Assembly: GCA_011523305.1 (NCBI GenBank)
Contig: WTHB01000030.1
Span: forward strand, 1 to 58,937
DNA from: Planctomycetaceae bacterium
GTDB taxonomy: Bacteria > Planctomycetota > Planctomycetia > Pirellulales > UBA1268
DNA: 58,937 bases
Direction of reading: 5' to 3'
Part shown: piece after piece, positions 1 through 58,937 of the stretch
How the letters are laid out: each line of letters opens with the position of its first letter
How positions within the stretch are numbered: position 1 is the stretch's first letter
Notes under the pieces: model-generated
What the model saw: only the letters and a program-made list of their open reading frames with translations
Told to the model about the DNA's origin: nothing
Database searches by the model: none
Program-made: the position numbers and the translations under genes

Positions 1-849
1 ACCTTCCAGGAACCGTACCTGTTTGACACCCGCGTCGGGCTGTCGACGAGTGCCTCGTACTTCACCCGCTACTTCTACGACTGGGCCGAGGGCCGGGTGG
101 GTGGCCGGGTGGGCCTGGGCTATCAGTTCGTCTTTGCCCCCGACCTCTCGGTGAATGCCGGCTTCCGGGGGGAGAGCGTCGATGTCTTCGACCCACGGGT
201 ACCCGGTGTCCCGGAAGTCGATAATATGCTCGGTGTTAACGGTGTTTACGGCTTCAGCGCAGGCATCATCCACGACACTCGTGACAGCCCCTTCCTACCG
301 ACACAAGGCCATCTGCTCACCTTTGAGTTTGAGCAAGTGATTGGCACCTTCGTCTACCCACGTGGGGTTCTCGAGGGTCGCCAATACTGGCTGCTCAACC
401 AGCGGCCCGATGGCTCGGGTCGGCATGTGCTTTCATTCGGCTCGGTGCTCGGCATGTCAGGCCCCGACACCCCGGCCTACGACAACTTCTATGCCGGTGG
501 CTACAACACCCTCCGCGGCTTCGTCTTCCGTGGGGCGAGCCCGCGACAGGCAGGCACAAACGGACAGTTGGCGATCGTCGGTGGTCCGTTTGAGTGGCTC
601 AACACCATTGAATACATGTTCCCGATTACCGCCGATGATTCTCTGCGAGGCGTCGTCTTTACCGACTTCGGTACGGTTGAGTCCAATGTGTCGATCAACA
701 CCATGCGGGTCTCACCGGGCTTCGGACTGCGGATCACCATGCCAGCCCTAGGCCCTGCACCGATTGCGCTCGACTTTGCGGTGCCAGTTTCCTACGCCGA
801 TTTTGATAGCCAGCAACTTTTCAGCTTCTTTGTGGGCTTCGCCCGGTGA
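1..849 (+). CDS. BamA/TamA (Omp85) family outer membrane protein, 3' part
   Basis: The open frame enters from the left edge, so only the C-terminal 282 residues are visible. They read as alternating amphipathic beta strands of an outer-membrane barrel. GGYNTLRGFVFRG, near residue 165 of the visible part, matches the conserved RGF/RGY loop of Omp85 proteins, and the protein ends in an aromatic strand (FSFFVGFAR). Omp85 proteins insert beta-barrel proteins into the outer membrane, usually with N-terminal POTRA domains, which would lie upstream. The stop overlaps the start of the glycosyltransferase gene, suggesting translational coupling. Whether it is BamA itself or a paralogue cannot be decided here. 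Confidence 0.85.
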   Translation, partial: TFQEPYLFDTRVGLSTSASYFTRYFYDWAEGRVGGRVGLGYQFVFAPDLSVNAGFRGESVDVFDPRVPGVPEVDNMLGVNGVYGFSAGIIHDTRDSPFLPTQGHLLTFEFEQVIGTFVYPRGVLEGRQYWLLNQRPDGSGRHVLSFGSVLGMSGPDTPAYDNFYAGGYNTLRGFVFRGASPRQAGTNGQLAIVGGPFEWLNTIEYMFPITADDSLRGVVFTDFGTVESNVSINTMRVSPGFGLRITMPALGPAPIALDFAVPVSYADFDSQQLFSFFVGFAR

Positions 850-1973
850 TGACCGCCTCTGAACCGACCACCGCGCGACCGCGAATTCTGGTCATCCGCA
901 ACCGGTTCATTGGTGACACGGTGCTGGCCATTCCCTTCCTGCGGAACCTGCGGCAGAACTTTCCTGACGCCACGATCGACGTGCTGGTCGAGCCGGTCTC
1001 AGGTGATGTGCTTGCCGGCTGTCCCTATGTTGATGAGCTGATTCGCTGGAGTCGGCCACGAACCAAACGGCGGTCGCTGCTGCAGTCGGTTGCCAACCTG
1101 CGGGACACGGCCCGCTGGCTCGCTGATCGACAGTATGACCGCGGCTATGTCCTCAAACGGGCGGCGGCCGGGGGTCTGCTTGCCTGGCTGGCTGGCATTC
1201 CCCATCGCGTCGGCTTTGCCTGCCAGGGGCAGTCGCTGTTTCTCTCACGGGCGTCCCGACTGCAGCCGCTGACCCATGAAGTGGAGCACTTCCTGGATGT
1301 GCTGCGGTGCGACGGTCTCACCGTCGATGATGGCCACAATGAAAACTGGGTCGCGCCCGATGCGGCTGCAAGCCTCGGGCAGCGAGTCAGCACAATCCTC
1401 ACCGACCGTCCCTGGATCTTCCTCGCGCCGTGCGCGGGGGGCGTCGAGCGGCGGTGGCCAGCCGAACGCTTCGCGGCAGTGATCGACCACATGCATGCAA
1501 AGACTCAGGCTGCGTTCTTCCTCTGCGGAGGCCCAGGTGACGTTGCGATGCATGCGAAGATCAAAGAGTACACGGGCTACGCCGACCACGTGCATGACGT
1601 GTCTGCCGAGAGTTCCCTGCCTGAAGCCGCTGCGTTGATTGCCCGCTGCGATCTCTGCATCGGTGTCGACACAGGGCTGATCCATATCGCTGCCTCGTTT
1701 GGCAAACCGTGTGTGGTGATTTTCGGCTCTGCGGATCCGCATCAGTGGCATCCGTGGGATACGCCCTCTGTCATCCTCCGGTCGCCGCACCCCAAACAGT
1801 CACTGGGACAGCGGCTTGTGTCATTCATGCGAAAACCACCGGCCGCCCAGCGGTGGCCCGGTGGCCGGGGCAATCCGCTCGACGTCTCCGTCGACGATGT
1901 GGTGACCGCCAGCCTGAACCTGCTGGCGGCTAGCTCATTGCCGCAAACCACGGCGACAGAACACACACGCTGA
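846..1973 (+). CDS. Glycosyltransferase family 9 (LPS heptosyltransferase-like)
   Basis: A 375-residue protein. The N-terminal ILVIRNRFIGDTVLAIPFL, the middle segment with WIFLAPCAGG, and the C-terminal CIGVDTGLIHIAASFGKP followed by VVIFGSADPHQW are the classic GT9 (WaaC/WaaF) layout of two Rossmann domains. The family transfers heptose or a related sugar from an ADP/NDP donor to lipid A core at the inner face of the cytoplasmic membrane. The GTG at 846 is directly followed by ATG at 849; either could start, and both overlap the stop of the Omp85 gene. The pairing suggests an envelope-assembly operon. The acceptor is not known. Confidence 0.9.
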   Translation: MMTASEPTTARPRILVIRNRFIGDTVLAIPFLRNLRQNFPDATIDVLVEPVSGDVLAGCPYVDELIRWSRPRTKRRSLLQSVANLRDTARWLADRQYDRGYVLKRAAAGGLLAWLAGIPHRVGFACQGQSLFLSRASRLQPLTHEVEHFLDVLRCDGLTVDDGHNENWVAPDAAASLGQRVSTILTDRPWIFLAPCAGGVERRWPAERFAAVIDHMHAKTQAAFFLCGGPGDVAMHAKIKEYTGYADHVHDVSAESSLPEAAALIARCDLCIGVDTGLIHIAASFGKPCVVIFGSADPHQWHPWDTPSVILRSPHPKQSLGQRLVSFMRKPPAAQRWPGGRGNPLDVSVDDVVTASLNLLAASSLPQTTATEHTR

Positions 1974-2040
1974 GCGAACCGGCTGAGCGGTGCAACGCAT
2001 GGCTACGCACCTGATCAGCACACCTTGAGCACAGCCTGGC

Positions 2041-2538
2041 TCATTTCTCATCCGAACTCAGTTCAAAAATAAATTCGTTGGTTCCGCTTTCGACGACTGC
2101 GGTGAGTGGACTGGTCCCGACGTCTGCATACCGACGTGGCGTGATGAATGCGGGAGGCGTGGCGTCAGCAATGCTGATCAGCCGCTCATGCTCCGGTGTG
2201 CCGTACCGCGGATCGTCTGGAGAAATATCGGGGTATTCGGCGTACTCCGACTTTTCGATGGTTACCGCGTACTCGCCTCGGGTCGTTCCACTCCCTGGTC
2301 GGCTCGCTGCGGCATTGAGCGTAAACCGCCCGTCCGACTGCGTAGTGCCAACGGCACCAAGACCTTGGCCATCGCGCGGCGAAAAGGCAACCATCGCCCC
2401 CTCGAGTGGTGCCCCGTCGAGGGTGACCACCCCAGTCACAAACTGGACGTCTGGGCCTTTTCTTCCGCAGCCAAGTGCGGAAAAACAGGCAACACCGAAG
2501 CAGAAGAGGGCGCTCAAGACTTGTTTTCGTGGGTCCAT
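2041..2538 (-). CDS. Planctomycete lipoprotein, carboxypeptidase-regulatory-like
   Basis: A 165-residue secreted protein. A longer open frame exists, but the ATG at 2538 gives a signal peptide ending in the lipobox ALGC, and AAAGG lies upstream. The mature part begins GRKGPDVQFVTGVVTLDG, followed by APLEGAMVAFSP and TQSDGRFTL. This is a carboxypeptidase-regulatory-like beta sandwich, seen in many small planctomycete lipoproteins found next to DUF1559 genes. It lies downstream of the DUF1559 gene on the same strand (gap about 175 nt, with a possible terminator between). The exact function is unknown; a structural or ligand-binding envelope role is inferred. Confidence 0.85.
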   Translation of the reverse strand: MDPRKQVLSALFCFGVACFSALGCGRKGPDVQFVTGVVTLDGAPLEGAMVAFSPRDGQGLGAVGTTQSDGRFTLNAAASRPGSGTTRGEYAVTIEKSEYAEYPDISPDDPRYGTPEHERLISIADATPPAFITPRRYADVGTSPLTAVVESGTNEFIFELSSDEK

Positions 2539-2611
2539 GTTCTTGCCTTTCACGTGCCCAGAATTCTCAAAGAAAACCAAAGTCGCCACTACTAACCATA
2601 AGGAGCGAAAG

Positions 2612-2646
2612 ACCGCCAGCCCCTCGATACCATTGAGGCTGACGGC
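2612..2646 (-). terminator. Hairpin after the DUF1559 gene
   Basis: ACCGCCAGCC (2612-2621) pairs with GGCTGACGGC (2637-2646), giving a 10-bp stem that includes G-U pairs, and the loop can extend it. On the minus strand it is followed by CTTTCG, only a short U-tract. It lies between the stop of the DUF1559 gene and the start of the lipoprotein gene, so it may end or attenuate the DUF1559 transcript. Confidence 0.4.
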
Positions 2647-2712
2647 CAACTGCTCGCATCTGGTGTGCTCATGAGCTGAGTCAACGTCGTTCGATGCCGG
2701 CTTTTCCCGGAC

Positions 2713-3834
2713 TTACGGCGTCGCTTCACCACCGTTCATGCTCCCCAACGCACCAATGACGCCATACACGCTCGCAGCACCGAGTGTTTTGGTTGCATTC
2801 GTGTTCGGATTACCCGCATTGATGTCCTCGTTGTAAAACTTTACCGAGCCATCGACATGCGTCATCATCGCGCCACCAGGGTGATAACTACTTGCGGGAA
2901 CAGCCCCCCACTCTTCGGCATTGGCACCACAGCGTGGATAGTTAGGCCCAGCAAAGGTAAAGAACGAAGTGTAGAGTGACTTTGAGTCGGCCCAATTCCA
3001 ACCTACAAATCGACTATTTGAGGGGGCGGTCCCTGTGTAGTCGCCGCTACTGTTGACGAGCCCCGCACAAATCCCTGGGTTCTTCCCATTACTGTTTACA
3101 GCTGCGGTGAGACCATACCCATGCCACTGGGTGTTTTGGGCCCCCGGACCACCGACTCGAACCTCGCCAAGGCAAATCGTGTTCGATGTGCCGTCCGTGA
3201 TGTCTTTCATCCGAATAGGACGAACGGCTCTCCTTGATGCATTGCCCCAAAAAGCTACACCAGTGCATCCGGGACCACGCTTCCAGGCATCGTCCCACTT
3301 AATCCTGACGTCACCTCGATTGATGTGATAACTCGTACGGCCCTTGTCTGAATTGACGTTCGGTCGCCGACTTGCAAGCTGATCGGATGCGCACTTCAGC
3401 ATCGGAATCTCAGTCCGCGTCGTTGCATGCCCTGTATACGGCGCGAAACTTGCGTTACTGCTTACCTGCTGAATGATGCCGTCGTACGTTTCCTGCTGCT
3501 CCATCATCGGGAGTACAAGCGTGATGAAACTGAAACGCTGAGTGTTTCCGGACGTTCCTCGTAGATCGTACATCAGTTCCGAGCGACTCTGCTCTGGCAG
3601 CCGCTTGTTGGTGCTCTCAAAATTGAGAACTGCAAGCTGGAGCTGCTTCATGTTGTTCGAACAGGACGAGCGTCTCGCTGCCTCTCGGGCTGTCTGGACC
3701 GCTGGCAGCAAGAGCCCAACCAAGACTCCGATAATCGCGATCACAACCAGAAGTTCGATCAGCGTAAAGCCTGCTATAACACCAACCCTCGTGCGATCTT
3801 TGTTCCCACGGAACATGCTTTTTGTGAACCTCAT
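2713..3834 (-). CDS. DUF1559 domain protein with prepilin-type N-terminus (long form)
   Basis: A 373-residue protein. The start at 3834 was chosen because GAGGAG lies 7 nt upstream; an open frame continues nine codons further. [20 protein letters not shown] is a type IV/type II pseudopilin signal, with cleavage expected after the Gly. It is followed by [20 protein letters not shown], the hallmark of the large planctomycete DUF1559 family. Near the C-terminus, THVDGSVKFYNEDI is the conserved H-DG segment. Members are thought to be secreted surface proteins processed by prepilin peptidase; their function is not established. A possible promoter lies at 3878-3906. Confidence 0.92.
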   Translation of the reverse strand: MRFTKSMFRGNKDRTRVGVIAGFTLIELLVVIAIIGVLVGLLLPAVQTAREAARRSSCSNNMKQLQLAVLNFESTNKRLPEQSRSELMYDLRGTSGNTQRFSFITLVLPMMEQQETYDGIIQQVSSNASFAPYTGHATTRTEIPMLKCASDQLASRRPNVNSDKGRTSYHINRGDVRIKWDDAWKRGPGCTGVAFWGNASRRAVRPIRMKDITDGTSNTICLGEVRVGGPGAQNTQWHGYGLTAAVNSNGKNPGICAGLVNSSGDYTGTAPSNSRFVGWNWADSKSLYTSFFTFAGPNYPRCGANAEEWGAVPASSYHPGGAMMTHVDGSVKFYNEDINAGNPNTNATKTLGAASVYGVIGALGSMNGGEATP

Positions 3835-3877
3835 ACCCAAACTCCTCATAACCGAGAACAAAAAGGGAAAACTCTTT

Positions 3878-3906
3878 CATATTGGAAATTTACTTTCGCG
3901 TTTCAA
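3878..3906 (-). promoter_or_regulatory. Putative sigma70-type promoter of the DUF1559 gene
   Basis: Reading the minus strand, TTGAAA (3906-3901) is followed after 17 nt by AATATG (3883-3878). The -35 is close to consensus and the -10 is weak. It sits about 45 nt before the chosen start codon. Confidence 0.4.
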
Positions 3907-4085
3907 TGACCGCATCACCCAAAAGGGTCACTCCGAATCATTGGATAATTGCCCACCAACGGAACAGCTCTGCAAGCTTTCCTGAGGTACCGATGAGTTC
4001 TTTCACCAGGTCTGGTAGACTCTCAGATGCAGCAAATCCGGGCTCCCAGATGATGCCGGCCGTACGCTGATTCAAAACGGAACGC

Positions 4086-5606
4086 GTGAAGACGATGCCG
4101 TTGCTTTCTAAAACGATGCTGCCGAATGTACCCCAGCGCGACAACATAACCCTTAGCTGCTGGGCTGGGTTCGTTTTGCTGGGGCTCTTCCTCGCCCATT
4201 GCCAGGCAGCTGAAGGACCCGCGGGGCGGCGACCGACGCGCCTCAAGCCTGTGCAACACGCCTGGGATCCCACAGAATTTCACATGGGCGACTACATCTG
4301 GGCCAAGGATCTCCACGACAAACAGGTCTGTCGACTCTGGAAGGCGTTTGAGATTCCCGCCGGCCATCCACCCACCAATGCCCGGCTGCGGATTCTTGCT
4401 GACAACAGTTACACGCTCTTACTGGACGGGCGGAGCATTGGCCGCGGCAGTGACTACCACTATCTAACTGAATACGATCTCACGGACAGCCTCGCGCCGG
4501 GCCATCACACCATTGCGGTCATCGCCTTCAATGAGACCCATCAGGCGGGACTTTCGCTGGGGTTCGACATCACGTTCGCTGAGGCGAGCCCGCTCCACAT
4601 CCGGAGTAACGAGTCATGGCGGATTGCTCCACCCGACGACGACAGGTGGGACCAGCGGTGGTCAGCTCCCCGCGCATGGGAACACGCAGTCCTTGTGGCT
4701 CCTTTTGGCAGCGCGCCCTGGGATGCTCCTCCCATGCGGATCCAATCAATCGCCGTGCCCCTGGCACCCACCGTCCCGACGTGGCAACGGACATGGGTAC
4801 TGGCACTCGTTGGAGCCTGTGCTGCTGCGGGTCTACTTGCCAGTCTTGTGCTCAAACTTCGCCTGATGAATCAAAACAAGGCACAGATCCTGCTTGATCG
4901 CGAGCGGTCTCGCATTGCCCGGGACCTGCATGATGGCTTGGGGGCTGGCCTCACCCAGCTTGTGCTTGCGTGCGAAGTAGCCCGCAACGACGTCACCGCC
5001 GATACAGAACACGAACGCAGACTCGCTGACTTGTGCGACCATGCCCGTGAAATCGCTGGGTCCATTGATGAACTTGTCTGGTCTGTCAATTCCGGACGGG
5101 ACACCCTTCGTGATTTCGTCTCGTATACCAGCAAATATGTCCAGCGTTTTCTCCAGCCGACACCCATTCTTTGTAGGCTTGATATCGCCGACACAATTCC
5201 CGATCTCGACTGCAATCTGGCAATCAGACGAAACCTTCTGCTCGCCGTCAAAGAGGCCCTGAACAATGCAGTTAAATATTCTGGAGCAACGGAGCTGCGG
5301 TTTGGTATCCAAACCACGCCTCGCCTTGTGGTGGTCACGATCGCCGACAACGGCTCTGGATTTGTGCCACACCTGAAGGCTGACTCGGGACATGGCCTGA
5401 AAAACCTGCGTGAACGGGTGATGGACGTCGGCGGGCGTTGTCACATCGACAGTGACCTTGAGCGTGGCACCACGATCACCTTTGAAGTCCCCCTCCAGAC
5501 TGCCCTGCGGATTCGTTCTTCAAAAGTGACCAGCCGCATGCACGTGCAACGAGGGGCGACTCGGCTCGAAACCAATCAACACGCTGCGGAAAAGGCCGTT
5601 CTGTGA
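4086..5606 (+). CDS. Sensor histidine kinase, NarX/DesK class (HisKA_3)
   Basis: About 506 residues from the GTG at 4086; the ATG at 4095 is an alternative. Order of parts: hydrophobic signal or first membrane segment (about 24-40); an extracytoplasmic beta-rich domain (about 60-180) with LLLDGRSIGRG, DYHYLTEYDLTDSL and GHHTIAVIAFNE, resembling the N-terminal carbohydrate-binding fold of alpha-L-rhamnosidases; a membrane helix (about 236-257); a HisKA_3 domain with phospho-acceptor His282 in ARDLHDGLGAGL; and a HATPase domain with NNAVKYSG, DNGSGF and GHGLKNLRERV. The stop overlaps the response regulator gene. It probably phosphorylates that regulator in response to an extracytoplasmic ligand; a sugar ligand is an inference from the fold. 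Confidence 0.9.
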   Translation: MKTMPLLSKTMLPNVPQRDNITLSCWAGFVLLGLFLAHCQAAEGPAGRRPTRLKPVQHAWDPTEFHMGDYIWAKDLHDKQVCRLWKAFEIPAGHPPTNARLRILADNSYTLLLDGRSIGRGSDYHYLTEYDLTDSLAPGHHTIAVIAFNETHQAGLSLGFDITFAEASPLHIRSNESWRIAPPDDDRWDQRWSAPRAWEHAVLVAPFGSAPWDAPPMRIQSIAVPLAPTVPTWQRTWVLALVGACAAAGLLASLVLKLRLMNQNKAQILLDRERSRIARDLHDGLGAGLTQLVLACEVARNDVTADTEHERRLADLCDHAREIAGSIDELVWSVNSGRDTLRDFVSYTSKYVQRFLQPTPILCRLDIADTIPDLDCNLAIRRNLLLAVKEALNNAVKYSGATELRFGIQTTPRLVVVTIADNGSGFVPHLKADSGHGLKNLRERVMDVGGRCHIDSDLERGTTITFEVPLQTALRIRSSKVTSRMHVQRGATRLETNQHAAEKAVL

Positions 5607-6295
5607 TGCCAACCAGTCAGGCCGCCGAGACCGCGGAAACGCGTCTGCATCGCCATCGAGTTGTGCTGGTGGAAGATCAGCCGGTCACACGGGCGAGCTG
5701 GCAACGGCTGATCTCGTTGCTGCCCGAATTTGACTGTGTTGCCAGTTATGCCTCCGGTGAAGAGGCACTTGCGTCCATTCCCGCGGTTCGTCCCGATGTC
5801 GTCCTCATGGACATTGGGCTGCCGGGTATCTCAGGGGTGGAATGTACCGCTCAGCTCAAAGTGGCCTGCCCGTCAGTCCTCATTGTCATGCTGACCGACT
5901 ATGACGACGACACCATTCTATTTTCGGCCCTTGAATCTGGTGCTGATGGATATCTGCTCAAGCGGACGACGCCGGCTGCACTGCGCGCCGCATTGCTCGA
6001 CGCGCTCGACGGCGGCGCCCCGATGACGAGCGAAATCGCTCGCCATGTGATCGAGTCATTTCGACAGAAAACTCCGCCGAACACTGCATCATCGCTGACG
6101 TCGCGGGAGCTGCAGATTCTGGTCTTACTTACCCAGGGATACGCCAACAAAGAAATTGCAGAGGAACTCGCCATTGGAATCGAGACCGTTCGGAGCCATC
6201 TGAAGCACATCTACGAAAAGATGCATGTGCGCTCCCGTGGCGAGGCCGTTGCTCGCTACCTCCAACTGTCCCAGCGCGATCACCCACGATCTTGA
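5603..6295 (+). CDS. NarL/FixJ-type response regulator
   Basis: 230 residues. The receiver domain starts at about residue 19 (VVLVEDQPVTRASWQ), with phospho-acceptor Asp70 in VVLMDIGLPG and the conserved Lys in YLLKRTTPAALR. The C-terminal LuxR-type helix-turn-helix (about 163-225) contains LTSRELQILVLLTQGYANKE and the recognition helix ETVRSHLKHIYEKMHVRSR. The start ATGA overlaps the kinase stop by 4 nt, so the two are a cognate pair in one operon. Its targets cannot be read from sequence; the neighbouring DUF1559 gene is a possible one. The 3' end overlaps the convergent flavoprotein gene by 16 nt. Confidence 0.93.
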   Translation: MMPTSQAAETAETRLHRHRVVLVEDQPVTRASWQRLISLLPEFDCVASYASGEEALASIPAVRPDVVLMDIGLPGISGVECTAQLKVACPSVLIVMLTDYDDDTILFSALESGADGYLLKRTTPAALRAALLDALDGGAPMTSEIARHVIESFRQKTPPNTASSLTSRELQILVLLTQGYANKEIAEELAIGIETVRSHLKHIYEKMHVRSRGEAVARYLQLSQRDHPRS

Positions 6296-7575
6296 GCCGC
6301 TGCGGTGCCGGCCACAAACCCACTCGACCAGGCCCACTGAAAGTTGAATCCGCCGATGCGGCCATCGACATCGAGCACCTCCCCAGCGAAATACAGCCCT
6401 GGGCAGATGCGGCTCTCCATGGTCTTGAGATTGACCTCCGTCAGCGGCACCCCGCCGGCCGTCGCCTCAGCCACGGCAAACCCCCGGTCACCGGTCACCG
6501 GGAGCGGCGTTGCGGTGACCAGCTGGCCAAGCGTCTTGCGGACTGCCCGTGACAGGTCACCCGCACCCGTTGTTCCAGCCTGCTCGCAGAGCTGCCGAGC
6601 GAGCCGCTCGGGCAGCCGCTGGCGGAGTACAGCCAGCGGACCCCGGGTCGCTGTCTGCAGCAGCTGATCGACCGACTCGGGCGTTTCCTCCGGCAGCCAG
6701 TTGATCAGCAACCGCACCCCCGGCTCGGCCTGCCGCGCCACCAGCCAGTGACGACTGATGTCGAGCACAGCCGGCCCCGACAGCCCCTGATGCGTACAGA
6801 GCGTGCTGCCGGTCGTGGTCACCAGCCGCTTGCCGCTGACGGTGGTTAGGATGAGCCTCGCCGGCAGCGTCAGCCCGGAGAGCTGCTTGATCCAGTGGTC
6901 ACCGGCCAGCAGCAGCGGCACCAGTGCCGGCACCACGGGCGTGGTGATGCTGTGGCCCAGCGCCCGCGCCAACGCATGGCCCACCCCGTCCGAGCCACTC
7001 TTGGGCAGCGACTTGCCACCCGTGCAGAGCACCACGCGGCGGGCCAGGCAACTGCCCCCATCGGTCACAACCCGAAACCGAAATGCCTCGCTGCTGTCAC
7101 CGGCTGCAGCATCCGCAGGCAGGGCTTCAATCGCCGTCACCCGCGCGGGGTGAACGCACTGAACTCCAGCGGTTGTTGCCTCTGTCATGAGCGCGTTGAG
7201 CACTGTTCTCGCCGAGTCCGTCACCGGGAAGAGTTTCCCAGTCTCCTCCTGCTTGAGATCCACACCGGCGGTCGCAAAGAACCGCACGGTCTCATCCACC
7301 GGAAACCGCCGCAGCACCTTGCGGATCGCCGGAGGGCTGCTGCCAGCGAAGTCGTGTTCAATCACGGTGTGGTGCGTGACATTACAGCGACCGCCACCCG
7401 CCACGAGAATCTTCGCGCCGAGTTTTCGCGCGCCATCAACGGCAACCACCCGGCACGTCGGTCCCGCCGTGCGGCCGGCCCAGATCGCCGCAAACAGACC
7501 GGCGGCACCAGCGCCCACCACCGCGATGTCCGCCGTGGAGGGCAGGTGAGTTGCGTGGTCGGTCTGGGGATGCAT
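6280..7575 (-). CDS. HI0933/YhiN-family FAD-dependent oxidoreductase
   Basis: 431 residues. The N-terminal ADIAVVGAGAAGLFAAIWAG is the Rossmann FAD-binding motif; GAKILVAGGGRCNVTH is the family signature; VVLCTGGKSLPKSGSDG follows; and GLYFAGEVLDVDGRIGGFN closes the FAD site near the C-terminus. This is the HI0933 (BaiN-like) flavoprotein family, full length. Its physiological substrate is unresolved in most bacteria. It is transcribed away from the PSCyt1 gene and convergently with the response regulator gene, with a 16-nt overlap. It appears monocistronic. Confidence 0.9.
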   Translation of the reverse strand: MHPQTDHATHLPSTADIAVVGAGAAGLFAAIWAGRTAGPTCRVVAVDGARKLGAKILVAGGGRCNVTHHTVIEHDFAGSSPPAIRKVLRRFPVDETVRFFATAGVDLKQEETGKLFPVTDSARTVLNALMTEATTAGVQCVHPARVTAIEALPADAAAGDSSEAFRFRVVTDGGSCLARRVVLCTGGKSLPKSGSDGVGHALARALGHSITTPVVPALVPLLLAGDHWIKQLSGLTLPARLILTTVSGKRLVTTTGSTLCTHQGLSGPAVLDISRHWLVARQAEPGVRLLINWLPEETPESVDQLLQTATRGPLAVLRQRLPERLARQLCEQAGTTGAGDLSRAVRKTLGQLVTATPLPVTGDRGFAVAEATAGGVPLTEVNLKTMESRICPGLYFAGEVLDVDGRIGGFNFQWAWSSGFVAGTAAAQDRG

Positions 7576-7915
7576 CGCTTGCCTCTGCGCTGACTTCTGT
7601 GATGACCTCTGTTTGCAGCCTGTCAGACCTCAGCCCGTCATCGGCCCGCAGCCCCCATGCGGATTGAGGAAATGCACAGGAATGGCTTGAACAGAACCTC
7701 TGTGTTTTTGCATATCTGACCGATAGAGGGTTTGTTTTTGCATCTGTTCGCCGATTGAAAAATGGCATCACCCGCAGGAAGAAGTAAAGTAGATCGTGGG
7801 CGGCACATGGCCGAATGGCATGAAAACATCCTCGCGGTGCACCGACGGTCGGGCCGCGTCCGTTCCGACCAGCCGCGGCTAGCGCCCTGCCCAAAGCCAA
7901 CCTCAGAGCCCTGCA
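7576..7915. other. Divergent intergenic region with two imperfect direct repeats
   Basis: 340 nt between divergent genes, with no credible gene. It is more AT-rich than its surroundings around 7680-7790. Two copies of an element reading GTTTTTGCAT, then TCTG or CTGT, then CCGAT lie at about 7704-7724 and 7734-7755, starting 30 nt apart (about three helical turns). They could be operators for either flanking gene. Long frames running through here on the minus strand are shadows of the PSCyt1 gene. Confidence 0.5.
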
Positions 7916-10498
7916 ATGGTGACCGGCATGATCGCTGGAGTGACACGAATGGCTGGTCGTTGGCTGCGTGGCGGGGTGCTGCTGCTTACCTGCGGGCCGG
8001 CTGCCCCTGCTCGTGCCGAGCCCCTCGACTTCAACCGCGACATCCGGCCGATCCTGGCGGAAAACTGCTTCTATTGCCACGGCCAGGACGGCAATAAGCG
8101 GGAGGCTGACTTGCGGCTTGATCAGCGGGAGCCGGCGATTGAAGCTGCCGCGATCACGCCCGGCGACGCAGACACCAGCGAACTGATCGCCCGGATTCAC
8201 GCCGACGACCCCGACGTGCTGATGCCACCGCCCAACTCCAATCGGCGGCTCTCGCCTGAGCAGAAGGCAATGCTCACCCGCTGGATCAACGAAGGGGCGG
8301 TCTATGAACCGCACTGGGCCTTTGTCACACCGGTACGGCCCGAGCCACCGATGACGGAGCGGCAGGCTGAATCCGGCTGGGTTCGCAATCCGATTGACAT
8401 GTTCATTCTCGCCACACTCACTGAGGCAGGCCTCGCCCCGTCACCCGAGGCCGACCGTGCAACGCTGATTCGGCGACTGCACGCCGACCTGACCGGCCTG
8501 CCCCCGACGCCCGCAGAGGTCGATGCCTTCGTCAACGATGCCAGCCCCGATGCTTATGAGCAGCTCGTCGATCGGCTGCTGGCCAGCCCGCACTACGGCG
8601 AACGGATGGCGGCCGCCTGGCTTGATGCTGCCCGCTATGCCGACTCCAACGGCTTTCAGCAGGACGGTGACACCTGGCAGTGGCTCTGGCGTGACTGGGT
8701 GGTGGAGGCCCTCAACGCTGACATGCCGTTTGATCAGTTCTCGATCGAGCAGTTGGCTGGCGACCTGCTGCCTGAGGCAACCCCCCAGCAGCAGCTGGCC
8801 ACGGCCTTCAACCGCAATCACCTGCTCAACGGCGAAGGAGGAGCCATTCCTGAAGAGCAACGCTTCAACAACCTCTTCGACCGGGTCGATACCACCAGTA
8901 CGACCTGGCTAGGTCTGACAATGGCCTGCGCCCAGTGCCATGACCACAAGTACGATCCACTGACGCAGGTTGACTACTACCGGCTACTCCATGTCTTCAA
9001 CCAGGTGCCTGAGACTGGACGGCCGGGACGGCAATCAGACCGGATCCGGGTTGCCCCGCCGCTCCTCGAACTGCCGAGCAAAGCCCAGCAGAAAAAGCTC
9101 GCTGATCTGAAGGCCGAGATGCAGCGGCTTGAGGCCGAGGCTAAGCCTGTCATCGAAATCGCCTACAGCGCCTGGAAGGCCGGACTGTTTGCTGATGGTG
9201 AGCCCGCTGACGGCAAGGACCTGCCGCGAAACCTGACGCCGCTACTCCGCAAGCCCGAAGCTGAACGAACCGAGGCAGACAAAAAATCAATCGAAGCTCA
9301 GCTGCGGCGTTTCTTTGATGACAAGGTACAGCGGTCGGTCACCAGGCGGCTGCCTGCCGTGGTGGCCTTTAACAAGGCGAAGAGAGCCTACAACGCCTAC
9401 AGTGGTGACCAGATTCCCCGCGTGATGGTGATGAGCGATACCAAGCCCCGTGAGACCCGTGTACTCGACCGGGGCGACTATCTCTCCCCGCTGGGCGACC
9501 CATTGCAATTCAAAACCCCGGCCAGCCTGCCACCGTTGCCAGAGGGCCTACCAGCCAACCGGCTAGGCCTGGCCCGGTGGCTGTTCCTGCCGGAGCATCC
9601 GCTGACTGCCCGGGTGCAGGTCAACCGAATGTGGCAGCACTTCTTCGGTACGGGTTTGGTCAAGACCACCGAAGACATGGGCGTGCAGAGCGAATACCCG
9701 CGGCACCTGAAGCTGCTCGACTGGCTTGCAGTGGAGTTTCGGGAAGGCGGCTGGAGTCAGAAGCACCTTCATAAGGTGTTAGTCATGAGTGCCACCTATC
9801 GGCAGAACAGCCGCGTCTCGCCAAAGCAGTTGGCAATCGACCCAGAAAATCGACTGCATGGGAGGGCGGCCCGGTTTCGGCTGCCGGCGATCGTGCTTCG
9901 AGACTGGGCACTGGCTGCCAGTGGACTGCTGACGCCTACGCTCGGCGGTGCGCCGGTCTATCCCTATCAGCCCGACAACATCTGGGAGTCGCTGGCCATC
10001 ACCAAGGAGCGGGACTTTTCTTATCCGCTTTCCAGCGGCGCTGACCTCTACCGACGCAGCCTCTATACATTCTGGCGGCGGACGGTCGCCCCCGCCAACA
10101 TGTTCGATGCAGCCAACCGGCGGACATGCACCGTCCGTAGCAGCCGTACCTGCACGCCACTGCATGCCCTGACCACGCTCAACGACCCTACCTGGATCGA
10201 GGCCGCCCGCGTACTGGCCGAGCAGAGTACGGCAGCCGCTGACAATCTGGACAGCCAACTCACCGTGGCCTTTCGCCGGGTGCTCAGCCGGCAGCCATCG
10301 GCAGCAGACCGTGCCGCACTCACCCGCATGTACGACCGCCAGCAGGCGTTTTTCGCTGCTGACCCCGCCGCTGCGGACAAGTTGCTGGCCGTGGGGGGCC
10401 GTCCACGACAGGCGTCACTCGACGCAGTGGAGCAGGCGGCACTAACCAGCGTCTGCTTGGCCATTCTCAACCTTGATGAAGCCCTCAACCGGGAGTGA
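7916..10498 (+). CDS. Planctomycete cytochrome C / DUF1549 / DUF1553 protein
   Basis: 860 residues. Three candidate starts lie close together; the ATG at 7952 (MAGRWLRGGVLLL) gives the cleanest signal peptide, ending about APARAEP. The PSCyt1 domain follows at once, with NRDIRPILAENCFYCHGQDG, a CxxCH heme site. Then come DUF1549 (WVRNPIDMFILATL, LTGLPPTPAEVDAFV, DAARYADSNGF) and a second conserved CAQCHDHKYDPL. The C-terminal DUF1553 has RLGLARWLFLPEHPLTARV and VNRMWQHFFG. The genes of this family occur with DUF1501 genes, as here, 12 nt apart. They are exported and suspected to act in polysaccharide breakdown or electron transfer, but this is not proven. Confidence 0.93.
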   Translation: MVTGMIAGVTRMAGRWLRGGVLLLTCGPAAPARAEPLDFNRDIRPILAENCFYCHGQDGNKREADLRLDQREPAIEAAAITPGDADTSELIARIHADDPDVLMPPPNSNRRLSPEQKAMLTRWINEGAVYEPHWAFVTPVRPEPPMTERQAESGWVRNPIDMFILATLTEAGLAPSPEADRATLIRRLHADLTGLPPTPAEVDAFVNDASPDAYEQLVDRLLASPHYGERMAAAWLDAARYADSNGFQQDGDTWQWLWRDWVVEALNADMPFDQFSIEQLAGDLLPEATPQQQLATAFNRNHLLNGEGGAIPEEQRFNNLFDRVDTTSTTWLGLTMACAQCHDHKYDPLTQVDYYRLLHVFNQVPETGRPGRQSDRIRVAPPLLELPSKAQQKKLADLKAEMQRLEAEAKPVIEIAYSAWKAGLFADGEPADGKDLPRNLTPLLRKPEAERTEADKKSIEAQLRRFFDDKVQRSVTRRLPAVVAFNKAKRAYNAYSGDQIPRVMVMSDTKPRETRVLDRGDYLSPLGDPLQFKTPASLPPLPEGLPANRLGLARWLFLPEHPLTARVQVNRMWQHFFGTGLVKTTEDMGVQSEYPRHLKLLDWLAVEFREGGWSQKHLHKVLVMSATYRQNSRVSPKQLAIDPENRLHGRAARFRLPAIVLRDWALAASGLLTPTLGGAPVYPYQPDNIWESLAITKERDFSYPLSSGADLYRRSLYTFWRRTVAPANMFDAANRRTCTVRSSRTCTPLHALTTLNDPTWIEAARVLAEQSTAAADNLDSQLTVAFRRVLSRQPSAADRAALTRMYDRQQAFFAADPAAADKLLAVGGRPRQASLDAVEQAALTSVCLAILNLDEALNRE

Positions 10499-10510
10499 GG
10501 TCTGCTGCCG

Positions 10511-11989
10511 ATGAAAAATTCTTCCGATCTCTTTCTGGAAAACCTCGCCCGTGTCACTCGCCGCCAACTGTTTGGCTCGGCCGGGCAGGGCATTGGCCTA
10601 GCCGCACTGGCAACGTTACTCGGTCGTGAGGCCCAGGCGGGGCAGGGCACTGGCCCCAACCAGACTGAACAGGGTGGCTTACCCGGCCTGCCGCACCACG
10701 CCCCTAAAGCCAAGCGAATGGTAATGCTCTGGCAGGGGGGCGGGCCGTCCCATGTCGATCTGTTCGACCCCAAACCGATGCTGATAAAGCAAGCTGGCAA
10801 GGACGTGCCGGCCAGCGTGCGGGGCAGCACCCGGCTGTCGACGATGTCGAGCGGCTATGCCAAGTGGCCGGTTGTCGCCCCGATCAAGGGCTTCACCCGC
10901 TATGGCCAGTGCGGCATGGAGATGAGTGACCTGCTGCCCGACATCGGGGGGCTGGCCGACGACATCTGCCTGGTTCGCAGTCTGCACACCGAGGCGGTCA
11001 ACCATGCTCCCGGGGTCACCTTCTTTTTGAGCGGCAGCCAGGTGCCGGGCCGGCCGAGTCTGGGGGCCTGGATGGCCTATGGGCTGGGCTGTGAAACCGA
11101 CAACCTGCCCGCCTTCGTGGTGCTGACCTCGTCAGACAAGCAGAAGAGCTGCGGCCAACTCTTCTTTGACTACTACTGGGGCTCGGGCTTTCTGCCCAGT
11201 CGCTATCAGGGGGTGAAGTTTCGCAACACGGGCGAGCCGGTGCCCTATCTGGCCAATCCGCCTGGGGTCAGCCAAGCGGCCCGACGAGCGTTACTCGACG
11301 ACCTAGCAGCCATGAACGCCCAGCATCTTGCTGACTATGGCGATCCCGAAATCGACACCCGCATCGCCTCGTACGAGATGGCCTTCCGGATGCAGTCGAG
11401 CGTGCCGGAGCTGGTCGATTTTTCGGACGAGCCAAAACATGTGCTCGACCGCTACGGCCCGGATGTCCAGGTGAAGGGCTCCTACGCCTACAACTGTCTG
11501 GTGGCCCGCCGGCTGCTGGAGCGAGGTACCAGGTTTGTGCAGCTGATGCATGCCGGCTGGGATCAGCACAGCAATCTCTTCAGCCAACTTGAGACCCAGT
11601 GCCGTGACACGCAGGGCCCTTCAGCAGCCCTCGTGCACGACCTCAAGGACCGCGGGCTACTGGAAGACACGCTGGTAGCCTGGGGGGGTGAGTTTGGCCG
11701 CACGCCGTTTGGTCAGGGTGACCCGGCCAACCCGAAGGGCCGCGACCACTTCGGCAAGGCCTTTTCTTGGTGGCTCGTTGGCGGCGGCATCAAGCCGGGG
11801 CACGTGCTCGGGGCCACCGATGAGTACGCCTGGAACATCGTGGCCGACCCGGTGCATGTGCACGACATGCAGGCGACCATCATGCACCTGCTGGGCATCG
11901 ACCACACCCGGCTCACCTACCGCTACCAAGGCCGCCAGTTCCGGCTGACCGATGTGCATGGGCAGGTAGTCAAAGGCATGCTTAGCTAG
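10511..11989 (+). CDS. DUF1501 domain protein, Tat-exported
   Basis: 492 residues. The N-terminus contains RRQLFGSAGQGIGLAALA, a twin-arginine-like signal, ending about AQAG. The body begins AKRMVMLWQGGGPSHVDLFD and contains RFVQLMHAGWDQHSN, VAWGGEFGRTPF and the C-terminal MQATIMHLLGIDHTRLTYRY, the DUF1501 pattern related to alkaline phosphatase and sulfatase folds. It follows the PSCyt1 gene by 12 nt, the standard planctomycete pair. Tat export implies cofactor loading or folding before export. The biochemical activity is unknown; hydrolysis of a sulfate or phosphate ester is inferred only from the fold. Confidence 0.93.
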   Translation: MKNSSDLFLENLARVTRRQLFGSAGQGIGLAALATLLGREAQAGQGTGPNQTEQGGLPGLPHHAPKAKRMVMLWQGGGPSHVDLFDPKPMLIKQAGKDVPASVRGSTRLSTMSSGYAKWPVVAPIKGFTRYGQCGMEMSDLLPDIGGLADDICLVRSLHTEAVNHAPGVTFFLSGSQVPGRPSLGAWMAYGLGCETDNLPAFVVLTSSDKQKSCGQLFFDYYWGSGFLPSRYQGVKFRNTGEPVPYLANPPGVSQAARRALLDDLAAMNAQHLADYGDPEIDTRIASYEMAFRMQSSVPELVDFSDEPKHVLDRYGPDVQVKGSYAYNCLVARRLLERGTRFVQLMHAGWDQHSNLFSQLETQCRDTQGPSAALVHDLKDRGLLEDTLVAWGGEFGRTPFGQGDPANPKGRDHFGKAFSWWLVGGGIKPGHVLGATDEYAWNIVADPVHVHDMQATIMHLLGIDHTRLTYRYQGRQFRLTDVHGQVVKGMLS

Positions 11990-12438
11990 CAAGCGGGCCG
12001 AGAGGGCCCGCCAGGGCAACCAGCGACCGGAGGTCGCCAAGCAAAACACGGCACGATGCGGCCATCTCACCCATTTTGAGTGAAGGGACCCTTTTTGGGG
12101 CCCCTTTCCGGCAAGTGCCCCGGCCGCCTGCCATCCCAGCTTCGCCCAAACCGTTCTTCCCGGAAAACCGGTCAAAAACCGTATTCCTCAAAATTCTTAT
12201 TTATCTGCCAGAAACCTTTTCCTGTTGAGCCAGTTAGTTTACTGAGTTGATTTACGCCGGTACCATCCTCGCGATGGTGGGGATTCCTGAAACGATTCGG
12301 CGTTTCCCTAGGTGATCCGTATCTCTTTGATTCAGACATCAAGAACGAGCACAGCACGAAGGGGCAAGCGCCTGTTCTTCCGGCCTTTTTGTTTCTGTTT
12401 TTTTCTATGGAGCCACCTCAGAAGGTGGAGTAACTTCA
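11990..12438. other. Long intergenic region with several hairpins
   Basis: 449 nt without a gene. A hairpin right after the DUF1501 stop, GCGGGCC (11993-11999) with GGCCCGC (12005-12011), lacks a U-tract. AAGGG-CCC paired with GGG-CCCTT lies near 12083-12107. ACCATC/GATGGT (12262-12278) and GAAACG/CGTTTC (12289-12306) are perfect 6-bp stems. From 12337 on, the sequence is the leader of the DUF1559 gene, homologous to 14444-14542. Confidence 0.5.
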
Positions 12439-13200
12439 ATGAGTGTTTCGTCACGCCGAGGGTTCACCCTTATCGAACTGCTGGTCGTCATCGCGATCAT
12501 CGGTGTTCTGGTCGGTCTTCTACTGCCTGCCGTGCAGCAGGCTCGTGAAGCTGCTCGTCGCAGTTCATGTGGAAACAAACTGAAGCAGCAAGGTCTTGCT
12601 GCCCACAATTTCGCCGATGGCCACATGCGGGCCGGCGACAACTACTTTCCGGCATGCTACGACGATATTGATGGCCCTCCCGCCGCAACATGGGTGAGTG
12701 ACTGTCTTTCCTATATCGAGGAAGGCAACCTCTCGAATACGGCTGCTGGGACCATTGGCACCACAGCTGTCGATTGGGGTGTATGCCCGTCGTATGCGGG
12801 TGTCGTGAGTGGGGCCACGTTCTGCTACAAGGGCAACGTTGGTGCCTCGGTAGCGGCTGACAACGGTGGCATGCAGGTCCAACAGGACTCGAATGGCAAC
12901 GGCCTGCCGACTGCTGCGTTCCGAGCATCAGGTCTGTCAAAAATCATCATGATTGGTGAAGGTGCCGGTTGGACTGCCAGCAACAACACTGCCATCGGAG
13001 CGGTAGCTGACTACGTTCCTGACACTGACATGACCTCTGGAGCGGCAGACGAGCGGATTCACACTGTGGCAAACGGTGCCACGAACTACTCGTCCGACCA
13101 TGTTGGCGAATTGATCGGTGTATGCTACGCTGACGGCTCAACAGCGTTCGTGGTCCTGGGCGACATTCTGGATGCCAATCCGAATGTCCGTCGCAAGTAG
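12439..13200 (+). CDS. Short DUF1559 pseudopilin-like protein, copy 1
   Basis: 253 residues, shorter than the usual 300-400 of the family. [20 protein letters not shown] is a prepilin signal with cleavage expected after Gly8; [20 protein letters not shown] follows. The C-terminal half contains [17 protein letters not shown], a variant of the family H-DG segment. GGAG lies 8 nt upstream of the ATG, preceded by a hairpin (12413-12428). It is a close paralogue of the gene at 14543, with divergence concentrated in the C-terminal half. It is probably membrane-inserted and processed by prepilin peptidase, then displayed outside the inner membrane. Function unknown. Confidence 0.93.
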
Positions 13201-13240
13201 CAGCATCTGGAACGCCAGCCTGTGTTGGCATTGAGCACTG

Positions 13241-13276
13241 GAGGGGTCGGCGAAAGCCGGCCCCTCTTTTTTTTTT
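13241..13276 (+). terminator. Intrinsic terminator of DUF1559 copy 1
   Basis: GAGGGGTCGGC and GCCGGCCCCTC form an 11-bp stem (one G-T) around a GAAA tetraloop at 13241-13266, followed by ten T. It is a textbook Rho-independent terminator, almost identical to the one at 15366. Confidence 0.95.
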
Positions 13277-13393
13277 AAATACACGGACTGTGTCGATTAA
13301 AAAGAATTGGGCTTCGAAAGAAGTCCCTCGCCCTCGGCCTTCATATCGCCCACTGCATTCGGTGCGCGCCGCAAAACCGACGACAACTTTGCC

Positions 13394-14158
13394 ATGCCCG
13401 CTGAAATCGGACCCGTTCACCAAGCATCGCTCAAAATCGTTGTTCAGACGGCAACCTTCAACGAGGCTGCCTCCATTGCCTCATTGCTCACATCGATCGG
13501 TGACGTTCTTCCCAGTGCCCGCATTCTTGTGATTGACGATGAGTCGCCTGATGGAACCGGCACCATTGTCACCGGCATCGCTGCCACGAATCCGCAGATA
13601 CATCTCCTTCAACGACACGGACAGCGGGGCCTTGGCAGTGCTATTCTGGACGGCCTTCATTATGCTCGTGACCTCAAGGCCGACATCTCGGTTTACCTTG
13701 ACGCTGACTTCAGCCACGACCCTGCTGACATCCCCCGCCTCCTCGATGCACTCCAGTCGGCTGCACCTAACGACGCCCCGTACGACATTGCGATTGGCTC
13801 CCGCCGGGTTCCTGGCGGCCGAACCCTTGGCTGGCCACCCACACGCCACCTGGCGAGCTGGCTCGTTTGTAGCTTCACTCGCTGGATTCTTGGCGTACCT
13901 GTCAAGGACGCCTCTGGTGGCTTTCGGGCGATTCGGCTCACCTGCCTCGACAACCTCGACCTCACCGGCATAGCTGAGGGTTATGCCTTCCAAGAAGACT
14001 TCCTCTGGCGGGCTCACCGCGCCGGCGTGCGAATGATTGAGGTACCAATTACGTTCACCAACCGAACCGAGGGCAACAGCAAAGCTGATTTTGCGGAAAT
14101 GCTCCGCAGCGTTGCAGCCCTTCTTCGCATTGCCTGGAAAACCTGGCTGGGCCACTAG
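13394..14158 (+). CDS. GT2 glycosyltransferase, polyprenol-phosphate mannosyltransferase-like
   Basis: 254 residues from the ATG at 13394; a TTG at 13307 would extend it, but it lies just after the terminator. VVQTATFNEAASIASLL, RILVIDDESPDGTG, RGLGSAILDGLHYA and YLDADFSHDPADIPRLL form the DPM1/GT-A fold with its DxD-type metal site, and GSRRVPGG and ASGGFRAIR complete the pattern. It lacks the C-terminal membrane helices of GtrB, like soluble DPM1. It probably moves a sugar, often mannose, from a nucleotide donor to polyprenyl phosphate at the cytoplasmic membrane, feeding the polytopic GT-C-like proteins encoded at 15.6-19.2 kb. It lies between two DUF1559 paralogues. Confidence 0.9.
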   Translation: MPAEIGPVHQASLKIVVQTATFNEAASIASLLTSIGDVLPSARILVIDDESPDGTGTIVTGIAATNPQIHLLQRHGQRGLGSAILDGLHYARDLKADISVYLDADFSHDPADIPRLLDALQSAAPNDAPYDIAIGSRRVPGGRTLGWPPTRHLASWLVCSFTRWILGVPVKDASGGFRAIRLTCLDNLDLTGIAEGYAFQEDFLWRAHRAGVRMIEVPITFTNRTEGNSKADFAEMLRSVAALLRIAWKTWLGH

Positions 14159-14542
14159 TCAGGACCTTGTCAGACTCCCCTCTTCAACGGGATGAGCGTC
14201 GCCGACGCGGTCATACCACCTCATGCGACGCCGTTCGTGCAAACTGCCCTGACTCTGAATTCTCCGACCCCCGCCTGTTTATCCCTCGAAAAAGCCTTTC
14301 CAAAACGACCCCAGCCACTTTTTTTGGGGGGGGGGGCAAATCTGTTGAATCACCGAACCATTGCCGATAGAATTCGTAATGGTCGTTGAACGGTGACTAC
14401 ATGGTTCTCGTTCAAAGGGATACTAGGCACATTCGTGATTAGTCATCAGGAACTCGCACGGCATCAAGGGGCAAGTGCTTGTTCTTCCAACCTTTTGGTT
14501 TCCTTTTTTTCTCATGTACCCGCCAAGGGTGGAGGAATTTCA
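14159..14542. other. Intergenic region with a G11 run and the leader of DUF1559 copy 2
   Basis: 384 nt without a convincing gene. T7 (14319-14325) is followed at once by eleven G (14326-14336). An inverted repeat TTGAACG / CGTTCAA lies at 14386-14392 and 14409-14415, a possible operator. From 14444 on, the sequence is homologous to the leader of the first short DUF1559 gene. Confidence 0.5.
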
Positions 14543-15325
14543 ATGAGTGTTTCGTCACGCCGAGGGTTCACCCTCATCGAACTGCTGGTCGTCATCGCGA
14601 TCATCGGTGTTCTGGTCGGTCTTCTGCTGCCTGCCGTGCAGCAGGCCCGTGAAGCTGCTCGTCGCAGCTCCTGCGGAAACAAACTGAAGCAGCAAGGGCT
14701 TGCTGCCCACAACTTCGCCGATGGCCACATGCGGGCCGGCGACAACTACTTCCCTGCTGCCTACGACGACGATGATGGCCCTCCAGCCGCATCGTGGGTG
14801 AGTGACATCCTCTCCTACATTGAGGAAGGCAACCTCTCGAATACGGCTGCTGGGACCATTGGCACCACAGCTCTTGATTGGGGTGTCTGCCCGTCATACG
14901 CGGGTGTCGTGAGTGGGGCCAACTTCTGCTACAAGTCTAACGTCGGCAGCACCGCAGTGCTCGATGATGGTGGTATGCAGAAGAACCAAGACTCGAATGG
15001 CAACGGTCTGCCAACGGCTGCTTTCCGAGCCACGGGCCTTTCCAAGGTGATCATGCTCGCCGAAGGGGCCGGCTGGACTGCCAGCAATAATGCTGCACGT
15101 GCATCGTGCACGGACTACGTTCCCGACGTTGACGTGTCAGGAACCAATGGCACCAACAACCAACGAGTCCATGGTTACAACCAGGGAGCCGGCAACTGGG
15201 CTTCGGACCATGTTGGCGACCTAATTGGTGTTTGCTATGCCGATGGTTCATCAGCATTCATCGTCATCGGTGACATTGTCTCGACGGGCAGTGCCGGTGG
15301 CGCCAACAACATCAAGCGGAAGTAA
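14543..15325 (+). CDS. Short DUF1559 pseudopilin-like protein, copy 2
   Basis: 260 residues from the ATG at 14543, chosen because GGAGG lies 7 nt upstream; the frame is open 50 codons further up but that part is leader. It shares [20 protein letters not shown] and [20 protein letters not shown] with copy 1, and [17 protein letters not shown] near the C-terminus. Differences from copy 1 cluster after residue ~120 and include small insertions before the SDHVG segment and at the C-terminal end ([12 protein letters not shown]). It is presumably processed and exported in the same way. Function unknown. Confidence 0.93.
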
Positions 15326-15365
15326 GTTTGGACAGTTGTCCGACAGACTTTTTGCATGAGAATTG

Positions 15366-15398
15366 GAGGGGCCGGCGAAAGCCGGCCCCTCTTTTTTT
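15366..15398 (+). terminator. Intrinsic terminator of DUF1559 copy 2
   Basis: GAGGGGCCGGC and GCCGGCCCCTC form a perfect 11-bp stem with a GAAA loop (15366-15391), followed by seven T. Confidence 0.95.
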
Positions 15399-15590
15399 AC
15401 GCCTACGGTACTTTTCCGTAATTCCTGTCTGCCCAACGTTCATGAAACACCGCAAGTCGTCGCAAAACGTGAGCGTGGGCGCAACGACGAAGTACCCAAG
15501 GCATTCCGAGCACTTATTGACCTCAACAGCGAGTCAATCGTTCTCACTCAAAACACGCTGATTTCATCACTGTCCTCCAAGAACCCGGCT

Positions 15591-17243
15591 TCATTTACGC
15601 CGTGCCTCGGTCATCTTGCGATTCATCAAACCAACGTGATTATAAAAGTCGATAAGCCCCTCTTCTTTTTCTCCTCCGGCGATAAGTGATTTAGCAAGTC
15701 TCTCAGATTTCTGCAGCGCTGCCATCTTAGCCTGCTCTTGCCGAACTGTTCCTGTCGTTGGTCCGCCAAATGAGTCGTCTTGCATCATCTTCTCCAAGAC
15801 ACCAATAGCTCTTGCATATTCACCTTGTTTCAGAAACACCTCAACCATAGTTGCTGGGTACTGTGGCGATTGCTCAAGTGCTGGATAAATATCAATTGCT
15901 CGTTCGTAGAGTTTTAAGGCAGCGTCCTCGTCATCCTTGCGTAACTGCTGATCTCCAAGCCAGACGTATGCCTGCCAGGCCTGATCATTCATGGCGACTG
16001 CGTAGGCCCACAATGCCTTTGAACTTTCCCAATGCGTGGCTTGTCGCTGACTCATAACGGTCAGCAGCAATCCCACCACACAAAGACAGCCACGCCCCAC
16101 GATCTGGAGGCCCACCGACTGATTTTGGAGCACCGCTGTTACACCACCCACAAATCCACCGATTAGTCCAATCATTGGCAGATAGAGGAAATGGTCACTG
16201 ACCCAGGAAACTCGCATAAATGACATTGGCACCAAACCAAGCACCGGGGCCACCATCAACGCAAAGAAGCCTCCAGCGAGTAAGGCATGCCGCCCCCAGC
16301 CGTGACGGTTTTGCCATATCAAAACAGCCATCATTGTCAGGCTAACCAATGGCAACAGCTGCCAAAGCTCAAAAGACTCTCCCATCCACCGTGGGTAGAT
16401 GGGCATGAGCCCTACTGGCCAGAAAGTCGTGACAAGATAAAACGCCAACGCCATACCAGCTGTAGTGACTCGTGCCAGTGGCTCGCCGATAGGCAAGACT
16501 TCACCAGCAATGGCTCGCTCGCGCTGATACCAGATGGTGATCAACCCCATTGTGATAGCGATCAGGAAGAGTGGCACCATGCGGAGCAGATCCTGTCGGC
16601 TGATCTGCTGTCGCTTCCACCAAGCGTACAGCAGGGTGAGCAGGGGCATGCCCACCATCGACGGCTTCGCCAGCAGTGCCAACAAAAAAGCCATCAGTGA
16701 CGCCTTGTACCACCTCTGCTGAGTGGATCCCGAGTCAGAATCGTCCTGCCACACCCAACAGAGACAGGCCAGCAAAAAGAATGGCAGTGACAATGTGTTT
16801 TTGATTTCTGAAATCCAGGCCACGCTCTCAACGCAGACTGGGTGGACGGCAAAGACAACCGCCGCCAACCAGGCTCCTGGTAGCTTTAGTTGTGCAAGCA
16901 GCCACCAGAGCAGCAGCCCGCTGATCGCATGCAGGGCAACGTTGACGAGATGATAGCCGGTTGGGTTTTCTCCAAACGCCTGCCACTCCAGCCACAGGGC
17001 GGTATAGGTGAGCGGGAAATAGTCTGGGCCATCTGGCTCAACCCAGATGGCAGCGAGCCCACCAAGTGAGCCTGACTGCACCATCCAGTTGTCTGTCACC
17101 AGAATGTGGTCGTCCCACAAAAACTCACTGTGGTAGACTGGCGTGTAGATCCAAACCACCGCCATTACCAAGACCGCAGCCTTGAGCAGCAAATTTCGGA
17201 ACCGCGTGAAACATGTGTGCTCGGGTGTGATGCTGGCCAGCAT
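15591..17243 (-). CDS. TMTC-like polytopic membrane protein with C-terminal TPR
   Basis: 550 residues. About ten hydrophobic helices occupy the first ~400 residues. The first loop carries SEFLWDDHILVTDN, and later come DYFPLTYTALWLEW, GYHLVNVALHAISGLLLWWL and VFAVHPVCVESVAWISEIKN. These are the acidic first-loop and HPVxxEsVAWIs signatures of the GT-C-like TMTC/DUF1736 group. The tail (about 410-500) has TPR-like helices (WQAYVWLGDQQLRKDDEDAA). Related proteins are O-mannosyltransferases that use polyprenyl-phosphate sugars, so this one may consume the product of the DPM1-like enzyme at 13394. That link is inference. Confidence 0.88.
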   Translation of the reverse strand: MLASITPEHTCFTRFRNLLLKAAVLVMAVVWIYTPVYHSEFLWDDHILVTDNWMVQSGSLGGLAAIWVEPDGPDYFPLTYTALWLEWQAFGENPTGYHLVNVALHAISGLLLWWLLAQLKLPGAWLAAVVFAVHPVCVESVAWISEIKNTLSLPFFLLACLCWVWQDDSDSGSTQQRWYKASLMAFLLALLAKPSMVGMPLLTLLYAWWKRQQISRQDLLRMVPLFLIAITMGLITIWYQRERAIAGEVLPIGEPLARVTTAGMALAFYLVTTFWPVGLMPIYPRWMGESFELWQLLPLVSLTMMAVLIWQNRHGWGRHALLAGGFFALMVAPVLGLVPMSFMRVSWVSDHFLYLPMIGLIGGFVGGVTAVLQNQSVGLQIVGRGCLCVVGLLLTVMSQRQATHWESSKALWAYAVAMNDQAWQAYVWLGDQQLRKDDEDAALKLYERAIDIYPALEQSPQYPATMVEVFLKQGEYARAIGVLEKMMQDDSFGGPTTGTVRQEQAKMAALQKSERLAKSLIAGGEKEEGLIDFYNHVGLMNRKMTEARRK

Positions 17244-17359
17244 TGTTGAAATCTAAGGTGGTTTTCGTGCGTCCCCGAACAACTGCCTTTAGTCTACCGC
17301 AGGAGTTTGAAGACAAAACGAACGCTGCTAGGGAATACCACACTCCAAATCGGCCACGT

Positions 17360-19192
17360 TCACCGTAACAACACACACAGCAGATCTCCCTTCGGGCTTT
17401 CAATAATGGTGGTGTACCCTACCTGCTTGAGCATGGCCTCAAGGCCAACAGCCCGATCGGAATAGCCGGCTCGGTTCACGTAGAGAGCGTCAAAGCCTCT
17501 TTGCAGCATCATCTCGAGGGCTTGCTTGGCATTGGACTCATCGAGCATCGTTGCTCTGCCCTGCCCATGACGTTCCGCCCCGCGGAACAACTGCCGCTCC
17601 ACCTCGTGCTGCCATTGCAGCGTGCTACCACTGGCACCAACTGAGAAGTGCAGCTGTTGGCTGGAAAGAAACGGTCGATAGTGGGTCGACGGCGGCAACT
17701 CTTTCAATGGTCGCCCCACCATCACTGGCAACTGGAACACCATCGGCTTCTTGCCATCGGCCGCAACCGGCAGGGCTGCCTCCATCGCCACGACAAAGAC
17801 TCGGTCGGAATCGACCGCAGTAGCAATCGCCGCCTGTTGGTCGGCGGTTGGGGTGCGGGGCAACTGATCCCACAGCACAAGGGCTGTGCTGGCGAGCGTT
17901 GCCGCAACCGCAATCGCCTTTACGCGACCTGGGCCCACGGTCATCGCAGCCTGCTGCTGCCAGGCGGTCAGCCGGCTGCCGACATAGAGTAGTGCCAGCA
18001 GCAGCACGACGATGCTATAGCGAATCGCGGTGCGAAATAGTGTAAATCCAGTGAAGGCAGCGATGATGGCGTTGAGCCCGCCCGTGGTGAACATGATGAT
18101 GATCCAGAGCACCCACCAGGCTTCGAGCGGCACATTCTCAGACCTTCCTTCGATCATCGCCCGCACGGCCGCGCCTGCCAAGAACAGCAGGCAGCCAATG
18201 CCGAGCAGGCCAAGGTAGCCCGAGCCTTCTTCGTCGTTGAGTACCGACGCAGCCCGATGGTTGCGACCGAAGACTGCGAACTCCGAGGAGTGATGATTGA
18301 CGGGCGGAATAAATAGATCGACAAGTTTAAGACCATAGATGTCCATCCACTTGTATTCACGCTGGCTGACGATTGGTGTCGCATCACTATGGCCACCTTC
18401 TGGTGGGTGGGCCAACCTGTGGGTAATGGTGTCGAGGTTTGACAGCAGAAATGCAGTCGCGACTGCTGCAATCACCAATGCGGCAGGCTTCAGCGATGAC
18501 CAAGCCCGCTGCTGCCAAGCCCGAACTCCACCGCAGACAAGCACGATCTGGCAAAAAATATTGGCGTAGTACGTGTTCTGCAGTCCGGTCACGAACCCGA
18601 TCCATCCGGCCCACCAGAGGCGGCGACTGCCCGCTGAGAGGCCTTGCCCCGCGGCCATCCACCTCCAGACCAGCGGAAACAAGGGTAGGTACCAGATGTA
18701 TTGGCAACTCACGTGATGGGGTTGCTGGGCAAATTGATACGGTGCAAGGCCGAAAGCAAGCCCGCCGAGGAACGCCCAGGGAGTGGCGATGCCATAGCCG
18801 CGCCGTGCAACAAGATAGAAGGTTGCCGCGGCCATAAGGTGGCCGAGGAGGACGCCGATATTGGTACCCACGAACACGCCCCACCAGCGAAAAAGCAGGG
18901 CAAATAAGCTCAGCAGCACTTCATCGGGTGTCGGAAAACGATCCCACCCCCCCGTGTCAGGCGCCGCCAACGTACTGACTGGCTTCCAGCCAAAAGGAAG
19001 GAACCCCTCGTCATTCACCGACTTAAAGTAGGCTGACGCCCCAATAAAATCAGAGTAGACAGGGTCAAGATAGCGTGTCGGTAAGGCCCAGGCATCAGGT
19101 GTCCACTTTGCCTGAGCCGTGCACCACCCCGCGGCCACGACAAGGATCAGCAAACAAACGGCGGGGGCATCGCACTTTTTCATATTCTTCAT
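17360..19192 (-). CDS. Large polytopic membrane protein, GT-C-like
   Basis: 610 residues, not assigned to a named family. An N-terminal membrane helix is followed by an extracytoplasmic loop containing DPVYSDFIGASAYF and FPTPDEVLLSLFALLF, then about ten more helices up to residue ~430 and a soluble C-terminal domain. The shape, with acidic residues in the first loop, resembles GT-C glycosyltransferases acting on lipid-linked sugars. Upstream lies a SAM methyltransferase gene and downstream the TMTC-like gene, all on the minus strand within a polysaccharide block. A role in surface glycan assembly is inferred from shape and neighbours only. Confidence 0.85.
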   Translation of the reverse strand: MKNMKKCDAPAVCLLILVVAAGWCTAQAKWTPDAWALPTRYLDPVYSDFIGASAYFKSVNDEGFLPFGWKPVSTLAAPDTGGWDRFPTPDEVLLSLFALLFRWWGVFVGTNIGVLLGHLMAAATFYLVARRGYGIATPWAFLGGLAFGLAPYQFAQQPHHVSCQYIWYLPLFPLVWRWMAAGQGLSAGSRRLWWAGWIGFVTGLQNTYYANIFCQIVLVCGGVRAWQQRAWSSLKPAALVIAAVATAFLLSNLDTITHRLAHPPEGGHSDATPIVSQREYKWMDIYGLKLVDLFIPPVNHHSSEFAVFGRNHRAASVLNDEEGSGYLGLLGIGCLLFLAGAAVRAMIEGRSENVPLEAWWVLWIIIMFTTGGLNAIIAAFTGFTLFRTAIRYSIVVLLLALLYVGSRLTAWQQQAAMTVGPGRVKAIAVAATLASTALVLWDQLPRTPTADQQAAIATAVDSDRVFVVAMEAALPVAADGKKPMVFQLPVMVGRPLKELPPSTHYRPFLSSQQLHFSVGASGSTLQWQHEVERQLFRGAERHGQGRATMLDESNAKQALEMMLQRGFDALYVNRAGYSDRAVGLEAMLKQVGYTTIIESPKGDLLCVLLR

Positions 19193-19225
19193 TGGTCTTA
19201 AGCCACCACCACCGCCGCAGCCTCA

Positions 19226-19918
19226 TCAACAAGGTTTGGTTGCGATAAGGGTTAGAAAGTGCGCATGCCGAACATCTAGCCGCCCCAGTCCGGCCGGCAG
19301 CGGATAGTAGCCGGCACCACGAATGCCCTGCACATGAAAGCCATGAGCTTCAAAAAATTCCCTAAGTCCTCGATATGAAAAAATGACTTTGTGCGTCCAT
19401 GTCTTCATATGGTCGGACTCACCACGATGCAACGCCAACGGATTCCCTATCCCAAGCCGCCGCTCAGAAAGGTTGGTCAGTGAAAACATCTGCCAGCCCA
19501 AGGCCATAGCAAACACATTGTGCCAACTGGAACCGTTTTCTGTACTGATAATGACAGTTCCTCCGGGGCGTAAAACCCTGAAGATTTCTGCCGCAAAGAG
19601 GTCGATATCGGCGACATGCTCAATCACCTGATTGGCGTGAACAAGATCGAATCCTGCCGATGGGAGGGGAAGATTCGCCGCTAAGTCGGCTTTGGTCACA
19701 TAGATGCCGCGCTCCTCCGCTGCACTGGCTCGCTCCGGCACAATTTCAACACCCTGTACCGTTTTTGCTTGGGCGGCATTTGCAACCTGAACCGACCACT
19801 CGCCATCATCACACCCCAAATCAAGGAAGGTGTCCACTCGGTGCGGGCACATGTCAAGGATGTTCTGCCTATTCAGTTTCATCGCCGCATCAAACTGTTT
19901 CTGAAACCAAACCTTCAT
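19226..19918 (-). CDS. Class I SAM-dependent methyltransferase
   Basis: 230 residues from the ATG at 19918, chosen because GAGAGG lies a few nt upstream; the frame extends 18 codons further. Motif I is TFLDLGCDDGEWSVQVA. It is followed by VQGVEIVPERA, then AGFDLVHANQVIEHVADIDL and IFRVLRPGGTVIIST. This is the Methyltransf_11/UbiE-like pattern common in glycan clusters, where such enzymes O-methylate sugars or cap chains. It is the first gene of a minus-strand run (methyltransferase, GT-C-like, TMTC-like) and is divergent from the flippase gene. The substrate cannot be told. Confidence 0.9.
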   Translation of the reverse strand: MKVWFQKQFDAAMKLNRQNILDMCPHRVDTFLDLGCDDGEWSVQVANAAQAKTVQGVEIVPERASAAEERGIYVTKADLAANLPLPSAGFDLVHANQVIEHVADIDLFAAEIFRVLRPGGTVIISTENGSSWHNVFAMALGWQMFSLTNLSERRLGIGNPLALHRGESDHMKTWTHKVIFSYRGLREFFEAHGFHVQGIRGAGYYPLPAGLGRLDVRHAHFLTLIATKPC

Positions 19919-20083
19919 TCCACACCTCTCAGCTGACCCTTCTTCCAAGTACACTGATTGCTGTCCCCACAATACCGAAAACCGATCGTCTTCTCACCTC
20001 ACGCCCTGCAAACCCTTCGAAGGCACACGGGCGCTGCATTCGCCCGTGAACAAACAGCCTATCCCCAAGTCGTTTCTGTATCG

Positions 20084-21337
20084 ATGAACCTTCTTCGTAA
20101 TCGACTTCTGCGGGCGAGCAGCTACCTAACGCTGGCTACCCTCTTCGCGGGCGGCCTGGGATATGTTTTCCAGGTGCTCATGGGCCGCCTCCTTTGTGAT
20201 TCCGACTTCGCTGTTTTTAGTTCCCTAAATTCTCTCACCATGATTGTTGGCTCCCCCCTCGCCGCTCTCATGATGCTCATTGCCAGACGGGTTGCCTCGC
20301 TCAACGCTGCAGACACGGCTGCCGGTCTCCCAAAGCTTTACCACTTCTGGCAGACCCGCGTCCTAGGCGCTTTTCTTGTCCTTGGATGCATTCTGGCGTG
20401 GACCATACCCCAGGTACAGGCTTTTGTGAAAACAAGCGACGGTATCGCCATCTGGCTTTTTTGGAGTGTGCTGACAATTAATGCGCTCGTCCTCGTGAAC
20501 GCCGCCTTTCTCCAGGGATTCCAGCGGTTCGCCTGGCTAGGGGGGCTTAGCGTAGTCATTGTCGTGCTTAAAATTGGAATCGCGTGTGGGCTGATTGGGG
20601 CCGCAAACTGGGGCCTTCACGGGGTCCTCGCTGGCATGCTGTCCGCGGGGTTTATCATCTGGATCGCGGGACTCATTCACCTCCAACAGACCTTCCCCCC
20701 TCAACAAGATCAGTGCGAACCCGAGGCTTATGGATTTCCTCTGCACGAAGTCGTTTCGTGTCTCTCCGCAACGGTGGGCTTTGCGGTGCTAAGTCAAGCC
20801 GATGTGCCAGTTGCCAATCGGGTTTTTCCTTCTGAGATCGCTGCTTCCTATGCAGCTGCCGCAGTTTTGGGCAAGGCAGTCCTCTACCTCCCAGGTGGCA
20901 TTGCGCTGGCCCTGTTCCCGATGGTGGCCGCGAATGAGCACTGCACACAGTCACGCGTAAGTCTTCTGCGCCAGGCGCTAACGACGACCTTTTTGGCATG
21001 CTGCGCTGCTGCCACCTTCTACTCTTTTTTCGGGAATTTCCTCATTCAGTTGGCTTATGGCAATCGATATCCCCAGGCCGGCGGAATCCTCGCGATGTAC
21101 GGCTGGGCCATGGTTCCTCTGGCCCTTGTCCTCGTACTCAAAAACTTCTTTATCGCTTCGGCAAATATTTGGGAAGGTTTTTTGGTGGCTAGTGGCGGAG
21201 CCATTCTTTTGTTTCTTCTGTGGCATCAGGCCACTTCACCCTCGACGGTTCTCATGCTCGTCGGCACATTGAGTGCTACGGTCTGCACCATCACCTATGG
21301 CTTACACACGGTTCACCTAAGAGCCCACAGCACGTGA
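20084..21337 (+). CDS. Polysaccharide flippase (Wzx/MATE-like superfamily)
   Basis: 417 residues from the ATG at 20084; the frame is open upstream to 19958, but that part overlaps the divergent methyltransferase gene and carries no signal or helix. About 12 membrane helices: RASSYLTLATLFAGGLGYVF begins the first, and QVLMGRLLCDSDFAVFSSLN follows, the usual start of Wzx/RfbX proteins. These flip undecaprenyl-linked repeat units to the outer face. It sits among glycosyltransferases, which supports the call. No Shine-Dalgarno is seen at the chosen start. Confidence 0.88.
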   Translation: MNLLRNRLLRASSYLTLATLFAGGLGYVFQVLMGRLLCDSDFAVFSSLNSLTMIVGSPLAALMMLIARRVASLNAADTAAGLPKLYHFWQTRVLGAFLVLGCILAWTIPQVQAFVKTSDGIAIWLFWSVLTINALVLVNAAFLQGFQRFAWLGGLSVVIVVLKIGIACGLIGAANWGLHGVLAGMLSAGFIIWIAGLIHLQQTFPPQQDQCEPEAYGFPLHEVVSCLSATVGFAVLSQADVPVANRVFPSEIAASYAAAAVLGKAVLYLPGGIALALFPMVAANEHCTQSRVSLLRQALTTTFLACCAAATFYSFFGNFLIQLAYGNRYPQAGGILAMYGWAMVPLALVLVLKNFFIASANIWEGFLVASGGAILLFLLWHQATSPSTVLMLVGTLSATVCTITYGLHTVHLRAHST

Positions 21338-21420
21338 CAAGCCTCTCTCGAAGATTTCGAACCAAAAGTCCTGCCTACTGACTGTTGTGCTGTCATTCCC
21401 GAGTACGAGGAGTTCCCGAC

Positions 21421-22269
21421 TTGCTCTTTTACATTGGCTACTTTTACCGCAAGTTCGTCACCAATGCCTTTGAGATCGCGCGCCCACGGTGGGCGGCATA
21501 CCGACTCCACCTAGCCTACGTCGCCTCAAAGCTCTGGAAGTCCTTTTCTTGGCAGACATTCGCCACTTTCGATGCCATCACTACAACTGAGGCCCATTAT
21601 TTCATCCGGCCAAAAACATTCGATGCAATTTGCGCGAGTCCTGACTATGAACGCCCTGATATCGAACTCACCAAACAACTCATCTCCACGCAACTGAAGC
21701 GGGGCAATACTGTCCTCTACATGGACATCGGTGCCAATATTGGATGCTACGGGATTCGCTTAGCCAACGCCTTCCGCAACACCAGCGGCCTCTCAATTTT
21801 GGCCTACGAGCCTTACCCAGGTTCCTATGAGTTGCTACAAAAAAACATCATGGCCAACCAACTGTCTGGCCGGATCAAGGCTCTCAACCTAGCGTTGGGT
21901 GACGTTACTGGGAACGCACAGCTTTGGATCAACGAGAAAGACGCCGGGAGCAACTCTCTTCGGCCCGAATCAGCAGCAGCATCAAGTGCTACTGCCCCCG
22001 TGACCGTTTCTCGACTTGACGACGATGAAACTGCGTGGGCAGCACGTCGCCAAGCCACGGTTCTTTTTCTAAAGCTTGATTGTGAGGGAACGGAAATTCC
22101 TGTCCTGCAGGGTGGGCAACGGTTTCTCTCTCATTCATCACACGTAATGCTTATGGTAGAGGACTGCGTTGACAGGCAAGTGGAAACGTTTCTTGCGCAA
22201 CACCAGTGGGAACGCTTTGCGAAGCTAACGCCCTACAACAGTTTCTGGCGAAAACGCTCGGCGTCATAA
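21421..22269 (+). CDS. FkbM-family methyltransferase
   Basis: 282 residues from the TTG at 21421, chosen because GAGGAG lies 8 nt upstream; another TTG opens the frame at 21385. VLYMDIGANIGCYGIRLANA is the SAM-binding motif, ILAYEPYPGSYELLQKNIMA carries the acidic ribose-binding residue, and FLKLDCEGTEIPVLQGGQRF is the FkbM signature. FkbM enzymes methylate hydroxyls of sugars or polyketides; in glycan clusters they modify polysaccharide residues. It follows the flippase gene on the same strand and overlaps the convergent epimerase gene by 6 nt. Confidence 0.9.
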   Translation: MLFYIGYFYRKFVTNAFEIARPRWAAYRLHLAYVASKLWKSFSWQTFATFDAITTTEAHYFIRPKTFDAICASPDYERPDIELTKQLISTQLKRGNTVLYMDIGANIGCYGIRLANAFRNTSGLSILAYEPYPGSYELLQKNIMANQLSGRIKALNLALGDVTGNAQLWINEKDAGSNSLRPESAAASSATAPVTVSRLDDDETAWAARRQATVLFLKLDCEGTEIPVLQGGQRFLSHSSHVMLMVEDCVDRQVETFLAQHQWERFAKLTPYNSFWRKRSAS

Positions 22270-23406
22270 CGGCTCGCTAAGGTGAGTTTCTCTACCTGAA
22301 CCGGCCTCTGCTTGAGCAGGCTCGATGAGGGCCGATGCGATACGTTGGCTGGGGCTGATACCAACAGCAATGGGCTGCCTATTGTACCGCATTGGTTCCT
22401 TTAGAAACGCGTCAATAGTCACTGGATCCTTCATACTGAGGACCACGTTTTCCCCCACCCCTTCCTGCCGCTCGGTTTCTTTCCGAAGCACAAGGCACGC
22501 CTTACCCAAATAGCAACTCTCTTCCTGATTGCTACCGCCATCGGTCACGATGTACTCTGCCCCTTGCAGCAGATGTGTAAAGTCGATGTAGCCTTGGCGA
22601 GGGAGCGGCACAATTCTTGGATTGTTCTGAAGCCGATCCAAGAGGGCTTCCCGCTTAAAGGCTGCGAGAGCGGGTTGATGGAGAATGGTCACGCAGGGAA
22701 GGTGGTCTGCTGCCGCTTCTATACGTTCAACAATGAGCCGGAGAAATTTGGCATCAAATAGATTTTCCTGGCGGTGACAGACAAATAGGAAGTACTGCTT
22801 CGGAAGCCGAGCCTTGAGTTCGACAGAGATTGGCATGGCCAATGCCATCTGCATGGCATCGACAAGTGTGTTCTCCTGCGTATCGATGATGTGGCGTATC
22901 CGTGTCGCACGAAGATTGTTCATAGCCCATTCCCCAGGGCAAAAAGCCCATGTTGCGAGTTTTGACACACCCACCCGGCAAAACTCCTCTGGGAACGGAC
23001 GGAGCAGATTAAAACTCCGCAGCCCGGCCTCGACATGAACAATCTCCGCCCCAGCAAGCCAGCCCGCAACCGCCCCAATCAGGGTGCTCATGGTATCCCC
23101 GTGCACAATCAATCGAGGGCGCCGAACGCGGTACCGCCGAAAAATTCGCCAGAGGGCGACTGGGGCGCAGAGCGCACAGGCAACGGCCCAAAAACCAAAG
23201 GCCCCTGTTGTTGGACGAGGCGGGCGCTGCCGCACCCAGTCAGCAATTCCCGACGGAAACACAAGGGGGAAGATATCGCTTTGTGTCAGGTCATTTTGAC
23301 CGGTGGCGACGCCAACGACACGCACTCCGTAATCGCGCAACGCAATGATGACAGGCCCTAACTTAATTAATTCGGCAATCGTTCCAATACAGACGAAGAC
23401 GGTCAT
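22264..23406 (-). CDS. UDP-N-acetylglucosamine 2-epimerase-like protein
   Basis: 380 residues. It has FVCIGTIAELIKLGPVIIAL at the start, then LIVHGDTMSTLIGAVAGWLA, EIVHVEAGLRSFNLLRPFPE and FVCHRQENLFD, and ends with YIVTDGGSNQEESCYLGKA. These are the WecB/MnaA positions (HGDT, VEAGLRS, HRQEN, TDxGG-QEE). The usual SGGIQEE is changed to GGSNQEE, so the substrate may differ from UDP-GlcNAc. The product would be UDP-ManNAc or a related sugar for the polysaccharide made by this block. It is the only minus-strand gene between the FkbM and GT2 genes. Confidence 0.88.
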   Translation of the reverse strand: MTVFVCIGTIAELIKLGPVIIALRDYGVRVVGVATGQNDLTQSDIFPLVFPSGIADWVRQRPPRPTTGAFGFWAVACALCAPVALWRIFRRYRVRRPRLIVHGDTMSTLIGAVAGWLAGAEIVHVEAGLRSFNLLRPFPEEFCRVGVSKLATWAFCPGEWAMNNLRATRIRHIIDTQENTLVDAMQMALAMPISVELKARLPKQYFLFVCHRQENLFDAKFLRLIVERIEAAADHLPCVTILHQPALAAFKREALLDRLQNNPRIVPLPRQGYIDFTHLLQGAEYIVTDGGSNQEESCYLGKACLVLRKETERQEGVGENVVLSMKDPVTIDAFLKEPMRYNRQPIAVGISPSQRIASALIEPAQAEAGSGRETHLSEPL

Positions 23407-23492
23407 AATAGGTTAGATAAAAGAAGCGGGCAGAATGCTGTTGCATCGCAGCGGCAGAGCGCACATCGCCTGACAACAATCCGGGCATTGAC

Positions 23493-24524
23493 ATGGTAGC
23501 ACGTCCCACGATCGCACTCATTGTTCCCACCTATAATATGGCGGATTATCTTGAACCACTGTGGGCATCCTTCAAGGCTGCCGGCCTCTTGGAAACGCTC
23601 ACGGAAATTATTTTTGTCGACGATGGATCGACGGATGCGACGCCCAATCAACTCCAACAAATCGCCACAGAGCATGACCGCGTCGTGGTAGTAACGCTGC
23701 CCGAAAACAGGGGCCGCTTTTGTGCACGCCAGCAGGGAGCTGTTCGGGCAACAAGCGAACGTCTGCTGTTTATCGATTCCCGAATTACCGTGACCTCCGG
23801 ATTTGCCGATGCCCTACAGCAGGTCGCACAGACTGCTTCTAATGTTGTCGGTCGCATCGACATTGACACCACGCTCAATCTCTACTGCCTGTACTGGCAA
23901 CGCACACACGAACTCATCTTCTGGAGGCACTATCAGGACACACAGGTCCCGCTGTTGCTCACGCCGGTGAACTATGACACGTACCTCAAGGGCACCGGCT
24001 TGTTTCTCTGCTCACGTCGTCTCTTTCTCGATGCCTGCAGAACGTTTGGCGATGCTCCGCCGCTCAGCGATGACACCGCGCTCATGCGGCTGATGGTCGA
24101 ACAGGAGCCGCTGGTTGTTCATCCTGCCCTACGGGGCAACTGGGTTCCCCGCGGCACACTCCTCGCATTCCTCGGACGGCTTTGGGAGCGAGGACCGCAG
24201 TTTGCGGAATACCATCTGTGGCAGCGTCGGGGTTTCTTTTTTTGGACCGTTGTGCTCGGGCTGCTGATCGTCTTCGGGCTTCTGTGGCTCAGCATCCGAG
24301 ATCCGCAGTACGGCCTGACGCTTTGGGCAGGCATTCTCGTCCTCATCACTCTGAGCACCACGCTCCTGAGCAAGTCGTTCAGAGAGTTTTTTCTCCTTGC
24401 GCCCCTCCATGTCATAGTTGTTTTCACTTGCGGCCTCTCCGTGGTCCGGGGGATTCTCTATCATTGCTGGCCATTCACCCGTTTCCGTGCCAACCGTGGC
24501 TCATTCACCAACCAGGCGACCTGA
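23493..24524 (+). CDS. GT2 glycosyltransferase with C-terminal membrane helices
   Basis: 343 residues. IALIVPTYNMADYLEPLWAS and TEIIFVDDGSTDATP are the GT-A nucleotide-sugar motifs; RLLFIDSRITVTSGFADALQ takes the place of the usual DxD line. The C-terminus has two hydrophobic helices (WTVVLGLLIVFGLLWLSI and a longer pair near residue 290) that anchor it in the cytoplasmic membrane. It is 3 nt upstream of the next GT2 gene, so the two are one operon. The donor and acceptor are unknown; participation in repeat-unit assembly is inferred. Confidence 0.9.
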   Translation: MVARPTIALIVPTYNMADYLEPLWASFKAAGLLETLTEIIFVDDGSTDATPNQLQQIATEHDRVVVVTLPENRGRFCARQQGAVRATSERLLFIDSRITVTSGFADALQQVAQTASNVVGRIDIDTTLNLYCLYWQRTHELIFWRHYQDTQVPLLLTPVNYDTYLKGTGLFLCSRRLFLDACRTFGDAPPLSDDTALMRLMVEQEPLVVHPALRGNWVPRGTLLAFLGRLWERGPQFAEYHLWQRRGFFFWTVVLGLLIVFGLLWLSIRDPQYGLTLWAGILVLITLSTTLLSKSFREFFLLAPLHVIVVFTCGLSVVRGILYHCWPFTRFRANRGSFTNQAT

Positions 24525-24527
24525 TCC

Positions 24528-25532
24528 ATGCACAGCGAACACTCACGCCAAAGTGAAACGGGAGCGGCTCCTCACGTCACCATTCTCATCCCCGCTTACA
24601 ACGAGGCAGGCAATGTCATATCGCTGCTCCAAGACCTGTCTGCCACGCTGGCCAGCCTGCCGGAGTATGCCTTCACTGTGCTGTTTGTGGATGACGGCAG
24701 CACCGACGAGACCGTCACCCTGCTTGAGCAAGCGGCGTGCACTGACCCGCGGATCGGCGTCATCGAACTCTCCCGCAACTTTGGTAAAGAAATGGCACTC
24801 ACCGCCGGCCTGCAGGCCCTCAAATGCGATGCCGCCATCATCATGGATGCCGATCTCCAGCACCCACCCCACTACATTCCAGAAATGCTCTGTAAGTGGC
24901 GGCAGGGCTTTGAGGTCGTCTCGACGCGGCGGGTGAAAATTGACGAACAGCCCCTCGCTCGTCGCCTCGGCTCGCAGCTGTTCTACACACTGCTCAACAG
25001 CATTTCTGAGTTTCGGATGGAGCCGGGCACGACCGACTTTCGGCTGCTCGACCGCGTTTCCATCGAGGCTCTGCAGCAATTCACAGAACGCAACCGATTG
25101 TTCCGCGGCCTGATCGACTGGATGGGCTTCAAACGAGCAACCATCGACTTCGAAGCCCCCGCCCGCCATGCCGGCACGGCCCGCTACAGTTACTCCCGGC
25201 TCTTCCGATTGGCCCTCAACAGTTTCATGGCCTTTTCCCTCATGCCACTCAAACTTGCTGGCTACATCGGGTTGTTCGTGATCGTGGTCTTCGGCGGCCT
25301 GCTCGGCTTCATGCTGGGCGACAAGTTTCTGGGCAGCAACGCATTTGGCTTTTCGAACATCGCCTTCGTGATTGTCACCAACGTCATCATGAACGGCATC
25401 GTGCTGAGTTGTATCGGCCTGGTCGCCCTCTACATCGGCCACATCCACACCGAAGTGATCGGCCGGCCGCTCTACCTCATTCGGAAGCGGGTGGGACGAG
25501 CGATCCACGACGGCAAACCCGAGTATTCGTGA
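24528..25532 (+). CDS. GT2 glycosyltransferase, GtrB/ArnC-like polyprenol-phosphate transferase
   Basis: 334 residues. ILIPAYNEAGNVISLLQDLS, TVLFVDDGSTDETVTLLEQA, SRNFGKEMALTAGLQAL and IIMDADLQHPPHYIPEML are the GtrB/DPM-type core with its DADLQHP metal site; then VVSTRRVKIDEQPLARR and GTTDFRLLDRVSIEAL. Two C-terminal helices (KLAGYIGLFVIVVFGG and a second ending LVALYIGHIHTEVIGRP) are typical. It loads a sugar on polyprenyl phosphate. It is separated by 3 nt from the upstream GT2 gene and ends 36 nt before the convergent kinase gene. It is the second enzyme of this type in the window. Confidence 0.93.
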   Translation: MHSEHSRQSETGAAPHVTILIPAYNEAGNVISLLQDLSATLASLPEYAFTVLFVDDGSTDETVTLLEQAACTDPRIGVIELSRNFGKEMALTAGLQALKCDAAIIMDADLQHPPHYIPEMLCKWRQGFEVVSTRRVKIDEQPLARRLGSQLFYTLLNSISEFRMEPGTTDFRLLDRVSIEALQQFTERNRLFRGLIDWMGFKRATIDFEAPARHAGTARYSYSRLFRLALNSFMAFSLMPLKLAGYIGLFVIVVFGGLLGFMLGDKFLGSNAFGFSNIAFVIVTNVIMNGIVLSCIGLVALYIGHIHTEVIGRPLYLIRKRVGRAIHDGKPEYS

Positions 25533-25568
25533 ACCGTAGAACTTGTTTACAGGATCATGGCTTCGACG

Positions 25569-27320
25569 CTACCGGCTGGCCTCAGTCCGCTGCCGGTAAT
25601 ACTTGAGCCCGGGCACGAAGAAGCAGATGCCGCTGACCAGCCCAAACAGGATGTGCTGCACCTGGGGCGCGGCACACATCGCCAATGCGGTCACAAAGAG
25701 CGCCGCCGCCTGCAGGTAAAAGACACCCGACAGGATGCCGGCCTTGGCAAAGAACATCATGCCGGCAAAGAGCGCCAGTACCGGGGAGAGCCGCAATACC
25801 GACAGGCCGAGCAACTCCTCGACGGAAAACAGCAGCATACTGGCGATCATCGTGCCGCCCCAGATGTGGGCCACCTGCCGCTCGACCGCCGTCACCGGCC
25901 CAGCCCGATGCCGCAACACCCAGAAAATCGGCGCCCAGAGCGCCAGGCCACCGGCCCAAAGTACGACGTACGGCCAGCGGTTTTCAACTCCCTGCCAGGC
26001 CAGCACGTCAGTGATGACCGAAAGAATCAGCACCACCACCGAATGCCACATCCAGAGCAGGCCCCAGTTCTCGAGCACCACAGCATGATGGGTCTCCCGA
26101 AGCAGCCGGGCTGCCACCTCCAGCACACCACCACCCCGGGCGGCAACCGGATCACCGACGAGGAATGCCCGCAGGTCGGCTGCGAGTGCACCCGCTGAGG
26201 CATACCGCAGGTCTTGCGGCTTCTGCAGGGTTTTCAGCGCGATCAATTCCAGATCTCGATCGACCTGCCGGTCAATCGACCGCGGAAGCGGGGGGTCGAG
26301 TTCAAGCACCGCCAGCAGGGTGTCCATCGGGTTTGATGCCTGAAACGGAGGCCGGTGCACCAGCACCTGATAGAGCATCGCCCCCATGCTCCAGACGTCA
26401 CTGGCCGGGCCGACGTCACCGCGGCTGCCCGCCGCCTGCTCTGGCGACATGTAGCAAGGGGTCCCGAGGATCGCCCCCGTGTGCGTCATGGTGGCATCGC
26501 CTTCCAGCCGCTTCGCCAGCCCAAAGTCCGAGACATGCGGCTGGCCAGCAGCGTCAATCAGAATGTTCGAGGGCTTGAGATCACGATGCAGCACCCCGCG
26601 GGCGTGGGCCGCCTCCACCGCCTCGGCCACAGAGGCCAGCAGCAGGGCTCCCTCGCGGGGCGGCAGCCTGCCTTCCTGCAGCCGCTTGGCCAGCGTCGTC
26701 CCCTCGATCAGCCGCATGGAGTAGAAGGGGTGCCCGTCCTGCTCGCCAACTTCAAAGATTGGCACAATGCCGGGATGATCGAGCCGGGCCGCCGCCTCGG
26801 CCTCACTACGAAAGCGTGCCAGATCAGCATGGCTGGCAAGCTCCCGCCGCAGCAGCATTTTGACGGCAACCACCCGGCCCAGGCTTCGTTGCACCGCCTT
26901 GTACACGATGCCCATGCCGCCACGGCCGATCTCTTCCTGCAGTTCATAGTCACCAAATGCAGCCGGCAGTGGCGTCACCCCCGGCGTAAATGCATGAGCT
27001 GCTGGCGGCGGTGCCAGCCCGGCCAGTTCATCGACAAGCACGGGCCCAGCCTGGATGATGGTCGACTCATGAGCGACTGCTTCCGTCACCGATACGGTGG
27101 CAAAGAGTTCCCGCAGATGCCCGGCTAAATCGGCATTTTGCCGGCAGAGTTCCTCCAGCCGTTCATGGGCCAATGCAGCTGGACCATCGGTGAGGTCCTC
27201 AAGCAAGCCGGCCAGCCGCTCCTCTGCCGCATCAGACAGGGCGGTATCAATGGCTCGGGGTTTATTGAGAATCGGGCTCACAGGTTTTGGGCTACTCGTT
27301 GCTGCAGACAGAAATCCCAC
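25569..27320 (-). CDS. Ser/Thr protein kinase with C-terminal multi-pass membrane domain
   Basis: 583 residues from a GTG at 27320. A helical N-terminal region (about 25-75) precedes the kinase domain (about 125-390): [27 protein letters not shown] with the ATP-binding Lys, [24 protein letters not shown] and [15 protein letters not shown], all Hanks-type and apparently active. The C-terminal ~170 residues form about six membrane helices. It is 50 nt downstream of the ECF sigma gene, a frequent planctomycete pairing in which the kinase is thought to signal to, or be controlled with, the sigma factor. No external sensor domain is seen, so the membrane part may do the sensing. Confidence 0.92.
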
Positions 27321-27370
27321 TTGAAAATGCTAGGCAGCAGCCGGTTCTTGGCGATGGGTCTCCGCATGGT

Positions 27371-28024
27371 TCAGCCGGCATCCACGCCGTCCAGCAGCAC
27401 CCGCAGCCGCCGCATCGCCCGCAGATACCGCATGCCAGCCGCCGGCTTTGACAGCCCGAGCACCTCGGCCGCCTCGGCGGTCGTCAGATGCTCAAAATGC
27501 CGCAGCAGCACAATCTGCCGGTCATCTTCCTCAAGCTGATCAACCGCCGCGGCGAACCGTCGCTCCAGCTCTCGCCAGGTGGCCACCGCCGCCGGCGTCA
27601 GTTCGCGGTCGGCCAGGCCGCTCGCCACGTCAGCGTGCGAGTGCTCGGCACCCGCAGGAGCCTCCAGCGGCACTTCTCGATCAAGACTTCGCGAGGCGGC
27701 CACCCGGTGCCGGCGGTGGGCATCGATCACGCGATCGCGGGCCATGTGCCGCAGCCACAGTTGAAACGGCATCGTCGGGTTGGCGAGATAGTCGCCCAAG
27801 CGGCGGTTGGCCTCAATCAGGACATCCTGCACGATGTCGCTGGCATCAACCCGCCGCTGCACCACGCGGTCCAGCCGCTGGTCGATCATCCGCCGGATCG
27901 CGGTGCGGTGCCGCTCGAGCAGCCCATTGACTGCAGCAGTGTCCCCCCGCCTGGCCTGATCGAGCAGGATGAGCGTCTGCGGAGGTGGATCAGTCGATGC
28001 CGCGGCATCGTGGGGGCTGGTCAT
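27371..28024 (-). CDS. ECF-type RNA polymerase sigma factor
   Basis: 217 residues. Region 2 covers about 25-100, with RRVDASDIVQDVLIEANRRL and FQLWLRHMARDRVIDAHRRH. Region 4 covers about 150-210, with DDRQIVLLRHFEHLTTAEAA and EVLGLSKPAAGMRYLRAMRR. This is the planctomycete ECF class whose genes usually sit beside Ser/Thr kinase genes, here 50 nt upstream of one on the same strand. No anti-sigma gene is nearby, which fits kinase-linked control. It is divergent from the S41 protease gene, which has its own sigma70-like promoter. Confidence 0.93.
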   Translation of the reverse strand: MTSPHDAAASTDPPPQTLILLDQARRGDTAAVNGLLERHRTAIRRMIDQRLDRVVQRRVDASDIVQDVLIEANRRLGDYLANPTMPFQLWLRHMARDRVIDAHRRHRVAASRSLDREVPLEAPAGAEHSHADVASGLADRELTPAAVATWRELERRFAAAVDQLEEDDRQIVLLRHFEHLTTAEAAEVLGLSKPAAGMRYLRAMRRLRVLLDGVDAG

Positions 28025-28337
28025 GGAACGTCCAGGGAGAGCCGGGAGATATTCTCAATCGTACCAATGTGTCGCCAGCATCGCTGAGTCTGGTCCGGAA
28101 AAAACACTTGTACAGATCGTGCCGGTGTTGGCGGCCCCAGGCGGCCTGGCGGGGCTTCTCGATCCCACTGGGTTTTTGACCACCCCCCAGGTGTGTTCCA
28201 TAATTGCCAGCGGTCGTGGGATGGGCCGCTGTCTGCCGCTTCAGGTGCGGCCCTCAACGAACGGATTGCCCGTGCGACCAGCAGCCCCCTCGACTGCCCT
28301 GCCGATCAGCCTGCCGCGGCCCTCGCGGTGGCTGCCG
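28025..28337. other. Divergent region between ECF sigma and S41 protease genes
   Basis: 313 nt. The S41 reading frame is open on the plus strand through most of it, but the promoter at 28176-28204 implies that transcription starts near 28211. No other gene is seen. Confidence 0.6.
28176..28204 (+). promoter_or_regulatory. Sigma70-type promoter of the S41 protease gene
   Basis: TTGACC (28176-28181), 17 nt spacer, CATAAT (28199-28204). This is one of the best housekeeping-type promoter matches in the window. It argues against a start codon upstream of about 28211. Confidence 0.7.
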
Positions 28338-29981
28338 ATGCGATGCCTGCCGGGCGTCATCGCTGGGTTGCTGGCACTTCTCGTCAGCGGTGTCTCGGCT
28401 GCCCCGCCGGTTGTCCCGGTCACCGCCGCTGACATCGCGATTGACGACCTCGCGGTCCGCTCCACCAAGCTTGAGTCCGCTGGCCGCTGGGCCGAACTAG
28501 TAAGCCTCTGTGAGCCGGCTGCCCGCAAAGGAATGCTCTCGCCAGACCTGTTTGAGCGGTATGACCTCGCCAAGATTCACTGCGACCTCGCCCGCCGCAC
28601 AGGAGAGACCGCCTATCAGCACGAACTGGCCCGTCTCTCTGAAGATGATGCCCGGCAGCTTTATGCGGCCTGCCTCAACCGCATCGCCTCGCACCATGTC
28701 ACCCAGCCCGACTTCCGCCGACTGGTCGGTCGCGGTTGCCTAGCCCTCGATGTGGCTGTGACCGACCCTGACTTTCAGCAGCAGCACGCCCGCCAGGCAA
28801 CCCCGGAACGGGTTGACCTGTTTCGTGAACACCTCGACCGGATCATGACCGGCCGCAGCGTCAGCAGCGTGGCGGAAGCAGAAACCATTGCCGTCTGGAT
28901 TGCCCGGGTCGCCCACTCTGCCGTCGGTGTCCCCCCGGCGGTCACGCTGCTGGAGATGACCGCGGCCGCCGTCGGTGGCCTCGATGAATACTCGGCCTTC
29001 CTCACCACCGGCCAACTCAATGACCTCTACGCCCAGATCGAAGGCAACTTTGTCGGCCTGGGCGTGGAACTGAAGAGTGCCGATGACGGTCTGCTGGTCG
29101 TGCACGTTATCCCAGGCAGCCCGGCGGAACGCGCTGGCCTGCTGGCGGGCGATCACCTGGTGGGCATCGCTGGTCGCCCAATCGGCGGCATGCCTGTCGA
29201 TGCGGCAGCCCAACTGCTGCAGGGCCCCGAGGGCTCCTTGGTGACCCTGGCTGTCCTCCGTAACGCTGGACCCGCCCGGGCGATGACCGTCCGCCGCGAG
29301 CATGTTGAGGTACCCAGCATCGAAGACGTCCGGTTCCTTGATCAGGTGGCCGGGGTAGGCTACCTGCGGATCTCGTCGTTCCAGAAGACCACGGCTGCTG
29401 ATCTCGACGCAGCCCTGCGGCGACTTGACTCTGCTGGCATGCGGTCGTTGGTGATTGACCTGCGGGGCAACCCCGGCGGCCTGCTTTCCGCCGCGGTCGA
29501 TGTGGCTGACCTATTCATCGAGCGAGGGCTGGTGGTCGCCACCCGGGGCCGCAGCCCCGAAGAGGACTTCAACTACACCGCCCAACAGGCCGGCACTTGG
29601 CAGCTGCCCCTCACCCTGATCATCGACGGCGACTCAGCCAGTTCAAGCGAGATCTTTGCCGGAGCCATCCGTGACCACCAGCGCGGCCGCATCGTCGGAG
29701 TCCGCAGTTACGGAAAGGGGTCAATCCAGGGCATCTTCCCACTCGAGGTGGCCGGCGTCGGCATCCGCCTAACAACCGCCAGTTTCTATTCGCCCACCGG
29801 ACGGCCCTACAGCCGGGTGGGAGTCGAGCCCGACCTGCTCGTGCAGCGAACTGCCCGTCCCACAACAACCGGCCAACTGGCCAGCAGTGACGCCCCCCTG
29901 GCAACCGCCCTCGACGTCGCCCGTCGGGCAACTGGCGGGTCTGTCACCCGGTCCGTCTCCCGCCGGATTGTCCCCCGGTAG
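28338..29981 (+). CDS. S41-family C-terminal processing protease with PDZ domain
   Basis: 547 residues from the ATG at 28338, which gives a signal peptide ending about SGVSAAPP. The ATG at 28221 is an alternative, 10 nt after the predicted transcription start. An N-terminal helical region is followed by a PDZ domain (about 225-310) with GLGVELKSADDGLLVVHVIP and GSPAERAGLLAGDHLVGIAG, then the TSPc domain: VGYLRISSFQKTT, LRGNPGGLLSAAVDVADLFI and the catalytic Ser in IDGDSASSSEIFAGAIRD, with the Lys in VGVRSYGKGSIQ. It is an exported Ser/Lys protease that trims C-termini of envelope proteins. It is divergent from the ECF sigma gene. Confidence 0.92.
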   Translation: MRCLPGVIAGLLALLVSGVSAAPPVVPVTAADIAIDDLAVRSTKLESAGRWAELVSLCEPAARKGMLSPDLFERYDLAKIHCDLARRTGETAYQHELARLSEDDARQLYAACLNRIASHHVTQPDFRRLVGRGCLALDVAVTDPDFQQQHARQATPERVDLFREHLDRIMTGRSVSSVAEAETIAVWIARVAHSAVGVPPAVTLLEMTAAAVGGLDEYSAFLTTGQLNDLYAQIEGNFVGLGVELKSADDGLLVVHVIPGSPAERAGLLAGDHLVGIAGRPIGGMPVDAAAQLLQGPEGSLVTLAVLRNAGPARAMTVRREHVEVPSIEDVRFLDQVAGVGYLRISSFQKTTAADLDAALRRLDSAGMRSLVIDLRGNPGGLLSAAVDVADLFIERGLVVATRGRSPEEDFNYTAQQAGTWQLPLTLIIDGDSASSSEIFAGAIRDHQRGRIVGVRSYGKGSIQGIFPLEVAGVGIRLTTASFYSPTGRPYSRVGVEPDLLVQRTARPTTTGQLASSDAPLATALDVARRATGGSVTRSVSRRIVPR

Positions 29982-30048
29982 GCACCGCTGGAACAACGGC
30001 CACCAGCCCGGCTGCAGCAACTCGGCTGCCGCCTACCCTCCGGCTGGC

Positions 30049-30077
30049 TTTTCGAGCGTCGAGGGGGAGAGGATAAT
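30049..30077 (+). promoter_or_regulatory. Possible promoter of the glutamine synthetase gene
   Basis: GATAAT (30072-30077) is a good -10; the hexamer 17 nt upstream is TTTTCG (30049-30054), a poor -35. The distance to the start codon is about 70 nt. No NtrC/sigma54-type GG-N10-GC element is seen. Confidence 0.35.
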
Positions 30078-30146
30078 AGCCAGCAGTCAGTTCCGGATGC
30101 ACTCGGCAGTTGACGTCGTCACCTCACCTTCCCGGGATTCACCCCC

Positions 30147-32321
30147 ATGACCCGCGTCCGTAGCAGCGTCGTCTCGGCCCTCACCGGTTACAAGCCCCGC
30201 GGGTCCGCCTGGAACCTCCGCGAGACACCCACGAGCAGCCTGTTCGGCGTCAACGTTTTCAATGATGCCGTCATGCAGGAACGGCTACCCAAGAGCATCT
30301 ATCAGGCCATTCAGGCAACGATCAAACAGGGCAAGCCGATCGATCCGGTCATCTCCGATGCGGTCGCCCTGGCGATGAAGGACTGGGCGATTGAGAAGGG
30401 GGCCACCCACTACGCGCATGTCTTCTATCCACTCACCGGCCTCACCGCTGAAAAGCATGACAGTTTCCTCTCGCCAACCGGAGGTGGTGGTGCCGTCGCC
30501 GAGTTTTCCGGTCGGGAACTGATCCAGGGCGAGCCCGATGCCTCAAGCTTTCCCTCCGGCGGCTTAAGGGCCACCTTTGAAGCCCGCGGCTACACCGCCT
30601 GGGATCCCACCAGCCCCGCCTACGTGCTGGAAAACCCCAACGGTACCACGCTCTGCATTCCGACCGCTTTTTGTTCCTGGACAGGCGAGGCGCTCGACAA
30701 GAAAACCCCGCTGCTGCGCAGCATGCAGGCACTCGACCGCCAAGCCCGGCGGATTCTTGCCTTGTTCGGTCATACCGACGTCGGACCGGTCACCGCGTCA
30801 GGCGGCCCCGAGCAAGAATATTTCCTGATCGATCGCAACTTCTACTATGCCCGGCCCGACCTGATGCTCACCGGCCGCACCCTGTTCGGAGCCAAGCCAC
30901 CGAAGGGTCAGGAGTTTGAAGATCAATACTTCGGGGCGATTCCTGAGCGGGTGCTAGCCTGCATGCTCGAGGTGGAACGGGAACTCTACAAACTCGGTGT
31001 GCCGGTCAAGACCCGCCACAACGAGGTGGCCCCCAGCCAGTATGAAATCGCTCCAGTTTACGAGAACGCCAACATCGCCCATGACCACCAGCAGCTGATC
31101 ATGCAGATGCTCAGCCGCGTGGCTCCCCGGTATGGCATGGCCTGCCTGCTCCATGAAAAGCCCTTCGGTGGCATCAACGGATCCGGCAAGCACGTCAACT
31201 GGTCGATTGGCTGTCGGCTGGGCAACCTGTTGGAACCGGGCGAGACCCCTCATGACAACATGCAGTTCCTCGTCTTCTGCATGGCGGTGCTCCGAGCAGT
31301 CCACCTGCACGGCGACCTGCTGCGGGCAGTCATCGCCTCCAGCGGGAACGATCACCGGCTCGGGGCCAATGAGGCCCCTCCGGCGATCATCTCGGTGTTC
31401 CTCGGTGAACAACTCACTGATATCTTCGAACAGATCGAACAGGGTAGCATCACCGGCAGCAAGTCGACCGGCACTCTGACGATCGGTGTCGATACGCTAC
31501 CTCCGTTGCCCAAGCATGCCGGCGACCGCAACCGGACGAGCCCCTTCGCCTTCACGGGAAACAAGTTCGAGTTCCGTGCAGTCGGGGCCAGCCAGTCGAT
31601 TGCCGGCCCGCTGGTCACGCTCAACACCATTGTGGCGGAAAGCCTCGACTTCTTCGCCACCGAACTCGACGCCGCCACTGGGGGTGACGCCTCCCGGCTC
31701 GCTGCCGCCGTGGAGCAACTCCTCCATCGGGAGATCGCTGGCCATAAGGCTGTGATCTTCAACGGCAACGGCTACTCGACTGAGTGGCAGGAAGAGGCCA
31801 CCCGCCGCGGTCTGCCCAACCTGCGCTCGACCCCGGAGGCGCTGGCAGTCCTCATCGATCCAGAGAACATCCGGCTGTTCGAAACCTACGGCGTGCTTTC
31901 ACGCCGCGAGGTCGAAAGCCGGCACGAGATTTACATGGAGCGGTACTACAAAGACATCAGCACCGAAGCCAACACCGCCCTCGAGATTGCCCGCACGATG
32001 ATCCTGCCGGCGGGCTACCGCTATCAGGGTGAACTGGTCGACACCGCCAGCAAACTCGCCAGCCTTGGCCAGTCAGCCCACCTCGGTACGCTGGACAAGT
32101 TGACCGCCCTGGTCAACGAGTGTGAACAGCGGATCGACAGCCTGCAGGCGGCGGTGGATCAACCTGGCGAAGGAGATGTCACCGCCGGGGCAACACACGC
32201 CCACGCTGGGATCATCCCCGCCCTCAACGAGCTGCGACAGACTACCGACGCCATGGAGATGCTCCTGCCTGATGACCTCTGGCCCCTGCCCACCTACGCG
32301 GAGATGCTGTTCATCAAGTGA
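30147..32321 (+). CDS. glnN: Glutamine synthetase type III
   Basis: 724 residues, the typical GSIII length and much longer than [25 protein letters not shown] and the N-terminal domain are GSIII-specific. [94 protein letters not shown] and [17 protein letters not shown] carry the metal, glutamate and ATP site residues. It condenses glutamate and ammonia to glutamine with ATP in the cytoplasm as a large oligomer. Its stop overlaps the rsmG start by 4 nt. No other nitrogen genes are nearby. Confidence 0.95.
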
Positions 32322-33001
32322 CCGACACACGCCCCCCCGTTTCGACCGCTGACCTTGCCGCCAGCCTCGCCAACGAGGCCGTCACGGCTGGCCTCGACCT
32401 GCCTGCCTCGGCCCTGCCCCGGCTGGCTGCCTACGCCAGCAGCCTCTGGGCATGGAACGAGCGGCTCAACCTGACCCGACACACCGACCCCCGTCGGTTC
32501 GTGCATCGCGACGTCACCGACGCCGTCGCCCTGTGCCCCCACCTGGCTGCCGGTGAGCGGATTCTTGATGTCGGCACCGGAGGCGGCGTGCCCGGGGTGC
32601 TGCTGGCTATTCTCCGGAGCGACCTCAGGGTCGAGCTTGCCGACAGCGTTGCCAAGCGGGCCCGCGCGGTGGCAGCGATCACCGAAGCGATCGACCTGCC
32701 GCTGACCGTCTACGACGGGCCGGCCCAGCAGGTCGTGGCCGATGCCGCCGAGGCTGGCCAGCCGTATGACACTCTGGTCGCCCGCGCTGTTGCGCCGCTG
32801 GTGAAACTACTGGGCTGGTTTGAGCCGCTGGCCGATGACTTTGGCCGAATGCTGCTGATCAAAGGTCCCCGCTGGGAGGCCGAGAAGGCCGAAGCCCGGC
32901 ACCGTGGCCTGCTCAAACGGGTCGCCGCCCGCCGGGTCGCCGCCTGGCCGATTCCCGGCAGTGACACCGAAAGCGTGCTCTTGGAGGTTCGCCGCCGGTG
33001 A
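32318..33001 (+). CDS. rsmG: 16S rRNA (guanine527-N7)-methyltransferase RsmG
   Basis: 227 residues from a GTG that overlaps the stop of the glutamine synthetase gene (GTGA). [20 protein letters not shown] is the GidB N-terminal signature; [17 protein letters not shown] is the SAM motif; [17 protein letters not shown] follows; and [20 protein letters not shown] matches motif IV. It methylates G527 of 16S rRNA in the decoding-site region. It usually sits beside mnmG or parA; translational coupling to a glutamine synthetase is unusual. Confidence 0.92.
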
Positions 33002-33058
33002 GTCGCCGATGGGTTGTGGCAAGGGCCGGCGCTGCCAACACATCGCTGACGTTGAAAG

Positions 33059-33844
33059 TCAGCCCACCAGGATCACGAAGAGTTCCTTCGGGCCATGGGC
33101 CCCAAGCACCAGAATCCGCTCAATGTCACCGGTTCGACTGGGACCAGTGATGAACGACAGCAGGCTCGGCAGGCTGCCGTCATACCGCTGCCGTACCTGA
33201 TGCAGCGCATCACCCAGCGTCGCCACCACGGCCCCAACCGGGGCAATGACGATGTGCACCGGCGGCAGGATTGACAAGCCGCGACCACCACCGGTGGCAC
33301 TGGAGACAAGAATCGTTCCCGTCTGGGAGACCAGCGATTCACAGGCCGTGATGCCAGCATCACAGGTTTCCAGTTGTCGCTTCTCAAACCCGGGGTCATC
33401 AACGGCGGGGGCCTCGCAGCCGCAGGCAATCACTCCGGCTGCCACCACTGGGTCGATTTGCGGATGGCGATGCCAGGCCACCCGCTGCCAGTTTCGCTGC
33501 CGCACCAACTCACCAACGACCGCAGCAGCCGCCTCGACATCAGCCACCCGCTCGACACTGGCTCGCAGTTTTTCAAGATTGGCCGTCAAGATGGCCAGCC
33601 GCTCTTCGAGCGTCTCGCCTCCGTCAGGCAGCCAGGGTCGGGCAGCCGCTTCGGGCAGCACCGTAAGGGACGGCAGGCCGTTGCCGGCTGCCGGTGCTGT
33701 CGCTGGTTGACCCACCATCTCGCCGGCCAGATCGGTCTGCAGATGGGGCAGGGGGGCGGCCACCTGCAGGGCCTCCCGCACCCGGGAAAGAATGGTCTCG
33801 CGGGCGGTGGCATTCCGCTGAGCTTCAGTCACTGATTCCGGCAT
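33059..33844 (-). CDS. lutC: LutC/YkgG-type LUD domain protein
   Basis: 261 residues. The C-terminal two thirds carry the LUD-domain pattern: CDAGITACESLVSQTGTILV, SILPPVHIVIAPVGAVVATL and TGPSRTGDIERILVLGAHGP, a conserved stretch in LutC/YkgG proteins. The N-terminus is helical. With LutA and LutB it forms the iron-sulfur L-lactate oxidising complex. It is 28 nt downstream of lutB on the same strand. The partner lutA is about 2.9 kb away from lutB. Confidence 0.92.
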   Translation of the reverse strand: MPESVTEAQRNATARETILSRVREALQVAAPLPHLQTDLAGEMVGQPATAPAAGNGLPSLTVLPEAAARPWLPDGGETLEERLAILTANLEKLRASVERVADVEAAAAVVGELVRQRNWQRVAWHRHPQIDPVVAAGVIACGCEAPAVDDPGFEKRQLETCDAGITACESLVSQTGTILVSSATGGGRGLSILPPVHIVIAPVGAVVATLGDALHQVRQRYDGSLPSLLSFITGPSRTGDIERILVLGAHGPKELFVILVG

Positions 33845-33872
33845 GGGGGTTCCTGGTAGCTAGATGCAGGGC

Positions 33873-35321
33873 TTAACGAGAACGATGTTTCCAGGCAGCC
33901 CGGAAACTCTGCCCGGGGGGCGGTGGAAGATCGCGGGTGTCGAGCCACTGCTTCAGCAAGGGCGGCCGCAGCCGTTTAGCCAGGCCGAGCGTGTGACGGA
34001 ACAGCCACCCCCCCCCGGCAAATAGCCAGGGGCGGCGGGCCACCTGAACGAAGACCTTGTGGCCGAGTTTTTCGAGCCGACTCGGCGCCGTGCGGGCAGC
34101 GTTACGACGGTTGTGCAGCAGATGGTGATGAATGTCGATCCGCACCGGACAGGCATCGGTGCAGGCCCCGCAGAGCGAACTGGCCCCCGAGAGGTGATTC
34201 CAGTCGGCCAGGCCCCGCAAATGGGGCGTGATCACACTGCCAATCGGCCCCTGATAGGTGGTGCCGTACGTGAAGCCACCGACATTCTTGAAGATCGGGC
34301 AGACATTCAGGCAGGCCCCGCAGCGGATGCAGTGGAGGGCGTCCCGCTGCTCCGGATCGGCCAGCAGGGCCGTCCGGGAGTTGTCGAGGAGCACCAGGTG
34401 CATCTCCTCTGGCCCGTCTGCTTCACCATCCCGACGAGGACCCGCGTACAGCGTGTTGTAACAGGTGAGCGGCTGCCCAGCGCCGGCCGTGGCTAGCATC
34501 GGCAGCAGGACCGCCAGATCATCCAGATTGGCAACTACCTTCTCAATGCCCGAAAGGGCGATGTGCACCCGGGGCAGGGCGGCGGTCAGCCGAGCGTTGC
34601 CCTCGTTCTCGGTGATTGAGATCTGTCCAGTCTCGGCGACCAAAAAGTTGGCCCCCGTGATGCCAACATCAGCGTCCACGTAGAGCTGCCGCATGTAGCG
34701 GCGGGCAATCATCGTCAGTTCTTCGGGGCTGTCAGTCGGCTCGCTGCCGAGGTGCTCCTTGAACAGGTCGCTGATCTCATCCCGACGGACATGCATGCAG
34801 GGAAAAACAAAGTGGTACGGAGGTTCGCCTCGGAGTTGCTGGATGAACTCACCGAGGTCACTCTCCACCACGCCAAAGCCTTCACCCTCCAGCAGGGCAT
34901 TGAGGTGAATCTCCTCACTCGTCATGCACTTGCTTTTGACGATCGCCTTGGCCTTGGCCTCGCGGACAAGCCGCAGAATGATATCCCGCGCCTCGTTCGC
35001 ATCCCGGGCCCAGTGCACCTGGCCGCCGCCGGCCTCGAAGTTGGCGACAAAGCGGGGCAGCAGTTCATCGAGCCGGTTGACGGCCGACCATTTGGCCAAG
35101 CTGGCAGCGTCGCGGGCATGCTCCCAGTCGCGGAACCGGGCCTTCTGGGCATCCCGGTTGACGTAGTACCCGCCCAGGGCCTTGCGAACAAAAAGCCGGT
35201 GGCCCAGGTCGCGAACGTGAGTTGCCGCATCGCTCAAAAACCGCTTTTTGGCGGTGCGGGGAGAGGCTGCTGCAGCGGCCGCTGGCGACGTGGATTCCGG
35301 AGGAGAGGTGAGCGTTGCCAT
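33873..35321 (-). CDS. lutB: LutB/YkgF-type iron-sulfur protein
   Basis: 482 residues. A LUD domain (about 80-310) contains AIVKSKCMTSEEIHLNALLE, GITGANFLVAETGQISITEN and LTAALPRVHIALSGIEKVV. It is followed by a ferredoxin-like segment with two [4Fe-4S] motifs, CIRCGACLNVCPIF and CGACTDACPVRIDIHHHLL. LutB is the subunit linking lactate oxidation to the electron chain in the LutABC complex. It precedes lutC. The C-terminal ~80 residues are basic and less conserved, as is usual. The divergent neighbour is a GspE-type ATPase gene. Confidence 0.94.
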   Translation of the reverse strand: MATLTSPPESTSPAAAAAASPRTAKKRFLSDAATHVRDLGHRLFVRKALGGYYVNRDAQKARFRDWEHARDAASLAKWSAVNRLDELLPRFVANFEAGGGQVHWARDANEARDIILRLVREAKAKAIVKSKCMTSEEIHLNALLEGEGFGVVESDLGEFIQQLRGEPPYHFVFPCMHVRRDEISDLFKEHLGSEPTDSPEELTMIARRYMRQLYVDADVGITGANFLVAETGQISITENEGNARLTAALPRVHIALSGIEKVVANLDDLAVLLPMLATAGAGQPLTCYNTLYAGPRRDGEADGPEEMHLVLLDNSRTALLADPEQRDALHCIRCGACLNVCPIFKNVGGFTYGTTYQGPIGSVITPHLRGLADWNHLSGASSLCGACTDACPVRIDIHHHLLHNRRNAARTAPSRLEKLGHKVFVQVARRPWLFAGGGWLFRHTLGLAKRLRPPLLKQWLDTRDLPPPPGQSFRAAWKHRSR

Positions 35322-35527
35322 ACCCCTATCATAGCCGCAAGCGGGTCAATTTCAGGAGCGATCCCACAGCCGCATGCTGGCAGCCAGCCGTCATCGGCCC
35401 TGCGGATTCCCGGCCGCCTTGGATTTGGCCCTGTTTTCACGGTAGAACTACTATTGAGTTCTCGAGGTGCTGGCTTCTTCACGAAAGTCAGTCGTGAAGC
35501 CGTCCCGAGACACCCCGGAAGCCCCCG

Positions 35528-37174
35528 ATGGAACACCTGCTCGCACCAGCCGCACTCGACCGCCTGTTCTGGCTGGGCGGTGCCTGGCTTGTTCTCTGCG
35601 TGGCCTGGACGGCAGCCTGCCTCTGGGTTGCCGAAGATGCTGAAGACATCCTCGGCAAGGCGATGCCCTGGCACCTGGGTTTCGTGGTGGCCGGAAGCGT
35701 GTTCCTTTTCATCAGTTTCATGTGGGGCATCGCCACGACCCCGCTCTTCTGGCTGGTCTTTCTCGCTGGCCTGATCCTTTACACCATCACCCGCGATAGA
35801 AAGGCTCCCTCGCAGGAACGCATTTTCAGCGTTCACTTCCTACGGAAGAGTCTTCTGGCCATCGCTGACAAACTCGGCGTGGGCGAGAGCGTCAAAAAGG
35901 TAATGAACAAGTCCCCTGGGGAACTCCTCAGCAGCAAGACAGAAAGCACCGTCGTTCTTCTCAAGAAGGACGGCACCCCCATCGAGGGCCAGACCGGCAG
36001 CCTCGATCGGGCCGCCTCGAAGGCGGTTCAGAAGGTTCGAGATCTGTTTCAGCAGGCGATTGCCGCAGGGGCGACTGACGTTCACTTTGAACCGAAGAGT
36101 GGCGAAGAGGTTGCGGTCCGCTGCCGCGTCGACGGTGTCATGCAAAACATGACGGTTCTCTGGGCTGCAGAGGGCCGGTCGTCGGTCTCAGCCCTCAAGG
36201 TACTGGCTGACATGGATATCGCGGAACGGCGGCGGCCACAGGACGGTACGTTTGCGGTGCTCTTCAAGGGCCGGAAGTTCGATGTTCGGGCCGCCTCAGG
36301 GCCAACCAACTTCGGCGAGAAAATGGCCCTGCGACTGCTCGACTCTGACGGCAACATCGTCAAGCAGGGTCTCGAGGGGATCGGCATGAGCCAGTCGGTT
36401 ACCAAGCAGATGCAGCAGATCATCCACCAGCCGCACGGCATGCTGATCGTCTGCGGCCCGACCGGCTCGGGGAAGACCACCACACTCTATACCGCTCTGG
36501 GCGAAATTGATGTCTTTTCCCGGAACATCGTCACGATTGAAGACCCGATTGAGTACCGGCTCGAAAACATCTCGCAGACAGCCGTGAACGTGGCGGCCGA
36601 CCTGACCTTTGCGAAGATCCTCCGTTCGACGCTGCGACAAGACCCCGACGTCATCCTCGTCGGTGAAGTTCGCGACAAGGAGACCGCCGAGATCGCCATG
36701 CAGGCAGCCCTGACCGGCCACTTCGTCTTTACCACCCTGCATGCCAACGACTCGGCTACGACCGTAACGCGACTCCTGGACATCGGCATCGACTCCACGC
36801 TGATCCAATCGGCGGTGTCGGCGGTCCTGGCCCAACGATTGGTGCGGGTACTCTGTAAGCGGTGCAAGGAGGCCTTCACCCCGCCGCTGGAATTTCTGCA
36901 AAAACTTGGTGTCCCCGCTGGCCAACAACTGACACTCTACAAAGAGACGGGCTGCCCGAAATGCATGGAAACCGGCTACAAGGGTCGGACTGGCATTCAT
37001 GAACTCTTGGTGTTCAACAACGAGATCCGTGACCTGCTCGTTGGCCGCCCCTCGATTCAGGAGATCCGCGCCACCGGCCGCAAAGCCGGCATGAAAACCC
37101 TCAAACAGTCCGGCCTCCAAAAGACGGTCGCGGGGATCACCAGCCTCAACGAAGTAATGCGGGTTGCGAAGTAG
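35528..37174 (+). CDS. GspE/PilB-type secretion ATPase with N-terminal membrane helices
   Basis: 548 residues. Instead of a soluble N1 domain the protein starts with about three hydrophobic helices (residues ~12-90), then a linker and the ATPase: IAAGATDVHFEPKSGEEVAV (N2), GMLIVCGPTGSGKTTTLYT (Walker A), TIEDPIEYRLENISQTAVNV (Asp box), RQDPDVILVGEVRDKETAEI (Walker B) and AMQAALTGHFVFTTLHAND (His box). Two CxxC pairs (CKRC and CPKC) form the zinc site. Such ATPases power type II secretion or type IV pilus assembly, which would suit the pseudopilin-like DUF1559 proteins. It sits alone, with no inner-membrane platform gene nearby. Confidence 0.92.
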   Translation: MEHLLAPAALDRLFWLGGAWLVLCVAWTAACLWVAEDAEDILGKAMPWHLGFVVAGSVFLFISFMWGIATTPLFWLVFLAGLILYTITRDRKAPSQERIFSVHFLRKSLLAIADKLGVGESVKKVMNKSPGELLSSKTESTVVLLKKDGTPIEGQTGSLDRAASKAVQKVRDLFQQAIAAGATDVHFEPKSGEEVAVRCRVDGVMQNMTVLWAAEGRSSVSALKVLADMDIAERRRPQDGTFAVLFKGRKFDVRAASGPTNFGEKMALRLLDSDGNIVKQGLEGIGMSQSVTKQMQQIIHQPHGMLIVCGPTGSGKTTTLYTALGEIDVFSRNIVTIEDPIEYRLENISQTAVNVAADLTFAKILRSTLRQDPDVILVGEVRDKETAEIAMQAALTGHFVFTTLHANDSATTVTRLLDIGIDSTLIQSAVSAVLAQRLVRVLCKRCKEAFTPPLEFLQKLGVPAGQQLTLYKETGCPKCMETGYKGRTGIHELLVFNNEIRDLLVGRPSIQEIRATGRKAGMKTLKQSGLQKTVAGITSLNEVMRVAK

Positions 37175-37198
37175 CGAGCCTTCTCAGGAAACCAGCTG

Positions 37199-38212
37199 AT
37201 GACCATGCCTGTAGCCGGGCTGATGCAAACCCTCGGCGACCTCCTCATCCTAGCCATCGTGCTCGGCACGGCTGCGTATGGCGCCTCCAGCGGCCTGTTC
37301 ATTGCCACCCTCATCGGCATGCAGTCGCTGACCGCCGTCATGATAGCCCTCGGCTTTTTGCAGCCGTGCGCCGCATTGCTGATCTCGCTCGACATGCCAC
37401 CGGTCTACGCAGTGCCTGTGGCCTTCGGCCTGCTCGCCCTCGGCACCGCGGTGATCCTGCGGCTGCTGATTGGCCGCTATGTTCCGGCCGACGCGGTCTC
37501 GTTTGAGCCACTTGTCGACAAGGTGGGCGGAGGCCTGCTCGGTGGCATCGCCGGGCTCATCGCCGCTGGCGGCGTGCTGCTCGCCCTGTCGATTCTGCCG
37601 CTGCCGTCCACGCTGCGGCTTGCGCCTGGCGCCTTGCGGTTTGATCCGGGCAGCGGCCTGCTGCGAACCTTTGCGCGAGTCGCTGTTCCCGAGAAGACGC
37701 AGCAGAAGATTCTGCTTGAGGGTGATCTAAGGGGCGAGGATGGAAACGGTTGGGCGGTGGTGACTGTCGATGAGGAAACTGGGAAACCCAACTATCCTCC
37801 TGATGGGCGGATTCCGCCAGAACCGCCCGCCGATGGGTCAGAACCAGCCCCATTCGACCCACCACCACCCGGCATCTGGAGTGAGCCCTTCGCGGATCGC
37901 AACGGCAACGGGACTCGCGATGAGTCGGAAGCCTTTCTCGACTATGTCCCCGACGGCACCTTCACCAAGGCCGCCCTCAAGCAGCCGAGGCTGCCACCCG
38001 ACCACACCTACGTTGGCCAAAGCGAGGCATTCTTCGTGGGCCTCCGCGAACGCTACCTGAACAACCAGTGGGAACGCTGGACGCTCACGCCTGTCACCTG
38101 GGACGACCTTTACCCAGAGGACCTGAGCAGTGAAGCCGACACCGACTCAACCGCCGGTGATGACACGCCAGAAGAACCTGAGCGACGACGGCGACGGCTC
38201 GACTTTGAGTAA
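37199..38212 (+). CDS. CvpA-like membrane protein
   Basis: 337 residues, ATG at 37199, 24 nt after the ATPase gene, so probably cotranscribed. Four hydrophobic helices (about 8-30, 33-52, 62-83, 105-128) form a CvpA-type membrane domain (LGDLLILAIVLGTAAYGASS, GLLGGIAGLIAAGGVLLALS). A soluble C-terminal part follows, rich in Pro, Asp and Glu, with a Ca-binding-like DRNGNGTRDE stretch. CvpA proteins affect envelope homeostasis. The C-terminal extension is not part of canonical CvpA (about 160 residues). Confidence 0.75.
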   Translation: MTMPVAGLMQTLGDLLILAIVLGTAAYGASSGLFIATLIGMQSLTAVMIALGFLQPCAALLISLDMPPVYAVPVAFGLLALGTAVILRLLIGRYVPADAVSFEPLVDKVGGGLLGGIAGLIAAGGVLLALSILPLPSTLRLAPGALRFDPGSGLLRTFARVAVPEKTQQKILLEGDLRGEDGNGWAVVTVDEETGKPNYPPDGRIPPEPPADGSEPAPFDPPPPGIWSEPFADRNGNGTRDESEAFLDYVPDGTFTKAALKQPRLPPDHTYVGQSEAFFVGLRERYLNNQWERWTLTPVTWDDLYPEDLSSEADTDSTAGDDTPEEPERRRRRLDFE

Positions 38213-38258
38213 TACCGGTTCGGCGTGAGGCTGCCGGCCGCAGCGAGTTCCACCGCAA

Positions 38259-39011
38259 TCAGGCCGGTGCGGCCTCGACGGTTCCGGCCAGCACTTCTGC
38301 CAAATGCACCGTCCGCAGAGGTTCACCGGCTCCGCTGCGGCAGCCCTGCTTGGAAAGCCAGCCGTCAAGTTGCAGCTGGCAGCTTGGGTCACTGGACACG
38401 ATGTAGTCGCATTCCGTCCGGGTCAGGGAGGTGCCCTTCACCTCGGCCATGGCCGTCGAAATCATCGGAAACTTCACGCTGAACAGGCCGCCGAAGCCAC
38501 AGCAGCTTTCCGCCTCATCACACTCAATCAGTTCGAGATCCTGGACCGCCTGGAGCAGCTGCCGCGGCTCATCCCGAATACCGAGTTCCCGCAGGCCGTG
38601 GCAGCCATCATGGTAGGTGACCCGGTGCGGAAACCGGGCCCCGACGTCGGTAACGCCGAGTTTCTTGACGAGGAACTCGCCAAACTCAAAGGTCTTGGCC
38701 GCCAGATCGAGCGCCGCCGTCTCATGCGGGGTGCCCTCAAGCAGTTGCGGATAGAAAACCCGCATCATGGCCACGCAGGACCCGCTCGGGCCGACCACCG
38801 CTTCTGCATCGGCGAAGATCTCGACCGCCCGGGCTGCCACGGCCCGGGCTTCATCCCAGTAGCCCGCGTTGAAACTCGGCTGGCCGCAGCAGGTCTGGGC
38901 ATCCCGAAACGCACAAGTGTGTCCCAGCCGCTCAAGGACGGTTGCCACCGCCAACCCCACTCGGGGAGCCATCTGGTCAACAAAGCAGGGAATGAAAAGG
39001 TCGACGTTCAT
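38259..39011 (-). CDS. lutA: LutA/YkgE-type (Fe-S) oxidoreductase
   Basis: 250 residues with two CCG domains: VDLFIPCFVDQMAPRVGLAV with DAQTCCGQPSFNAGYWDEA, and RVTYHDGCHGLRELGIRDEP with CDEAESCCGFGGLFSVKFP. These cysteines bind the unusual [4Fe-4S] clusters of the LutA/GlpC/HdrB group. It completes the LutABC lactate oxidation complex but is separated from lutBC by the ATPase and CvpA-like genes, which run on the other strand. It lies 70 nt downstream of sucD on the same strand and may be read from the sucCD transcript. Confidence 0.93.
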   Translation of the reverse strand: MNVDLFIPCFVDQMAPRVGLAVATVLERLGHTCAFRDAQTCCGQPSFNAGYWDEARAVAARAVEIFADAEAVVGPSGSCVAMMRVFYPQLLEGTPHETAALDLAAKTFEFGEFLVKKLGVTDVGARFPHRVTYHDGCHGLRELGIRDEPRQLLQAVQDLELIECDEAESCCGFGGLFSVKFPMISTAMAEVKGTSLTRTECDYIVSSDPSCQLQLDGWLSKQGCRSGAGEPLRTVHLAEVLAGTVEAAPA

Positions 39012-39081
39012 ACGCTCCAGTGTAGCCAGCGTCGGCGGGCAACCCAGCCGATTCTCCGGTCAACCCAATGACCGAAAGCGA

Positions 39082-39960
39082 TCAAGCCTTCCGTGCGATC
39101 GCCCGGACCATCGCCGCCCCCATGTCGGCCGGGCTTTCCGCAATCTCAATGCCGGCATCCCGGAGCGCTTCCAGCTTGGCCTCGGCTGTTCCTTTGCCGC
39201 CCGAGATAATTGCACCAGCGTGGCCCATCCGCTTCCCGGGCGGAGCCGTCCGACCAGCAATGAATGCCGCCACCGGCTTGGTGACATGCTCCTTGACGAA
39301 CGCCGCCGCCTCCTCTTCGGCCGACCCGCCAATCTCACCCATCATCAGAATCGAGTGCGTATCCGGGTCTTCCTCAAAGAGTTTGAGGATATCGATGAAG
39401 CTGGAGCCGACCAGCGGATCACCGCCGAGGCCGACGCAGGAGCTCTGCCCATGCCCCAGTTGGGTCAACTGCCAGACCGCCTCATATGTCAGCGTCCCCG
39501 AGCGACTCATCACCCCGACGTGTCCAGGGGTATGAATGTAGCCTGGCATGATCCCGATCTTGCACTCACCCGGCGTGATCACCCCGGGGCAGTTGGGCCC
39601 AACCAGCCGGCTGCCTGAGGCCTCCACCACCGGCATCACCCGCGCCATATCGAGCACCGGGATGCCCTCGGTGATGGCGATCACCAGTTCGATACCGGCC
39701 GCCACGGCCTCGAGAATGGCGTCGCCCGCAAAGGGAGGCGGCACGAAAATCATCGTAGCGTTGGCGCCGGTGGCATCGCGGGCTTCGGCAACGGTGTTGA
39801 AGACAGGAAGATCAGCGATCGTCTCCCCGCCCTTCCCCGGCGTCACGCCACCGACCATGCGGGTGCCGTACTCCAGGCAGCCCCGGGTATGAAACTCACC
39901 GACCTTGCCGGTGATGCCCTGACAGAGAACGCGGGTGTCGCGGTTGACGAGAATACTCAT
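39082..39960 (-). CDS. sucD: Succinate-CoA ligase, alpha subunit
   Basis: 292 residues, full length. [20 protein letters not shown] is the CoA-binding start, [19 protein letters not shown] follows, [20 protein letters not shown] is family-specific, and [17 protein letters not shown] carries the phospho-histidine. With SucC it makes succinate from succinyl-CoA with formation of ATP or GTP in the TCA cycle. It lies 54 nt downstream of sucC. Confidence 0.97.
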
Positions 39961-40014
39961 GGAAAAACCCGATGGCGGAAGCCGGCGTGCGGCAAAAGGA
40001 GAAACGAAACAAGG

Positions 40015-41199
40015 TCAAGCCTTGACTGCGGCAACAATTTTCTGGGCCGCGTCGGTGAGGCCATCAGCGGTGATAATCGACGTGTCACTGGAGGCGAGAA
40101 TCTTCTTGCCCTCCTCGACTTCAGTGCCCTCCAGGCGGACCACGAGTGGCACCGTGAAACCGACTGTTTTGGAGGCTTCAACCAAAGCAGTCGCAATCGT
40201 GGTGCATCGCATGATGCCCCCAAAGATGTTGACCAGAATACCTTTGACATTGGCATCAGAAAGGATGATCCGAAATGCCTCGGTCACCTGTTCGACATTC
40301 GCCCCGCCCCCAACATCGAGGAAGTTGGCCGGCTCTCCGCCGTGGTACTTGATCAGATCCATGGTGCTCATCGCCAGCCCCGCCCCGTTGACGAGGCAAC
40401 CGATTTCACCACTGAGTTTGACGTAGGAGAGCCCCGCCGCCGCCGCCCGGATTTCCGCAGGCTCTTCCTCGGCCTCATCCCGCAGGGCCGCAATGTCCTT
40501 GTGGCGAAACAGGGCGTTGTCATCGAAGGTCATCTTGGCATCGAGGGCAACCAGTGTACCTTCCTGCGTGAGCACCAGCGGATTGATTTCGAGCAAGGAC
40601 GCATCGAGCGCAACGAAGGCCTTGCAGAGGGCCCGGAAGAATTGCTCAGCATACCGCCAGCTCTTCGTTGGCAGTTCAAGTTTGGAGGCCAGCAGCCGGG
40701 CCTGATAGGCCCCTAGGCCGCGATCGGGATCAAAGGGCTCGGAGAGAATCAGCTCAGGCGTCTTGGCTGCCACCTCCTCGATGTCCATCCCACCGGCCGT
40801 GCTCGCGATGAGTACCGGCGAGCCGGCGGCCCGGTCGACCAGAATGGCGCAGTAGAGTTCGCGGTCGATGGCACAGCCGCTCTCGACGAACACCTGCCGG
40901 ACGGTCTGCCCCTCCGGACCGGTCTGGATCGTCACCAGCGTCTTGTCGAGCAGGCCCGCAGCAATCCGAGCGGCGTCCTCGGCCGACTTGGCAAGTTCCA
41001 CACCCCGCTGCTCCGACCCGACCACCTGGCCCTTGCCACGGCCACCGGCATGGATCTGAGCCTTGACCGCACAGACTGGCGTCCCCAGCGCGGTGTAGGC
41101 CGCGGCAGCCTCCTCGGGTGTCCGAGCGACTTTCCCGTCAAGCACCGGTACGCCGGCGGCCCGGAGCAGGTCCTTGGCCTGATATTCATGGATTTTCAT
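40015..41199 (-). CDS. sucC: Succinate-CoA ligase (ADP-forming), beta subunit
   Basis: 394 residues from the ATG at 41199 ([20 protein letters not shown]), the universal start; AGGAAG precedes it. The ATP-grasp domain has [16 protein letters not shown]; the C-terminal domain has [20 protein letters not shown] and [17 protein letters not shown], with the usual Gly-rich phosphate site. It heads the sucC-sucD unit; a promoter is visible at 41277-41305. The divergent neighbour is the flavin monooxygenase gene. Confidence 0.97.
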
Positions 41200-41602
41200 G
41201 GCGGCACTTCCTGACAACAACTGGAACGACGCCCACCGCACCCCTTCAATGGGGCCGTGGACCGGTCTATCTCCCTACTATGGCAGGAACAAACCGGCCT
41301 TCCAACCGCCGCCAACGAACCGCTGTCCTGAGGGCACTTTGCCGCAGCCCAGCCGCCCGCCACACCATGGATCTGGCACCACAACAACGCGCCCGCTGCG
41401 GTCACCTTAGCCACCGGTCAGCCCCGACAATTCAGCCAGACTGAGCGAAAAAAACCGACCTGGTTTCCCGGGACCTCGCTGGTTGCCCGGGCACCCAGGG
41501 TGGGGTGTTCCGGAAAGATCTCTTTCCTTCGACGAACAAAACAAGGAAAAGCCTCTCCAGCCGGACCGACCTGCGAAGGCATCCACCCCCCACTTGCTCG
41601 TC
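41200..41602. other. Divergent region between sucC and monooxygenase genes
   Basis: 403 nt. It holds the sucC promoter (41277-41305). The rest is GC-rich with CCCGGG repeats (41467-41491) that could pair. The reading frame of the monooxygenase is open back to 41483 but has no family sequence there. Nothing else is seen. Confidence 0.5.
41277..41305 (-). promoter_or_regulatory. Sigma70-type promoter of sucCD
   Basis: On the minus strand, TTGGAA (41305-41300), 17 nt spacer, CATAGT (41282-41277). The predicted transcript would begin near 41270, giving a leader of about 70 nt before sucC. Confidence 0.6.
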
Positions 41603-43186
41603 ATGCCACTTACCCTCCACCGCCCTGACCGTGAGGAGCAGCACCACAGCGAGGTAGCGATTCTCGGGGCAGGCTTTGCGGGCATCTGTATGGCGATCCG
41701 CCTGCGGCAGCAGGGGCACTGTGATGTGGTCCTGTATGAAAGGGCAACGTCACTCGGTGGCACCTGGCGGGACAACACCTACCCCGGCTGTGGCTGCGAC
41801 GTGCCATCGCACCTCTACAGCCTGTCGTTTGCCCGCAACCCCGACTGGTCCCGGACCTACGCCCCCCAGCATGAGATCCTGGCCTATATCAAGGACGTCG
41901 CCACCCGGTATCGGCTTGAAGAGGCAACCCGGTTCAGCACTGAGATTGTCGACCTTCGCTGGCAGGCAGCAGCCGGCCGCTGGGAACTGACTGCTGCAGA
42001 TGGCCGCCAGTTCACCGCGGGCGTGGTAATCTCGGCAATGGGTGGCCTGCACATTCCCTCAACGCCAGACCTGCCTGGCCGGGACACGTTCCGTGGGGTG
42101 GCCTTCCATTCAGCCCGCTGGCAACACGACATCGACCTCACCGGCAAACGGGTGGCAGTCATCGGCACCGGCGCCAGTGCCATCCAGATCGTGCCGGAGA
42201 TTGCCCCACAGGTTGCACAGCTCACGGTCTTCCAGCGTACGCCAGCCTGGATTCTCCCCCGCAACGATCGCCTGACCACGCCCTTCAGCCGCTGGGCGAT
42301 GCGGTACGTTCCGGGCCTACAGTCGCTCCGGCGACTGAGCCAATATTGGGCAGCCGAGCCGATCGCGGTTGGCTTCTCACTCAAACCGAAGGCACTGGGG
42401 AGTAGCCAGAAACGGGCGGACCGATTCATGCGAAGCCAGATCAATGATCCAGCGATTCAGGCTCAGCTCGTGCCCCCTTACTCCATCGGCTGCAAGCGGG
42501 TGCTGCTCTCTGACACCTTCTATCCAACGCTGAATCGAGCCAACGTCGACCTAGTCACCCGATCGATTGCCGGACTTACCCCGGATGGCCTCGTCACCGA
42601 GAACGGAAACCACTGGCCGGCCGATGTGCTGATCTACGCCACGGGCTTCAAGCCCTTCAACCCAACCCATCAAGTCCGGATTGCAGGCCGAGACGGTCGG
42701 GTGCTGGCGGACGACTGGGCGAGCGGGCCCGAAGCCTTCAAGGGTGTTGCAGTTGCGGGCTACCCCAACTTTTTCATGCTGATGGGCCCCAACTCTGGGC
42801 TGGGCCACTCGTCGATCCTGCTGATGATCGAGGCCCAGGTCGGGTACATCAGCCGGTGCCTGCGGTGGCTGAAACGGTCCCGCTGGCGGGGCGGCCCCAT
42901 GCGAGCCATTGAGGTCCGACCGGAAAGCCAGCGGTCATACAATGCGTGGCTGCAGCAACGGTTCACGGGAACGGTCTGGAACCGTGAGCCTGACGGGAAC
43001 CTCGGCAGCTGTTCCAGTTGGTACCAGACTGCCAGCGGTAGGAACTTCACCCTCTGGCCAAGTTTTGCGACGGCCTATCTCTGGACGATGCGACAGCCTG
43101 ACCCCAGCTGCTTCTTCGACGCTAATCACCAGGCCTCCACCCCGGAACAGCCACCGGCTGGTGGCGCCCACCGGCAGGCGGCCTGA
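41603..43186 (+). CDS. Flavin-containing monooxygenase, Baeyer-Villiger type
   Basis: 527 residues from the ATG at 41603. The FAD Rossmann motif is VAILGAGFAGICMAIRLRQQ, followed by GGTWRDNTYPGCGCDVPSHL. FRGVAFHSARW (residue ~163) fits the FxGxxxHxxxW fingerprint of Baeyer-Villiger monooxygenases. The NADPH motif is VAVIGTGASAIQIVPEIAP, and ATGFKPFNPTH is the late ATG motif. It would insert oxygen next to a carbonyl, using NADPH and O2. The substrate is unknown and no obvious pathway neighbours are present. Confidence 0.92.
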   Translation: MPLTLHRPDREEQHHSEVAILGAGFAGICMAIRLRQQGHCDVVLYERATSLGGTWRDNTYPGCGCDVPSHLYSLSFARNPDWSRTYAPQHEILAYIKDVATRYRLEEATRFSTEIVDLRWQAAAGRWELTAADGRQFTAGVVISAMGGLHIPSTPDLPGRDTFRGVAFHSARWQHDIDLTGKRVAVIGTGASAIQIVPEIAPQVAQLTVFQRTPAWILPRNDRLTTPFSRWAMRYVPGLQSLRRLSQYWAAEPIAVGFSLKPKALGSSQKRADRFMRSQINDPAIQAQLVPPYSIGCKRVLLSDTFYPTLNRANVDLVTRSIAGLTPDGLVTENGNHWPADVLIYATGFKPFNPTHQVRIAGRDGRVLADDWASGPEAFKGVAVAGYPNFFMLMGPNSGLGHSSILLMIEAQVGYISRCLRWLKRSRWRGGPMRAIEVRPESQRSYNAWLQQRFTGTVWNREPDGNLGSCSSWYQTASGRNFTLWPSFATAYLWTMRQPDPSCFFDANHQASTPEQPPAGGAHRQAA

Positions 43187-43263
43187 CATCGGCAGAAAAA
43201 CTCGTCTTTGCAGCCGGCTGCCCCAGCCGAGAAGATTCTTGGACGCCCCCAACGGCCGAGTCC

Positions 43264-44439
43264 ATGAATCATTCCCATACACCACCACACCCTCTAGCAT
43301 CTGCCCGTGGACCGCTGCCCCAGATTGTCATCGATCTGGAAAAACTGCGGCACATCAACTGCGGGCTCGGGCGATTTTCGCTCTATCTCAGCCAGGCATT
43401 ACTGGGTCTGGCCGAGGGCCGCTTCGACCCAGTTTTCTTTCTGCCCCGACAGGCTGAGCAACTCTTTGCCAGGGCAGCCAGCAGGTGTCATGGCACCATC
43501 CGGGTACGGCCCTGGCGGAAGGAGGGCTTCCAACGGTGGCTGCGACCGGTGGGGCGACATCTACCCGGCATTTGCCGGCCCGCGTTGTGGCATGTCACCA
43601 ACCAGATGTCCCGCTATCTGCCACTCGATGACCGGGTGCCGGTGGTCCTCACCATTCACGACCTGAACTTTCTCTACAGCGGAACCGCCGCCCAGGACGG
43701 ACGCCACAGGCGTCGGAAACTGGCCGACATCCAGCGGCGGATCGATCGGGCGGTGGCGATCGTCACCGACTCTCGATACGTCGCAGATGATCTTGCCGCC
43801 CACGTCGAACTCGCCGAGACTCCTGTCTATGTTGTGCCGCTCGGCCTCGCCCCGCCACCGGCTGCCTCACCGGAACGGCCGGCATGGCTGCCTGCCGGCC
43901 CCTTTGGCTTCTCAGTCGGTAATTTCCTGCCGCACAAAAATTTTCAGACCCTGCTCGGCCTGGCCGAACAGCGACCCAACCTGCGGCTGGTGATTGCCGG
44001 AAAACAGGCGACCCCGTACGGCGAGCAGGTCGCCCAGGCCATTCAACACCGCGGCCTTACCGATCGGGTCTTACTGCCCGGCATCGTCTCCGATGCTGAT
44101 CGCCAGTGGCTCTACGAACACTGCGACATCTTCCTGTTTCCATCAATCACAGAAGGCTTTGGCTTTCCCGTGCTTGAGGCGATGCAGTGCGGCAAGCCGG
44201 TGGTGATGTCACGACGCACCAGCCTGCCGGAAATCGCCGGCGATGAGGGCTTCTTCTTCGACTCCTATGAACCGGCAGCCATGGCTACTGTGGTCGACAC
44301 CGCCCGCCAGACATTCGCCGCCGACCCGCAGGCTGCCGACCGTTGCCGCCAGCACGCGGCCCAATTCTCATGGCGGGCCACGGCGGAGGGCTATACCCGC
44401 GTCTACGCAGAAGTGCTCGCGGGGCTGTCAGCCGGCTGA
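43264..44439 (+). CDS. GT4-family glycosyltransferase
   Basis: 391 residues with the GT-B fold. The N-terminal half has INCGLGRFSLYLSQALLGLA and VPVVLTIHDLNFLYSG; the C-terminal half has FGFSVGNFLPHKNFQTLLGL, LRLVIAGKQATPYGEQVAQ, and the EGFGFPVLEAMQCGKPVV nucleotide-sugar motif. GDP-mannose-type donors are common for this family, and the next genes make GDP-deoxymannose sugars, so it may use their product. The stop codon lies inside a perfect 20-bp palindrome. Confidence 0.92.
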   Translation: MNHSHTPPHPLASARGPLPQIVIDLEKLRHINCGLGRFSLYLSQALLGLAEGRFDPVFFLPRQAEQLFARAASRCHGTIRVRPWRKEGFQRWLRPVGRHLPGICRPALWHVTNQMSRYLPLDDRVPVVLTIHDLNFLYSGTAAQDGRHRRRKLADIQRRIDRAVAIVTDSRYVADDLAAHVELAETPVYVVPLGLAPPPAASPERPAWLPAGPFGFSVGNFLPHKNFQTLLGLAEQRPNLRLVIAGKQATPYGEQVAQAIQHRGLTDRVLLPGIVSDADRQWLYEHCDIFLFPSITEGFGFPVLEAMQCGKPVVMSRRTSLPEIAGDEGFFFDSYEPAAMATVVDTARQTFAADPQAADRCRQHAAQFSWRATAEGYTRVYAEVLAGLSAG

Positions 44440-44443
44440 CAGC
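44424..44443. promoter_or_regulatory. Perfect 20-bp palindrome over the GT4 stop codon
   Basis: GCTGTCAGCCGGCTGACAGC is fully self-complementary. There is no following T-run, so it is either an operator for a dimeric regulator or a terminator stem that depends on other factors. A second perfect stem, CCGCTGAA/TTCAGCGG, follows at 44467-44490, upstream of gmd. Confidence 0.4.
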
Positions 44444-44526
44444 GCCACCGCCACCGCGGCTGACGCCCGCTGAACGTGCGTTTTCAGCGGCAAAGTGCTG
44501 TTTTGGCCGTCCCGCCACGCTGCTAG

Positions 44527-45666
<1,140 letters not shown>

Positions 45667-45738
45667 CGCCCGGGAAGCTCTCCTGCTTTGGTCTGTTTCC
45701 TCCGCACGTCCACTACAGCCTAGGTGTTTGGTTTCTCC

Positions 45739-46710
45739 ATGAAAGTCCTCGTCACCGGCGGTGCCGGCTTCATTGGCAGCCACGTTGTCGACGCCCTCCT
45801 GGCCGCTGGCCACGAAGTCGCCGTGGTTGACGACCTCTCCAGTGGCTCCCGAGCCAGCCTGCCCGACGGTGTGCCGCTGCACGAGGTTGATATTCGTGAC
45901 ACCAAAGCCGTGGCAACCGTGTTTGCCACTGAAAAACCCAACGCGGTCTGCCATCAGGCAGCACAGATGTCGGTCAGCCGCTCCGTCCGCGAGCCGCGGT
46001 TCGATGCCGAAGTGAACTGCATTGGGCTGATCAATGTCCTTGATGCCGCCGTCGCCGCTGGCTGCAAACGGGTTGTCTTCGCCTCATCCGGAGGTGTGCT
46101 CTATGGCGATGTCACCGAGCCAGCCCCGGAAACCATGCCAGCCAATCCGATCAGCCCCTATGGCATCACCAAGTGGATGGGCGAGCAGTATCTGGCATTC
46201 TACGCTCGCGAACATGGCCTCACCGCCGTCGCCCTGCGGTACTCCAACGTCTACGGACCCCGGCAAAATCCCCATGGTGAGGCTGGCGTCGTGGCCATCT
46301 TCTCAAAGAAACTGCTTGCCGGTGAGCCGGCGAGTATCAACGGTGACGGCCGCTATGTGCGGGACTATGTCTATGGGCCCGATGTCGCCGCTGCCAATCT
46401 GGTGGCCCTCACCCTCGGCCCTGACTCGCTGCCAGCCGGTGAACTGATCAGTCTCAATATCGGGACCGGGGTCGGCACCGACGTCAATCAACTCGAAAGC
46501 CTGCTGCGGCAAACCATGGAAGATCTCCTTGCGGCAGCCGGTCGACAGGCACCGCTGCCGCCTGCCACCCACGGCCCTGCCCGAGCAGGTGACCTCCGGT
46601 CCAACCTGCTTGCCGCGGACCGGGCCGCCACTGTTCTCGGCTGGCGACCAACGGCCGACCTCCGGACGGGCCTAGAGGCAACCGCCCGCTGGTTTTTCGA
46701 GCAGGCCTAG
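45739..46710 (+). CDS. NAD-dependent sugar epimerase/dehydratase (UDP-glucose 4-epimerase-like)
   Basis: 323 residues from the ATG at 45739. MKVLVTGGAGFIGSHVVDAL is the extended-SDR NAD motif, VVDDLSSGSRA the cofactor-specificity loop, ASSGGVLYGDVTEPAPE the Ser line and ISPYGITKWMGEQYLAFY the Tyr-Lys pair; LRYSNVYGPRQNPHGEAGVV and VRDYVYGPDVAAANLVAL follow. It fits the GalE-like group, which interconverts UDP-hexoses. In this context it might act on UDP-sugars for the same glycan. The exact substrate is not deducible. Confidence 0.9.
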   Translation: MKVLVTGGAGFIGSHVVDALLAAGHEVAVVDDLSSGSRASLPDGVPLHEVDIRDTKAVATVFATEKPNAVCHQAAQMSVSRSVREPRFDAEVNCIGLINVLDAAVAAGCKRVVFASSGGVLYGDVTEPAPETMPANPISPYGITKWMGEQYLAFYAREHGLTAVALRYSNVYGPRQNPHGEAGVVAIFSKKLLAGEPASINGDGRYVRDYVYGPDVAAANLVALTLGPDSLPAGELISLNIGTGVGTDVNQLESLLRQTMEDLLAAAGRQAPLPPATHGPARAGDLRSNLLAADRAATVLGWRPTADLRTGLEATARWFFEQA

Positions 46711-46806
46711 CCGTCCCCAGACCGGGGGTGTCCGCTTCTGTGCACGCCCAGGCAAGCCGCAGAATCAGCATTCCGACAACCAGTCTGCTGCTGCTACTGT
46801 CCCAAC

Positions 46807-47811
46807 ATGAAGCCGCCGGCCGCCCATCGTCGAACCGCCCTGATCTGTGGCGTCACGGGTCAGGACGGGTGCTACTTGGCAGCGCACCTGCTCGCCCATG
46901 GCTACCGCGTGATCGGCACCAGCCGGCAGCCTGATCCGCAGCGGCTCGCGGGGCTCCGCCGACTCGGTATTGCCGAGCAGGTTCATCTGACCCCACTCGA
47001 CCTCGCCGACCAATCTGCCATCGCGGCCATGCTGACGCGGTATGAGCCGCAGTTGGTCTTCCACTTGGCAGCCCAGTCCTCCGTGGCCCGCTCTCTGGAA
47101 CGGCCCGCTGAGACCTTCGAGAGCATCGCCACGGCAACACGCCACCTGCTCGAGGCTGTCCGTACCACCGCCAGTCCACCCCGGCTATTCGTTGCTGGCA
47201 GTAGTGAGATGTTTGGGACCGGCCGCACCGAGGCGGTCACCCCCTCGTCCCGACTCGCCCCCCAAAACCCCTATGGCATGGCCAAGGCAACAGCCTTTGA
47301 AATCGTGCGGGAGTACCGACAGCGGCATGGGCTCTTCGCCTGCACCGGCATCCTCTTCAACCACGAAAGCCCCCTCCGGCCACAACCCTATGTCACCCAG
47401 AAAATTGCCCACGGTGTCTGCCGCATCGCGGCGGGCCAGCAGCAGAAACTTCACCTGGGTGACCTCTCGATCGAACGGGACTGGGGCTGGGCTCCTGAAT
47501 ATGTCGTCGCCATGGAACGCATGCTCAGCCAGGACACGCCAGACGACTTCCTGATCGCCACCGGTCAGTCACAGCGACTGGAGACATTCGTGGCGGAAGC
47601 CTTCCGCAGCGTCAGCCTCGACTGGCGGCAGCATGTTGTTCGTGACGAACGATTCGTGCGGCCCCACGATGGGGGCCATCCCGTGGCAGCGTTGGAAAAA
47701 ACGGCTTCCACACTCGGCTGGAATGCCACGGTTTTCATGCCGGAGGTCGCCCGCCGGCTCGTCGCGACCCAGCAGGCACAGCTGGCGGCAGGCCGTCAGC
47801 GGGCCGCCTGA
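46807..47811 (+). CDS. Second GDP-mannose 4,6-dehydratase-like protein
   Basis: 334 residues. ALICGVTGQDGCYLAAHLLA and FHLAAQSSVARSLERPAETF, VAGSSEMFGTGRTE, LAPQNPYGMAKATAFEIV and [20 protein letters not shown] follow the Gmd plan, and LGDLSIERDWGWAPEYVVAM is a Gmd line. It is a diverged paralogue of the gene at 44635: the usual RRSSTF segment after the NADP site is missing (GTSRQPDPQRLAG instead). It may be a dehydratase with a different substrate, or the reductase/epimerase acting on the product of the first. It overlaps the convergent hydrolase gene by 16 nt. Confidence 0.88.
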   Translation: MKPPAAHRRTALICGVTGQDGCYLAAHLLAHGYRVIGTSRQPDPQRLAGLRRLGIAEQVHLTPLDLADQSAIAAMLTRYEPQLVFHLAAQSSVARSLERPAETFESIATATRHLLEAVRTTASPPRLFVAGSSEMFGTGRTEAVTPSSRLAPQNPYGMAKATAFEIVREYRQRHGLFACTGILFNHESPLRPQPYVTQKIAHGVCRIAAGQQQKLHLGDLSIERDWGWAPEYVVAMERMLSQDTPDDFLIATGQSQRLETFVAEAFRSVSLDWRQHVVRDERFVRPHDGGHPVAALEKTASTLGWNATVFMPEVARRLVATQQAQLAAGRQRAA

Positions 47812-48839
47812 CTGGTCCCGGTCTGGATGATGACACTCGGTGACACAGCACCATCTGCCGGTGGGCACGGCTCCCCCAGCCCATCCACTGCGGCACAGCA
47901 GATCGTCTGCATCAGCGTACCCGAACGCAGATAAAGCGGCAGCCCGTGCTGCCGACCGATAATGCGATGGGCGTTGAGCATGCTGAAGTCGACCTCGGCA
48001 GGCATCCAGCGACGAGGCATGCCGACATAGCCCAACGCAGCGGCTTTCAGCCGTGGGTCGAGCAGGTGGTAGAACCGCAAGGCGTCGTCACGGGTGTTGA
48101 TGATCAGGCTGACGCTCTCAACACCCGCAAGCATGTCGCGATACGGCCCACGGGGCGCAAAGGCATCGCAGCGGACGGCTGGCGCGACGAACACCAGGCG
48201 GGTGCTGCCCGGTCGCGTTCGCCAGGGAGCCCCGAGATGACCCGCGGACTCGGCCCGAGCCAAATCCTCCAACGCTTCCAACGTGATCAGAGCCCCGAAG
48301 CTGTACCCGATGATGGCCACCGGTCGTTCCGGCGGCACCTGACCGAGCAGCCAGGCCAGATACCGTCCTTCGGTGTAGCAGCGGCGATATTTCGCCCGGC
48401 CATCCTTGAGGAGGCAGCCGTCCTGCTGGCTGGGCCAGGAATAGATCAGCGTCCGGACGGGCTCGTCACGTCCGCATACCTGTCGACAGCGGCGGGCCAA
48501 GGCCAACCCCTGCTGCTTGGCCGAAGCCGAGTCATAGCGGTTGCCGTGAAGAAAGATCACGAGCGGACCCGTCCCAGCCAAGAGTGACTCCAGATCAGCC
48601 GACATCCAACAGCGTTCATCACCGGCATACCGCTGCACAGTCGGCGCAGCGGTGTCGGGCATCTGACAGATCCCAGGAAGCCGCCGCGTGCTGAGCACCC
48701 AGGCATCTGGTAAGTCGCAGGGTGGGGGCGGACAGTCACCGGCTGTGCACGCAGTCGCAGCAGCCATCACGGCCAGCCCGCTCACCAGCACCAGCACAAC
48801 GCTGGCGAGCCGTCCGCGGTGCAGCCTTGGCTGACTCAT
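47796..48839 (-). CDS. Exported alpha/beta hydrolase
   Basis: 347 residues from the ATG at 48839; the frame extends 45 codons further without recognisable sequence. An N-terminal hydrophobic segment (LASVVLVLVSGLAVMAAATA) followed by Cys suggests a signal peptide or lipoprotein. GPLVIFLHGNRYDSASAKQQ and LIYSWPSQQDG resemble DUF900-type hydrolases, and VAIIGYSFGALITLEALEDL holds the GxSxG nucleophile Ser. It would be a serine hydrolase in the periplasm or membrane. The substrate is unknown. It is divergent from the Cys-rich lipoprotein gene at 49085. Confidence 0.82.
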   Translation of the reverse strand: MSQPRLHRGRLASVVLVLVSGLAVMAAATACTAGDCPPPPCDLPDAWVLSTRRLPGICQMPDTAAPTVQRYAGDERCWMSADLESLLAGTGPLVIFLHGNRYDSASAKQQGLALARRCRQVCGRDEPVRTLIYSWPSQQDGCLLKDGRAKYRRCYTEGRYLAWLLGQVPPERPVAIIGYSFGALITLEALEDLARAESAGHLGAPWRTRPGSTRLVFVAPAVRCDAFAPRGPYRDMLAGVESVSLIINTRDDALRFYHLLDPRLKAAALGYVGMPRRWMPAEVDFSMLNAHRIIGRQHGLPLYLRSGTLMQTICCAAVDGLGEPCPPADGAVSPSVIIQTGTSQAAR

Positions 48840-49030
48840 GCCCGACCGGCCACTGACTGGTTGGAAGCCCTCGCTCAACACTGGATCGCTACTCACACCG
48901 TTGCCACGGGAATACTCGCCGCACTGCTCAGCGGGGGAGGCTGCGGCCTCGGCAAACTTTGCCGGCGTCGCCACAACCCTAGCACGCCGTTTTTGTCAGT
49001 GCTGAAAATTTGTGCCGTCACGGCGCGAAA

Positions 49031-49045
49031 CCGTGGGGTAGGGTT
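49031..49045 (+). promoter_or_regulatory. CCGTGGGGTAGG motif upstream of a Cys-rich lipoprotein gene
   Basis: CCGTGGGGTAGGGTT lies about 40 nt before the start codon at 49085. A 14/15 match, CCGTGGGGTAGGTTT, lies at 54836 upstream of the other Cys-rich lipoprotein gene. It is probably a promoter or regulator site shared by the two; the role is inferred from its recurrence only. Confidence 0.45.
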
Positions 49046-49084
49046 GCCTACTGGCCGTTTCCCCGACGTCCACAAGGAGTCCCC

Positions 49085-49372
49085 ATGAAACGCACGCTCT
49101 GTCTGCTCATCGCCCTCAGTTGCCTGGCCACCCTGCCCGGCTGCAGCAGTTGCTTCGGCAATGGCTGCCGGCGGTCCTCTTTTATGGAGTTTCGCAACAC
49201 AGGCCGGGGGATCTACCACCGCGAGTGTGGCACGCCGTGCAGCCCCTGCAATGCCGCCCCCTGCGGCTGTGAGCCCTGTGGCAACGCGGCTCCTTGCTGC
49301 GAAGGCGTGATGAAGGAAGGCACTGTGGTTCGTCCCAGCGCAACAATGAGTGAACCGGGTACGTTTTCCTGA
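49085..49372 (+). CDS. Small Cys-rich lipoprotein (first of a pair)
   Basis: 95 residues from the ATG at 49085, with AAGGAG 5 nt upstream. The signal peptide ends in the lipobox LPGC. The mature part is Cys-rich (about 13 Cys), with ECGTPCSPCNAAPCGCEPCG and APCCEG. The family is not recognised. The protein at 54941 has the same plan (signal, lipobox, then CSQPCG and NPCNACG), and both genes share an upstream motif. The cysteines could bind metal or form disulfides in the envelope. They flank the ffh-rpsP-trmD-rplS-yraN block. Confidence 0.82.
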   Translation: MKRTLCLLIALSCLATLPGCSSCFGNGCRRSSFMEFRNTGRGIYHRECGTPCSPCNAAPCGCEPCGNAAPCCEGVMKEGTVVRPSATMSEPGTFS

Positions 49373-49510
49373 TCGCCCAGTGTCCTGTTCCCGAACGGAA
49401 TCGCCCCACACCCGACCCGAACAACCTCTTCCGGCTCCCCTTGATGATGCGCCGCTCTTGCCGGCCACGCATCGGGCCTTGCGACACACTGGGTGTTCGC
49501 TCCCGATTCG

Positions 49511-49546
49511 AGCGGCTCGTCATCGAGGGGAGCCGGCTGCTTTTTT
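49511..49546 (+). terminator. Intrinsic terminator before ffh
   Basis: AGCGGCTC (49511-49518) pairs with GAGCCGGCT (49530-49538, one bulged G) around an 11-nt loop, followed by GC and six T. It would stop transcription from the lipoprotein gene before ffh. Confidence 0.5.
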
Positions 49547-49561
49547 ACCGGCCCCGGCAGG

Positions 49562-49567
49562 TATACT
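49562..49567 (+). promoter_or_regulatory. Possible -10 box for a leaderless ffh transcript
   Basis: TATACT ends 6 nt before the ffh ATG. It lies in the loop and stem of a perfect hairpin (CCGGCAG at 49554-49560, CTGCCGG at 49566-49572) that abuts the start codon. No Shine-Dalgarno is present and no good -35 is seen. Confidence 0.35.
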
Positions 49568-49573
49568 GCCGGC

Positions 49574-51049
49574 ATGTTTGACAATCTCTCCAACTCGCTC
49601 TCCGCGGCCATCAATACCCTGCGTGGCCGGGGCAAACTGACCGAAGCAAACATGCGGGACGGCCTGGACGCCGTTCGCACCGCGCTGCTGGAAGCCGATG
49701 TCGCCTACGACGTCGTCAACGAGTTCCTCGATCGTGTGGCCGCCGATGCCGTTGGCGCGAAGGTGCTCGACGCCATCGACCCAGCTCAACAACTCGTCGG
49801 CGTCGTCCACCGCGAACTGATCAACCTGATGGGGCCGGTGGACCACACCATTCCATTCCGGTCGGGCGAGGTCACCATCCTGATGCTCTGCGGCCTGCAG
49901 GGCTCCGGGAAAACGACCACCTGCGGCAAACTGGCCCGCCGCATCAAGGAGCAGGGCCGCGGTGTGCTGCTGGTAGCGGCCGACTTGCAGCGGCCGGCTG
50001 CCATCGAGCAGTTGGCCGTGCTCGGCGGCCAGATCGGCGTTCCGGTCCATACCCCCGATGGCCAATCTGACCCGGTGGCAGTCTGCAAGGCCGGCGTTGC
50101 CCAGGCGAAAGAGGCTGGCGCCTCGGTCGTCATCCTCGACACCGCCGGACGCCTCTCGATTGATGAAGAATTGATGGCGGAGCTGTCACGCATCGATCGC
50201 ACTGTCTCTCCCGACCAGGTCTTCCTTGTTGTCGATGCGATGACGGGTCAGGATGCCGTCCTCAGTGCCAAGGCCTTCAATGAGGCTCTCGAGATCGACG
50301 GCGTGATCATGACAAAACTCGACGGCGACGCCCGGGGCGGGGCGGCGCTATCGGTCAAGAGTGTCACCGGTGTGCCGATCAAGTTCATGGGCACCGGGGA
50401 AGGTGTCGAGGCGATCGAGGAGTTCCATCCTGATCGCCTGGCCGGCCGAATCCTCGGCATGGGCGATGTCGTCAGTCTGGTCGAAGAAGCCCAACGCAAG
50501 TTCGACCAGGATGAGATGCAGCGGCAAGAGGAGCGGCTCAAGGCGGGTGAGTTCACGCTGGAAGACTTCAAGAAGATGATGCTCCAGACCCGGCGGCTCG
50601 GTCCGCTGGGCAAGGTCATCGGCATGATCCCCGGCATGGGAGGCATGCAGGAGATGCTCGCCGGGGCCGACCTGGAAAAGGACGTCAATCGACTCTTCGG
50701 CATCATCGACTCGATGACCCCGGACGAACGGCGGAACCCCTCAAAGTTCATCGACCAGTCCCGCCGGCGGCGGATTGCGGCCGGGGCTGGCGTGCAGCCC
50801 CAGGAGGTCAACGATCTGGTCAAGCAGTTTGACGGGATGGCCTCCATGATGAAGGGCATGGCAGGCCTCGGCATGCGGGACCGGATGCGGGAGGTGCAGA
50901 AACTCCAGAGTGCCATGGCCGACCCGTCCGGCCGGATCGGCCGACCCAAGGGCGACACGGGCAAACGGCTGACCGCCGAACAACGTCGAAAACTCAAAAA
51001 ACAGCGAGAAAAAGAGGCCCGTCGCCGCAAGCGAGAGGCCCGCGGCTAG
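49574..51049 (+). CDS. ffh: Signal recognition particle protein Ffh
   Basis: 491 residues from the ATG at 49574 (MFDNLSNSLSAAINTLRGRG), the conserved start. The N domain is followed by the G domain: TILMLCGLQGSGKTTTCGKL (G1), LLVAADLQRPAAIEQLA, VVILDTAGRLSIDEELMAEL (G3), and VIMTKLDGDARGGAALSV (G4) with GVPIKFMGTGE. The Met-rich M domain (about 325-460), with LGPLGKVIGMIPGMGGMQ and AGAGVQPQEVNDLVKQF, binds SRP RNA and signal peptides. The C-terminal tail is very basic. It targets inner-membrane proteins to FtsY. It is the first gene of the ffh-rpsP-trmD-rplS neighbourhood. Confidence 0.97.
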   Translation: MFDNLSNSLSAAINTLRGRGKLTEANMRDGLDAVRTALLEADVAYDVVNEFLDRVAADAVGAKVLDAIDPAQQLVGVVHRELINLMGPVDHTIPFRSGEVTILMLCGLQGSGKTTTCGKLARRIKEQGRGVLLVAADLQRPAAIEQLAVLGGQIGVPVHTPDGQSDPVAVCKAGVAQAKEAGASVVILDTAGRLSIDEELMAELSRIDRTVSPDQVFLVVDAMTGQDAVLSAKAFNEALEIDGVIMTKLDGDARGGAALSVKSVTGVPIKFMGTGEGVEAIEEFHPDRLAGRILGMGDVVSLVEEAQRKFDQDEMQRQEERLKAGEFTLEDFKKMMLQTRRLGPLGKVIGMIPGMGGMQEMLAGADLEKDVNRLFGIIDSMTPDERRNPSKFIDQSRRRRIAAGAGVQPQEVNDLVKQFDGMASMMKGMAGLGMRDRMREVQKLQSAMADPSGRIGRPKGDTGKRLTAEQRRKLKKQREKEARRRKREARG

Positions 51050-51125
51050 CCTGGCGGCAGGCGACCGCCGCGAGGGCACCCCTGGCCAAACACACCCACT
51101 TTCCGTTTTTCAGAGGACGGGGGGC

Positions 51126-51153
51126 TTGGGTTTGCCGCGTTGTGATGTACCTT
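51126..51153 (+). promoter_or_regulatory. Possible rpsP promoter
   Basis: TTGGGT (51126-51131), 16 nt, TACCTT (51148-51153). It is only a fair match, but it is placed just before the structured leader. Confidence 0.35.
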
Positions 51154-51159
51154 AGAAGG

Positions 51160-51316
51160 CTCGGCGGATCGCGGGAGACCTCCTGCGGTTCGCCCGTGTT
51201 GCTGGCTGTGCCAGTGATGGCCTGTCCGCCAAGGTGGGTGGGCTGTGAGGCAGCCGTATGATTCCGGGCCGGACAGGCATGGCCCGAATGTCCAGACTTT
51301 TTGGAGAGCTGAAACC
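51160..51316 (+). promoter_or_regulatory. Structured leader RNA of rpsP, possible pseudoknot
   Basis: The ~155 nt before rpsP hold a run of strong stems: GCGGGAG/CTCCTGC (51171-51186), CTGGC/GCCAG (51202-51214), GGCTG/CAGCC (51241-51255) and CGGGCC/GGCCCG (51265-51286). The loop of the last, GGACAGGC (51271-51278), is exactly complementary to GCCTGTCC (51220-51227), which would give a pseudoknot or an alternative long-range stem. TCCA/TGGA (51291-51305) overlaps the Shine-Dalgarno. The arrangement suits an autoregulatory ribosomal-protein leader. It does not match a riboswitch or SRP RNA known to me. Confidence 0.5.
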
Positions 51317-51859
51317 GTGGCAGTGGTGATTCGGATGAAGCGGATGGGACGCACCCATCGCCCCTTCTACAGGATCTGTGCAGCCGACCGGCGGAACCCC
51401 CGCGACGGTCGCGTCATTGAGGAACTGGGGACCTACGACCCCAGCGTCTCCGACACCAACGCCCGCTGCACGCTCAATGCGTCACGGGTCGATTACTGGC
51501 TCGGTGTCGGTGCCCAGCCAAGTGACAAGGTGCGGGTCCTGATCAAAAAGTTTGGCAGCAACGGCACCCATCTCAAAGAGATGGAAGAGGCGCGGGCCCG
51601 TCTGTCACTGCCGCGGGTGATCCCCGACGCTGGTGAACCTGTCTTCGTGCCGGCTGCACCAGTAGAGCCCGCCGCTGAGGCTGAGGCACCTGCCGACGCG
51701 TCCGCGGAGAGCACAACTGAGGCGACCGCTGAAGCTCCAGCAGAAGCCGCCCCTGTCGCTGAGGCAGCCAGCGAACCTGCTGCCGCTGAGGCCGAACCAG
51801 CCGCTGCTGAGCAGCCTGCCGCTGACCCAGAACCTGCTGACGCGGACAAAGCCGAGTAG
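51317..51859 (+). CDS. rpsP: 30S ribosomal protein S16 with long acidic C-terminal tail
   Basis: 180 residues from the GTG at 51317 ([20 protein letters not shown]), with GGAGAG upstream. The S16 core occupies residues 1 to ~85, with [17 protein letters not shown] and [19 protein letters not shown]. The rest is a low-complexity Ala/Glu/Pro tail beginning after PVFVPAAP at about residue 115. Bacterial S16 is usually 80-90 residues, so the protein is about doubled. S16 binds 16S rRNA in the 30S body. Part of ffh-rpsP-trmD-rplS. Confidence 0.95.
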
Positions 51860-51877
51860 TCACCACCCGAGTGAGGC

Positions 51878-51905
51878 CCATGCGGATCGACCCATGCGGA
51901 TCGAC
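51878..51905 (+). repeat. 14-bp tandem duplication at the trmD start codon
   Basis: CCATGCGGATCGAC is present twice, head to tail, at 51878-51891 and 51892-51905. The upstream copy places an ATG at 51880 directly after GAGG, in another frame, opening about 43 codons; the ATG at 51894 is the true trmD start. Confidence 0.9.
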
Positions 51906-52610
51906 GTTGTCACGCTGTTCCCCGAGATGTTCCGGGGCTTCCTGGACGGAAGCCTGTTGGGTGCTGCGCAGGCGGCTGGCCTCCTCGACATCCGGCTGAC
52001 GAACATCCGCGACTTCGCCACCGGGGTGCACCGGCAGGTTGACGACCGTCCCTACGGGGGCGGACCGGGCATGCTGCTGATGCCAGGACCGGTAGTTGAG
52101 TGCGTTGAGTCGGTGCTGGCTGACGCTGCTGCTGGAACAGCCCCCCACGTCGCCATGCTGACCCCGGCCGGTCGACCGCTGACCCAGCAGGTTGCTGAAG
52201 AACTCGCCGGCCGCGATCGGCTGATCCTGCTCTGTGGCCGCTATGAAGGCTTTGACCAGCGGGTCGCCGACACCCTCCTGCCCGACCAGATTTCGATCGG
52301 TGACTATGTCCTTTCCGGCGGCGAAGTTGCTGCCATGGTGGTCATCGACGCCGTAGCGCGACTCATCCCAGGTGTGCTCGGTGATGAGCAAAGTGCCGCC
52401 GATGATTCCTTCTCAGGCACCGAAAGGCTGATCGAAGGCCCGCAGTACACCCGCCCCCGGGAATTCCGCGGCCTGAAGGTTCCTGATGTCTTGCTTTCGG
52501 GCGACCATAGCCGGATCGCCGCCTGGCGTCGAGAACAGGCCCTCGACGCCACCCACCGCCGCACAACCTTGTCAGCCCACTTCTCCGGCGCACACACTCC
52601 TGCCGGTTGA
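51894..52610 (+). CDS. trmD: tRNA (guanine37-N1)-methyltransferase
   Basis: 238 residues. [20 protein letters not shown] is the family start; [37 protein letters not shown] and [20 protein letters not shown] form the SPOUT trefoil knot that binds SAM; then [20 protein letters not shown]. It methylates G37 next to the anticodon and prevents frameshifts. The 14 bp covering its start are duplicated in tandem just upstream (51878-51905), so a second, out-of-frame ATG lies at 51880. Confidence 0.97.
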
Positions 52611-52667
52611 ACCTTACGACCCCCATCCCCCACCCCCACATCACTCACGCGTCCAGGAGCACCACCC

Positions 52668-53042
52668 ATGAGCCAGCAGATTCTTGCCCACGTCGAGGCG
52701 GCCAGCCTCAACCCCAATATCGATCACTTCGAGATCGGTGACACCGTCGACGTGCACAACCGCATCCTTGAGGGCAACAAGGAACGAATTCAGATTTTCA
52801 ATGGCGTCGTCATCGCTCGGAGCGGATCAGGCAGCCGGGAGACCTTCACGGTCCGACGAATCGTGGCAGGGGAGGGCGTCGAGCGGAAGTTCCCGCTGCA
52901 CTCTCCCAAAATCGCCAAGATCGTGGTCAAGCGTTCGGGTGTCACTCGACGAGCCAAGCTTTATTACCTGCGGGATCGGGTTGGCAAGGCAGTGCGTCTC
53001 CGTGAACGTCGCACCGATGCTGCCGCAAAGGCCACCAGCTAA
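52668..53042 (+). CDS. rplS: 50S ribosomal protein L19
   Basis: 124 residues. FEIGDTVDVHNRILEGNKER and IQIFNGVVIARSGSGSRETF, TVRRIVAGEGVERKFPLHSP and SGVTRRAKLYYLRDRVGKA are the L19 signature from end to end. It sits at the 30S-50S interface. It follows trmD by 57 nt. Confidence 0.97.
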   Translation: MSQQILAHVEAASLNPNIDHFEIGDTVDVHNRILEGNKERIQIFNGVVIARSGSGSRETFTVRRIVAGEGVERKFPLHSPKIAKIVVKRSGVTRRAKLYYLRDRVGKAVRLRERRTDAAAKATS

Positions 53043-53075
53043 GTCTCTGCGGCCCTCCAACGGACTGCCTCACGC

Positions 53076-53480
53076 GTGTCACAGCGGGATGAACTCGGTC
53101 GCCGCAGCGAAGACACCGCTGCCCGGTATCTGAAGCGGCAAGGCTACCGGATCATCGCCCGCCGCGAGCGGATCCTGCGGGGTGACATCGACATCATTGC
53201 CCTCGACGGCCGGACCGTCGTCTTCGTCGAGGTGCGGTCACGGTCGAACACAAGTCACGGTCATCCGGTGGAGACCATCGACCAGCGGAAGCAACGGCGA
53301 CTTGTCGATCTGGCCAATGCCTACATCCGGCGACATCGGCTGGAAGACTGTTCCGTGCGGATCGATGTGGTGACCGTCACGTTCGACCAGCCACCACCCA
53401 CCCGTGGCTGGCAACTCTGGCCCCAGCGGCCCGAGCCGCTGGTTGAACACTTCCAGAACGCCTTCGACAGTCCCTGGTGA
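53076..53480 (+). CDS. YraN/UPF0102 family protein
   Basis: 134 residues from a GTG. SQRDELGRRSEDTAARYLKR, GYRIIARRERILRGDIDIIA and VVFVEVRSRSNTSHGHPVET show the Holliday-junction-resolvase/endonuclease-like fold of YraN. The usual EVK is EVR here. Its role is unknown in most bacteria. It is often close to rplS and rnhB. Its stop directly abuts the stop of the convergent App1-type gene. Confidence 0.9.
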   Translation: MSQRDELGRRSEDTAARYLKRQGYRIIARRERILRGDIDIIALDGRTVVFVEVRSRSNTSHGHPVETIDQRKQRRLVDLANAYIRRHRLEDCSVRIDVVTVTFDQPPPTRGWQLWPQRPEPLVEHFQNAFDSPW

Positions 53481-54509
53481 TCACTGCTGGGCTGCCGCCA
53501 GCAACTCCGCCAATTCTGGTGCCGTTTGGAAGACCCGCACCTGCTCGGCTGGCAACACGCGGGTGAGTTTCTGGAGACCTGCCTCAACCTTCAGCGGTGG
53601 CTGGCGACTGGGGACCCGCCGGATCGCGACGGCCGCCACCTGCTGCGGCCGCTGACGGGCAACCGCCGCGTAGACCTCAGGGTCACGCTCCCCGGAATCA
53701 CCCACCAGGATAAATCGTCGGCGGGGGAAATGATCAAGGATCTGCACGATCGCCGCCCGCTTGGACCGCTTCGACCGAATCCGACCGAGGGGCGTCGAGT
53801 CTTTCAGCCGAAACAGTTTCAGGTGCATCGACCCATCGGGTAGCCCCGCCGTTAGGAAAAAATGCCGCAGGGTTGCTGAGAGCTGCCAGGGGCTCGCCGA
53901 CACGTAATGGAAGGCCAGGCCCTGATCCGACCAGGTGCGATAGAGATCGACCATGTCCGGTATGGCGGTGAACTCCCGCAGGAGCGTATTGGCGAGCAGT
54001 TCTCGTCGGTCTGCCACATTGGTGACCTTCACCGTGTCATCGATGTCGGAGATGACCGACAGGCCCTCGCCATCCAGCAGATGCACCTGCCCCTCCGCTG
54101 GCTCTCCCAGGCTGAGGTCTTCGGGGTCAGCCACCGCTGCAAAGGCGAGCCTACGGCCGCAGGGTGTGGGGCTGGCGTGCTCAGCCACCACGGCCTCGTC
54201 GAGGTCAAAGCTGCCGGTAAAGTGGCCCACTCGATCGGAGATGCCAACCGCTACCGTCTGATCACCAATCCGGATCCGCACGGGCTGCCCCGCAACGCGT
54301 TGGAAGAGGAATAACTCGGAGCGGGCCCGAAAAATCGCCGACTCAAGCTGGGCGTCGTCGAGCTTGAGCAGCCGCTTGACGACAGCCCGCGCTACCCGGC
54401 GGCGGCGACTCGGGTCAGGCAGCGGGTGGGAGACCATGCCGCTGATGGTGATTCGCCAGCCGCCTGTCGGGTTGATCCTGCGGGCATAGGTCGGGAAAAA
54501 AGCGATCAT
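53481..54509 (-). CDS. App1-type phosphatidate phosphatase (DUF2183)
   Basis: 342 residues from the ATG at 54509 (MIAFFPTYARRINPTGGWRI). The frame is open upstream to 54941, but there it runs over the small basic protein gene, so the shorter start is preferred. The catalytic HAD motif is SVISDIDDTVKVTNVADRRE (DxDxT). IPDMVDLYRTWSDQGLAFHY and VSASPWQLSATLRHFFLTAG, then RRFILVGDSGERDPEVYAAV, complete the App1 pattern known from yeast and scattered bacteria. It would hydrolyse phosphatidic acid to diacylglycerol. Confidence 0.88.
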   Translation of the reverse strand: MIAFFPTYARRINPTGGWRITISGMVSHPLPDPSRRRRVARAVVKRLLKLDDAQLESAIFRARSELFLFQRVAGQPVRIRIGDQTVAVGISDRVGHFTGSFDLDEAVVAEHASPTPCGRRLAFAAVADPEDLSLGEPAEGQVHLLDGEGLSVISDIDDTVKVTNVADRRELLANTLLREFTAIPDMVDLYRTWSDQGLAFHYVSASPWQLSATLRHFFLTAGLPDGSMHLKLFRLKDSTPLGRIRSKRSKRAAIVQILDHFPRRRFILVGDSGERDPEVYAAVARQRPQQVAAVAIRRVPSRQPPLKVEAGLQKLTRVLPAEQVRVFQTAPELAELLAAAQQ

Positions 54510-54675
54510 AACGGTGATGCCACCGGGGCTGGATCGAGCAGAAGGCGGGTGCAAACCTTGCAAAGCGATTTCGGAACAGTCTAATACCAGATTGTTCCCC
54601 GCCGCGTGGATCGGCCGCTGGCCGGTCGGTGGGGTCATGAGAACCGTGCCGAAAAATCGGGTGGAGGCTGAGTCG

Positions 54676-54765
54676 ATGGGAGTGAAGAAGTCAGGAAAAG
54701 GCCGTCGGAAAAAGGGCCAGAAGAAACGCCGGATGCGGGCCAAGATTCGGCATCGCAAGGGCTGA
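54676..54765 (+). CDS. 29-residue highly basic protein
   Basis: ATG at 54676 with GGAGG 9 nt upstream. The product starts MGVKKSGKGRRKKGQ and ends RMRAKIRHRKG: 16 Lys/Arg plus one His in 29 residues. Composition and size resemble tiny ribosomal proteins and the COX24/AURKAIP1-type basic tail, but no family is certain. It lies next to a ribosomal gene block and divergent from the App1-type gene. The frame is open further upstream, but only this start has a ribosome-binding site. Confidence 0.65.
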   Translation: MGVKKSGKGRRKKGQKKRRMRAKIRHRKG

Positions 54766-54835
54766 GCATCCTGACGAGAATTCGCCGGCATGCGGTCGGC
54801 TGAATTTTTCTCATCTTTTGCTTGCCGCGCTCCTG

Positions 54836-54850
54836 CCGTGGGGTAGGTTT
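54836..54850 (+). promoter_or_regulatory. CCGTGGGGTAGG motif upstream of the second Cys-rich lipoprotein gene
   Basis: CCGTGGGGTAGGTTT lies about 90 nt before the start at 54941. It matches the motif at 49031 in 14 of 15 positions. Confidence 0.45.
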
Positions 54851-54940
54851 CAGAGGCTTCCCGGAGACTGCCGGGGGCCGACCCATCCACCAGTGAGGCG
54901 GCCCCGTTCGGTCCGCCTGCCCCCAAGGGAGTACGGACCA

Positions 54941-55303
54941 ATGCGGAGGACGTTGTGGAATTGCCGGGCCCTCGTGTGCGTGCCAGTGATGCTGGCCGCC
55001 GCCGGGCTCACCGGCTGCAAGAGCCTGTCGGAACGCTACATTGCGTTTGAAGTCTGGAAGTACGAGCGGTGCTTCGGTCACCTGCCCCCCGGATTCACAC
55101 CCGCCGGCGCTGTTCCCCCAGCCATGGCCGCCCCGGCAACGATGCGGCCCTGCAGCCAGCCCTGCGGGATGACGAATCCCTGCAATGCATGCGGATCAGG
55201 CATGCCGATGGTTGGCGGCATGGTGACCAATGAGGTCGGCAGCCCCCAGCCCGTGCGAGCCAGCAAGCCGGTGATCATCTCCGACGAGGTGGTGCTGCCG
55301 TAA
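54941..55303 (+). CDS. Small Cys-rich lipoprotein (second of a pair)
   Basis: 120 residues from the ATG at 54941, with AAGGGAG about 9 nt upstream. The signal peptide (VPVMLAAAGLTGC) has lipobox LTGC. The mature N-terminus is KSLSERYIAFEVWKYERCFG. A Pro/Ala-rich stretch is followed by the Cys cluster PCSQPCGMTNPCNACGSG and a hydrophobic-polar tail ending KPVIISDEVVLP. It shares layout and Cys spacing with the protein at 49085. Function unknown; envelope location is inferred from the lipobox. Confidence 0.82.
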   Translation: MRRTLWNCRALVCVPVMLAAAGLTGCKSLSERYIAFEVWKYERCFGHLPPGFTPAGAVPPAMAAPATMRPCSQPCGMTNPCNACGSGMPMVGGMVTNEVGSPQPVRASKPVIISDEVVLP

Positions 55304-55383
55304 CGAAGGCCCAGCGGTTGGCTGTCGGTGGAAAAAGCCCTCCATAGCCAGTGCCTGCGGAGGCACACTGTATCCACAGTCTG

Positions 55384-56187
55384 CTAGGCAGGCGTCTCCG
55401 CGGCAGACGGGAATTGGCGGGTTTCCACATCCCTGCGCCAGGCGGCTACCGCCTCTCCCAGGGTGCCTTTCAGATCGGCGTACGGCCGCACGAAGCAGGG
55501 TACCTTGTCGAGGGTCAGACCGACCAGATCGTGCAACACCAACACCTGGCCATCACAGTCGGGACCGGCGCCAATGCCGATGGTCGGAATCGGCACGGTT
55601 GCCGTTATCTCGGCGGCGATGGCGGCAGGAATGCACTCCAGCACGACGCCGCAGGCGCCTGCCTCGGCAGCGGCCAACGCATCGGCCAGCAGCTGGTCTC
55701 GATCCCGCTGCACCCGGTAGCCGCCGAGTTGATGCACCGCCTGGGGACGCAGGCCGACATGGCCCATCACCGGGATCCCCGCTGCCACGAGTCCAGCGAT
55801 AACCTCCCGCTGCCCGGCAGTGCCCTCCAGTTTGATCACCTGGCAGCCGGTCTCCTTGAGCAGCCGGGCAGCCGCTTCAATCGCCGTGCGGACACCGAGG
55901 TGCTGGAGGGGAAAGGGCAGGTCCACAATCACCACCGCCCGCTCGACCGCCCGGGCAACGATCTCGCCGTGGTAGACCATCTGGTCAAGGGTCGCTGAAA
56001 CGGTCGTCGGACGGCCCGCCACCACCATCGCAACGCTGTCACCGACCAACACGCAGTCAACGCCGGCCGCATCTACCAGCCGCCCTGACGTCCAATCGTA
56101 GGCGGTGACCATGCTGAGTCGACGCCGCTCCTGCTTGGCGGCGGCAAGGTCACGGATGGTCAAGGGGCGGGGCAGATGGTCTGGCAT
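55384..56187 (-). CDS. panB: 3-methyl-2-oxobutanoate hydroxymethyltransferase
   Basis: 267 residues. MVTAYDWTSGRLVDAAGVDC, VLVGDSVAMVVAGRPTTVSA, VVIVDLPFPLQHLG, IKLEGTAGQREVIAGLVAAG and IPVMGHVGLRPQAVHQLGGY are the PanB lines, with the metal-binding Asp pair and the catalytic Glu (VLECIPAAIAAEITA). It adds a hydroxymethyl group from methylene-THF to alpha-ketoisovalerate, the first step of pantothenate synthesis. It follows the FHA gene by 11 nt on the same strand. Confidence 0.96.
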   Translation of the reverse strand: MPDHLPRPLTIRDLAAAKQERRRLSMVTAYDWTSGRLVDAAGVDCVLVGDSVAMVVAGRPTTVSATLDQMVYHGEIVARAVERAVVIVDLPFPLQHLGVRTAIEAAARLLKETGCQVIKLEGTAGQREVIAGLVAAGIPVMGHVGLRPQAVHQLGGYRVQRDRDQLLADALAAAEAGACGVVLECIPAAIAAEITATVPIPTIGIGAGPDCDGQVLVLHDLVGLTLDKVPCFVRPYADLKGTLGEAVAAWRRDVETRQFPSAAETPA

Positions 56188-56198
56188 GGGCGGGCGGC

Positions 56199-56852
56199 TC
56201 AGGGGCCGTCTTCCGAATCGTTCAGAAAGGCTGCGAGGTCATCATCCGAGGACGAGCCTGGCTCGACGGCGTCACCGTCCCCGACCTCCAACTCCGGCAG
56301 GTCATCATCTTCCTCAAGGAAGGCACCGGCGGCCTCAAGAAGATCGGCCTCCGGCTCCAGGAACAGTGCGTCACCCGCCGGTGCGGCTGGAGGGACGGCA
56401 GCGGTCTCGGCCGTGGGCAGCACCTCTGCTGCGAGTTCTGGATCGTCAGCCGGCTCAAGTTCCATGATCGGCTCAGCCAGCAACTCCTCGGGTTCCGCCT
56501 CCAGGAAATCAATGGCCTCAGCTACAGCGGCACCGGCGGTTGGCGGAGCCTGATACTCCACCTTGAACAGAAGCCCGCCCAGCGTCAGCACGTTGCCGGA
56601 GGCAACTCGGGCCTTCGCCTTGCTGGGGAGCATTGTTCCCCGCAGCATGGTGCCGTTGGTCGAACCGAGATCCCGGACGTAGACCGTGCCATTTTCCTCA
56701 AAGATTTCACAGTGCTTCCGGCTGATCCGAACGTGCGGAATCCGGAAGCTTGCCTGTTCTCCCCGGCCAATCAGTACCGGCAGCGTCACGTCGAACGCCC
56801 GCGACTTCTTATCGCGCTTTGCCGACGATTTGAAGACCAGCCGAAGTTTCAT
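56199..56852 (-). CDS. FHA domain protein
   Basis: 217 residues from the ATG at 56852. The FHA domain (about 12-105) has LPVLIGRGEQASFRIPHVRI, SRKHCEIFEENGTVYVRDLG and STNGTMLRGTML, including the phosphothreonine-binding Arg/Ser/His residues. The rest is a long acidic Ala/Glu/Pro-rich stretch, probably disordered. FHA domains read phosphothreonine made by Ser/Thr kinases such as the one at 25.6 kb, although no direct link is shown. It is upstream of panB, with an 11-nt gap. Confidence 0.9.
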   Translation of the reverse strand: MKLRLVFKSSAKRDKKSRAFDVTLPVLIGRGEQASFRIPHVRISRKHCEIFEENGTVYVRDLGSTNGTMLRGTMLPSKAKARVASGNVLTLGGLLFKVEYQAPPTAGAAVAEAIDFLEAEPEELLAEPIMELEPADDPELAAEVLPTAETAAVPPAAPAGDALFLEPEADLLEAAGAFLEEDDDLPELEVGDGDAVEPGSSSDDDLAAFLNDSEDGP

Positions 56853-57162
56853 GGCGCTGTGATGCGTGCAGACCACCCCGAATACTCCGGCATGACCGGA
56901 AGCCCCAGAGCCGTCCTCCTTTCGGGAGGACCGTGAGGATATGCATTCCTACGTGCCACCGGATCACCGCCAGCACAATGCCGATTATTCCTGCTCTGTC
57001 CAACTTTTCCAAATGCCCCCCGTCGCCAACGGTCCAAAACGGGTGCAATCCGGCAGGATCGGCGGGTGACCTTGCGACGCCCCCCGGCTGCGCTATACTC
57101 ACGGGGTTTTCGGGGGTTGCCGGGCTTGCTTTCAGGTCCGCAACCGTCGAAAGTGACCATAC
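56853..57162. other. Intergenic region between FHA gene and tRNA-Gly
   Basis: 310 nt. A perfect 7-bp hairpin GTCCTCC/GGAGGAC (56913-56931) lies in the probable 5' leader of the FHA gene. The tRNA promoter is at 57072-57099. Nothing else is seen. Confidence 0.5.
57072..57099 (+). promoter_or_regulatory. Sigma70-type promoter of tRNA-Gly
   Basis: TTGCGA (57072-57077), 16 nt spacer, TATACT (57094-57099), about 63 nt before the tRNA. It may also transcribe the trigger factor gene downstream. Confidence 0.6.
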
Positions 57163-57235
57163 GCGGGTGTAGCTCAGTTGGTAGAGCACCACGTTGCCAA
57201 CGTGGTTGTCGTGGGTTCGAATCCCATCACCCGCT
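57163..57235 (+). tRNA. tRNA-Gly (GCC)
   Basis: A full cloverleaf in 73 nt. The acceptor stem is GCGGGTG/CACCCGC, the D arm is AGCTCAGTTGGTAGAGC, and the anticodon stem CCACG/CGTGG holds the loop TTGCCAA with anticodon GCC. The T arm is GTGGG-TTCGAAT-CCCAT. CCA is not encoded. Confidence 0.97.
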
Positions 57236-57409
57236 CTGCCCAGGAAATCGACTCCGTCAACCGACCCCACGTAGGGACGCATCGACGGCGTTTTCCAGGG
57301 CTCGGATGGCGTTCCTGCGGCCGACTAGGTGCGGTCATGGCCGGCAAGGTCTGCTCCCCTTTTTTTCCAACGCGCTTCCCCTTCCTTCCGCCCTCCTGTA
57401 GATCCACCC

Positions 57410-58864
57410 ATGTCAGACGAAGCCGCCGCCGTTGTCGAACCCCAGTCCATTACGCTTGACGTGAATGTCGAAGAAACCTCGACCTGTCAACGGAAGGTGA
57501 CGGTCTCGATTCCCCGCGAGGAGATCGACCGGTACCACGAGGAGGCCGTCGGTGACCTGATGCCGACCGCCCTGCTGCCTGGTTTCCGTCCTGGCCGCGC
57601 CCCCCGCAAACTGGTCGGCAACCGCTTTAAGACCGAACTCAACGACCAGATTCGCTCCAAACTGCTCAACGACGCCCTCAGCCGTGTGACCGAGCAGGAG
57701 AAGCTTGCACCGATCAGTGAGCCCGATCTCGATGTGGCCGCCGTGATCTTGCCCGACGAGGGCCCAATGACCTTCGAGTTCACCATCGAGGTGCGGCCCG
57801 AATTCGAACTACCAGAGTGGAAGGGGCTGAAGATTGACCGGCCAAGCCGGGACATCTCTGACGAAGACGTCGCTGAGGCGTTGGCCAACCTGCTCCGCGA
57901 GCGGGGGCGGCTGGTACCGGCCAAGGGCTCCCCGCAGCCTGGTGACCTGATTGTGGCCAACCTGAAGTTCACCGATGCCGCCGGGGAACTCTTGTCCCAC
58001 GCCGAAGAGGTCGAGATTGTCGTCCGGCCCAAACTGTCGCTCGCTGATGCGGAACTGGCTGGCTTTGACGCATTGCTCGCCAAGGCCAAGGCTGGCGAGA
58101 CGGTCACGGCCGAGGTGACTGTCTCCGACGAGGCCGCCGTCGAAGCGATGCGGGGCCAGACGGCGACCATGTCGCTGGAACTCCTCGATCTGAAACGGTT
58201 CGAAACCCCGGAACTAACGCCGGCCCTGCTCGGCGAACTGGGCGAATTCGAGTCGGCCGACGCCCTCAACGAGGCGATTCGCAAGCAGTTGGAAAGCCAG
58301 CTCAACTGGCACCAGCGGAAGCAGGTCCGGCATCAGGTGTCCTCCTCGCTCACCGCCTCGGCGACCTGGGACCTTCCACCTGACCTGCTACGGCGGCAGA
58401 GCCAGCGGGAACTGGAGCGGTCCATTCTGGAACTGCGACGCAGTGGTTTCGACGATGATTCGATTCGCCGCTATGTCAATGACTTGCGGCAGTCGGTCAT
58501 GGCCAGCACCGCCCGCGCCCTGAAAGAACACTTCATCCTGGAGAAGATCGCTGAGGCCGAAAAAGTAGCCGATACCGCTGGCGATTACGATGGTGAGATC
58601 CGGGCAATTGCTGCCCAGTCGGGTGAATCTCCCCGCCGGGTCCGGGCCAGCCTCGAACGCCGTGGCCTCATGGATGTGCTCCGTAACCAAATCATTGAAC
58701 GGAAGACCGTTGACCTGATCACCTCCCAGGCGACGTTCAACGATGTCCCCTTCGAATTCCCGAAGCCCGACGCTGAAGCGATCGACCATGCGGTCTGCGG
58801 GATTGCTGCTGGGGAGGATGAGATTCCGACAACTCCGGTGCCGCATGAAAGCCCGGCCGACTAA
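57410..58864 (+). CDS. tig: Trigger factor
   Basis: 484 residues from the ATG at 57410; the frame is open upstream but overlaps the spacer after the tRNA. The N-terminal ribosome-binding domain has CQRKVTVSIPREEIDRYHEE and LLPGFRPGRAPRKLVGNRF, the L23-docking GFRxGxxP signature. The middle PPIase-like domain (about 180-265) keeps GDLIVANLKFTD but lacks the FxGG and PGFE lines of active FKBP folds, so it is probably inactive. The C-terminal helical chaperone arms follow. It folds nascent chains at the ribosome. Confidence 0.93.
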   Translation: MSDEAAAVVEPQSITLDVNVEETSTCQRKVTVSIPREEIDRYHEEAVGDLMPTALLPGFRPGRAPRKLVGNRFKTELNDQIRSKLLNDALSRVTEQEKLAPISEPDLDVAAVILPDEGPMTFEFTIEVRPEFELPEWKGLKIDRPSRDISDEDVAEALANLLRERGRLVPAKGSPQPGDLIVANLKFTDAAGELLSHAEEVEIVVRPKLSLADAELAGFDALLAKAKAGETVTAEVTVSDEAAVEAMRGQTATMSLELLDLKRFETPELTPALLGELGEFESADALNEAIRKQLESQLNWHQRKQVRHQVSSSLTASATWDLPPDLLRRQSQRELERSILELRRSGFDDDSIRRYVNDLRQSVMASTARALKEHFILEKIAEAEKVADTAGDYDGEIRAIAAQSGESPRRVRASLERRGLMDVLRNQIIERKTVDLITSQATFNDVPFEFPKPDAEAIDHAVCGIAAGEDEIPTTPVPHESPAD

Positions 58865-58917
58865 CCGGCTGGCGTCGTGACCATTCGCCCATCCGCTTGC
58901 CTCTCCGAAAGTTGCCC

Positions 58918-58937
58918 ATGCCCGCCTTCGCCCCTGT
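58918..58937 (+). CDS. Possible start of next gene (clpP position)
   Basis: ATG at 58918 opens MPAFAP up to the window edge, 53 nt after trigger factor. clpP often follows tig in bacteria, but six codons cannot identify it and no clear Shine-Dalgarno is present. Confidence 0.25.

Follow-up and report, generated by a model that had tools for sequence, protein, structure and literature searches.

Two hairpins kept intact under substitution in the rpsP leader of a planctomycete and its sister species

The leader of rpsP, the gene for ribosomal protein S16, carries two hairpins (P3 and P4) in the planctomycete genome G000, and comparison with the sister species G004 shows that selection on the sense RNA has preserved both. 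They may belong to a leader that controls translation of the rpsP operon. The window is the whole stretch of G000 DNA that was analysed, 58,937 nucleotides in length. G004 is the nearest relative; its S16 is 97% identical to that of G000, and its leader is much diverged.

Based on the Pfam annotation, the gene order is an ffh-type SRP54 gene followed by rpsP, trmD and rplS. The main features of the locus are:

51125 to 51153, + strand: putative rpsP promoter, -35-like CTTGGGTT, 15 nt, -10-like TACCTT; the pattern is kept across the family
51158 to 51316, + strand: rpsP 5' leader, taken as transcribed, with the start placed from the promoter position
51317 to 51859, + strand: rpsP, ribosomal protein S16 (PF00886, E 1.1e-26), GTG start at 51317
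51894 to 52610, + strand: trmD (PF01746, E 1.5e-56)
52668 to 53042, + strand: rplS, ribosomal protein L19 (PF01245, E 1.2e-44)

The rimM gene is absent between rpsP and trmD (51859-51894); the order in E. coli is rpsP-rimM-trmD-rplS. The C-terminal tail of S16 (51600-51859) is long, rich in Ala, Pro and Glu and variable in length among relatives; that of L011 consists of a near-perfect tandem repeat. Two other readings of the leader were rejected. An rpsP start at the upstream in-frame GTG at 51245 does not fit the S16 homologues, which align from the GTG at 51317, and a 14-codon upstream open reading frame from the ATG at 51218 has no matching ATG in the aligned G004 sequence, as read by eye.

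The block CTTGGGTT-N15-TACCTT reads as the rpsP promoter. A genome-wide search for the pattern CTTGGGTT-N15-TAnnnT found a single copy in G000. In 52 genomes of the family the pattern lies directly upstream of rpsP, usually as the sole copy, and the few extra matches in family genomes sit elsewhere. Outside the family it is no commoner than a reversed control pattern. A GC-rich stretch resembling GGGGCTCG is conserved after the -10 box in the family (within 51125-51163). The CTTGGGTT box is missing in six genus members (L003-L008) and is otherwise invariant, with fixed spacing. It is unusual for the promoter of a single gene to be conserved so strictly; a sigma factor or activator devoted to it might be the reason, or stringent control.

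Because the promoter lies at 51125-51153, we infer a transcript start near 51158-51161, 5-8 nt past the -10 box, and the whole leader of about 157 nt is therefore taken as transcribed. Its predicted position, as a 5' UTR upstream of rpsP-trmD-rplS, is that of the ribosomal-protein leader class. A start downstream of 51290, which an earlier sequence-only reading had named as one outcome that would speak against its folded leader, does not apply given the family-wide promoter and the start deduced from it.

The predicted fold of the G000 leader contains the following elements:

51163 to 51194, + strand: P1, 14-bp hairpin in the predicted fold; G004 also forms the apical part, 51169-51188
51198 to 51218, + strand: P2, 9-bp hairpin predicted in G000 only, absent from the predicted G004 fold
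51218 to 51245, + strand: P3, hairpin of 12 bp, six of them G-U in G000; all pairs kept in G004
51265 to 51286, + strand: P4, hairpin CGGGCCG/TGGCCCG with 7 pairs; all pairs kept in G004
51291 to 51305, + strand: short stem TCCA/TGGA, overlapping the Shine-Dalgarno sequence
51303 to 51306, + strand: Shine-Dalgarno sequence GGAG, 10 nt before the GTG start at 51317

The sequence-only reading had counted five stems, and the minimum free energy (MFE) fold of 51160-51330 shows four to five. Its CGGGCC/GGCCCG stem is recovered at 51265-51270/51281-51286 around the loop GGACAGGCAT (51271-51280), and its last stem, said to cover the Shine-Dalgarno region, corresponds to TCCA/TGGA with arms 51291-51294/51302-51305. 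The folding energy of the leader has a z-score of -2.4 to -2.6 against dinucleotide shuffles. P4 ends 16 nt upstream of the Shine-Dalgarno sequence. In nearly all leaders of the family GGAG is found close upstream of the rpsP start, and a CCA...TGG stem over it can be seen by eye in 8 of 8 genus leaders; as this stem never varies, it gives no covariation support. The mean unpaired probability of the Shine-Dalgarno sequence is 0.21 in G000, 0.29 in G004 and 0.34-0.58 in the other genus members.

The evidence for selection comes from the alignment of G000 with G004, built with MAFFT. A DNA search in the relatives mostly returned short blocks, conserved at the promoter and the Shine-Dalgarno sequence, and G004 is the only close relative that aligns over most of the leader. 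Scored with RNAalifold against 300 column shuffles, the whole leader has a z-score of -5.6, with no shuffle as low, and the region of P3 and P4 (51215-51289) one of -8.7 (0 of 300 as low). As a control for hairpins that are merely inherited, the sequence of G000 or G004 was evolved by simulation, unconstrained and with as many substitutions as observed; against this background the P3-P4 region scores -4.9 to -6.8, and 0 of 300 simulations reached the observed energy. We also scanned 114 windows of the aligned stretch on both strands, covering the end of ffh, the promoter, the leader, rpsP, trmD and part of rplS, and the two lowest z-scores belong to sense-strand windows of the leader.

At the level of single pairs, all 19 pairs of P3 and P4 are kept in G004 despite 11 substitutions in 38 columns. 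P3 keeps 12 of 12 pairs through eight substitutions, with six pairs changed on one side and one on both, and P4 keeps 7 of 7 pairs, with a C-G to U-A change on both sides and a G-U to G-C change on one side. Judged from the sequences of two species only, two two-sided changes, seven one-sided changes and no broken pair point to conserved structure with compensatory change. All 11 substitutions are transitions, whereas the rest of the leader alignment holds 20 transitions and 30 transversions. The simulated probability of keeping P3 and P4 is at most 4e-5 at the leader's own transition to transversion ratio and rises to 0.01-0.02 when transitions alone are allowed; since P3 and P4 were picked after both folds had been seen, these per-stem probabilities are optimistic, a fault from which the shuffle, simulation and window-scan results are free. 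Sliding the pairs by 1-3 columns lowers the pairing from 100% to 32-42%. Covariation by column shuffling was null (120/500) on the alignment of G000 and G004, whose two rows are too few for statistical covariation. G004 is predicted to form both hairpins with a probability of about 1.0. In G000, G-U pairs make up six of the 12 pairs of P3; such pairs are possible only in the sense RNA, which argues for selection on it and not on a DNA palindrome.

The apical part of P1 is probably kept as well. In a hand-made structural alignment 7 of 7 remaining pairs at the top of P1 are kept in G004, with one two-sided change (U-G to G-C) and one pair deleted on both sides. The P1 region alone (51154-51213) is only weakly significant (z-score -1.0 to -2.0).

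The architecture is narrowly distributed. A covariance model of P3, P4 and the Shine-Dalgarno sequence, built from G000 and G004, matched only these two within the genus and gave nothing credible in G007 or in the five shorter genus leaders. Matches in L128 and L005 were weak and partial, that in L005 with few pairs, and were rejected. A leader-wide alignment of eight genus members has no common structure (z-score -0.5), a five-member subgroup is weakly structured (z-score -1.75), and leader pairs with G007 show no conserved structure (z-score about 0). The Rfam 15 cmscan of the leader gave no match at the gathering threshold and one irrelevant weak match at E up to 5.

Between the -10 box and the start codon lie 163 nt in G000, 173 nt in G004, 130 nt in G007 and 105-108 nt in another five members of the genus. 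The spacing is 35-60 nt in most of the family, and 98-263 nt in a few species from two further genera. As judged from these sequences, a long leader is not a fixed family trait, and leader sequence turns over fast within the genus. Long rpsP leaders (120-263 nt) also occur in L009 and L012 of genus g6 and in L122, L127, L138 and L140 of genus g3; L011, a close g6 relative of L009 and L012, has a leader of just 65 nt. The L009 leader alone folds well (z-score -3.7). No conserved structure was found among the long leaders of these other lineages (z-score -1.1 for L009/L012 and -0.6 for L122/L127/L138/L140).

Our preferred explanation is that the selected P3 and P4 hairpins act in a translational control leader of the rpsP operon, which we regard as plausible, if short of an even chance. 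The mRNA of rpsP, and possibly of trmD and rplS with it, would start near 51158-51161 and carry a structured leader of about 157 nt. This leader would act in cis to adjust how the operon is translated, would be narrowly distributed and quick to evolve, and would present the hairpin stack beside a partly closed Shine-Dalgarno sequence. Translational control is judged the most likely use because P4 ends so near to a partly paired Shine-Dalgarno sequence. A bound protein would stabilise the closed state, and by analogy with ribosomal-protein leaders this protein would most likely be S16, although the choice of S16 as ligand is a guess. The stronger version, a hitherto undescribed S16-responsive leader of P1, P3 and P4 in Planctomycetota that arose within one genus, controls rpsP-trmD-rplS and in G000 has perhaps acquired a competing second fold and with it a two-state switch, we consider unlikely. 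Against the preferred explanation stand the restriction of the P3-P4 architecture to two species, the lack of a long leader in most of the family and the preference of ViennaRNA for a competing 9-bp nested helix in G000. In addition, a comparison of the leader with the 16S-bearing locus of G000, where rRNA matches cover model positions 9-754, found no local similarity beyond shuffles; being sequence-only, it is a weak test of structural mimicry.

The hairpins could also be kept for general reasons of mRNA function, such as 5' stability, RNase protection or a separate ribosome site, with no specific ligand. Close relatives use unrelated leaders, so leader length would otherwise be free to drift. 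The quick turnover of length (105-173 nt) and sequence within the genus agrees with this, as do the short leaders that suffice for most of the family and the failure of the long leaders in other lineages to show a conserved structure, together with the z-score of only -1.75 in the subgroup. However, two hairpins at homologous places, with all pairs intact and P4 16 nt before the Shine-Dalgarno sequence, are more position-specific than such a role calls for. We rate this explanation as a serious possibility, only slightly less likely than the preferred one.

The remaining explanations turn mostly on a complementarity between the P4 loop and an upstream strand:

51220 to 51228, + strand: proposed pseudoknot 5' strand, also in the P3 5' arm; exact 9-nt complement of 51270-51278
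51270 to 51278, + strand: proposed pseudoknot 3' strand, mostly the P4 loop; exact 9-nt complement of 51220-51228

The sequence-only reading had noted an exact 8-nt complement, GCCTGTCC at 51220-51227 against 51271-51278, which is confirmed and extends to 9 nt. Counting both strands, the window holds three 6-bp hairpins in which the loop is exactly complementary over 8 nt to a stretch at most 60 nt upstream, and the longest exact inverted repeat is at least 9 nt in 3.5% of 157-nt windows. The arrangement is uncommon, yet within what a scan of 59 kb would meet, and is weak evidence alone.

In G000 the two strands could instead make a two-state switch, in which P3 and P4 alternate with a nested 51220-51228/51270-51278 helix. 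ViennaRNA gives the nested helix as the MFE state, with a probability of about 0.89 against 0.10 for P3 and P4; the ensemble difference is about 1.1 kcal/mol and the states lie about 1-2.4 kcal/mol apart. P3 is finished before transcription reaches 51270, and it is the fold predicted for a transcript cut off at 51250, so P3 may be favoured if the RNA folds while it is being made. The switch is not conserved in G004, where P3 and P4 form with near certainty, and both states leave the same stem over the Shine-Dalgarno sequence, so the output is not evident; we find a switch specific to G000 improbable.

A role in RNase processing or in transcription pausing or attenuation is quite improbable too: a long stem such as P1 and hairpins rich in GC might serve as sites for RNase III or for pausing, but P4 is not directly followed by a U run, hence does not have the shape of an intrinsic terminator, and nothing specific to such a role was found.

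Very improbable is the autoregulatory pseudoknot of the sequence-only reading, with the P4 loop paired to 51220-51227: exact complementarity over 9 nt and a nested form that is the MFE state speak for it, but 3 of 9 pairs are broken in G004, a neutral-like rate that fails the covariation test named in that reading (6 or more pairs survive in simulation with a probability of 0.25-0.83), the 5' strand is required for the conserved P3, the P4 loop of G004 has an upstream complement of only 5 nt and, from the geometry, a closed P4 would leave 2 nt (51279-51280) to cross a helix of 8-9 bp, which is sterically implausible. The complementarity is best read as a by-product, or at most as an alternative fold specific to G000, and not as a conserved pseudoknot. 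From the folded leader first proposed, the transcribed leader and its structure conserved in G004 thus stand, while the pseudoknot pairing falls and the architecture is absent from the other relatives examined.

The usual short rpsP leaders in the family share the promoter and the GGAG Shine-Dalgarno sequence with G000, but with 35-60 nt between the -10 box and the start codon they are too short for the G000 hairpin set. A structured rpsP leader that had arisen in one planctomycete genus, beside relatives with such short leaders behind the same promoter, would allow a natural with/without comparison of how such rpsP control appears. Among known ribosomal-protein leaders, those of S4 and S15 in E. 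coli rest on pseudoknots. The G000 leader is like them in placing structure beside the Shine-Dalgarno sequence of a ribosomal-protein gene, and differs in that the pairing of its loop with the upstream strand is not conserved between G000 and G004.

For the trmD operon that contains rpsP, a 2024 review states that information on regulation is lacking altogether (PMC10931766). The one S16 leader candidate in a 2020 survey, and the sole one in the literature that we searched, comes from Flavobacteria (Eckert and Weinberg 2020, PMC7247131). It precedes rpsP-rimM, whereas G000 is a planctomycete with rpsP-trmD-rplS. Compared by description, the two leaders are alike in being structured, directly upstream of rpsP and restricted to one clade, with control by S16 proposed for both.
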